Origin: Fidelibacterota bacterium
GTDB taxonomy: Bacteria; Fidelibacterota; Marinisomatia; Marinisomatales; Marinisomataceae
Assembly: GCA_017856055.1 (NCBI GenBank)
Contig: JAFMFP010000004.1
Span: 1-44,868 of the forward strand
DNA: 44,868 nt
Reading direction: 5' to 3'
Both the position numbers and the translations under genes were made by a program. Below, one piece after another: positions 1-44,868 of the stretch (positions are counted from its first letter, which is position 1; every line of letters begins with the position of its first letter). A model generated the notes under the pieces. It made no database searches. It saw nothing but the letters and a program-made list of their open reading frames with translations, and was not told the origin of the DNA.

Positions 1-46
1 CACGCCGCCAGCGTTCGTCCTGAGCCAGGATCAAACTCTCAATTGT
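1..46 (-). rRNA. rrs: 16S ribosomal RNA, 5' end only (gene continues beyond left edge)
   Basis: Reverse complement reads GAGAGTTTGATCCTGGCTCAGGACGAACGCTGGCGGCGTG, the universal 16S 5' end (27F site). Start placed at ~46 by E. coli numbering. Confidence 0.97.
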
Positions 47-122
47 ATATTTTAAAGTTTGTTGTCTAACTCCAGGATTAAAACTTAAAGGTTCTACATA
101 GTAAATTTTCAAATATCTACAG

Positions 123-141
123 GCGCACTTATTTTGTGCGC
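123..141. other. Perfect 6-bp hairpin (GCGCAC-TTATTTT-GTGCGC) in the nupC-16S intergenic region
   Basis: gcgcac (123-128), 7-nt loop, gtgcgc (136-141). No U-tract follows on the minus strand. Confidence 0.5.
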
Positions 142-200
142 AAAAGTGGAGAAACTTATCATAGTTTTGGTATATTACCAAGAAAAAAATAACAAAATTT

Positions 201-1436
201 TTAGAGTAAAATTCCAGCAATTGATGCAGTAAGCCATGATGCCAATGCACCACCGATCATTGCCTTAGCTACAAGAGAAGATAAATCTCTCATTCTATCT
301 GGAGCCATAGACCCAATTCCTCCTAATTGAATACCAATTGATCCAAAATTAGCAAAACCACATAATGCATAAGCTGCAATTATTGATGTTCTCTCAGAAA
401 TAGCTTGTGAGTTGATTAAAGTCTGTAAATCAGTATATGCGATTAATTCTGTAAAAACTAATTTTTTACCCATTAAAGCTCCTAAAGTACTTGCTTCATG
501 CCATGGGGCTCCCATCGCCCATGCAAGGGGCATAAATATAAAACCAAGAATACTTTCAAGTGAGAGTCCAAGAAAAGATAATAAATAGTTAATCATTGCA
601 AGAATAGCTAAAAAAGCAATTAACATTGCAGCAATATTTGCTGCAAGTTTTAATCCCGATGAAGCTCCTGAAGCTAACGCCTCCATCGCACTACTAGTCG
701 TCCTCTCAACTTGAATATTTAAATTACCCATAGTTTTAGAATCTTCTATTTCTGGAAAAATAATTTTAGCGATTACTATGGCTGCAGGAGCAGACATCAC
801 TGAAGCAGTTAATAAATGTCCAGCAATTCCAGGTATATCAGACAACCATCCAACATAGATCGCAAGAACTCCTCCAGCTGCAGTAGCAAAACCTCCAATC
901 ATAACAGTAGCTAATTCAGAGTTAGTCATTGTTTTTACAAAAGGTCTTACAAGCAAGGGAGATTCAGTTTGTCCAAGGAAAATATTAGCAGATACGCTTA
1001 ACGATTCACTACCACTTGTTTTTAATATCTTCTGAAAAATGATAGCAAATCCTTTAACAACTAATTGAATAATTCCGAAATGATATAGAACTGAAATTAA
1101 TGCAGAAAAGAATATTACAGTAGGCAAAGTTCGAAAAGCAAAATTGACTAAAGCAGGTTCAAAAGCACCTGAAATATATGATTGAAAAAGAAAATCACTA
1201 CCAGCATCAGCAAAACTAATTAGTCTTGTCACAACTGAGTCGAGATACTGAAAAATTGGTTTTCCGATTGGAGTAACCAAGATAAAAACTCCCAGAAGAA
1301 ATTGTAAGATAATTCCGTTTAAAATGGTTTTCTTATTAATTTTTTGTTGGTTTTCTGAAAGAAAAAATGCGATTAGTAGAATCGAAGCTATACCAAAAAT
1401 ACCTTGAAAATTCTCCATTCTAGTGATTATGTCCAT
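201..1436 (-). CDS. nupC: Concentrative nucleoside transporter (CNT/NupC family)
   Basis: GQTESPLLVRPFVKTMTNSELATVMIGGFATAAGGVLAIYVG and ALCGFANFGSIGIQLGGIGSMAP are CNT-family motifs. Confidence 0.93.
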   Translation of the reverse strand: MDIITRMENFQGIFGIASILLIAFFLSENQQKINKKTILNGIILQFLLGVFILVTPIGKPIFQYLDSVVTRLISFADAGSDFLFQSYISGAFEPALVNFAFRTLPTVIFFSALISVLYHFGIIQLVVKGFAIIFQKILKTSGSESLSVSANIFLGQTESPLLVRPFVKTMTNSELATVMIGGFATAAGGVLAIYVGWLSDIPGIAGHLLTASVMSAPAAIVIAKIIFPEIEDSKTMGNLNIQVERTTSSAMEALASGASSGLKLAANIAAMLIAFLAILAMINYLLSFLGLSLESILGFIFMPLAWAMGAPWHEASTLGALMGKKLVFTELIAYTDLQTLINSQAISERTSIIAAYALCGFANFGSIGIQLGGIGSMAPDRMRDLSSLVAKAMIGGALASWLTASIAGILL

Positions 1437-2709
1437 CTTTTAAGTCTTTAGTATGTTTTGAAACATTCTTAATCTTTGAAAAAGAAGATAATAAATTAAT
1501 CAATTTTTCATCAATCATATCATCCTTCAATCTTTGGACGTTGGAAGGTTTTTTATAGAATCTTTCAATTTCAGATTTTCTTTTTTCATCATTTTCATCT
1601 TGAATTGCCTTTTCTATATAAATTTTTACATCTTCGTCAAGAACCTGAACATTTTCTTTTTCAATGATAGCGTTTCTAACTAAAAACCACTTAATATTAT
1701 TTTCAGCATACAACTTATAGTCCTCTCTGATTTTATCTTCTTCTAAATGAGTATACTTTTGATTGTGACGAATATCATGAATGATATTGTTCATATAGTT
1801 TTCGAACATAGAAGAAGGTAAAGGGGGATCAATGAGCTTTACAAAACTTTCTATTAAAGCAGAATTAAATATTTCTAATGATTTATTATTGTATTCCTTT
1901 GAAAGACTTTCCTTAATCTTTGTCCTCCAATCATCAATTGATTTACAATTAGGATCCATTTTCTGAATAAAATCTAAGTCTAATTTTGGAGCGACTCTCC
2001 TTTGAATTGATTCTAAAGTAATTGCATAATTTTTTTTACCATTTCCTAGATCTAATTCAGTGTTAACAACATCAGAAATTTTCTTTCCATCAAACATATT
2101 TAAGTTTTTACCTATTAAAGGATCTTGACCAATTTGAAAATATTTTTTTTCTGAACTACCTATAATGGGTAAACCCGAATTATCAATTTCCTGAATTGCA
2201 CAAATTAAATAATCATTTTCTTTAGGAGAATCTTTGATATCCTCAATAGAAGATTGAGAGTTCAATATATTATTAATTGTTTGTTCTACCTCTTCATCAT
2301 CAAAAAGAAATTCAATTTTTTCAACAGTGACTATATTCTTTTTTAAGGTAGGCACTTTGATTTCTGGATTTATTTCAAACTCAGCTTTAAATGAAAAATC
2401 ACTTCCAAATGAAAAATCAATATCTTTTAAACCAGCTTGGTTGATTGGTTGTAATTTTTCTTTTTGAAGAGCTAAAATAAAATATTTTTCGGAAAAATCT
2501 TCTACAAATGCTAAATCTATCGATGAAGAATATTGATCTTTTAACATGCTTGGAGGAACTTTCCCTTTTCTAAAACCAGGAAGCTTTAAGGTTTTAACAA
2601 ATTTTGCTTTAGATTTTTCATAATCTGTTTGGATATCATTCCATTTGGCAATAATACTAAGCTCAATAGTAAAATTGTTAATTTTTTTAAATTTAGTTTT
2701 TAAATCCAT
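1420..2709 (-). CDS. tig: Trigger factor (ribosome-associated chaperone)
   Basis: N-terminal LPGFRKGKVPPSMLKDQY ribosome-binding signature, 429 aa. The middle PPIase-like domain looks divergent. Confidence 0.88.
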   Translation of the reverse strand: MDLKTKFKKINNFTIELSIIAKWNDIQTDYEKSKAKFVKTLKLPGFRKGKVPPSMLKDQYSSSIDLAFVEDFSEKYFILALQKEKLQPINQAGLKDIDFSFGSDFSFKAEFEINPEIKVPTLKKNIVTVEKIEFLFDDEEVEQTINNILNSQSSIEDIKDSPKENDYLICAIQEIDNSGLPIIGSSEKKYFQIGQDPLIGKNLNMFDGKKISDVVNTELDLGNGKKNYAITLESIQRRVAPKLDLDFIQKMDPNCKSIDDWRTKIKESLSKEYNNKSLEIFNSALIESFVKLIDPPLPSSMFENYMNNIIHDIRHNQKYTHLEEDKIREDYKLYAENNIKWFLVRNAIIEKENVQVLDEDVKIYIEKAIQDENDEKRKSEIERFYKKPSNVQRLKDDMIDEKLINLLSSFSKIKNVSKHTKDLKDGHNH

Positions 2710-3140
2710 TATTGTTTTAATCTAAAAGTACAACCCTCAATTGTTTTCATAAAGTTCTCTAACTGATTGTGTGTACAAATTAAATCTTCAATAGGTTCGT
2801 AGGAATCTGATGGATAGGATTCTGGATCGTATTCTCTTAAAAAATTCGATTCAAACTTGATAATCATATCATTCAACACTTGTTTGTTGAGATTTTTACT
2901 TCTCAAAAAATTTAGCTGTAAATTAATTTTTCCATTTGATGAAAGCCTGAAAAGAGGAAGAAGTCCATAATCAGAATTACATTTAAATGTCATTGTACCA
3001 CATTCATCTCCAGTTCCCCAAGATAATTCATCAGATAGTTTTTCAGAAAATGAAACAAGCTCTAAACAATTCATAGCAACATGATTTTCGCAGTTTGATG
3101 TTAAATGTTGAACGAATTTGTCTTTAGACCATTTAGTCAT
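2709..3140 (-). CDS. Hypothetical protein
   Basis: 143-aa ORF, 1-nt junction with tig; upstream GGAGGTATAATG gives a good SD. No family recognised. Confidence 0.7.
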   Translation of the reverse strand: MTKWSKDKFVQHLTSNCENHVAMNCLELVSFSEKLSDELSWGTGDECGTMTFKCNSDYGLLPLFRLSSNGKINLQLNFLRSKNLNKQVLNDMIIKFESNFLREYDPESYPSDSYEPIEDLICTHNQLENFMKTIEGCTFRLKQ

Positions 3141-3231
3141 TATACCTCCAGATATAGTAAAGAATTAAGTTTGAAATTTGGTTGTGAATTTACCCAAAAA
3201 TAGATTTTTATAAAACTAATTTTTTGAAAAT

Positions 3232-5580
3232 TTAATTTCTTAATGGTTTTCCTGTTTTAAGAAAATAAGCTATTCTGTCTTGGGTTTTCTTCTCTCCAGC
3301 AAGAGACATAAAGCTTTCTCTTTCAATATCCAAAATATATTGTTCATCAACTTTAGACATTAAGCCACCTTTTTCTCCACCACTAAGAACATATGCTGAT
3401 TTAGTACCAACTAACAAATCATGATCAGATAGTTTTCCCTGAGCCTTCATAGTCTTCAATCCAACAGAAGCAAATGTTCTCAGAGTCATTCCGGGTAAAG
3501 TTAAGTCATCTCTATATTTTGGAGGTAAATAACCATTATCATTCATTTCAAGAATCAAACTCTTTGCCTTAGCAATTAGATGGTCTGAATTCATCAAAAT
3601 CATATCGCTTTTTCTTAAAAATCCTTTTTCTTTTGCATCAAGTGCGCTCCTTGAAACAGCAAGAGGATTAATCACTTCCATTGCTTGTCTAGCTATACTC
3701 ATATTTACATTAGAAGCATTATTATTTTCTAATAAATTTAAAAGAACTCTCAAATGCCCACCAGCTCCAGGAATTAAACCTTGGATTGCTTCAACCAAAC
3801 CAGCATACAACTCTCCAGATGCAACGGACTGAGCAGAGCAAGCATAAAATTCGAATCCACCACCTAAGGCAAAATTAAATGGACAGGTAATTATGGGATA
3901 TTTAGAATGTCTAATCCTTTGTGTTAAATCCTGCATTTCTTTTACACTGGATTCCATTAATTTCAAATTATTAGAATCAATTGCGACTTTAAAATCATTA
4001 ACATTAGCACCCGCACTCCAGTTTTTACCCTGATGACCAACAACTATTCCTTTATATTTATCTGAATCAAGTAACTTGACTGCGTATTTCATAACATCTA
4101 CTATAGAACGATCAATAGGATTAAATGCTGGAACAAAAATTGAATGAAATTCTACATTCAATACTCCATCACCAATATCATGAATACTAGCACTCCAATC
4201 TCTTAATAAAGTACTGGTAGAGCTTCGATAAAGATTGAGATTGATATTTTTAGTATTTTTCGGAGCAACTTTGGATTTGTTTTCTACTGGACACCAATAA
4301 GTAAGCTGACTATCAACAATTTTGTAAAATGAATCTCTTCCACTTTCTAACATAGCTAGTACCCATTCTGGTACCTTCTTATTTTCAGATTGCATTCTTT
4401 GAACTGATTTAGAAACACCAATTGCATCCCAATATTCAAAAATTCCAAGTTCTCTAGTAAATCCCCATTTCATTGTATTGTCAATTTCAATAATATTATC
4501 AGCAATTTCAGGGATCAACCCTGCAGTATAGCTTAACATAGGAGCATTTATTTCCCACAAAAATTTAGAACCCTTATCGTCTAAATAAGAAATTACAGCT
4601 AATCTTTTTCTCAAATCTTTAATTGGCTTACCCACTCTTAAAACATCAAAAGATGGTTTTTTCATAGGAGAATATTCTAATGTTTTGATATCTAGAGATA
4701 AAATATTTTTATCAATTTTTTTATACCAGCCTTCTCCACTCTTTTGACCGAGTCTTCCCTGCTTAACAAGCTCTTCAATAATTTTAGGTGCAATAAATTT
4801 TTCTCGTTCTAGTTCAGTTTCTGTCGTAACTCTTTCATGCATATTGTTTAATACATTTAATACAGTGTCAAGTCCAACAATATCTTGAGTACGAAAATAT
4901 GCACTTTTTGCACTACCTACAAAAGTGCCAGTCAATGCATCTACTTCCTCAACAGTTAATCCCATTTCAACAGCCTTGTTATAGACTAGGGGAGCAGCTG
5001 CATTCATCAAGCGGTTGCCAATGAAACCTGGGGTATCCTTAGCATGAACAACTCCTTTACCTAATATATTTTCTCCAAAATCTGCAATAGTATTATAAAT
5101 ATCATCGCATGTATTCTTACCCTTTACAAGTTCGAGCAACCTAAGGTATCTTGGTGGATTGAAAAAATGAGTAATTAAGAAACGTTTCTTAATTTCGCTT
5201 GGAAGAACCTCGATCAAATTTTCAAGAGGAATACCAGAAGTATTCGAAGTTAAAATTACATTATCGCTTAAATGAGGAAGTATATTTTTATATACATCGT
5301 GTTTTATTTCAATTTTTTCAGCAACAGCTTCAATGACTAAATCGCAATCTTTCAACTGATTAAGATCTTTATCATATGAACAAGGTGAAATCAATTTAAT
5401 AGTCTCACTTGAAAATAATGGAGCAGGTTTTAAATTTTTAAGATTTTCTAACGCCTTTTTTGATAAATCAATATTGATATCAAATAGTAAAGATGGAATT
5501 CCTGCATTAGCTAAATGACCAGCAATTTGAGAACCCATTACTCCAGAACCTAATACTGCACACTTTTTGATGTTATTCAT
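3232..5580 (-). CDS. fadN: 3-hydroxyacyl-CoA dehydrogenase / enoyl-CoA hydratase bifunctional protein (FadN-type order: HAD first, ECH last)
   Basis: N-terminal Rossmann VLGSGVMGSQIAGHLANAGI, HFFNPPRYLRLLELV, DTPGFIGNRL; C-terminal crotonase-like GKNWSAGANV and FALGGGFEFYACS. Confidence 0.93.
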   Translation of the reverse strand: MNNIKKCAVLGSGVMGSQIAGHLANAGIPSLLFDINIDLSKKALENLKNLKPAPLFSSETIKLISPCSYDKDLNQLKDCDLVIEAVAEKIEIKHDVYKNILPHLSDNVILTSNTSGIPLENLIEVLPSEIKKRFLITHFFNPPRYLRLLELVKGKNTCDDIYNTIADFGENILGKGVVHAKDTPGFIGNRLMNAAAPLVYNKAVEMGLTVEEVDALTGTFVGSAKSAYFRTQDIVGLDTVLNVLNNMHERVTTETELEREKFIAPKIIEELVKQGRLGQKSGEGWYKKIDKNILSLDIKTLEYSPMKKPSFDVLRVGKPIKDLRKRLAVISYLDDKGSKFLWEINAPMLSYTAGLIPEIADNIIEIDNTMKWGFTRELGIFEYWDAIGVSKSVQRMQSENKKVPEWVLAMLESGRDSFYKIVDSQLTYWCPVENKSKVAPKNTKNINLNLYRSSTSTLLRDWSASIHDIGDGVLNVEFHSIFVPAFNPIDRSIVDVMKYAVKLLDSDKYKGIVVGHQGKNWSAGANVNDFKVAIDSNNLKLMESSVKEMQDLTQRIRHSKYPIITCPFNFALGGGFEFYACSAQSVASGELYAGLVEAIQGLIPGAGGHLRVLLNLLENNNASNVNMSIARQAMEVINPLAVSRSALDAKEKGFLRKSDMILMNSDHLIAKAKSLILEMNDNGYLPPKYRDDLTLPGMTLRTFASVGLKTMKAQGKLSDHDLLVGTKSAYVLSGGEKGGLMSKVDEQYILDIERESFMSLAGEKKTQDRIAYFLKTGKPLRN

Positions 5581-6714
5581 CTAATTAACCCTTTTAATAA
5601 TAGTTGTTATCCCTTGACCAGTACCAACACACATGGTAGCAAGACCAGTTATTAGATTATTTTGTTCAAGAACATTAAGAAGTGTTGTAATTATTCTTGT
5701 GCCTGAAATCCCGAGCGGATGCCCAAGAGCGATTGCTCCACCATTAAGATTAGTTTTATCAATTTCCCAATTCCCTTTTTTAATACAGTATAAAGCTTGA
5801 GCCGCAAATGCTTCATTAAGTTCAATTGCATCAATATCATTTAAAGATAACCCGGTATTTTTTAATGCTTTTTCTGTAGCAGGCAATGGTCCAGCTCCAA
5901 ACTTTGTCCAATGAACTCCAGCTACCCCCCTTCCTTCAATACTAGCTCTGATTTTTAAATTATTTTTAAGTGCATAGTCTTCTGAAGTTATTAACATTGC
6001 AGAAGCACCAATTGAAAAAGGGCTACTCGTCGCAGCAGTTACCGTTCCATCAGCTCTAAATGCAGGATTTAAGGATTTAATTTTTTCTTTATCGGGAGTT
6101 CTAGGTCCAGAATCTTTTTCAAAAATTGAACCATCACCTAATTGAATAGGAATAATTTCATTATCAAATTTTCCATTTTTTTGTGCTTCAACAGCTAATT
6201 CATGTGACCTAAAAGAGAATTCTTCTTGTTCAGCTCTTGATATATTTAATTCCTGTGCTAATAATTCAGCACCCTCACCCATAGAGATATAGTAATCTTT
6301 TTCTGCAAGGTCTACATTAAAATCAGGAGCAAATCCTCCTTGGGGAATGGTAAACATGTCTTCTACTCCCCCAGCAATTCCTACCTCAATATCTCCGCTT
6401 TCAATAGCGGTACTAATCTGATGTAAAGAAGTCATCGCAGATCCACAATAACGATTGATAACATTGGCTGCAGCAGTTTCCGGAATTCCGGCAAGTAAAG
6501 AGGCTCCTCGAGAAACCAACATACCCGTTGGACCTTCTGGGAAAGCACAGCCCAATGAAACATCTTCAATTTGACTAGGATCTAGATTTGAATTTCTATC
6601 CATTAATCCCTTTATAACTTGACCTGCAATTTCATCAGATCTCATTCCTATTAATGAGCTACCCTTAGTTCCAATTGGAGATCTAACTCCATCAATAATT
6701 ACTGCTTTGTTCAT
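5581..6714 (-). CDS. fadA: Acetyl-CoA C-acyltransferase (thiolase)
   Basis: NRYCGSAMTSLHQISTAI active-site Cys, NGGAIALGHPLGISGTRI, MCVGTGQGI. Confidence 0.95.
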   Translation of the reverse strand: MNKAVIIDGVRSPIGTKGSSLIGMRSDEIAGQVIKGLMDRNSNLDPSQIEDVSLGCAFPEGPTGMLVSRGASLLAGIPETAAANVINRYCGSAMTSLHQISTAIESGDIEVGIAGGVEDMFTIPQGGFAPDFNVDLAEKDYYISMGEGAELLAQELNISRAEQEEFSFRSHELAVEAQKNGKFDNEIIPIQLGDGSIFEKDSGPRTPDKEKIKSLNPAFRADGTVTAATSSPFSIGASAMLITSEDYALKNNLKIRASIEGRGVAGVHWTKFGAGPLPATEKALKNTGLSLNDIDAIELNEAFAAQALYCIKKGNWEIDKTNLNGGAIALGHPLGISGTRIITTLLNVLEQNNLITGLATMCVGTGQGITTIIKRVN

Positions 6715-6724
6715 TTCTTTTCTC

Positions 6725-8539
6725 CTATCCTAATGTTCGAACTGGATACGCACCCAATTCCATTGCTTTTTCGGCAATCTGTTTTTTCATACCAATTGTA
6801 TTGGAATCAAGCACCAAGTTTTTACTAACATTTTCAATTTTATTTTTTAAATCACTGGGGATATTTCCATCATAGATTTGATTTAAAATTTTATTTGTAA
6901 AATCTAAGACTCGTGGTCCTTCTTCAGCAATGTAAACCTGAGCACAAAGTGATGGAACAATTTCTTTTTTTAAATTATAGTAATCAGTATTTTGTATAAC
7001 TCTGGAAAGTGTTCTATCGGCTACAAATGCATAAATTAAAATATTAGCTAAGTTCTCTATAATTGCTTGTTCAAGGCCAATATCTTGTCCATACTTTGAT
7101 AAAGCTTCATTCAACGAAATAGCATATAAAGCCTTTGCAGCTTCAATGCAATGAACTTCTTTTTCGAATGGTCCTTTATAAGAAGAAATATATCCAGAAT
7201 TAAAAGAATCCTCTAATTGAAGTAAGTATTCTTTGAAACCTAATTCTCCACTAAGAGTCTTGGTAATCATATCTCTTGTACATAACATTCTATTGATTTC
7301 GTTTGTCCCTTCCCATATTCTATTGATACGAGTATCTCTATAAGCTTGAGCCATAGGATATTCTTCTATAAAACCATAACCTCCAAAAATTTGCAAACAT
7401 TGGTCAATAACTGATGAAGCAGATTCGCTTCCATAAACCTTACAAATTGAATTTTCAGCAATATATTTTCCAGTAACATTCCCTTGATTTACGTAGTAAA
7501 GGGGATCATTTTTATCTAATTCATCGATAGCTTCTTGTTGAACACCAATTACACCATAACACATACTCTCGGTAGTATAAGTTTTGACGACACAATCAGC
7601 CACCTTATCTCTAATAGAACCAAAATCAGCAATATATTGCCCAAAAGCTTTTCTTTGTTTTGCATAAGCAATTGCTTCTTTTATTGCAAGCATCATGCCT
7701 CCTGTAGAACCAGCACCTAATTTGAATCTACCAATGTTTAACCCACAAAAAGCGGGTCCAGCACCTTCACCAACTTTTCCTAATAAGTTTTCAACAGGCA
7801 CCTTACAATCTTTAAAGTACAATGGAACTGTAGAAGATCCATGCATTCCCATTTTCTTTTCTTCCGCTCCAATCTCAAATCCCGGAGTTCCTTTCTCAAC
7901 TACGATAGAAGAAAATTTGCCATCTATTTTACAGGCCACTGTAAAAATTTCTGCCCAGGCACCGTTTGATATGAATATTTTTTGTCCATTTAGTATATAA
8001 TGTTTTCCATCTTCAGATAAGACACCAACAGTTTGAGAATTGGTAGCATCCGATCCAGCGTTGGGTTCAGTTAAAGCAAAAGCAGCAATTTTTTCTCCAG
8101 TACATATGCCTGGCAACCATTTTGCCTTTTGTTCTTCATTACCATACCAAATAATTCCCAACGAACCAATGGAAGTTTGTACATTCCAAACTGTAGTGAA
8201 TGATCCGCTACCTCCTCTAGCTATAGCCTCAGCCAAAATACACATACCAGTTTTACTTAATTCAGAACCACCATATTTCTCAGGAACATCAATTCCTAAG
8301 AAACCCAATTCTCCCATCTGCTTCAACAGGCTTCGAACTAATTTTTCATCTTTTGTTTCAAGCTCCTTATGGGCGAGTGGAAGAATTTCTTTTTCAGCAA
8401 ATTCACTCATGGCTTCAAACATCATTCTTTCTTCATCGGAAAATTTTTCTTTGCAAAAAACTTCTTCCGAACCAACAACAGTTGTTAGAAAAGTTCCACC
8501 TGTTTTAATTTTATTAATTTTGTTTAAATCTTGGCTCAT
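6725..8539 (-). CDS. fadE: Acyl-CoA dehydrogenase (long form with C-terminal extension)
   Basis: AFALTEPNAGSDATNSQT, QIFGGYGFIEEYPMAQAYRDTRINRIWEGTNEINR; 604 aa. Confidence 0.95.
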   Translation of the reverse strand: MSQDLNKINKIKTGGTFLTTVVGSEEVFCKEKFSDEERMMFEAMSEFAEKEILPLAHKELETKDEKLVRSLLKQMGELGFLGIDVPEKYGGSELSKTGMCILAEAIARGGSGSFTTVWNVQTSIGSLGIIWYGNEEQKAKWLPGICTGEKIAAFALTEPNAGSDATNSQTVGVLSEDGKHYILNGQKIFISNGAWAEIFTVACKIDGKFSSIVVEKGTPGFEIGAEEKKMGMHGSSTVPLYFKDCKVPVENLLGKVGEGAGPAFCGLNIGRFKLGAGSTGGMMLAIKEAIAYAKQRKAFGQYIADFGSIRDKVADCVVKTYTTESMCYGVIGVQQEAIDELDKNDPLYYVNQGNVTGKYIAENSICKVYGSESASSVIDQCLQIFGGYGFIEEYPMAQAYRDTRINRIWEGTNEINRMLCTRDMITKTLSGELGFKEYLLQLEDSFNSGYISSYKGPFEKEVHCIEAAKALYAISLNEALSKYGQDIGLEQAIIENLANILIYAFVADRTLSRVIQNTDYYNLKKEIVPSLCAQVYIAEEGPRVLDFTNKILNQIYDGNIPSDLKNKIENVSKNLVLDSNTIGMKKQIAEKAMELGAYPVRTLG

Positions 8540-8546
8540 TATAACC

Positions 8547-9131
8547 TCATTTTTGTTTAAAATTTTCTAAAATGTAATTTGAAATTTGATCTATGTAAGC
8601 ACTTGGTTTAACATGCTTGGACTCAAATAAAGAAAACCAAAAAATTCCCTCAATATTAATGATTAAAGATAATGCAGCAATTTTAGAGTTAATCCTATGA
8701 AATTCTCCATTATCTATTCCTTTTTGAATGATTATCTCAACAAATTTTTGAAATCTATTGTAAACCTTTTGAACTGATTCTTTAAAATCATCATCTAATC
8801 TTGATATTGACCAAAAACTAGAAAGACAATGAAATAAAGATGGATCTTTTTCTAATTGTTGAGAGAAAATAGAGAAAAGTAACTTAAGAGACTCAGTACT
8901 TGATTCTTCATTTAAAGCGGGAGAAATCATTTCTTGGTACTCTTGCTCCCACATATCAATAACATCCAAGTAAACTTCTTTTTTACTTTTATAATAATGA
9001 TAAATTGCTCCCTTGCTTACGCTAGACTCTTTTACAATATCATCTATAGTACTATTGTAATACCCCTTTTGAGTTAAAACTTTTATCGCTGAAGATAAAA
9101 TATGTTTTTTTTTATCACTATTATTATGCAT
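8547..9131 (-). CDS. TetR/AcrR-family transcriptional regulator, probably the fatty-acid-degradation repressor
   Basis: N-terminal HTH ILSSAIKVLTQKGYYNSTIDDIVKESSVSKGAIYHYYKSKKEVYLDVID; heads the fadE-fadA-fadN operon. Confidence 0.93.
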   Translation of the reverse strand: MHNNSDKKKHILSSAIKVLTQKGYYNSTIDDIVKESSVSKGAIYHYYKSKKEVYLDVIDMWEQEYQEMISPALNEESSTESLKLLFSIFSQQLEKDPSLFHCLSSFWSISRLDDDFKESVQKVYNRFQKFVEIIIQKGIDNGEFHRINSKIAALSLIINIEGIFWFSLFESKHVKPSAYIDQISNYILENFKQK

Positions 9132-9133
9132 AA

Positions 9134-9147
9134 ACCGACTGGTCGGT
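9134..9147. promoter_or_regulatory. Candidate TetR/FadR operator palindrome ACCGACTGGTCGGT
   Basis: Six base pairs of dyad symmetry either side of a central TG; 2 bp upstream of the regulator start codon. Resembles the ACCGACNGGTCGGT-like sites of TetR fatty-acid regulators. Confidence 0.7.
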
Positions 9148-9226
9148 CTAAAGTAATCAAAAGTGAAAATTAAATCAACAATTCATTTTTAATACACCAA
9201 AAATTGTTTATTTTTTTTTATACTTT

Positions 9227-9910
9227 ATGATTAAAAAAGAATACTTAATTGCGCCTTCAATTTTGGGAGCAGATTTTTCGAAACTAAAAGAAGAAATATT
9301 AATGCTCAATGAAACTAAAGCTCAATGGGTTCATTTAGATATTATGGATCAACAATTTGTTCCCAATCTCTCTTTTGGTCCTGCTGTAGTCAAATCAATT
9401 CGCCCCCATACAGATTTATTTTTTGATGTTCATCTAATGGTAAGTAATCCTTTCGATTTGATTAAACCTTTTATTGAGGCTGGTGCTAACGGAATAAGTT
9501 TTCATATTGAAGCTTCAGAACCTCGATTTACTTTTCCACCAAAAATATTAATTGGTCAAATAAAAAAAGCAGGTCTAAAATGTGGGATTGCTTTAAAGCC
9601 AAAAACTCCTATTTCTGTATTAAAAAAATACTTAACACTGATTGACTATGTCACATTAATGTCAGTGGAACCAGGATTCGGTGGACAGAGATTTATCGAA
9701 AGTTCATTACAAAAAATTCAAAACTTAAAGTCTCTTTTGAAGGAAATGAATGTTGAGAAACAAGTAAAGATTCAAGTAGATGGTGGAGTGATAACTAAAA
9801 ACGCTCTTCATTGCATCGAATCAGGAGCAGATATACTTGTTGTAGGTTCAGAAATTTTCCAATCCAAGAATCCTAAAGATGTTATTGATAATTTAATTTC
9901 ATTGCAATGA
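9227..9910 (+). CDS. rpe: Ribulose-phosphate 3-epimerase
   Basis: IAPSILGADFSKL, VHLDIMDQQFVPNLSFGP, LMSVEPGFGGQRFI, QVDGGV. Confidence 0.96.
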   Translation: MIKKEYLIAPSILGADFSKLKEEILMLNETKAQWVHLDIMDQQFVPNLSFGPAVVKSIRPHTDLFFDVHLMVSNPFDLIKPFIEAGANGISFHIEASEPRFTFPPKILIGQIKKAGLKCGIALKPKTPISVLKKYLTLIDYVTLMSVEPGFGGQRFIESSLQKIQNLKSLLKEMNVEKQVKIQVDGGVITKNALHCIESGADILVVGSEIFQSKNPKDVIDNLISLQ

Positions 9911-11838
9911 GCTACAGTTTATCTTCTTTTGAAAAACTTAACAAATCTGATAAAGATTTATTTATAGTCAATGTAATTAAAGGGCTGACTATTGATGGAG
10001 TGAGGAAGGCCAATTCTGGGCATCCGGGAGGACCAATGTCTATGGCTGATATGGCATACATTGCATACTCTGAATTTATAAGACTAAATCCAAAAAATAT
10101 TGATTGCTCAATAAGAGATAGGGTGGTTTTTTCTGCAGGCCACGTATCAATGCTTCAGTATTGTTTATTATTCTTTGCAAATATTTTAACATTAAAAGAC
10201 TTAAAGAATTTTAGACAACTAAAAAGTAATACACCGGGTCATCCAGAAGTTGAAAAACCGGGGATTGATGCTACTACTGGCCCTCTTGGGCAAGGAGTTG
10301 GGATGGGAATTGGAATGGCACTTGCAGAATCAATTAAAAAAAATAATAACTACACATATATTTTTGCTGGTGATGGTGATATTCAAGAACCAGTAACCTT
10401 AGGAGCAGCCACTTTAGCTGGTCACTGGAAGCTTGAAAAAATTATTATGTTTTATGATTCAAATGAAATTCAAATTGCCGGAAATACTTCAAGAGTAGAT
10501 TCTACAAATTATAAAAAGATTTTTGAAGCAATGAATTGGAATGTAATTGAAATTGATGGACACAATCATGAAGAAATTAGGTCTGCTATTAAAATGTCCC
10601 ACAAGAGCGCTAAGCCAAATCTAATTATTGGGAAAACAGTTATGGCAAAAGGAAGTGCTTCATTCGAGAATAATAGTCAAGCACATGGAGCTCCTTTTTC
10701 TATTGAAGAAATCAAAAAAACAAAAATTAATCTAAATATTCCTAATGAAGAGTTTTATTGTCCAAGTTTTGCTAAAGAATATTTTTTAAACAAAAGAAAA
10801 AAATTAAACATTAAAAATTCTAAAATAGCTCGAGACAATAATTTGAACGACTATTCAAAAGCGCTTTTATCTCTATCAAAAATGTTGATAGAAGAAAATT
10901 CAATTTCTACCAGAAAAGCATTTGGAAAAATTTTAGAAAAAATGGCAGAAACAATTCCAACTCTAATTGGTGGATCAGCAGATTTAGATGAATCTAATTG
11001 TACAAACAAATTTGCTGAAAAGTATAAAGATTATTCTCCTAATAATCATCGCGGAAGAAATATTGCTTTTGGGGTTCGAGAATTTCCAATGGGTGCAATA
11101 TTGAACGGAATTGCTCTGTATGGAGGGTTTTTTCCATTTGGAGGAACTTTTTTAACATTTAGCGATTATATGAGATCATCAATCAGGCTAGCCGCCATTC
11201 AAAAAAATCAAATTCTTTTTGAATTTACACATGATTCAATTTTTGTTGGCGAAGATGGACCAACTCATCAACCCATTGAACAACTAATGTCACTTAGGGC
11301 AATTCCAAATCTTTATGTTTTTAGACCAGCTAATGCTAATGAAGCTATTTTTTCGATAATTGAATCATTGAAACTTGTAAGCTCTCCGAGCGCGATAGCT
11401 CTTTCTCGTCAAAATCTTCAAAACAATAATATAGATCTTAAATTAACTAGAAACGGTGTTAAAAAAGGAGCATACATTATCCAAGACCTTAAAAAACCTG
11501 ACTTTGTAATATTTGCTTCAGGATCGGAGGTTGAAAAAGCTATTGAAGTCAATCAACATTTAGGTTCAAAAGGCAGAATAATCTCTGTTCCATGTTGGGA
11601 GCTTTTTGAAAAACAAACCAAAAGTTACAAAAACAAAATTTTATCTTTTGATTGTAAAAAAAGAATTTCAATTGAAGCTGGAATTAGTCAAGGTTGGGAA
11701 AAATTTGTTGGATTAGATGGATTGCCTATTGGAATTAATTCCTATGGTTTTTCAGCTCCAGGAGAAGAAGTTGCAAAAACTTTAAAATTTGATAGAAAGA
11801 ATATTCTAAAAAAAATTAAACTCTATTTGAAAAAATGA
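9907..11838 (+). CDS. tkt: Transketolase
   Basis: ANSGHPGGPMSMADMAY, GPLGQGVGMGIGMALAE, GDGDIQEPVTLGAA, THDSIFVGEDGPTHQPIEQL; 643 aa; overlaps rpe stop. Confidence 0.96.
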   Translation: MSYSLSSFEKLNKSDKDLFIVNVIKGLTIDGVRKANSGHPGGPMSMADMAYIAYSEFIRLNPKNIDCSIRDRVVFSAGHVSMLQYCLLFFANILTLKDLKNFRQLKSNTPGHPEVEKPGIDATTGPLGQGVGMGIGMALAESIKKNNNYTYIFAGDGDIQEPVTLGAATLAGHWKLEKIIMFYDSNEIQIAGNTSRVDSTNYKKIFEAMNWNVIEIDGHNHEEIRSAIKMSHKSAKPNLIIGKTVMAKGSASFENNSQAHGAPFSIEEIKKTKINLNIPNEEFYCPSFAKEYFLNKRKKLNIKNSKIARDNNLNDYSKALLSLSKMLIEENSISTRKAFGKILEKMAETIPTLIGGSADLDESNCTNKFAEKYKDYSPNNHRGRNIAFGVREFPMGAILNGIALYGGFFPFGGTFLTFSDYMRSSIRLAAIQKNQILFEFTHDSIFVGEDGPTHQPIEQLMSLRAIPNLYVFRPANANEAIFSIIESLKLVSSPSAIALSRQNLQNNNIDLKLTRNGVKKGAYIIQDLKKPDFVIFASGSEVEKAIEVNQHLGSKGRIISVPCWELFEKQTKSYKNKILSFDCKKRISIEAGISQGWEKFVGLDGLPIGINSYGFSAPGEEVAKTLKFDRKNILKKIKLYLKK

Positions 11839-12278
11839 AAGAAATAGTTTTAGCATCTGATCACGCGGGATTTAAACACAAGGAAAGGGTAAAAGAATTC
11901 CTTATTAGCAAAAATATTTTGGTGAAGGATTTTGGGGCGCTATCATTAGATAATGATGATGACTATCCCGATTTTATTTTACCTGCTGCCAATTATATCT
12001 CAAAGAATATCAATCAGTGCAAAGGAATTATTTTTGGGGGCAGTGGTCAGGGTGAAGCTATGGCAGCAAATCGTATTAAAGGTATTAGAGCTGTAGTATA
12101 TTATAATGGACCAAAAGAAATAATTCAACTTTCCAGAAAGCACAATGATGCAAACATTCTATCTATTGGAGCAAGATTCATTTCTATTGAAGAAACAATT
12201 GAAGTAATTCAAGAATGGCTAGATACTGATTTTGACCAAGGTAGACACCTTAGAAGAATTAATAAACTAGACTCTTAA
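11835..12278 (+). CDS. rpiB: Ribose-5-phosphate isomerase B
   Basis: LASDHAGFKHKERVKEFL, DYPDF, GIIFGGSGQGEAMAANRIKGIRA. Confidence 0.94.
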   Translation: MKEIVLASDHAGFKHKERVKEFLISKNILVKDFGALSLDNDDDYPDFILPAANYISKNINQCKGIIFGGSGQGEAMAANRIKGIRAVVYYNGPKEIIQLSRKHNDANILSIGARFISIEETIEVIQEWLDTDFDQGRHLRRINKLDS

Positions 12279-13127
12279 ATCAGCAAAAATCAATATTAAA
12301 AGAAGCGGGAAATAATAGATAGAGGTTCTAAAAATTAATCTTGCATTTTCATTTGATTGATCAATTATAAATGGTAAACAAGTAAGCATATAAATATTGC
12401 TTAGTAAATAAGCTCCTACCAAATAAAATCTTCCTGAGAATCCCAAGAAAAAAGGTAAAGTAGAGATTGGAATTAACAAAAGTGCGTGGATAAAAATATG
12501 TCGCACAGTACGTTTTATCCCATTTTCAGTACTAGAAAGCATTTTAAATCCTCCGCTTTCGTAATCCTTTCTATAAATGTATGCTAATGAGTAAAAATGA
12601 GGATGTTGCCAAAAAAACAATATTAAAAATAATGCTAGCGCGCCCCAATCAAGGGAGTTAGTTGCAGCAACCCATCCACCCGCTGGAGGAAGCGCTCCTG
12701 GAATTGCACCTATCATAGTATTAGTCCATGAAACTCTCTTTAAGGGTGTATAAATTAGGAGGTATGATAATATCGTAATTAATGAAAGTAAAAAGGTTAG
12801 AAAATTAACCTTATAAAGCAATATAATTAATCCTGAAAAACATAGAATAAACCCTAAAATAATCGCAAATGATTTAGAGAATTGGTTGCTAGGTAAAACT
12901 CTGTTTCTAGTCCTTTTCATCAATCTATCAAACTCAATTTCTAAAACATTATTAAAAACTGACGAACCCATTGAACTAAACCAAGACCCGAGCAAAGTAT
13001 AAAATAGCAATTCTATATTCATTGAACCTCTAGATCCAAGATAGAAACCAAGAAAAGTTGTTATCAAAACTAAAAAACTAATTCGAACTTTTGTCAATTC
13101 AATAATTTTTTTAATCATATCAATCAT
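12267..13127 (-). CDS. ctaB: Protoheme IX farnesyltransferase (heme O synthase)
   Basis: UbiA-type NNVLEIEFDRLMKRTRNRVLPS and LKRVSWTNTMIGAIPGALPPAGGWVAAT. Confidence 0.94.
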   Translation of the reverse strand: MIDMIKKIIELTKVRISFLVLITTFLGFYLGSRGSMNIELLFYTLLGSWFSSMGSSVFNNVLEIEFDRLMKRTRNRVLPSNQFSKSFAIILGFILCFSGLIILLYKVNFLTFLLSLITILSYLLIYTPLKRVSWTNTMIGAIPGALPPAGGWVAATNSLDWGALALFLILFFWQHPHFYSLAYIYRKDYESGGFKMLSSTENGIKRTVRHIFIHALLLIPISTLPFFLGFSGRFYLVGAYLLSNIYMLTCLPFIIDQSNENARLIFRTSIYYFPLLLILIFADLRV

Positions 13128-13710
13128 CTAACAAGGTTAATATATCATTTTGGATTTCAAAAATGCTAGTTTTGTCTGTACCTTCATAATACCTTCTAAC
13201 GTTTCCGTTTTGATCTACAAGAACAAATCTTGTTGAATGTCCAGCTGGCAATAAAGAAGCAGAAAGAAATAATCCCTTTTCAGCTAAGTTGATAATCTCT
13301 TGTAAATCACCAGTCAAGAAAAACCAGTTATCTTTGATGCTATAATTTTTTGAATAATCATTCAAAACATTTTCTGAATCAACAGAAGGGTCTACAGTAA
13401 TTGAGATAAATTGTATTAAATCTGAATCATAAAATCTTTTCTGCAATACACTGAAGTGATCTGACATTATTGGACAAGCATCTTCACAGCTTGTAAAAAT
13501 AAATGCCACTAACGACAACTTTCCAATCAATTGATCATTGGTAAATTTTTGATTATCAAAATTAGTTAATTCAAATTTCGCAATATTTGAAATTATAGGT
13601 AGATTGTTTAATCTTGACTTGACAGCTTTATCAATAACAAAAAATGCAAGAAATCCCAATGAGATTATAACAAAAAAACTGAGGATAATTTTTTTATTAA
13701 GCCAATTCAT
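13120..13710 (-). CDS. SCO1/SenC family copper chaperone (start likely at internal MNWLNKK; ORF open to 13749)
   Basis: CxxxC copper motif FIFTSCEDACPIMSDHF, ITVDPSVDS, HSTRFVLVDQNG. Confidence 0.88.
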   Translation of the reverse strand: MNWLNKKIILSFFVIISLGFLAFFVIDKAVKSRLNNLPIISNIAKFELTNFDNQKFTNDQLIGKLSLVAFIFTSCEDACPIMSDHFSVLQKRFYDSDLIQFISITVDPSVDSENVLNDYSKNYSIKDNWFFLTGDLQEIINLAEKGLFLSASLLPAGHSTRFVLVDQNGNVRRYYEGTDKTSIFEIQNDILTLLDD

Positions 13711-14599
13711 AATCAACCAAATTATAGTAAATAACTGAAATTCCGACAAGCCAAGATGAACCCCAAGTATGGAATAATCGAGCTAATTGAGGTAATTCAG
13801 AAAAAACTAATAGCTCTCCAAGTAGAATTTGAACAGTAATCATACAAAGAATAAAAATATTCAATGATTTAATAATCTTTAAAGAATGATTTGAAAATAT
13901 TTTATAAAGATAGAAACTCAAGAATAGTAATGTAAATCCCATAAAAGTATGAAAGTACTTATAAAATGGTATTGAATCTAATTGTTCACTTTTATCTAAA
14001 AGAGGAAACTCTATTTGAATAATCTCAATATTTGTTCTTATTCCAGTACCTAAAAGAATTTCAATAATAATACATATAGCAAAAATAAATATAATTTTTT
14101 TGTTAATATTTGAAGAAGGCCTATGAGCAAATTTATTAACACTTAAGATTTTATAGGCTTCTACTGTAAGGAAACTCAACGATGAAACTAAAGCAAGAGC
14201 TAAAATCATATGAAACGTCTTAATAAAAGGGTTTAGATTTGTCCAAACTAAGGCTCCTCCTACTACGCCATTTGCTATTACTAAAAAAAGCGATAAAAAG
14301 CTTATACTTAGAATTCTTTTATCAGAATAAAAGTATTTAACTGATAAAAAACATAAAACTATAATTGAGATTCCAAGAATAGCTCCAAAACTTCTATTGA
14401 TAAATTCAATCCAAGCTAAGGTTAAGTTAAATTGCTCTAAATCTACATTAGTTGGAGGAATCCAGTTATCTCCACATTTCGGCCAATTAGGACATCCCAT
14501 ACCCGCACCAGATACGCGTACTAGTCCACCAATAAAAATCAACAAATAAGCTAGTATAGTTGATAGTAAGGCTGATCTAAAAAATAATCGAATATTCAT
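13697..14599 (-). CDS. ctaA: Heme A synthase (CtaA/COX15)
   Basis: FIGGLVRVSGAGMGCPNWPKCGDNWIPP, IEFINRSFGAILG, FHTFMGF, LFHTWGSSWLVG. Confidence 0.94.
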   Translation of the reverse strand: MNIRLFFRSALLSTILAYLLIFIGGLVRVSGAGMGCPNWPKCGDNWIPPTNVDLEQFNLTLAWIEFINRSFGAILGISIIVLCFLSVKYFYSDKRILSISFLSLFLVIANGVVGGALVWTNLNPFIKTFHMILALALVSSLSFLTVEAYKILSVNKFAHRPSSNINKKIIFIFAICIIIEILLGTGIRTNIEIIQIEFPLLDKSEQLDSIPFYKYFHTFMGFTLLFLSFYLYKIFSNHSLKIIKSLNIFILCMITVQILLGELLVFSELPQLARLFHTWGSSWLVGISVIYYNLVDYELA

Positions 14600-15030
14600 T
14601 AATGATGAGAATCATCCTCGCCTTCATGATGATCCTCATGACTTTCTACAGGATTACCATGAGTATCAGTTAAAGGAAGATTATCATAAAAAGAAGCTTT
14701 AGATTTAATTGCAGTTTTTACTTCTGGATTGATACCACCCCTAAAACCTGTATCGAGAAGCGTAAAAGTGATGAAGATTCCTAAGAACATTAAGGACATA
14801 ACAAAAATAACTAAATTCTTTTTATCGTCCCAAAGTAAGTGCATAAAAAATAATACTACCAGCGTAGCTTTAAGAGTTGCTACTGCCATGGCAAGTATTA
14901 TATTGAAAGAGCCTAAGTCAATATAGGAAACCCATACAGTAACCCCAGTTAAAAATAAAAGACTACCTGCAATGATTAAATATGTTCTAAGAGGAGTTAT
15001 GTGATGTTCGTTACTCATTTTTCTATCCAA
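14599..15030 (-). CDS. ctaF: Cytochrome c oxidase subunit IV (prokaryotic type; start may be MSNEHH at 15018)
   Basis: Short membrane protein with LKATLVVLFFMHLLWDDKKN, directly downstream of subunit III. Confidence 0.85.
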   Translation of the reverse strand: MDRKMSNEHHITPLRTYLIIAGSLLFLTGVTVWVSYIDLGSFNIILAMAVATLKATLVVLFFMHLLWDDKKNLVIFVMSLMFLGIFITFTLLDTGFRGGINPEVKTAIKSKASFYDNLPLTDTHGNPVESHEDHHEGEDDSHH

Positions 15031-15679
15031 TTAAATAAAATAGTGGGAATAAATAAATCCAAATTAAGTCGACTAAATGCCAAAAAATTCCAACAGTTTC
15101 CATAGGAGTATAATACTCAGAATGTAACTTATCTTTTTTAGTTAAATAAATTAACCAAGCAATCAGACCCATACCAATAGCAACATGTAGCCCATGAAGA
15201 CCAGTCATAATAAAATAAATTCCAAAAAATATATGGGGATTATCGATGTTGACAACTTCAGGTCCCATATATGAATAAAATATTCCAGGTAATTGACCTA
15301 CTTCAAATTTGTGACTGTATTCTAAATACTTTATGCCAAGAAATCCAAGAGCAAGCACCCATGTAATAACTAACATCCATAATGAAAGTTTTTTATTCTT
15401 TTTTTGAATAGCCCAAATAGCTAACGCCATTGTAAGAGAGCTAGAGATTAAGACTATAGTGTTTAGCATCCCTTTCTGGACATCTAAAAGCAAATGAGCG
15501 TCATAAAACATTTCAGGGTACCAAGATCTATAAACAGTATAAGCGACAAAAAGACCTCCAAATGTCAAAACTTCTGTAAGAATAAAAGCCCACATACCAA
15601 ATTTTGAAGTTTGATATTGTTGATCTACATCATGGAAATGGTGATGTAAAAAATCAGGAGATGATGAATTATGGCTCAT
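15023..15679 (-). CDS. ctaE: Cytochrome c oxidase subunit III
   Basis: [36 protein letters not shown]-like [18 protein letters not shown]. Confidence 0.94.
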
Positions 15680-17298
15680 TTTTTTAAGGTAGGTTCTACT
15701 ATTACTTTGTCATAATCATATGGACCATTTGTAAAAACTGGATCGGATTCAAAATTGTGAGGATGTGGTGGAGATGATGTATGAGTCCACTCCATTGTTA
15801 ACGCACCCCACGGATTTGATCCAGGGTCCAGTTTATTACTCTTTCTCAAAGACCACATCAAATTCAAAATTGCGATAAAAATTGATAACCCTAAAATCGT
15901 TGACCAAAAAGTGGAATAGGTATGTAACTCAGAAAATTGATCTGAATATGTAGCATATCTTCGAGGCATTCCTCTTAATCCAAGTAAAAATTGTGGGAAA
16001 AAGGTACCGTTAAATCCAATAAAAACACCCAGAGCACATAATGAAGCAATCTTTTGATTATACATTTTACCAAAAGATTTTGGCCACCAATGATGCAACC
16101 CAGCTAAGAATGCAATGATGGTACCACCCTGCATAACGTAATGAAAATGAGCAACTACGAAATAGGTATCATGTAAATGAATATCTAGGGCAACTGCTCC
16201 AAGAAAAATTCCTGTTAAACCACCTATGGTGAATAAAAATAAGAAAGCTAATGCATATATCATTGGAGTAGTAAAGGAAACTTGACCTTTATACATAGTA
16301 AGAATCCAACTAAAAATTTTTACTCCAGTAGGTATTCCGACAAAATAAGTTATAAATGAAAAAACTATCTGGGAAAAAACCGATTGTCCAGATGTAAACA
16401 TATGATGGCCCCAAACTAAAAATCCAATAAATGCAATGGATAAAGTTGAATAAGCAATAAACTTATACCCCCAAACTTTTTTTCTCGAATGAACTGGAAT
16501 AATTTCACTTATAATACCAAACGCAGGTAATATCATGATATACACTGCTGGATGCGAATAGAACCAAAAGAAATGCTGATATAAGACTGGGTCTCCTCCA
16601 AGAGCTGGATCAAAAATACCAATGCCTAAAAATCTTTCCAAGATTAATAATACCATTGTAATCGCTAAGACAGGGGTTGCAGTAATTTGAACTAAAGAAG
16701 TACCATAGAGAGCCCAAACAAAGAGTGGTAATTTATACCAAGTTAAACCAGGGACTCTCATTTTATGAACAGTAGCAATGAAGTTTAATCCGGTCAAAAT
16801 TGATGAAAAACCAATAATAAATATACCTAACGTCATCGGCACTACATTTGAAGTGCTTTGAGTAGAATAAGGAGTGTAAAATGTCCAACCAGTGTCTACT
16901 CCTCCATTAACTATAGTGTATATAGCAAACAATGCTCCAAAAGAATATATGTAAAAACTGGCAAGATTAAGTCGTGGGAATGCAACATCTTTTGCACCAA
17001 CCATCAATGGAAGTAAAATATTTCCTAAGGCCCCAGGAATAGCTGGAATAATAAAAAGAAATATCATTATAGCTCCGTGCAAAGTATACATACTGTTGTA
17101 GGTATCATTCGACACAAAATCATTACCAGGTGCAGCTAACTCAAGTCTCATTCCAAGTGCTAAAAGACCACCAATTAAAAAGAAAATTATTCCACTAAAT
17201 AAATACATTAGACCAATTCGTTTATGATCTAAAGTCAATAACCAAGACATAATTCCCTTAGGGTGATTTAGATAATTGATATTTTGATTTTCACTCAT
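15676..17298 (-). CDS. ctaD: Cytochrome c oxidase subunit I (caa3, A2-type)
   Basis: [65 protein letters not shown]. Confidence 0.97.
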
Positions 17299-17324
17299 AT
17301 TTAACCTTGTAATTTACAATTAAT

Positions 17325-18308
17325 TTAATTCCTATTCTCATTTAGTGATTTTAAAAAAGCAATTAATGCATCGAGCTCTCTATCTGATAACAGACCTTGA
17401 TAGGTAGGCATTACACCTTGATAACCTGCTACTATTTGACTTTGAGGCTCTAAAATTGATTTTCTTATATAGTTTTCATCAATGACTGCTGATGAACCAT
17501 CTTCAAAGTTTCTAGTTTGACCCCACATACGACTAGTTTCCAGGTATGAAGGACCAACTAAATCAGAACCATCTAGAGTGTGACATGTATTACATGCTTT
17601 CTTGGTATATAGTTTTTCACCTAATTCATCTAATGGAAGATCATCATCACCCGAACCAAGTTCCTTGACCCATTCTTCATACTGTTTAGGCTTCATAACA
17701 ATCACCTTAGCAGCCATCTGAGAATGAGCAGTCCCACAGTATTCAGTACAAAAAATATCGTAAACTCCCTCCTCTTGGGCTTCGAACCACATGATATTAT
17801 ATCGATTGGGCAATGCATCCATTTTTGTTCTCATTACTGGAATAAAAAAACTATGGAGAACATCTTTTGAGGAAAGCAGAATCTTTATTGGAGTGTTGGA
17901 AGGTACTACTAGCTCATTCAAAGAAGTTCCTCCTTCCGGATAATCAAATGTCCAAAACCAGCTTTGACCAGTAACTTTTATTTCAATTGCATCATCAGGA
18001 ACAATAATCATTTTTAAATATGATCTAATACCCCAAACAAAAGTGATTGAAACTAAAATTAGAGGAATAATAAAAAATAATGATTCAAGAATATTATCAT
18101 GATCTTTGCTACTAGTTAATCGAACTTTATCCCCTTTTTTAAAACGATATTTTATTGAAAAAATGACCATTCCAATAACCACTACAGCCATTAAAGCTAC
18201 TGAAGAGTAAAAAATGAAATAAAAAAGGTTGTCGATATCACTTGCAAATGTTGAAACTTGCTTTGGGAAAAAAAATTCGTTTAGTCTATCAATCATTTTT
18301 TCTTTCAA
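17325..18308 (-). CDS. ctaC: Cytochrome c oxidase subunit II with fused C-terminal cytochrome c domain (caa3)
   Basis: CuA motif CTEYCGTAHSQM; heme-c motif CNTCHTLDG; two N-terminal TM helices. Start may be MIDRLN at 18296. Confidence 0.96.
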   Translation of the reverse strand: MKEKMIDRLNEFFFPKQVSTFASDIDNLFYFIFYSSVALMAVVVIGMVIFSIKYRFKKGDKVRLTSSKDHDNILESLFFIIPLILVSITFVWGIRSYLKMIIVPDDAIEIKVTGQSWFWTFDYPEGGTSLNELVVPSNTPIKILLSSKDVLHSFFIPVMRTKMDALPNRYNIMWFEAQEEGVYDIFCTEYCGTAHSQMAAKVIVMKPKQYEEWVKELGSGDDDLPLDELGEKLYTKKACNTCHTLDGSDLVGPSYLETSRMWGQTRNFEDGSSAVIDENYIRKSILEPQSQIVAGYQGVMPTYQGLLSDRELDALIAFLKSLNENRN

Positions 18309-19101
18309 TTAAAGTATCATTTTTCCAAAGTTTTACTAACATTATTGCTAGGAAAATGATAGTGAATATACCTCCTAAACGCATAAAATTGGTAGCAAAA
18401 AGTGTATAAGTATTTTTATAAGGGTCGTAATGATAGCAGTACAGAAGAATTTTATCTACAGTAGATCCAATTTTACCCTGCCCAGTCTCCAAAATTGCTA
18501 GCTTAAAATCTAAGCTAGGATAAGCGATACCATATAGATATCTAGTAATTTTTGATTGAGAATCAACAAATGTAATTACTGCAGGATGCATATATTCATC
18601 TCTATCAGAATCATAATAGTATTCAACACCTAAAATATCTGCAAGTTTTGAAATATTTTGATTAGTCCCTTTTAAAAAATACCAAGAATTATCATCTTTA
18701 TTAACATTAAGACTACCTAAGTAATTTTCTTTCTTTTCTCGAATTAAGCCTAGTGATTCATTGGGATTAAGATCTACTGTAATAACCTGAAAATCTTTTC
18801 CAAGCATTAAATCGCTTTTCTTGATTGCATCAGATAACCCATTCAGAACAAGAGTACAAAGCATGGGACATTCAAAATAATTCAGGGTAATAATTGTGGG
18901 GATACCATTATCTATTATATCTCCTATTGTTATTAGAGAGCCATCGGAATTAATAAATTCTAAATTTAAAGGAATATTGTTGCCCAACTTCTCAATAACA
19001 TTGATAGGTTGTTCGCTAGGAAGTTCTTTTTTTACTGTTTGGGTAAATAAAAAAGAAACAAATAAAATTATCAGATAAGATAATCTATTTTGAAGCTTCA
19101 T
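18289..19101 (-). CDS. SCO1/SenC family protein with C-terminal transmembrane helix
   Basis: CxxxC motif LNYFECPMLCTLVLNGL, DLNPNES, MHPAVITFVD; C-terminal YCYHYDPYKNTYTLFA followed by TM helix. Confidence 0.9.
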   Translation of the reverse strand: MKLQNRLSYLIILFVSFLFTQTVKKELPSEQPINVIEKLGNNIPLNLEFINSDGSLITIGDIIDNGIPTIITLNYFECPMLCTLVLNGLSDAIKKSDLMLGKDFQVITVDLNPNESLGLIREKKENYLGSLNVNKDDNSWYFLKGTNQNISKLADILGVEYYYDSDRDEYMHPAVITFVDSQSKITRYLYGIAYPSLDFKLAILETGQGKIGSTVDKILLYCYHYDPYKNTYTLFATNFMRLGGIFTIIFLAIMLVKLWKNDTLIERKND

Positions 19102-19384
19102 TAATTAATAATTCTTTCGAACGCTCAATGGGGATTTGATAAACTCCACTCTCTTCATCAATAATTTTATAAGATGATAAAGTTTCTTTTTCTGATTCTC
19201 TAAGTTCAATTAATTTTTTGGATCTCTTGCTAAGCTTAAAATCGTATACAGAATTATCCATCACTCGAACATAGTATTCAAAAAGTAAGAACAAGGTTAC
19301 AGCTACGATTAAAATGAAGGAAATACCGCCAATTACCAAAGGTTTGACTGGCATATCTCTTTTTTCATATCCATTATTTTCCAT
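19085..19384 (-). CDS. Small single-TM protein of unknown function inside the ACIII-caa3 cluster
   Basis: 99 aa; one N-terminal TM helix and soluble tail ending GVYQIPIERSKELLINEASK; start overlaps actF stop (TAATG). Confidence 0.75.
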   Translation of the reverse strand: MENNGYEKRDMPVKPLVIGGISFILIVAVTLFLLFEYYVRVMDNSVYDFKLSKRSKKLIELRESEKETLSSYKIIDEESGVYQIPIERSKELLINEASK

Positions 19385-20589
19385 TAGTGGTTCCTATGAT
19401 TTATTGAATTGATTAATTCAGGGTCATTGACTGGAATTAGAGGATTTTGCGAAAGTCGATGTCTAAAAGAAGCAATAAATACCAACCCTATTCCAGATAA
19501 AACTAACAAATCATAAATACCGAAATGAAAATCATGATGATGATAAGTTGGCATAATGATAAAGTTAATATCTATATAATGCATAAAGATTATCCATAAT
19601 GACATATATTTTAAAAGCCCAAGATTTCTTTTTGATGCTCTAAAAATGAGGGAAAAGAAAGGAATAAAAAACTTTCCAACAATTAAAAGAACGCTAATAA
19701 TTTTCCAAGAACCTACCCATCTATGTAAATACCAAATTGTTTCTTCAGGAATGTTACTATACCAAATAAAATAAAATTGTGCTCCAGCTATGTAACAATA
19801 AAAAACCGTGAAAGCGAATAAGTATTTTCCTAAATCATGGTAATGTTCAGAAGTGACAATATTTTTTAATAAACCCTTACTTTGTAAATGAATGATAGTA
19901 AAGGTCAAAAATGCCAAGAAAGCTAAAAAAGAACCAGCAAAAGTATAGACTCCAAACATTGTTGAGTACCAGTGGGGATCTAAACTCATTTGCCAATCAA
20001 AACCTGCGAATGTTAAAGATAAAAAGAAAAGAACTCCAAGTGGGCTCATGGAAAATAATCTTAATTTATCTAGATCGCTATTGTTGGCTATAGTGTCATT
20101 TTTAATTGATTTTTTATAAATATATATAACAATAAAATTCCACAATAAAAAGTAAAGTGCAGCTCTTACTAAAAAGAATTCCTGATTCAAAAACGATAAT
20201 TTATGTTGTATTAAATGATCTGCTTCAAAGCTTCCAGGAATACTCCATTTTGGATTTGAAGGCATCCAAGAGAAAAGGCTTTCCATTCCAATTAATATCG
20301 GAATAAATAATATTGTCATAATTGGAATAACAATAATGGTATTTTCCATAATTCTTCGGATTGAAACACTCCATACAGCTGAAAAAGCATAATGGACTAA
20401 AGTAAAGAAAATTCCTCCTAAAGCAATGCTTAACCAAAAGAAATAAGAGGTTAAATAGGAAAAGTAAAATTCTTGATGTTTGTAACCTATCAATACTGAA
20501 ACTAAAATTAAAATTAGGCCTAAGAAAAAAATCTGCCTATTGCGGTTATTATCAATAGTATATGTATAGTTTTTTGGATCGATATTCAT
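19384..20589 (-). CDS. actF: Alternative Complex III quinol-oxidoreductase membrane subunit ActF
   Basis: Large polytopic membrane protein with FAGFDWQMSLDPHWYSTMFGVYTFAGSFL, in canonical act gene order. Confidence 0.9.
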   Translation of the reverse strand: MNIDPKNYTYTIDNNRNRQIFFLGLILILVSVLIGYKHQEFYFSYLTSYFFWLSIALGGIFFTLVHYAFSAVWSVSIRRIMENTIIVIPIMTILFIPILIGMESLFSWMPSNPKWSIPGSFEADHLIQHKLSFLNQEFFLVRAALYFLLWNFIVIYIYKKSIKNDTIANNSDLDKLRLFSMSPLGVLFFLSLTFAGFDWQMSLDPHWYSTMFGVYTFAGSFLAFLAFLTFTIIHLQSKGLLKNIVTSEHYHDLGKYLFAFTVFYCYIAGAQFYFIWYSNIPEETIWYLHRWVGSWKIISVLLIVGKFFIPFFSLIFRASKRNLGLLKYMSLWIIFMHYIDINFIIMPTYHHHDFHFGIYDLLVLSGIGLVFIASFRHRLSQNPLIPVNDPELINSINHRNH

Positions 20590-20591
20590 TT

Positions 20592-21197
20592 CTAATTACC
20601 TAATTGATTTAATTCTTCCTTGGTCAATAAATCAGCAGAAGCATTTTGACTTTTTTGCAAAGCCCTTACATAATGTATTATAGACCATACATCTTCGTTT
20701 TTAATTTGATAGCCATAAGCTGGCATACTTCTTAGGCCATAAACGATTGTATTAAAAATTTCTCCATCAGGAAGGCCTTGTATCCTTTTATCATGAAGAT
20801 TTGCTGGGATTACAGGATAATCATACTGAGTAATTATGCCTTTTCCGTTTCCAACTTGTGAATGACAAACGCTACAATAGATATTAAATCTTTCTTGTCC
20901 ACGATTTAAGACATCCATCGATATAGTTAGAGGATTTTCTACAAGAAAAGTTCCATCCTCATTCTTTCCAGTAGAGAAAGCAATATCGTTTGAATATTCT
21001 CCTCTAGCAATAGTCCCTTCGATTGGCTTACGCATAGTAGAACCATCTTCAAAAAAATAACTTTCTTCTAATGATCTATATTTTTGTTGATTATCCATAT
21101 TCGGGTTTAGATGGATGGGAGTATTTTCAAATTTTGACCCTCTAAAACATCCTACCAATACAAAAATGCTAAGAAAAATTATACTAATTCTCATCAC
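20592..21197 (-). CDS. actE: Alternative Complex III monoheme cytochrome c lipoprotein ActE
   Basis: Lipobox FVLVGC; heme motif CSVCHSQVGNGKG; IVYGLRSMPAYGYQI. Confidence 0.9.
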   Translation of the reverse strand: MMRISIIFLSIFVLVGCFRGSKFENTPIHLNPNMDNQQKYRSLEESYFFEDGSTMRKPIEGTIARGEYSNDIAFSTGKNEDGTFLVENPLTISMDVLNRGQERFNIYCSVCHSQVGNGKGIITQYDYPVIPANLHDKRIQGLPDGEIFNTIVYGLRSMPAYGYQIKNEDVWSIIHYVRALQKSQNASADLLTKEELNQLGN

Positions 21198-21717
21198 TTA
21201 AAACCTCTATGTCTGTTCCACCAATTTCTTTTAAAAATGATTTAGTTTTATTTTCATCAAAAATTGGATCAGTTAATTCAATGCTAATATAAAACGCATC
21301 GCTTGAAACATCAGAAAACTTATCCGAATAAAAAACAGGGTGATTAAATCGTGGAATTTTATTTAAAAACATCATCCCAAACACTGCACCAAAGGCGCTA
21401 AAAAGTACCATAAGCTCAAAAGTAATAATTAGATATGCTGGGTAAGCAAAATACGGTTTACCACTAATATTTAAGGGATATTCAACAAGATGTACCCACG
21501 TTTGTAGCCCAAATCCAAATAGCGCACCTGTAAGACCCATTGCTCCAATAATAAAACCTAGCTTTGATCTTTTTAATCCCATTGCTTCATCCATTCCATG
21601 GATTGGAAAAGGAGAATGACAATCAAAATTTGTAAAACCACTATCTCTTACTTTTTCAGCAGCATGTAACAACGCTGAAGGAGATTCAAATTTTGCTATG
21701 ACACCATAATTAGCCAT
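21184..21717 (-). CDS. actD: Alternative Complex III subunit ActD (DUF3341)
   Basis: GVIAKFESPSALLHAAEKVRDSGFTNFDCHSPFPIHGMDEAMGLKRSKLGF. Confidence 0.93.
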   Translation of the reverse strand: MANYGVIAKFESPSALLHAAEKVRDSGFTNFDCHSPFPIHGMDEAMGLKRSKLGFIIGAMGLTGALFGFGLQTWVHLVEYPLNISGKPYFAYPAYLIITFELMVLFSAFGAVFGMMFLNKIPRFNHPVFYSDKFSDVSSDAFYISIELTDPIFDENKTKSFLKEIGGTDIEVLSDEN

Positions 21718-23105
21718 TAATGATCATCTCCATGATGAGGGTTTGATTCTGGAAGAACAAGTTTAGCTTCAGCAATAGATACCATTGGAAGAAATCTTAA
21801 AAATAATAAAAATCCTGTGAAAAATAATCCAAAAGTTCCTAAATAAATTGCTACATCCCAGATGGTTGGACTATACATTGCCCATGCACCAGGTAAAAAA
21901 TCTCTATGCAGAGTAATAACAACAATTACAAATCTCTCGAACCACATTCCAATATTGACAAGGATTGAAGTAATGAATAAAAATGGAATATGTCTTCTGT
22001 ATTTTGTGAACCAGAAAAATTGAGGTACGACAACATTACAGAAAATCATAGCCCAATAGCCCCACCAATATGGACCTAAAGCACGATTGACAAATGCAAA
22101 AGATTCATAGGGGTTACCACTATACCAAGCAACAAAAAATTCCATTGCATAAGCATACCCAACCATACATCCAGTCAATAACATAATCTGCGCCATCTTA
22201 TCAAGATGTTCTAGTGTAATGATATGACCTAGGTTATAAACTTTTCTTGCAATGATTGATAAAGTCATCACCATACCAAATCCAGAATAGATTGCTCCAG
22301 CAACAAAATACGGGGGGAAAATAGTAGTATGCCATCCAGGAATCACACTTGTTGCAAAGTCAGAACTAACTACACTATGAACCGATAGTACTAAAGGAGT
22401 TGAAATTCCGGCAAGTACTAAATATGCTAGTTCATAATGCTGCCATTGTCTATTTCCACCTCTCCATCCGAGAGCAAAAAACCCATAAACTTTTTTTCTT
22501 AAAGAGGTCTTAGCACGATCTCTTAATGTGGCTAAATCAGGAATAAGTCCGGTGTACCAGAATAACAAAGAAACAGTAAAGTAAGTAAATACAGCAAAAA
22601 AGTCCCAAATCAGCGGACTTCTAAAATTAGGCCACATCCCCATTTGATTTGGAAGAGGGAAAAACCAATAAGCTACCCATATTCTTCCAATGTGAATTCC
22701 GGGAAATACTAATGCACAAATAACTGCAAAAAGAGTCATTGTTTCTGCAAAACGATTAATGGCATTTCTCCAATTTTGTCTAAACAAATGTAAAATAGCA
22801 GAAATCAAGGTTCCAGCATGGCCAATACCTACCCACCAAACAAAATTTATGATAGCCCATCCCCATGCAACAGGCATATTAATACCCCAAATTCCGGTAC
22901 CTTCCCAAATTAGATAACCAAGACTTCCAGCAAATACTCCAAGAAGTGATAGAGCAAGTCCGAAAAGTAACCACCATTGAATAGGAGTTTTTTTCTGTTC
23001 TGGAACACCTGCAATGTCATTTGTAATAGATGTAAAAGTTTGATTGCCTGGTAAAAGCTGTTCTGCGTTTACTAGAGCTCTTGATTTATAATCTGACTTT
23101 TGCAT
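21717..23105 (-). CDS. actC: Alternative Complex III NrfD-like membrane subunit ActC
   Basis: [37 protein letters not shown]-type NrfD/PsrC sequence; position in cluster. Confidence 0.94.
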
Positions 23106-23110
23106 AATGA

Positions 23111-26100
23111 CTAATGATGTCCCTTAGTTGAATGAGACGAAACTAATTTTGGATTTTGATTTCTTATTTTTGCTAAATAAGTAGTTCTAGGACTGGTACC
23201 TAATTGACCAAGCAAAGCATAATCTCTATTACGTTTTTTAGCTTTACTAACCTCACTATTGGGATCGTTGATATCCCCAAATTTAATAGCATCTGCTGGA
23301 CATGATTGTTGACATGCAACTTTAATTTCACCATCAATAATGTCTCTATTTTCTTTATTGGCAGTTATTCTAGCTTCAGTAACTCTTTGATAACAATAGG
23401 TACATTTTTCCATTACTCCTCTAAAACGAACACTAACATCGGGATTCATGGCCATTTGGACTACTTCAGGTAGATCTCTTGTATAATTATAAAAATTAAA
23501 CTTCCTTACCTTGTATGGACAATTGTTTGCACAATATCTAGTTCCAAGACAACGATTATATGTCATTTGATTGACTCCATCCGTTGAATGTGTTGTAGCA
23601 GCTACAGGACAAACTTGCTCACATGGAGCTAATTCACAATGTACACAGGCAACAGATTGGGTGGATACTTCTGGATTATCAGGATCACCTGAAAAATAAT
23701 TATCTATTCTAATCCAATGCATTTCTCTTCCATTCATCACTTGTTGTTTACCCACAACTGGGATATTGTTTTCACTTTGACATGCAATCGAACACGCGTT
23801 ACATCCAGTACAACTTGTCAAATCGATAGACATTCCCCATTGTGGTCCTTTCGAGTAATCGTATTCTTTCTCAGGGTTATACATTGAATGATCTGCTAAT
23901 GATCTTTTCTTGTCAGGAAGATGCTCTTTAACAGCGTCAATTACAAAATCGGGATGTTTTTTATATTCATCTAAAGTAGTTTGTTTTACAATCTCAGGAA
24001 TTCTAGATTGAATTGCATCAGATGATAATGATGAAAATCCTGGAGCAGCTTTGTGATCTTCTTCTAAACCATAATGATCCTGTGTACCAGCTAAAGGATA
24101 GTTTTTATTTAAAACTTCCATCTCAATGCCAGAAATAAGATGCATCGTATCAGTTTTTCTTAAAGGGTAGACGTTAAAACCTACACCGCTTCCAATTCTT
24201 CCTGAAAATTCTCGTCCATATCCTAGCTCAACTGTAATGGTTTTAGAATTTTGACCAGGCAAAATCCACACTGGAATTTCAATTATAGAATCTGAAGATT
24301 TAATGCGCAATAATTGACCATTACGGACTTTCAACTCTTTCGCTAATTTTAGACTAATAAAAGCAGCATTATCCCAAGTTAAATGAGATATAGGCTTCGG
24401 TAGCTCTTGTAACCAACCATTATTAGAAAATCTACCATCATAAACAGTAGGAGATGGAGTAAATACTAATTCAAATGAATCCTGATTTTGGACATTTTGT
24501 GATGAATAAGATTTTGATGATTTTCTAGAGATTTTGACTGGACTAACATATTGTTTAGCATAAAAACCATCATGTAATACTTTTTCCCAAGAACGATTAA
24601 AGTTTGAACTTGCAAGAATTTCTTTCCAATTATTTTTTACAAACTCATAAGAAGAAATATCTTCTCCATAAACTAATAATGACAAAACATTTATAAGATT
24701 TTTTGAATTAAAAAGAGGTTGAATCTGAGGTTGAATAATACTTAAATAACCATCGATTGAGCAAGCATCTCCCCATGTTTCCAAATAATGAGATTCAGCA
24801 ATATGCCAATCACATTTTTTAGATGTTTCGTCATAATAATTACTCAAATGAACAGTATTTGGAACAAGATCAATTAAATTACCAAAATCTAAATCTGCTG
24901 GGGCATCGTAAACTGGGTTTGCGCCTAGAATAAATAGAGTATCGACTTCCTTATTTTTAATCTTCTTGCACAAGACCTGTAAATCAGATATGGAGGAAGT
25001 ATTTTCAGATGGATAATAATCAATATTTGATCCAAGCAGAAAATTGATCGTCGCAATTAATTCATGAGATTCAGCGCCTAATGAATCTCCACCAATCACA
25101 ATACATTTTTTTCTATTTACATATAAATCTTCTGCAACAGTTTTTATCCAAAGATTGTTAGTTGATTTTTTAGCATTAACTTCAATTTTCATTCCTAACT
25201 GTTTTAGTTCATGAGCTAACTCAACTAATAGATTGTGATATTCACTAGCTCTAATATTTAAACGATGGTCTGCAGACGAACCAGTCACTGACATTGAAGA
25301 TTCAGCAACATACAAACGATTCATTTCTGAATTTTCGTTCTCTAAATTTCTTTTTGAAGAAAATGTTCTTGTATTGTAGATACTATTATCATCTACTCCG
25401 AGAAAATCTGAACCTACAGATAAAACAATTTGAGCTTTGTCAAAATTATAAATCGGTTGATATTTTTTCCCAAAAGCAGCTTCAATTCCTAATAACACAT
25501 TTTCATTACTAATTGGCTCATAAATGGTCCATGATGAATTTGGAAATTTTTTAAGAAAGTCTTTTTTAATTTTTTTAACAGATAATGAAGATGATTCTCC
25601 TGAAAGAATGGCCACCTTGCTATCAACATTATCTTTTAGACTTTGAATAGATTCAAGATACTTTGTCCATTCAATTTTTTTACCTTTGAGCTTTACACCT
25701 CTTGCACGATCTGGATCATACATATTTAGAGTACTTGATTGAACATAGACATTAGATTTTCCACCAGTTATCGAATGTAAAGCATTACCTTCAATTTTAA
25801 TAGGTCTCCCATCATGATTTTCTACAACCAAACCAAAAGCATTATTTTTAAATGGCATTGTTGTAGAATAATACTTTGGTATTCCAGGAATTGTATTTCT
25901 TTTGGCCTCAACATAAGGTATAATTTTTTGAACAGGTTTTTTACATCCTTCTAAGCCAGCTAGAGCAACAGATGCTGCAATAAGAGACATAAAGTTTCTT
26001 CTGGAAATATTGGTATCTTCATTATGATCTGATTGTTTAAGAAACTTATCATAGTCTTCTGAAGAAGAAATATCTTTTAAACTTTTCCAATATCCAAAGT

Positions 26101-26185
26101 TTTGATTAGGAAGTGTTGAATCTACCGGTTGATTTACATCAACAAATTCTTGATTTTTCTTCTTTATCTGTGACATTTCTGACAA
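23111..26185 (-). CDS. actB: Alternative Complex III ActB: molybdopterin-oxidoreductase-like domain fused to ferredoxin-like domain
   Basis: Tat-like [18 protein letters not shown]-terminal Fe-S cysteine motifs [50 protein letters not shown]. Confidence 0.94.
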
Positions 26186-26811
26186 TCTCCTACAGGTCTC
26201 TCATCTGCATGATTAACCATCCATGAAGCTATAAATTTATCGTAATCAGCAGGTGGTGTCCAATACATATTTGTAACTTCACTCACTGGTCTAACTTCAG
26301 GTGAATCAGATCGATGACAATCAAGACACCAATCCATACTTAATGGCTCAGCCTGATAAACCACTTCCATTTCTGCAATATTTCCATGACAAGTTATACA
26401 GGCAACGCCATCATTAACGTGAACACTATGATTAAAATAAGCGTACTCAGGAAGCATATGAACTTTAACCCATTCGATTGGCATTCCTGTTTCCCAACTT
26501 TGACGAACTAATTCCAATTTATCACTGTCAGTTTTGACATAAGTATGACAACCCATACAGGTCTCGGTTGGAGGTATCACTGCTGAATATCCTTGCTCGA
26601 CACCTACATGACAATACCTACAATCAATTCCTAAATCACCAGCATGCAATTTGTGACTATAGGGAACTGGTTGTTTTGGCGCATAACCAACATCCGTATA
26701 ATAAGGAGAACCATAATACCAGATAAATGCAGATAAAGAGAAAAGCAATAAAAAAGCTCCGATGAGAAAAATTCCCGGAAAGTTATTTGTCCATTTTGGA
26801 AAAATTTGCAT
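26164..26811 (-). CDS. actA: Alternative Complex III pentaheme cytochrome c ActA
   Basis: Five CxxCH motifs (CRYCH, CMGCH, CITCH, CLDCH, CQKCH) and an N-terminal TM helix. Confidence 0.94.
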   Translation of the reverse strand: MQIFPKWTNNFPGIFLIGAFLLLFSLSAFIWYYGSPYYTDVGYAPKQPVPYSHKLHAGDLGIDCRYCHVGVEQGYSAVIPPTETCMGCHTYVKTDSDKLELVRQSWETGMPIEWVKVHMLPEYAYFNHSVHVNDGVACITCHGNIAEMEVVYQAEPLSMDWCLDCHRSDSPEVRPVSEVTNMYWTPPADYDKFIASWMVNHADERPVGDCQKCHR

Positions 26812-26917
26812 AAATATTTAAAAAAAATTTTAGGTAAACTTTACATTTTTATTATCAATCAGTCAACAAGAAAACTTTCATAGATAAGTTTAAAATTATA
26901 TTAATAAATTACGTATC

Positions 26918-28327
26918 ATGAACAATTCAAATCAAATAATTCTGTCATCAGTTTTATATTGGTTTTCACAAAAAAAATGGTTTGTATTTAGCATTTTAAT
27001 AGGGATTATACTTCTAAATTTAACTACTCCAGTTGGGCTATCTATCGCCGCCTATCATAGTTTAATAATCTTAATTATGACATTCATTTTAGTAATGACT
27101 GAACCAATTCCTTTCCCTGCAATAGCATTGCTTGCTCTAGTTCTTCAGGTCATTCTCGGAGTTGTTTCAACAGAGGAGTTATCTTCAACTCTAATGAATG
27201 ATGCTGTCATATTTGTTATGGGTTCATTAATGTTTGCAATAGCTATAATACATCAAGGATTGGATATAAGATTAGCTGAAATCATTCTAAAAATTTTTGG
27301 AAAATCAAAAAGAATGTTAATTGCTGGACTAATGTTGATATCATCAATTCTATCTTCTTTTTTGGGAGAACATACAGTGATTGCTTTAATGTTACCTATT
27401 GGACTCTCCATGATAAAAAACTTAGACACCTCAAACAATGACAGTAAAAATGCCATACTATTAGTCCTTTTCTCAATAGCATATGGAACTATTATAGGTT
27501 CGATAGGTACGCCATCGGGAGGAGCTAGAAATGTTATCATGATAAATTATTTACAAGAATTTAGTGATATAAGAATCGACTATTGGAATTGGATAGAGCA
27601 TGCTTATCCTATCTTGTTTGTACAATTGATTGTCGCATACATTGTACTCCAATTTGCGTTTCCATCTACTTTAAAAAATATCAAACTTTCCGGTTATAAA
27701 AGGGATATCAAGAAAAGATCTATCCAAGAAAATATGAGTAATCTTTTTGCTTTAGTGATTGTTTTATTAGTTATCCTTTCCTGGTTTTTATTAAATGAAA
27801 AATTTGGCTTAGGAATTATAGCTGTTTCAGGAGCACTGATTTTTATGCTTTTTGGGATGATTAATTGGGAAACGATAAATAAAAATACTAATTGGGGTGT
27901 AATTCTTTTATTTGCATCTACAATTTCCTTAGGAATTCAAATAAATGAAACAGGAGCATCTGGTTGGCTTGTTGAAAAATTTAATTTTCTTTTAGCTGAA
28001 TTTTTTGCCGGTTCTGAAAATATGAGTTGGACATTCATGGCAATCATTAGCGGTATCACTGCCAATTTTTTTACTAGCTCTGCTACCGTATCTCTTTTAG
28101 GACCAATGGCTATTCAGCTTCAACCAAATGATATCACATTTGCTCTTTCATCAGCTATTGCATCAAGTTTTTCTTTTTTAACAGTCATTTCATCTCCTGC
28201 AGCTATGATTATTTATTCTACAGGTTTAGTCAATACAAAAGTTTTTTTCAGGGTGGGGATAATGATGTTTTTAAGTTCCATTCTTATCTTATATTTTATG
28301 TCTAAATTTTACTGGATACATTTATGA
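26918..28327 (+). CDS. DASS/SLC13-family sodium:anion (dicarboxylate or sulfate) symporter
   Basis: Polytopic; GTIIGSIGTPSGGARNVIMI and ANFFTSSATVSLLGPMAI are DASS-like hairpin motifs. Confidence 0.85.
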   Translation: MNNSNQIILSSVLYWFSQKKWFVFSILIGIILLNLTTPVGLSIAAYHSLIILIMTFILVMTEPIPFPAIALLALVLQVILGVVSTEELSSTLMNDAVIFVMGSLMFAIAIIHQGLDIRLAEIILKIFGKSKRMLIAGLMLISSILSSFLGEHTVIALMLPIGLSMIKNLDTSNNDSKNAILLVLFSIAYGTIIGSIGTPSGGARNVIMINYLQEFSDIRIDYWNWIEHAYPILFVQLIVAYIVLQFAFPSTLKNIKLSGYKRDIKKRSIQENMSNLFALVIVLLVILSWFLLNEKFGLGIIAVSGALIFMLFGMINWETINKNTNWGVILLFASTISLGIQINETGASGWLVEKFNFLLAEFFAGSENMSWTFMAIISGITANFFTSSATVSLLGPMAIQLQPNDITFALSSAIASSFSFLTVISSPAAMIIYSTGLVNTKVFFRVGIMMFLSSILILYFMSKFYWIHL

Positions 28328-29199
28328 AAATATTGATTGCTATTGGAGGAATAGATTTTTCAAAACCTACCCTCAATATGGGTATGGAAATTGCGAGTGC
28401 ATTTGAAGCATCGTCAACAATAGCATATGTTGGAAAAAAAATTAGTCAATTCTCTGAAAAAGACGTGAGTGTTGTTCATCAAAGTTTAGATAATAGACAA
28501 CTGTATAGACCTGGAATCAGAACGTTAGAATGGGCTTGTAATTTTCTAGAAACCAAAGGTTATATCGATAGTAATTCTTCTGCAAATTTTGATGACCATC
28601 TATTAATTGATGAAGATAATTCTAGAATGAAAGTATTATTAAAATCAAAAAACTCAGATAACATAGATTTGATATTAAGAACTGGTGAAATTATTGATCA
28701 ACTTAGAGATGAAGTTTTTTCGAATGGACATGACATTACTGTTGTTGGTGGAGGGAAAAATAAAGGAATCTATCATGATTTGATAGAATTTATCCACTCA
28801 TCAATTTTAGTAGTAAAAAACTTTTCATTTAATAAGAAGTATAAGATTCTTCTTCCAATAAACAATACTAAGGGGTCAAAGAAAGCAACTGAAATGGCTA
28901 TTAGACTTGCCCAACACTATAAAACTGAAATACATATTGTTTATGTTAAAGATAAGAAAGAGAAGGATGTAGTAAAATCAATTGAGACAACCTCTAATCA
29001 ACTTTCAAAACTTAAGATTAAAAATGAAACTTTTCTCCTTGAAGGAGACCCGGTAAAGTCGATTACAGAATTTGCAAAAGATGATTATATCATCTCTTTA
29101 GGAGTATCCAATAAAAATCCTATCAAAAACTTTTTCTTTGGAAGTAAGCCAATCAGCATATCTAAACAATGTAATTGTCCTGTACTTCTTGTTAAATAA
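28324..29199 (+). CDS. Universal stress protein (UspA family), apparently two-domain
   Basis: YKILLPINNTKGSKKATEMAIRLAQHYKTEIHIVYV and C-terminal FGSKPISISKQCNCPVLLVK; ATGA overlap with the transporter. Confidence 0.82.
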   Translation: MKILIAIGGIDFSKPTLNMGMEIASAFEASSTIAYVGKKISQFSEKDVSVVHQSLDNRQLYRPGIRTLEWACNFLETKGYIDSNSSANFDDHLLIDEDNSRMKVLLKSKNSDNIDLILRTGEIIDQLRDEVFSNGHDITVVGGGKNKGIYHDLIEFIHSSILVVKNFSFNKKYKILLPINNTKGSKKATEMAIRLAQHYKTEIHIVYVKDKKEKDVVKSIETTSNQLSKLKIKNETFLLEGDPVKSITEFAKDDYIISLGVSNKNPIKNFFFGSKPISISKQCNCPVLLVK

Positions 29200-29706
29200 T
29201 TACTTTTGAATAATTTCTAATACCTTATCGTAATCAGGTTCATGTCCAGTTTGTTCAACTAGTTCTGTGTATTCGATAGTTCCATTTTGATTTAATACAA
29301 GAACACATCGAGCTAAGAGTCCTTGAAATTTTGCGTTTTGGTGAATGATTCCATATTTTTCCCCAAATTGATGATTTCTCATATCTGACAAGAAAACAAC
29401 ATTATTTAAATCGTTTTCATAACAAAAATTTTCTTGATTCCATGGCAAATCTTTAGAAATACACAATACGATAACATCATTCAATGTTTCAACAATTTCA
29501 TTGAAGCGTTTAGCAGAAGCTGAGCAAACAGGAGTGTTTATTGTTGGGAAAATATTCATCACAATTCTTTTACCGGCGTAATCACCTAGTGATCGATTTT
29601 CCAAGTTTTTCCCTTCGACTAATAGAAAATCTGGCGCTTGTGAACCTACTGAAGGAAGGTTACCATTTAACTGAACTATTGTTTCCCCTAAAAGAACCTG
29701 AGTCAT
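29200..29706 (-). CDS. tpx: Thiol peroxidase (Tpx, atypical 2-Cys peroxiredoxin)
   Basis: FPTINTPVCSASAKRFNEIV and second Cys in LLARCVLVL. Confidence 0.94.
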   Translation of the reverse strand: MTQVLLGETIVQLNGNLPSVGSQAPDFLLVEGKNLENRSLGDYAGKRIVMNIFPTINTPVCSASAKRFNEIVETLNDVIVLCISKDLPWNQENFCYENDLNNVVFLSDMRNHQFGEKYGIIHQNAKFQGLLARCVLVLNQNGTIEYTELVEQTGHEPDYDKVLEIIQK

Positions 29707-29786
29707 TTTTATACCTCATATATTTGATTAAAATTTTATAAATTGACTTAAAATTTAATTACATAAAAAAAAATTATGGAGAAATT

Positions 29787-30380
29787 ATGAGCAAATTTTT
29801 ACTTCCGACACTACCTTACAACGAAAATAGTTTATCCCCAGTTATTTCTTCTGCAACTGTTGATCTTCACTATGGCAAACATCATCAAGCATATTACACA
29901 ATGCTAAACAATTTAATTGAAAACTCAGAATACGAAAGTATGAGCTTAGATGAGATAGTTATAAAAAGTTTTAATGATAAACAGCAAAAAATTTTTAATA
30001 ATGCTGGTCAAGCTTGGAACCATAATTTATACTGGAATCAAATGTCTCCAAATGGGAAAACGATGATTCAATCAAAACTAGCCTCTAAAATTGAAGAATC
30101 TTTCGAAACTTTTGACAACTTTGTTCAACAATTTACTACTGCCTCATTAGGAGTTTTTGGAAGTGGTTGGACATGGTTAGTTGAAAAAGATAATACGCTT
30201 GCAATTATGGGTCTTCCTAATGCTGAAAACCCACTAACATATAATCAGCATGCATTGATGGGAATAGATGTATGGGAACATGCTTACTATCTAGACTATA
30301 AGAATCTTCGAGGTGATTACGTTAAAGCTATTTTAGAAAATTTAATTAACTGGGATTTTGTAGAAAATCGTCTTTCTTAG
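29787..30380 (+). CDS. sodB: Superoxide dismutase, Fe (or Fe/Mn) type
   Basis: HYGKHHQAYY, NAGQAWNHNLYW, DVWEHAYYLDYKN. Confidence 0.96.
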   Translation: MSKFLLPTLPYNENSLSPVISSATVDLHYGKHHQAYYTMLNNLIENSEYESMSLDEIVIKSFNDKQQKIFNNAGQAWNHNLYWNQMSPNGKTMIQSKLASKIEESFETFDNFVQQFTTASLGVFGSGWTWLVEKDNTLAIMGLPNAENPLTYNQHALMGIDVWEHAYYLDYKNLRGDYVKAILENLINWDFVENRLS

Positions 30381-30385
30381 TCTCA

Positions 30386-31006
30386 ATGGACATAGTAGAG
30401 CATGCAACTCTTGTTCTTAACGGACAATTCCCTTTAAATAAGGAACATATAACATTAATTAAAGGGTCACCTAATTTAATTGCTGCCGATGGATCCTTAA
30501 ACAACTTGATTGAAAATAAAATTATTCCTCAATATGTAATTGGGGATATGGATTCGGTTGAAAAAAATCTTATTGAAAAATATAATATTGAATCCACTAA
30601 AATTAAGGACCAAAGTAAAACAGATTTTGAAAAAATTTTAATTTGGTGTTTAGAAAAAAAAATTCAAAAAATATCTATTTTTGGCATAAGCGGTAAGGAT
30701 GAAGATCATCATTTATCAAATCTGCTGACTTTGAATAAGTTTTCTCAAAAAATAATTCTACAAGCTTTTACGGATAATTTTATCATTACACCAATCTCTT
30801 CTTATAAAAAATTTAAATCATTTAAAAATCAAATTGTGAGTATCATGACATTTGAAAAAGAGAGTTTGATTCAATCTAAAAACTTATTTTACGAACTTAA
30901 TCAAGCAAAAATTACCCCATCAAATTTTTCTATAAGAAATATATCGATGGGCGACCAATTTGAAATTGAGACTTCAAATAAAGTTTTAATTTTTCAAAAA
31001 AATTAA
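30386..31006 (+). CDS. thiN: Thiamine pyrophosphokinase
   Basis: LVLNGQFP, IAADGSLNNLI, YVIGDMDSV, GKDEDHHLSNL. Confidence 0.88.
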   Translation: MDIVEHATLVLNGQFPLNKEHITLIKGSPNLIAADGSLNNLIENKIIPQYVIGDMDSVEKNLIEKYNIESTKIKDQSKTDFEKILIWCLEKKIQKISIFGISGKDEDHHLSNLLTLNKFSQKIILQAFTDNFIITPISSYKKFKSFKNQIVSIMTFEKESLIQSKNLFYELNQAKITPSNFSIRNISMGDQFEIETSNKVLIFQKN

Positions 31007-31993
31007 TTAAAGAAGTCCTTGAGAGGCTAAACTATTAGCCTTTGCTCTATTTAAAAAAGCTTTCTGACCAGGGAAAATATTACTTGATTGACCTTTCCAA
31101 GTATTGAGAGCTGATGTCTGTAAAGCTCTACCATATGAAAAAGTTAACTTCCATGGATTTGTTGATAGATTCATTTGATTTAAATGACGAGTTGCTAAAT
31201 CTTCAGATTGTCCGCCTGACAGGAATGCAATACCGGGAACACTGGATGGTACATTATTTTTTAAACACTGTAAAGTCAATTCTGCAACCTCTTCAATGCT
31301 GGACTGAGAACTACATTCATAACCAGATAAAACCATATTTGGTTTCAAAATCATTCCTTCAAAATTGATAGATTTTGAACTTAAAGATTCAAAAACCAAA
31401 TTTAATACTTTTGAGGTCACATCATATGACTTTTGAATAGAATGATTACCATCCATCAGAACTTCCGGTTCGACAATTGGGACTAATCCGATTGATTGAC
31501 AGATTAAAGCATACTCTGCAAGATCTTCAGAATTTTTTTGAATACATTGATCGCTTGGAAGATCGTTAGTTATATGGAAAACAGATCTCCATTTAGAAAA
31601 CTTAGCACCTCTAGAGAAATAAAAAGATGATCTATCATACAAATCTTCAAGGCCTATGGTTCGTTGTTCTTGTTTAGCAGAATCCAAAGATGTCAACCCT
31701 AAGTCTACCTTGATTCCAGGTAAAATATTTTTTGATGACAAAAATTCTGGATACAATTGACCTGAAGAAAGATCTTTCTGAGTGAAAGTTTCATCGAATA
31801 AAATGATACCACTAATATAGTTTTCTAATTCAGGAGAATTAAAAAGCATGTCTCTATATTGATTTCTAGTTAATGCATTAGATTCAAGATTAATAGAATC
31901 AAATCTCTTTTTGCATGTAGGAGTACTCTCATCAGCAGCAAGGATACCTTTTCCAGACTGAACCATTTGATTAGCTATTTTTTCAAGACTCAT
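31007..31993 (-). CDS. Fructose-bisphosphate aldolase class I
   Basis: GKGILAADESTPTCKKRF, LVPIVEPEVLMDG, MILKPNMVLSG, IAFLSGGQSEDLATRHLN. Confidence 0.96.
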   Translation of the reverse strand: MSLEKIANQMVQSGKGILAADESTPTCKKRFDSINLESNALTRNQYRDMLFNSPELENYISGIILFDETFTQKDLSSGQLYPEFLSSKNILPGIKVDLGLTSLDSAKQEQRTIGLEDLYDRSSFYFSRGAKFSKWRSVFHITNDLPSDQCIQKNSEDLAEYALICQSIGLVPIVEPEVLMDGNHSIQKSYDVTSKVLNLVFESLSSKSINFEGMILKPNMVLSGYECSSQSSIEEVAELTLQCLKNNVPSSVPGIAFLSGGQSEDLATRHLNQMNLSTNPWKLTFSYGRALQTSALNTWKGQSSNIFPGQKAFLNRAKANSLASQGLL

Positions 31994-31996
31994 AAG

Positions 31997-32932
31997 TTAA
32001 TATTCTCTTTCAATAAGATTAATCTCTGATGAATTACCAAAAATAATTTTGGAAAAAACTTTAATCGAATTTTTGTTGAATTTAACACCAGGAACCCACC
32101 CATCGCAAACACCTGTTGCTATAAAAAAATAATCTTCTCCTTTACAAAGTTCATTTTCAGACCAAATTTTATCAATTTGATTACCCAGCATTTTTTTTGA
32201 TCGATTAAGAAAAGATTGATTGTCAAAAATAAGCTTTCCTAAGAAAAATCCACCCAATGCTTTAACAGCAGCTGCTGTAATAACTCCTTCTGGGGCAGCT
32301 CCAATTCCATATAGTAAATCAACCTTTCCTTCCGCCGCTTCAATTCCGGCTGAAACATCACCATCAGATATTAAAATTGGTGTTGAGCCAAAATCTTTAA
32401 CTTCTTTTATCAGTTTATCATGTCTTTCTCTATCAAGAATGACTATCTTCAAGTCCTCAGGATTTTTCTTTAAAACCTCACAAGTGATTGAAAGATTTTT
32501 TTTAACAGAATGATTGATTGATAAATGATTTTTTAAGGATTTCTGACCACAAATTTTCATCATGTAAGTATCCGGAGCATTGAGAAGAGTGTTTTCTCCA
32601 GAAATAACTAACACTGTCATGGAATTAGGTAAATTATTTGCACAATTAGTTGTGCACTCTAATGGATCGACTGCAAGTTCTAGTTTCATCCCAGATTTAT
32701 TTTTACCAAGAATTTCGCCAATGAAAAGCATCGGAGCATCATCTCTTTCACCTTCTCCAATCACAACCTTAGTTGAGTGCTGATTTAAATTAAGTGCATT
32801 CCTCAAAGAATCAGTTGCAAGTTTATCCGCTAACTTTCCATCTCCCTTGCCTCTAACAGTTGCAGCAGAAATAGCTGCTTTTTCCGAAGCAATTAAAAAA
32901 TCTTTATAATTAGAAATAACACTATTAATCAT
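31997..32932 (-). CDS. glpX: Fructose-1,6-bisphosphatase class II (GlpX)
   Basis: VVIGEGERDDAPMLFIGE, AVDPLECTTNCA, LLYGIGAAPEGVITAAAVKALGG. Confidence 0.95.
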   Translation of the reverse strand: MINSVISNYKDFLIASEKAAISAATVRGKGDGKLADKLATDSLRNALNLNQHSTKVVIGEGERDDAPMLFIGEILGKNKSGMKLELAVDPLECTTNCANNLPNSMTVLVISGENTLLNAPDTYMMKICGQKSLKNHLSINHSVKKNLSITCEVLKKNPEDLKIVILDRERHDKLIKEVKDFGSTPILISDGDVSAGIEAAEGKVDLLYGIGAAPEGVITAAAVKALGGFFLGKLIFDNQSFLNRSKKMLGNQIDKIWSENELCKGEDYFFIATGVCDGWVPGVKFNKNSIKVFSKIIFGNSSEINLIEREY

Positions 32933-33446
32933 TCAATGAGTCAATTAATTTAAAAAAATCTTTAATTGTTTCTGGCTTGGAATACCCTTGAAAATATCCC
33001 TGAACAATACCTTCTTTATCCAATACATAGATATAGCAATCGGATTTATCATTGATTCCTAAGCTTTTATAGTACTTTTTAAGGGGGCCATAATATGTTA
33101 CTGTAAAGTCATGCAACGGCTTTGGAACGCCTCCCCTCATACCTCCATCAATCCAATTTCGAGCCATTTTCCATTGAGCTCCTAACATTGGTATTTCATA
33201 ATATAGAACTGACTGATTCAGACCATATTTTTTTAAAAATTCATCTGCCCAACTATTAATACAATATTGAGCTTGCTGTTTGAATGCAACTGATAGAACA
33301 GTGACTTGATTATTTAAATCATCAGGAAAAGTAACACTTTTCTCAGAAAGCGATATTCCTTTTATGGTTGGAAATTTTACACCAACTGGATTACTAGAAG
33401 CATTTAATATGCTAAATAACATGACTAGAAAATAAAACTTTTTCAT
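32925..33446 (-). CDS. Exported thioredoxin-fold-like protein, possibly ATP10-like
   Basis: Signal peptide MKKFYFLVMLFSILNASS; NNQVTVLSVAFKQQAQYCINSWADEF and CYIYVLDKEGIVQGYFQGYSKPETIKDFF resemble the ATP10 layout. Confidence 0.45.
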   Translation of the reverse strand: MKKFYFLVMLFSILNASSNPVGVKFPTIKGISLSEKSVTFPDDLNNQVTVLSVAFKQQAQYCINSWADEFLKKYGLNQSVLYYEIPMLGAQWKMARNWIDGGMRGGVPKPLHDFTVTYYGPLKKYYKSLGINDKSDCYIYVLDKEGIVQGYFQGYSKPETIKDFFKLIDSLND

Positions 33447-34168
33447 GATTTTCCTCTATTGATTAAAAACATTGGTAAATAAAGAAATAAAAATACTAAA
33501 AATCCAATTACGATTGAAGGAACTATATGCATTGGAGGATTTTGAAAAATCGCTGGGAAAAAATCCATAATTGATGCTCCCCCAGGAGGACTAGCCAAAT
33601 ACCATAAATTGGATTGATAATTTGGATCGGCAAAGATATTAACTACAAGATTGATTATGTAAATAAAAGGGAACATCATAAAGGCATATTTCCATGCATT
33701 TAACAAAGAATGAAAAGTTATTATTGGTTTGTAAATTTTTAAAATGTACATAATGCCAAAAAATAAAAGACCGTGACCAAAGAATAATGAAATAAAATCA
33801 ATATGTGGAAATCCAAATTCAATATCAGGAGTTAATAAAGCCATACATCCTCCTCCTAATCCCCAAAAATATGCAAAATCAAAAAACTTTTTATTTTTAG
33901 TGATTAAATACAGACCTGTCGCATACGATGAGATATGACATAAATGAAGCGGAATGGTATTTGACCATTTAAAATCACCTAGAACTGTTAAATAAAATGG
34001 TTTGAATAATTCATTGCTAATTAATAAGGCAGCTAGACCTATAGTAAATTTATTTATTGCATTATTATTTAATGATTTTTTTAATAAACCAGGTAACAAT
34101 AATGATATCAAAACAATTATTAATAATGTTTTAATATGTATCGGGCCAAATAAAATAAATGAAGTCAT
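33443..34168 (-). CDS. YwaF/TIGR02206-like integral membrane protein
   Basis: IPLHLCHISSYATGLYLI, FDFAYFWGLGGGCMALLTPDI, FFGHGLLFFGIMYIL. Confidence 0.75.
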   Translation of the reverse strand: MTSFILFGPIHIKTLLIIVLISLLLPGLLKKSLNNNAINKFTIGLAALLISNELFKPFYLTVLGDFKWSNTIPLHLCHISSYATGLYLITKNKKFFDFAYFWGLGGGCMALLTPDIEFGFPHIDFISLFFGHGLLFFGIMYILKIYKPIITFHSLLNAWKYAFMMFPFIYIINLVVNIFADPNYQSNLWYLASPPGGASIMDFFPAIFQNPPMHIVPSIVIGFLVFLFLYLPMFLINRGKS

Positions 34169-34200
34169 AGTTTTAATCTAGTTGTTTTCATATTAAACAA

Positions 34201-34641
34201 TCAAATAATCTCAAATAAAAACCCTAATAAAATAATCATTAGTAACCCACGTGATATCCACAAGATTGTACGGAAAAAATTAAATAATAGAAGTTTCTTA
34301 AAGGTTAGATTATCAAAAGCTTTCGCAAGTTGATTGTGAATAGGAACAATTCCTAAAAAAGTCAGAGCCCATATTGATAAAACAAGAATTAAATTAATCA
34401 GAAAAACTATACTTATCATATTGTCTTGATTGTTAAGGTAAAGAATCAATGAAGAAACTAATTCTACTAACATTAACGGAATGACAACGAAAGAAATTCT
34501 TTTAGAATGAAAACGATGAAATTCTTCAAACTGTCTATTTGAAACATATCGGAATGATGGATAGTGTACAAATTGAATGGTAAGGATTAGGCCAACTAAA
34601 ATAAATGCAGAGACTATGTTTAATAACAAAATATATGTCAT
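34201..34641 (-). CDS. Hypothetical membrane protein (about 4 TM helices)
   Basis: LTIQFVHYPSFRYVSNRQFEEFHRFHSKRISFVVIPLML; ATGA overlap with upstream SDR gene. Confidence 0.75.
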   Translation of the reverse strand: MTYILLLNIVSAFILVGLILTIQFVHYPSFRYVSNRQFEEFHRFHSKRISFVVIPLMLVELVSSLILYLNNQDNMISIVFLINLILVLSIWALTFLGIVPIHNQLAKAFDNLTFKKLLLFNFFRTILWISRGLLMIILLGFLFEII

Positions 34642-35405
34642 CGAACATAGCTTCCAGCATTGATATCAATGTTGGATCCTGTTCCATGATCAAAACCACC
34701 AGAACAAATCAGTGCTATGATAGGCGCAATATCTTTGGGCTCAGTCAATTCAGTCAGAGCAATATCTTTAACAACAAAATCTTCTCCATATTTATCTATT
34801 GATTTTTGAGCCATCGCCGTTCTGGTAAAACCTGGAGCAATAGAAAAAGCTTTTATTCCCTCTTTCCCAAAATTTCTAGCGACCGATCGAATAATTGCTA
34901 CCATACCTGCTTTAGATGCTGCATAGGCTAGGTAATCTTTGGTGTCTCCTCTAAACGCTGCTCTTGATGCGATATTGATGATTCTACCTGATTGATTAGC
35001 TATGAAATGTGGTAAAGACTTTTTAATTAATAGGCTTGAAGAAAGCAAATTAATGTTCATTATCTTTTCCCAATTATCAATCCATGTTTTGTCATCAAGA
35101 GAAATATCATTCATAATTGATGTCCCGGCGTTATTTATCAAAACATCAATTTTTTCCAATTCTTGAACAGAAAAATTAAAAAAATCAATGGTTTGATTTA
35201 AGTTATTAAAGTCTGCTTGAAAAATTTTGACTTGCTTAGGATATTGCTTTTTTAATTTATCAACTCCACTAGAATTATTATTATAATGAAGAATACATTT
35301 GGCACCAGATTCTAAAAGTAATTCAGCAGTTGCAAAACCAATTCCGCTATTAGCTCCAGTTAAAATGACATTGGTGTTATTAAGTTTAATTTCCATTAGT
35401 GACAA
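34638..35405 (-). CDS. Short-chain dehydrogenase/reductase (FabG-like)
   Basis: TGANSGIGFATAELL, LINNAGTS, YAASKAGMVAIIRSVARNFGKEGI. Confidence 0.92.
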   Translation of the reverse strand: MSLMEIKLNNTNVILTGANSGIGFATAELLLESGAKCILHYNNNSSGVDKLKKQYPKQVKIFQADFNNLNQTIDFFNFSVQELEKIDVLINNAGTSIMNDISLDDKTWIDNWEKIMNINLLSSSLLIKKSLPHFIANQSGRIINIASRAAFRGDTKDYLAYAASKAGMVAIIRSVARNFGKEGIKAFSIAPGFTRTAMAQKSIDKYGEDFVVKDIALTELTEPKDIAPIIALICSGGFDHGTGSNIDINAGSYVR

Positions 35406-35815
35406 CTTGCATTATATTTTTTCAATCTCCAATAATTATATGGCCAAGGAGTTATAAAACCTACAATTAACATTATTGGAACTGCATACCATACAATCAT
35501 AGCGCCACCAGTAAGAAAATAATCTGTCAAGTTCATTGCTAACTCCATGGCTATCATTGATATAAATGACATTCCGAAAGCAGTTTTTAAAGCTTCAGTA
35601 AAATTCATCTGTTTTGATAAGATATAAGTTTCCAACATGATACTAGTAGCTAATCCATTTATCATGGCTAGCAACATAACTTGCCATACCATCCAAGAAT
35701 GTTCAATTATTTGAAAAGCATAGATTGTACAAAAATCACCTATGGAGCAACCTAGCAAACACCAAGCAGTGTTTATAGCTGATTTTTTCCAAGTATGCTT
35801 GCATTTCCAGTTCAT
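35396..35815 (-). CDS. DUF4396-like membrane protein
   Basis: WKKSAINTAWCLLGCSIGDFCTIYAFQ, MLLAMINGLATSIMLETYIL, GFITPWPYNYWRLKKY. Confidence 0.7.
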   Translation of the reverse strand: MNWKCKHTWKKSAINTAWCLLGCSIGDFCTIYAFQIIEHSWMVWQVMLLAMINGLATSIMLETYILSKQMNFTEALKTAFGMSFISMIAMELAMNLTDYFLTGGAMIVWYAVPIMLIVGFITPWPYNYWRLKKYNASCH

Positions 35816-35880
35816 AATTTCTGTAGTTTTTTATATTAATTAGATTTAATATAGTAAATTAAAAACTATAAGGTAAAAAT

Positions 35881-36384
35881 ATGAAAAAGATTTTTGGTTT
35901 ACTTGCTTTTATTTCAATGATTTTCGCTCAAGATGTTTCTGAAAACTCTTATCTAATGGGTGGACAGATAGGTTCTGGAAGTTTTTGGGTCGGAAGTGAA
36001 ATACTTCAATATGATGTAGTTGGTGGAAATGCTCCTGAAAATGTACAGGGCGATCCTACTTTTACTTTAAAACCTGAACTTGGTTTTTTCTTTAGAAATA
36101 ATTTAGCTTTCTATGCCAAATATTATAAAGAAAATGGACTTGGTACTGAATATGGCCTAGGCTTAATGTATACCATGCCAGATTTTTACATCAATGGAGT
36201 TTTCAAAAATAAAGATGCTGATGATCAGCACATTCAAGGCACCATTGGAAAACTTTTTCAACTTGAGACATCTCCTGCCTATTTAACTGTTGGTCTTAAC
36301 TATAGTCTATATTCTGAAAATCAAGAAAAACAACTCCAACTATTGATTAAGGGTTTGTATGTTGGTTTTGGAATGACTTTTTAA
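35881..36384 (+). CDS. Small outer-membrane beta-barrel-like exported protein
   Basis: Signal peptide MKKIFGLLAFISMIFAQ; alternating strands ending with aromatic GLYVGFGMTF. Confidence 0.65.
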   Translation: MKKIFGLLAFISMIFAQDVSENSYLMGGQIGSGSFWVGSEILQYDVVGGNAPENVQGDPTFTLKPELGFFFRNNLAFYAKYYKENGLGTEYGLGLMYTMPDFYINGVFKNKDADDQHIQGTIGKLFQLETSPAYLTVGLNYSLYSENQEKQLQLLIKGLYVGFGMTF

Positions 36385-36403
36385 TTTTTAAGTCATCCAT
36401 TAT

Positions 36404-36640
36404 TTAGAGTTGCATCGTTTTTTTTCTTAAAAATTCAAGGTTTAGTGCGCTTACTATTGTTATAAAAAAATAATAAGAAGAAATATTAATTTTCATCCAA
36501 TGAAGTAAACTGAGGAAAATACTACTCAATAGTAAAAATAGATTTAAAAAAACTAATAATTTTAAGCTGATTGACAGTTGTTTAAAATAAAATCTTAAAA
36601 AAATAATCCAAGCTAGTAATTTACTTTTCATTTTCAACAA
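36404..36640 (-). CDS. Small hypothetical membrane protein (start may be MKSKLL at 36631)
   Basis: 78 aa, two predicted TM segments; overlaps SDR stop. Confidence 0.5.
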   Translation of the reverse strand: MLKMKSKLLAWIIFLRFYFKQLSISLKLLVFLNLFLLLSSIFLSLLHWMKINISSYYFFITIVSALNLEFLRKKTMQL

Positions 36641-37391
36641 GTTGACTAAAGCTTTTTAACCATTTTTCATAATCTGCTGACTTAAATTGAATATATTTTT
36701 TGACTTGTTGATGAGGTAAAATTAAGAACGATTCATCTTCAATCCCTTTTAAAGCGCATTCAGCAACTTCTTCGGGAGATAAAATTCCATCTATAAATAA
36801 AGGATGATCTCTAGAAATATTATCAGCTAATCTTAACATGTCAGTATCGACTAATTGAGGACAAAGAATAGAAATTTTAATTCCTTTGGAATCATACATT
36901 ATTGAAAAGTTTTCAGCTAAACCAACAGCTGCATGCTTTGTCGTTGCATACCCTAATGAACCATTCATATTTAATAATCCTGCAGCTGAAACAGTGATTA
37001 AAAAATAACCACCTTTATTTTTAATCATTTCATTAAATAAATTTCTTGCTGCATAAACATGGGACATAACATTTATTTGCCACATTTTGTCCCATTCATC
37101 ATTCGATATATCTAAAGTACCTAGTTTTTGATATCCAGCATTGGAACAATAAATATCAATTGATCCATCGTTTTCAATAATTTTTTTGATTACAATAGCT
37201 ACCTGTTCTTCATTCGTTACATCAACCATATAGCCATTCGCATTGTACTGAGTTGCGATAGAAAAAATGTTGGGAGAAATATCAAGTAAATGAAGAGAAT
37301 TTAGGTCTTCTTTAGCGAACCTTTTTACAAGACCAAGTCCAATACCGGATGCTGCTCCAGTGATAACTACATTTTTATTTTTTAGGATCAT
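36621..37391 (-). CDS. Short-chain dehydrogenase/reductase
   Basis: VITGAASGIGLGLVKRF, YCSNAGYQ, GYATTKHAAVGLAENFSIMY. Confidence 0.92.
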   Translation of the reverse strand: MILKNKNVVITGAASGIGLGLVKRFAKEDLNSLHLLDISPNIFSIATQYNANGYMVDVTNEEQVAIVIKKIIENDGSIDIYCSNAGYQKLGTLDISNDEWDKMWQINVMSHVYAARNLFNEMIKNKGGYFLITVSAAGLLNMNGSLGYATTKHAAVGLAENFSIMYDSKGIKISILCPQLVDTDMLRLADNISRDHPLFIDGILSPEEVAECALKGIEDESFLILPHQQVKKYIQFKSADYEKWLKSFSQLVENEK

Positions 37392-37403
37392 TGATTGAAT
37401 TTG

Positions 37404-37475
37404 TACCCCAGCAAGGACTCGAACCTTGAACCAATGGCTTAAGAGGCCACTGCTCTACCATTGAGCTACTGAGGC
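37404..37475 (-). tRNA. tRNA-Lys (anticodon CTT); 3' CCA not encoded
   Basis: Reverse complement folds as GCCTCAG TA GCTC-AATGGTA-GAGC A GTGGC-CTCTTAA-GCCAT TGGTT CAAGG-TTCGAGT-CCTTG CTGGGGT A. Anticodon CTT is at 37441-37443. Confidence 0.94.
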
Positions 37476-37515
37476 AAAAAATCTTAAGCAAATTAATGAA
37501 GTTACTAACTAATAA

Positions 37516-37728
37516 TTAAACTGCTGTAACATTGACGGCTTTTTCTCCCTTATCATCTGTTTCCACTTCAAATTCAACTGCTTGATCTTGTTTCAAGCTT
37601 TTAAATCCTCTGTCAGAATTGATATTGGAGTAATGCACGAAAAGGTCTGAACCATCCTCTTTAAGGATAAATCCATAACCTTTCTTGTCGTTGAAGAACT
37701 TGACAGTACCTTTGTGTTTATCGCTCAT
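37516..37728 (-). CDS. Cold-shock-domain protein (CspA family)
   Basis: [32 protein letters not shown]; 70 aa. Confidence 0.96.
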
Positions 37729-37794
37729 TCTACTCTCTTTATTAGTTAATAATTTTGGTCAATATTAATTAGTTATTTGTCTATAACCAACAAT

Positions 37795-38358
37795 TTATAT
37801 TTTTTTTAAACTTGTTTCTGAAATCTCTGTTGAGAGTTTATAGGCAACATATAGCGAAATAGAAAAGCACAAATCTCCAATGATACTGTTACCATAAAAA
37901 GGAATTGCTAGAGTATAGCAATGCAACAAGCCCTGGAAATTCAAGGCATACATTCCACTCGAAACCCAAACCCCAAAATTACTTACTAGGAAAAAAATTG
38001 TTGAACCTGAAAGACTTAATCCAACAACTTTTGGGAAATTGACAGTTTGAAATAGTTTAGCTTTAGTTAAAAAAGCAAAAAGGATAATAGGAGAATAAAT
38101 CCATATAAATCCAGGAGTAAGAATCTGAAAATCTGTGAAATAACCAGCATAAATATAATTATTGACAATTAAGTCACTTAAAAACATTGCTATAACTGGA
38201 ACTAATAAAAACGAAATTCCTTTTAATAATTGAGATGAGAATACCATTAATCCAATTAATGGGGTAACATTTGGAGGATGTGGTACGATTCTTCCAAGAA
38301 CTAAAATCAAAAGAACAACTACAAAGATGAGATAATTTCTATTTGTTTTTAAGATCAT
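37795..38358 (-). CDS. DUF6580-like polytopic membrane protein
   Basis: ILVLGRIVPHPPNVTPLIGLMVFSSQL, MFLSDLIVN, SNFGVWVSSGMY, GNSIIGDLCFS; start overlaps the upstream Ni-SOD gene. Confidence 0.65.
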   Translation of the reverse strand: MILKTNRNYLIFVVVLLILVLGRIVPHPPNVTPLIGLMVFSSQLLKGISFLLVPVIAMFLSDLIVNNYIYAGYFTDFQILTPGFIWIYSPIILFAFLTKAKLFQTVNFPKVVGLSLSGSTIFFLVSNFGVWVSSGMYALNFQGLLHCYTLAIPFYGNSIIGDLCFSISLYVAYKLSTEISETSLKKI

Positions 38359-38800
38359 TTAAATGTGATTTTCCATGTTCATCAAAGTATAAATTAACAA
38401 AACTATTTAAGTTCGTTAATAAATTATTTGCATGACTCGTATCAATTGTTTGTTTGCATTTCATGGCATCAAGTAAAATTACATGCAATAGTTGCAGCTT
38501 TTGAAGATACAAACTATCTTTATCATTGATTTTAATTCTTTGAGTCAAAAAATATTCACTGATAATATTTTGAATTTCCTGAGCATGTTCTTCTTTGCTC
38601 ATTGTCCATCTTACTATTTGAAAACTTTGATTCTCATTCCCTTGATTATCTTTTATGAAATTCATTGTTTTGGTAATAGTCAAGACATGTTCTTCAATCA
38701 TCCTAATTCTCATGGCATCGTCATAAATACCACAGGGTAACTGGCAATGGGCCATGACTGTCGAAAATAAAAAAAGGAAGTATATTGCTATTTTTTGCAT
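38339..38800 (-). CDS. sodN: Nickel-type superoxide dismutase with N-terminal signal peptide
   Basis: MQKIAIYFLFLFSTVMA|HCQLPCGIYDD: Ni-hook motif H-C-x-x-P-C-G-x-Y-D immediately after a VMA signal-peptidase site, followed by a helical body. Confidence 0.88.
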   Translation of the reverse strand: MQKIAIYFLFLFSTVMAHCQLPCGIYDDAMRIRMIEEHVLTITKTMNFIKDNQGNENQSFQIVRWTMSKEEHAQEIQNIISEYFLTQRIKINDKDSLYLQKLQLLHVILLDAMKCKQTIDTSHANNLLTNLNSFVNLYFDEHGKSHLNDLKNK

Positions 38801-38808
38801 TCTAAAAA

Positions 38809-39912
38809 CTAATTAAAGTATTTTTTATAAACAAAATCAAAATCTTGATGAATTTTCTTCTCAAGTAAATTAAAATATTCTAAGTCGAAATTTTTATGTT
38901 CAGATGAATAATTAGATGGATCATATTCTGATAGCAACTCTTTAAAATGTTTCGATTGTTGTAAATCTAAAAAAGCTGAAACATTATTCATAACCCATTG
39001 AAAATTCTGCATTAAATCAGAGTATTTTATAACCATAAAGCTATCAGGTTTTAGCTCTTTTATTAATTTTTCAGTCTCTTTATACCATATTTGTATTTCT
39101 TTATATGCAGATTCACGATATAGAATTCTTTCATTAGTATTTAGTCTATTACCAAACTTAATTTTTTCTTGCATAGAGAAATATGACACTAAAACTTCTT
39201 TTGGATCTCTTATAAGAAATATCATCTTAATATTTTGAAAAGTAGACTGAATTGTTTGTCCTTTAAATATAAATGGGTTTGCTTTCGACAAAATTTGAGA
39301 CTTGTTACTTAAGTAAAGTTGTTTTTTCCAAAATTGCTTCAAAAAATCGACAGAATCTCGATGGCGATTCATATTGGATGAATTGTTAATTAAAAATTTT
39401 GATGAAAGATTGGAAAACTTTTTGTCAGTTTTGTACCAAGGAATGAAATGATTTGAAATCCATTGAGAGTCTAATCGATGAAGAAACAGAAGCATTTCAT
39501 CCTCTTCAATCTTATTAATTTTAACTGAATGCCCACCCTTTCTTCCTTCAACGCGAGTCAATTGAAATTTTACTAGCAAACAATAAACTGGATTCAAAAT
39601 TTTTCTCAAAATAATTGAAGGGAAAATATAATCCCAAGTAGTATTACTTTGAAATTGATCTAGATTTGACAAAACCTTGTGGAAAAAAGTTGTACCGCTT
39701 CGATTGACTCCCATAATTAACACAGGATTATTTATTTTTATTTCTCGAAGCGAGGGAATAAATATCTTATCCAAAAAAAGAAATAGAGAATTGATTAAAT
39801 AATAAAATGGATAAATGGTTAAAAAAAGAATAGCAAAAACAATTTTTCCACTCCTGAGGAGGACAATTATTGAAATTACAAAAAGACCCAACGTGTTATT
39901 TGGGATTTTCAT
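38809..39912 (-). CDS. Sulfotransferase-family protein
   Basis: PAPS 5'-phosphosulfate loop-like NPVLIMGVNRSGTTFFHKVL; IKMIFLIRDPKEVLVSYFS 3'-phosphate region. Confidence 0.85.
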   Translation of the reverse strand: MKIPNNTLGLFVISIIVLLRSGKIVFAILFLTIYPFYYLINSLFLFLDKIFIPSLREIKINNPVLIMGVNRSGTTFFHKVLSNLDQFQSNTTWDYIFPSIILRKILNPVYCLLVKFQLTRVEGRKGGHSVKINKIEEDEMLLFLHRLDSQWISNHFIPWYKTDKKFSNLSSKFLINNSSNMNRHRDSVDFLKQFWKKQLYLSNKSQILSKANPFIFKGQTIQSTFQNIKMIFLIRDPKEVLVSYFSMQEKIKFGNRLNTNERILYRESAYKEIQIWYKETEKLIKELKPDSFMVIKYSDLMQNFQWVMNNVSAFLDLQQSKHFKELLSEYDPSNYSSEHKNFDLEYFNLLEKKIHQDFDFVYKKYFN

Positions 39913-39921
39913 TACAAAGAT

Positions 39922-40077
39922 TTAGCTTTTTTTTGCTTTTGGACTTTTTTTCTTTGTTTCTTTTTTAGCAGAAGTTTCTTTAACAGGTTTATTTTTTAAT
40001 AGGGATTGTATTTTTGACTTTAATCTTAATTTTCTTTTCTTGTGCTTAATATTGACTAATTTCTTTTTCTTGTTCAT
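39922..40077 (-). CDS. 51-aa very Lys-rich basic protein (not in supplied ORF track)
   Basis: Translated by hand: MNKKKKLVNIKHKKRKLRLKSKIQSLLKNKPVKETSAKKETKKKSPKAKKS*. Start overlaps the upstream micro-ORF stop (ATGA). Confidence 0.65.
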   Translation of the reverse strand: MNKKKKLVNIKHKKRKLRLKSKIQSLLKNKPVKETSAKKETKKKSPKAKKS

Positions 40078-40184
40078 TTCCCTTTGTCTCCTTTAAAAAC
40101 CATTAGATATAATCCAATATGCGCAGCGACAAAAACAATAAAAAAGAAAATTGGAAATAACAAATCATGCCAAAAGTTGCTCAT
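40074..40184 (-). CDS. 36-aa single-TM micro-protein (not in supplied ORF track)
   Basis: Translated by hand: MSNFWHDLLFPIFFFIVFVAAHIGLYLMVFKGDKGK*. Fills the gap before the 51-aa ORF. Confidence 0.6.
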   Translation of the reverse strand: MSNFWHDLLFPIFFFIVFVAAHIGLYLMVFKGDKGK

Positions 40185-40196
40185 TTTTATACCTAC

Positions 40197-40688
40197 TCAA
40201 TTAAGTTGTTTAATTAGGAACTGTACTTCTTTGGTTCCTTGCTCCGTAAATTGCGAACCACATTCTAGAAAATCAAATCTTTTATGAAATCTCAATGAAC
40301 CAGGATTTGGTGGCTGAATATTAACTTCACAAGTGATACTAGAAAAATTATTTAAGTTAGAAAAAGTAATTAGATCAAGATAAAAAGCTGTGCCAATTTT
40401 TCTATTTTGAAACTCTGGCATAATTGATATTCTATCAATATAAATAAAATTAGAGTATCTTTTGGACACCCATTGATAATTAGGGCTATCATAATTTTGA
40501 TCTTCCTTTAAACATAACAAGAATCCTGCAGGCTTTCCATTAAAGATAGCTACTTTTAAATAACAAGAATTTTCAATCAATAATTGAAGTTTATCTAAAG
40601 TCAAATTTCCAACCTGGGGCTTATTTAACTGATTACACTCAAAAATAAATTCTAAATAGTTTTTTGAAAAATCTTTGAGTTCAAGCAT
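40197..40688 (-). CDS. GNAT-family N-acetyltransferase
   Basis: KPAGFLLCL, IDRISIMPEFQNRKIGTAFYLDLI, NPGSLRFHKRFDF. Confidence 0.85.
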   Translation of the reverse strand: MLELKDFSKNYLEFIFECNQLNKPQVGNLTLDKLQLLIENSCYLKVAIFNGKPAGFLLCLKEDQNYDSPNYQWVSKRYSNFIYIDRISIMPEFQNRKIGTAFYLDLITFSNLNNFSSITCEVNIQPPNPGSLRFHKRFDFLECGSQFTEQGTKEVQFLIKQLN

Positions 40689-40691
40689 TGA

Positions 40692-41258
40692 TTATGCTCC
40701 AATTAATGGATTGGTTGTAGAAACAGCATTTTCTGCTATTCCAATAAAAAACCAGGTGAAGCCAATAAATAACATCAAAGAAATCATCATTAAAATCATC
40801 GCAACTATTGATACGCCGACAGCTCTAACAGTTGATTGAAAATCTAACGCTTGTCTGACTGCTACTGTAAATGCGGCAATTTGAAGAAAAGGGACCATCA
40901 CTTCAACAAGGCCACCTATGAAAGGAAATATTTTTAAGCCATATAAAAGACCTGGGGCCGAAGCAAAACCTAGAACTCTTAAGAGTTCTCCCGTATTCGA
41001 AGATGTAGTAGGCTCAGGTAAAATTTTTGTTCCCACAAAGACAATAAACATAGACCAAATTATCCACCTTACAACACTACCAAGAGCTCCTTGAGCTAAA
41101 ATAATTGGGTTTAAACTACCAATTATAATACCTTGAACGATTGAAACTAAAATAACAGTCATTAAGGCTTGGTTTGTTAGGGATTTATCGGACTCAACCA
41201 TTTCGTAAAATGCTACATCCAATGTTATTGCTTTATATAATTTTTGAAAATATGTCAT
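40692..41258 (-). CDS. Yip1-domain integral membrane protein
   Basis: Polytopic; TGELLRVLGFASAPGLLYGLKIFPFIGGLVEVMVPFLQIAAFTVAVRQALDF. Confidence 0.7.
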   Translation of the reverse strand: MTYFQKLYKAITLDVAFYEMVESDKSLTNQALMTVILVSIVQGIIIGSLNPIILAQGALGSVVRWIIWSMFIVFVGTKILPEPTTSSNTGELLRVLGFASAPGLLYGLKIFPFIGGLVEVMVPFLQIAAFTVAVRQALDFQSTVRAVGVSIVAMILMMISLMLFIGFTWFFIGIAENAVSTTNPLIGA

Positions 41259-41270
41259 CTGTTTACCTTC

Positions 41271-41657
41271 TTATAAGCTTCCTTCAATACAAGTGGTATC
41301 AAAACCTCCTCTTGTATTATAAATTGTAGTTATTTTTATACGATTTGTTTGAAGCAGTTTTTTCAAGTCTTTATAAATCCTCTTTGTCACTGCTTCTTGA
41401 TAGATACCAACATTTCTATAACTCACAAAATAATATTTTAATGATTTCAGCTCTACGCACTTACCACCCTCTGGATAATATTCAATGATAACATCTGCTA
41501 AATCTGGTAATCCGCTAAAGGGACATACGGCACTAAACTCTCTAGTCTCAGTTACAATATATTGATTAGGACTATCAAAAGAGAAAGATTCTAAAAAATC
41601 TGAATTGATAGTATCTTCAGATAAAAAATTAAATTGTCTTCCATCTGCTTTAGGCAT
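41271..41657 (-). CDS. queF: NADPH-dependent preQ0 reductase QueF (start likely [12 protein letters not shown] open to 41696)
   Basis: [57 protein letters not shown] before the internal ATG. Confidence 0.93.
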
Positions 41658-42018
41658 TTTCCCCCCAATAAGTACAACCATAGTTGTTACCTTCACTGAC
41701 TGTAATCGAATATAAAGACTTAAGATCCTTTTTCAAATTGTTCCAAATCCATTGAGCTAATAACTCAGTTGTAGGATTTTCAAGTCCCTGAACTTCATTT
41801 AAATATGAGTGATCCAAAATTGAGTGGATTTTTTGATTATATATTTGATCGATATCATAAAAGTCGACTACCCAACCTGATTTAGCATTTATGACATCTT
41901 TAATAGTCACTGTTATGTGAAAAGTATGTCCATGTATTTTAGCGCAAGGATGACTTGGATCTATTTTAGTCAGCTTTCTAGCAGCATGAAATTCATATTT
42001 TCTTTTTAGTTCAAACAT
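41650..42018 (-). CDS. queD: 6-carboxytetrahydropterin synthase QueD
   Basis: [46 protein letters not shown]. Confidence 0.94.
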
Positions 42019-42641
42019 TATTTTATTCCCATCAATTTATGAGTTTGCAAACTTAACTTCCATTTTGGATTTTTAATACAATAATTTACGCATTCTAACG
42101 TGCTTTTTTCTATCTCAATCCCATCCATAGGTTGGAGAAAAAAATGATCAAATTTTAATGATTCAAAAATTGAAGGATCAAAATTTTTTTGAGGATAAAC
42201 TAACTTTAATTCATTCCCAAATTTTAAAACTAGTTTCGAATTTGCTTTTGGACTAACGCAAATCCAATCGATATCATCTGGTGGTAAAATTGTCCCATTG
42301 GTTTCAATAGCAATCTCAAATCCTTTGCGGTGTACTTCATCTATCAATTTTTTATCTAATTGTAATAAAGGTTCTCCTCCAGTAAAAACAACAAATGGGC
42401 TATCATCTCCCTTCCATAAATTTTCAATTAAAGTTGCTAAGTTTTCTGATTGATATTTACCACCATTTTCACCATCAATCCCCCAAAAGTCAGTATCACA
42501 AAACTGACAAATAGCAGTTGATCTATCTTTTTCAAGACCAGACCAAAGATTACATCCCGAAAAACGACAAAAAACTGCAGGTCTTCCAGTGTGAAATCCT
42601 TCTCCTTGAAGTGTAAAATATATTTCTTTAATGGAATACAT
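42018..42641 (-). CDS. queE: 7-carboxy-7-deazaguanine synthase QueE (radical SAM)
   Basis: LQGEGFHTGRPAVFCRFSGCNLW...AICQFCDTDF (long-spaced CX14CX2C-type cluster), VVFTGGEPLLQ. Confidence 0.94.
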   Translation of the reverse strand: MYSIKEIYFTLQGEGFHTGRPAVFCRFSGCNLWSGLEKDRSTAICQFCDTDFWGIDGENGGKYQSENLATLIENLWKGDDSPFVVFTGGEPLLQLDKKLIDEVHRKGFEIAIETNGTILPPDDIDWICVSPKANSKLVLKFGNELKLVYPQKNFDPSIFESLKFDHFFLQPMDGIEIEKSTLECVNYCIKNPKWKLSLQTHKLMGIK

Positions 42642-43318
42642 TATTGCAGGATTGGATCAATTAAATTTAACTCCTTAAACCCATTGATTCGCAAAATGCA
42701 AGCATCGCATTCTCGACAGGGAAGTCCCCTAATTGGATCATAACATGAATGTGTTAAAGAATAATCTACCCCAAGATTTAATCCCTTTGTAATAATTTCA
42801 GATTTCTTCAAATGTATCAAAGGAGTATGAATTCGAATTTTTTGTGACCCTTGGGAAAACTTTGTTGCAAAATTAGCCATTTCTTGAAAAGCATTGATAA
42901 ACTCAGGACGACAATCTGGATATCCACTATAGTCCAAAGCATTTACACCAATAAAAATATCAAAGATATTGTTGACCTCAGCATAGGCCAGAGCATAGGA
43001 TAAAAAAATGGTGTTACGCACTGGCACATAGGTGATAGGAATTTCCTCATCCATTTTTCTATTCTTTGGTACTTGAATGTTATCTGTTAACGCAGAATTC
43101 CCAAACTGTCTTAAGTCAATAGTTAAAATCTTATGATTATCAATTGATAATTTCTCCAGAATTTTCTTAGCGGCAGAGAGTTCGTATTTATGATTTTGTT
43201 CATAATCAAAACTAATGGCATGCACAATAAAATCTTGGTTAGCTTGATATAAGACTGTAGTTGAATCAAGCCCGCCACTAAATAAGACTACACAATGTTT
43301 TTTATCTTTTTTCATCAA
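42641..43318 (-). CDS. queC: 7-cyano-7-deazaguanine synthase QueC
   Basis: VVLFSGGLDSTTVLY; C-terminal zinc cysteines SCYDPIRGLPCRECDACILR. Confidence 0.95.
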   Translation of the reverse strand: MMKKDKKHCVVLFSGGLDSTTVLYQANQDFIVHAISFDYEQNHKYELSAAKKILEKLSIDNHKILTIDLRQFGNSALTDNIQVPKNRKMDEEIPITYVPVRNTIFLSYALAYAEVNNIFDIFIGVNALDYSGYPDCRPEFINAFQEMANFATKFSQGSQKIRIHTPLIHLKKSEIITKGLNLGVDYSLTHSCYDPIRGLPCRECDACILRINGFKELNLIDPILQ

Positions 43319-43368
43319 TGGAATATAAAAAAATTAGATTATAAATTAGGCCATAAATAACTTCATCA

Positions 43369-44187
43369 ATGCTAAAAGTCTCTGTAATTATTTCAACCTA
43401 CAACAAATCAGATTTTCTTGAGAAAGTTTTATGGGGGTATTCCAATCAAACCTATACAAATTTTGAGATTCTAATTGCTGATGATGGTTCAAGTCAAGAT
43501 CATCAGAGCAAGAATAAATCTAACCTCCTATTAAATAATTTGAAATATCAGTATGTCTATCATAATGATGATGGTTTTAGGAAATGTAGAATTCTTAACC
43601 AAGCTATTCTCCAAAGTAAGGGAGAATATTTAATTTTCTCAGATGGAGATTGTATTCCCGATCAAGATTTTGTAAAAAAACATGTATTGCTTGCTGAGAA
43701 AAATAAATTTTTGTCTGGCGGACATATACCTTTAAGCAAAAAAAACTCTTCTTCAGTTTCAAAAAATGATATAATCAGTCAACAAGTTTTCAAAAAATCA
43801 TTCTTGTTTAAAAAAGGTGAAAAAATATCAAAAAAATATCTCAAGCTGATTAAAAATAGTTTCATAGCAAGCATTTTAGATAAAGTGACAATCACCAAAC
43901 CTACATTTAATGGTAATAACAGTTCTGCTTGGAAGAAAGATATTCTCGAAGTGAATGGGTTTGATGAAAGAATGAAATACGGAGGATTAGATTGTGAAAT
44001 GGGCTATCGATTAAACAATCTTGGGATAAAAGGGAAACAAATACGACATCAATGTTCTCCATTACACCTTTACCATGATAGACCATATAAGAATGATTTG
44101 GATCGCAAGGCAAATCGAGTAATTCGACTTGAAACAATTTCTTCAAAAAAAACATTTACTAACCATGGAATTGAACAAACACAATAA
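43369..44187 (+). CDS. Glycosyltransferase family 2
   Basis: VSVIISTYNKSDFLEKVLWGYSNQTYTNFEILIADDGS; FSDGDCIPD; NSSAWKKDILEVNGFDERM..GGLDCEMGYRL. Confidence 0.93.
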   Translation: MLKVSVIISTYNKSDFLEKVLWGYSNQTYTNFEILIADDGSSQDHQSKNKSNLLLNNLKYQYVYHNDDGFRKCRILNQAILQSKGEYLIFSDGDCIPDQDFVKKHVLLAEKNKFLSGGHIPLSKKNSSSVSKNDIISQQVFKKSFLFKKGEKISKKYLKLIKNSFIASILDKVTITKPTFNGNNSSAWKKDILEVNGFDERMKYGGLDCEMGYRLNNLGIKGKQIRHQCSPLHLYHDRPYKNDLDRKANRVIRLETISSKKTFTNHGIEQTQ

Positions 44188-44868
44188 TCAAATGACTATC
44201 TACTTTGATGTGAAAGAATTGTATTATCTTCCTCAATATCTTCCCATTTTTCACCAATTAATTGAAAGAGGATATGATAAAACGGTATTTGTTTTTCATC
44301 ATGGAAAATTTGATGACCAAATTCAAAAAATTATTGAATCCAATGGTTTGATTTCAGAATGGGTTCAGAATGATACTGAAGCTAAAGATTTATATATTCA
44401 TCAAAAACCAAATTGGATATTTTTTGGAAACTCTTTTCCTTTTCTTAGAGAGATTCATGATTACTCCAAGACAGCACAACTTGGCCATGGTGTAGGTCCA
44501 AAATCTAGCTATTATTCTAAGTCCTCCACTCCAAATACTGTCCGCTTTGTTGAAGGAGAATATAGAAAAATTAAACTAGAGTCAATGTTTCCAGATGATA
44601 AATTTATAGATACAGGATTCTCAAAACTTGATCCTATTTTGACTGGAAGTTCAGAAAGAATTGATATTCAAAAAATTGGATTAACTAACAAAAAAAAGAC
44701 CATCCTCTATGCTCCTACATTTTATCCAAGCAGTATAGAAAAATTTCCAGAAAATTTTCCTAAAATTTTCAACGAATTCAATATTATTATCAAACCACAT
44801 TTTTTCACGCACAGCAAGCAGAAATATAGTAATCAACGAAAACGTTTAAAGATTTGGGGGCAGTATGA
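44165..44868 (+). CDS. CDP-glycerol glycerophosphotransferase-like protein, N-terminal part (runs off right edge)
   Basis: Open frame from ATG 44165 (or 44192) to the window end, hand-translated: ...AQLGHGVGPKSSYYSKS...FVEGEYRKIKLESMFPDDKFIDTGFSKLDPIL...KKTILYAPTFYPSS. Confidence 0.7.
   Translation, partial: MELNKHNNQMTIYFDVKELYYLPQYLPIFHQLIERGYDKTVFVFHHGKFDDQIQKIIESNGLISEWVQNDTEAKDLYIHQKPNWIFFGNSFPFLREIHDYSKTAQLGHGVGPKSSYYSKSSTPNTVRFVEGEYRKIKLESMFPDDKFIDTGFSKLDPILTGSSERIDIQKIGLTNKKKTILYAPTFYPSSIEKFPENFPKIFNEFNIIIKPHFFTHSKQKYSNQRKRLKIWGQY

Follow-up and report, generated by a model that had tools for sequence, protein, structure and literature searches.

Nickel superoxide dismutases (NiSODs) are usually described as cytosolic enzymes that depend on a dedicated protease, and the free alpha-amino group of His1 is required for nickel ligation. 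The diversity of sodN was reportedly mapped early on by Dupont and others. Compared with Streptomyces SodN (PF09055/TIGR02753), which is accompanied by SodX (TIGR02754), the protein described here is alike in its HCxxPCGxY hook, its helical bundle and its need for a free N-terminal His. It differs in having a hydrophobic signal peptide in place of a short soluble propeptide, in the absence of SodX and in belonging to a separate clade. Hook position 3 is Q or E here, as opposed to the D of canonical NiSOD, and YDD stands where the canonical sequence has YDP.

In cyanobacteria NiSOD is described as cytoplasmic, and its use may be closed to strains that lack sodX (Boden et al. 2021; PMC8346466). 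In a 2025 search for exported metalloproteins, the probe was the signal peptide of a planctomycete NiSOD, which stops directly before His, and many NiSODs were among the proteins retrieved (PMC12537917). The Roseiconus lacunae NiSOD in question (WP_230780104.1) has a signal peptide ending in ...SIASA followed by His and, to judge by its leader, is of the same design as the protein described here. In the accessible portions of that paper it serves only as the source of the search sequence, and maturation, the absence of SodX and distribution are not discussed. With this planctomycete case already in print (PMC12537917), the placing of a leader before His is neither new nor unique. The literature on SodX, the propeptide and the periplasm yielded no exported NiSOD beyond that paper, and no account of exported NiSOD as a separate lineage without SodX.

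Signal peptidase cleavage likewise exposes His1 as a metal ligand in LPMO, CopC and DUF4198 proteins, but their folds are unrelated and their copper or nickel sites are histidine-based, not a Ni-Cys hook. Another SodX-free way of starting the mature chain at the hook is offered by the ubiquitin-NiSOD fusions of eukaryotic algae (PMC6332867), in which removal of ubiquitin would free His1; unlike the route considered here, this eukaryotic one involves no signal-peptide export.

The sodN gene, its leader and its modelled fold

The window (the whole stretch of DNA analysed, 44,868 nt) corresponds to contig 17 in the genome of a marine bacterium from the phylum SAR406/Marinimicrobia, an assembly of 0.84 Mb that is 95% complete. 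The following features bear on the argument.

38342..38800, minus strand: sodN, predicted signal-peptide-type nickel superoxide dismutase precursor, 153 aa (Pfam, NCBIfam, model)
38339-38341, minus strand: sodN stop codon
38750..38800, minus strand: predicted Sec signal peptide MQKIAIYFLFLFSTVMA, 17 aa, with predicted signal peptidase I site VMA↓H (sequence; hydropathy and junction conservation)
38723..38749, minus strand: nickel hook HCQLPCGIY, mature residues 1-9 (H1, C2, P5, C6, G7 and Y9 invariant, n=37)
38342..38722, minus strand: mature SodN helical body (AlphaFold2, five helices, NiSOD fold matches)
37795..38358, minus strand: DUF6580 membrane protein (PF20221), overlapping the sodN 3' end by 20 bases; neighbour only
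38809..39912, minus strand: sulfotransferase-family protein just upstream of sodN (PF13469, synteny in genus); neighbour only
29787..30380, plus strand: Fe/Mn superoxide dismutase without signal peptide, presumed cytosolic SOD (PF02777 and PF00081)

Translation of the minus-strand ORF at 38339-38800 gives a 153-residue product with the N-terminus MQKIAIYFLFLFSTVMAHCQLPCGIYDDAMR, in which the leader MQKIAIYFLFLFSTVMA directly abuts HCQLPCGIYDD. The ATG is the sole possible start, a stop lying five codons upstream with no GTG or TTG between. A semi-tryptic peptide of the product is HCQLPCGIYDDAMR. Pfam Sod_Ni (PF09055) matches residues 14-140 at 108.6 bits (cut-off 25, E=4e-31), while the score against the NCBIfam sodN equivalog TIGR02753, 61.5 bits, falls under its cut-off of 90 and therefore marks the protein as a divergent NiSOD. 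Six hook positions (H1, C2, P5, C6, G7 and Y9) do not vary among 37 diverse homologues of the signal-peptide type. Built on these 37 sequences, an AlphaFold2 model of the mature chain reaches a mean pLDDT of 94. The nine best PDB fold matches of the model are Streptomyces NiSOD (probability 1.00, TM 0.58-0.74, E above 0.001), and a PDB sequence search returned NiSOD as the only plausible relatives, weakly (best E about 0.004). The earlier note had named the lack of a NiSOD fold in a structure model as grounds for rejecting its reading; the model has this fold. By family and modelled fold, the ORF is accordingly annotated here as a predicted nickel superoxide dismutase. Hook residues 1-3 are modelled at pLDDT below 50, so that the model gives no support on Ni geometry; comparison with the second-shell residues of the Streptomyces enzyme meets an ambiguous sequence alignment and the same low hook pLDDT.

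The divergence of the body, seen in the TIGR02753 score and in the weak PDB sequence match, would also suit an exported metal binder of NiSOD-like fold that is not a SOD, such as a nickel carrier or another N-terminal-His metalloprotein. Exported N-terminal-His nickel binders without SOD function are known (DUF4198; PMC12537917). Yet every hook residue that NiSOD uses is invariant, including Tyr9, and a mutual exclusion with exported CuZn-SOD (see below) suggests the same job; we consider a non-SOD function unlikely.

The leader has the features of a Sec/signal peptidase I substrate: an n-region made positive by a lysine, a highly hydrophobic core (Kyte-Doolittle mean of 2.84 over its best 8-residue stretch) and a (-3,-1) site, VMA, immediately ahead of the hook His. 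No lipobox was found in it. Several sites in the leader are compatible with the (-3,-1) rule; VMA↓H, predicted from that rule and from conservation, is the one located where the hydrophobic core ends. When 123 distinct hydrophobic leaders from relatives are compared, A, G or S occupies position -1 in 98% and A, L, V or I occupies position -3 in 95%, position -2 being variable and often bulky; 111 of 121 n-regions carry a net positive charge. Such a logo describes a predicted signal peptidase I site that coincides exactly with the start required of the mature chain. In the same genome only about 2 of 157 signal-peptide-like proteins (about 1%) would begin their mature chain with His, which makes chance a poor explanation even for one gene, and virtually every homologue repeats the A/G/S↓H junction.

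The earlier note had placed the hook directly after a signal peptide; the leader indeed ends right before HCQLPCGIY, and the junction is kept in homologues. Its argument from V at -3 and A at -1 stands in part: the VMA↓H site is there but is not diagnostic alone, as AxA or VxA likewise closes the propeptides of canonical SodN ahead of His. It is the hydrophobic core, together with the lack of SodX, rather than these two residues, that sets the exported type apart from canonical SodN. A short hydrophobic N-terminus could also act as an uncleaved membrane anchor or belong to a lipoprotein. Such a fate is extremely unlikely given that there is no lipobox, that the His1 amine would stay blocked if the leader were not removed, and that A, G or S at -1 in 98% of distinct leaders would then be unneeded.

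Within the same set of 157 signal-peptide-like ORFs, Gln is the commonest first residue past the predicted cleavage (43/157), a strong lineage preference. A 202-aa product encoded on contig 43 of this genome (L271:543-1151) is also predicted to be exported with His right after the signal peptide, MFSKKLFLSFLFCSYLFS↓HPVIFKGGKVFW. Pfam gave no match for it, and it is a candidate N-terminal-His metal protein.

Two leader types and the distribution of SodX

In an unbiased Pfam survey covering 245 genomes of the phylum, Sod_Ni turned up in 84. As read from the 5' ends of the genes, leaders are of two types: hydrophobic in 73 genes (SP type) and non-hydrophobic, with a length of 8-20 residues, in 11 (PRO type), the maximum 8-residue mean hydropathy being below 0.5 in PRO leaders and at least 2.4 in the exported type. 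In all 73 SP-type homologues a predicted signal-peptidase site directly precedes His1, with A, G or S at -1 in 72. Signal peptide and exact junction are conserved in at least these 73 homologues and in about ten further phyla.

Even at E<=10, no part of the 95%-complete genome that carries the window gave a SodX; there the TIGR02754 search returned only the genome's single signal peptidase I, at 23 bits against a cut-off of 63. The lack of a SodX-like protease in the window, to which the earlier note had drawn attention, thus extends across the whole genome. Across the phylum, SodX (TIGR02754, E<=1e-10) is present in nine genomes, all of them PRO-type carriers, and each SodX adjoins the PRO gene. 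By profile this amounts to 9 of 11 PRO carriers versus 0 of 70 SP-only genomes (Fisher p=2e-10). A tenth SodX, partly masked, is visible by eye in G118, bringing the count to 10, and in G163, the eleventh PRO carrier, the gene is cut off by a contig end. Three genomes (G082, G083 and G126) carry both types, with SodX beside the PRO copy.

Similar results were obtained outside the phylum. All 80 similarity-picked loci are of SP type, in a set that is biased and includes own-phylum members. An unbiased Pfam survey of 396 Desulfobacterota found 19 SP and one PRO SodN, the gene of the latter being followed by an adjacent SodX-like gene. Among 20 SP-carrying genomes of other phyla, SodX scores above its curated cut-off in one, from Eisenbacteria, and only beside its PRO copy. 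One branch (SH-aLRT 100) divides the two types in a 100-sequence tree, implying one leader-type change; the tree was made by a quick method from 141 columns and has long branches, so it is good for this separation but not for internal order. A survey of homologues for a hydrophobic signal versus a SodX-type propeptide, as advocated in the earlier note, thus came out in favor of its reading, with a conserved junction in 73 SP genes and SodX co-occurring only with the PRO type. A search of plasmids for SodN gave one distant Ilyobacter sequence only. One SodN from a contig labelled SAR202 (RQOS01000010, L104) has a leader identical to that of Marinimicrobia L106; this contig is probably misbinned.

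These data also bear on whether the hydrophobic leader might be a long propeptide of the SodX type that a protease so far unrecognised removes in the cytosol, with the enzyme cytosolic like canonical NiSOD. SodX and signal peptidase do share the S26 peptidase family, and the AxA/VxA endings of canonical propeptides point the same way. However, this genome has no SodX, the canonical leaders of the same phylum are short and without a hydrophobic core (8-20 aa; below 0.5 vs at least 2.4), and the window already encodes a presumed cytosolic Fe/Mn-SOD. A cytosolic propeptide is very unlikely on this evidence.

The SodN of the window is one of many, and the added interest lies in the clean split of the family into two types. 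NiSOD probably comprises two anciently separated lineages, one cytosolic and matured by SodX, the other exported, matured by signal peptidase, loaded in the periplasm and filling the niche of exported CuZn-SOD.

Other superoxide dismutases and the genomic neighbourhood

In the phylum, CuZn-SOD occurs in 0 of 73 SP-type carriers versus 36 of 172 other genomes (p=1.6e-6). At the genus level, the 25 genera with SP-type NiSOD and the 19 with CuZn-SOD show zero overlap (p=4e-4); at the family level p=0.06, and the exclusion is partly phylogenetic. All 17 CuZn-SODs with readable starts bear export or lipoprotein signals. In Desulfobacterota the corresponding figures, 0 of 19 SP carriers versus 37 of 377, are not significant alone (p=0.24). 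Because SP carriers in the phylum never have CuZn-SOD, the two enzymes would seem to share a periplasmic role, and, on the simplest interpretation, SP-type NiSOD performs in the periplasm the task that falls elsewhere to exported CuZn-SOD. Fe/Mn-SOD is unrelated to the SP type, being found in 28 of 73 SP carriers and in 57 of 161 genomes without NiSOD; replacement of Fe-SOD by SP-type NiSOD is not seen in these counts. In many SP carriers of families f7 and f9, SP-type NiSOD stands alone, with no Fe/Mn-SOD and no CuZn-SOD beside it.

CuZn-SOD is absent from the genome that carries the window, which has two SODs predicted for two compartments. Motif scans of this genome gave no nickel importer of the NiCoT/NicO or CbiM kind and no NiFe-hydrogenase signature. 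The outcome is a weak negative, yet it fits nickel use outside the cytosol.

The order sulfotransferase-sodN-DUF6580 is maintained in the genus, and relatives without sodN hold the sulfotransferase and DUF6580 genes with nothing between. Since both neighbours are kept without sodN, they are not functional partners of it; a role for DUF6580 in nickel supply, in particular, was ruled out by its retention in place in these genus members. The gene itself (window 38339-38800; compare loci L180, L181 and L182) shows a clean one-gene presence/absence within one genus, which suggests a single-gene indel through recent gain or loss.

Proposed maturation route and its implications

We propose, with a probability of roughly four in five, that this sodN encodes an exported NiSOD in which signal peptidase I cuts at VMA↓H to expose His1, nickel is loaded in the periplasm and superoxide is removed there. 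The precursor would cross the inner membrane by Sec. Signal peptidase I would then cleave VMA↓H, releasing the enzyme and giving His1 a free alpha-amino group, so that a housekeeping signal peptidase would substitute for the dedicated protease SodX. Nickel would be bound in the periplasm by the amine and imidazole of His1, the amide and thiolate of Cys2 and the thiolate of Cys6, and the mature enzyme would remove periplasmic superoxide. The data themselves establish the gene, its modelled fold, the leader with its conserved junction, the lack of SodX and the family-wide division of leader types; the cleavage site, nickel loading, SOD activity and compartment are inferred, the first three by analogy with established NiSOD chemistry. 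Points against an exported NiSOD, besides the divergent body, are that two reduced hook cysteines could form a disulphide in the oxidising periplasm and that the motif scans recognised no nickel importer. A further question is how nickel would reach a thiolate site in that compartment. The envelope Ni-SOD of the earlier note, with export and maturation in one step, draws support from the conserved junction, the absence of SodX and the split in leader types: that first reading had the sequence right and very probably the mechanism.

The signal peptide suggests a route to the production of active NiSOD without an accessory protease. If an exported, signal-peptidase-matured branch exists, genomes with sodN but without sodX would not be defective where the leader is a signal peptide. 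A widespread branch of this kind would revise the view of a missing sodX as a possible loss of function (PMC8346466).
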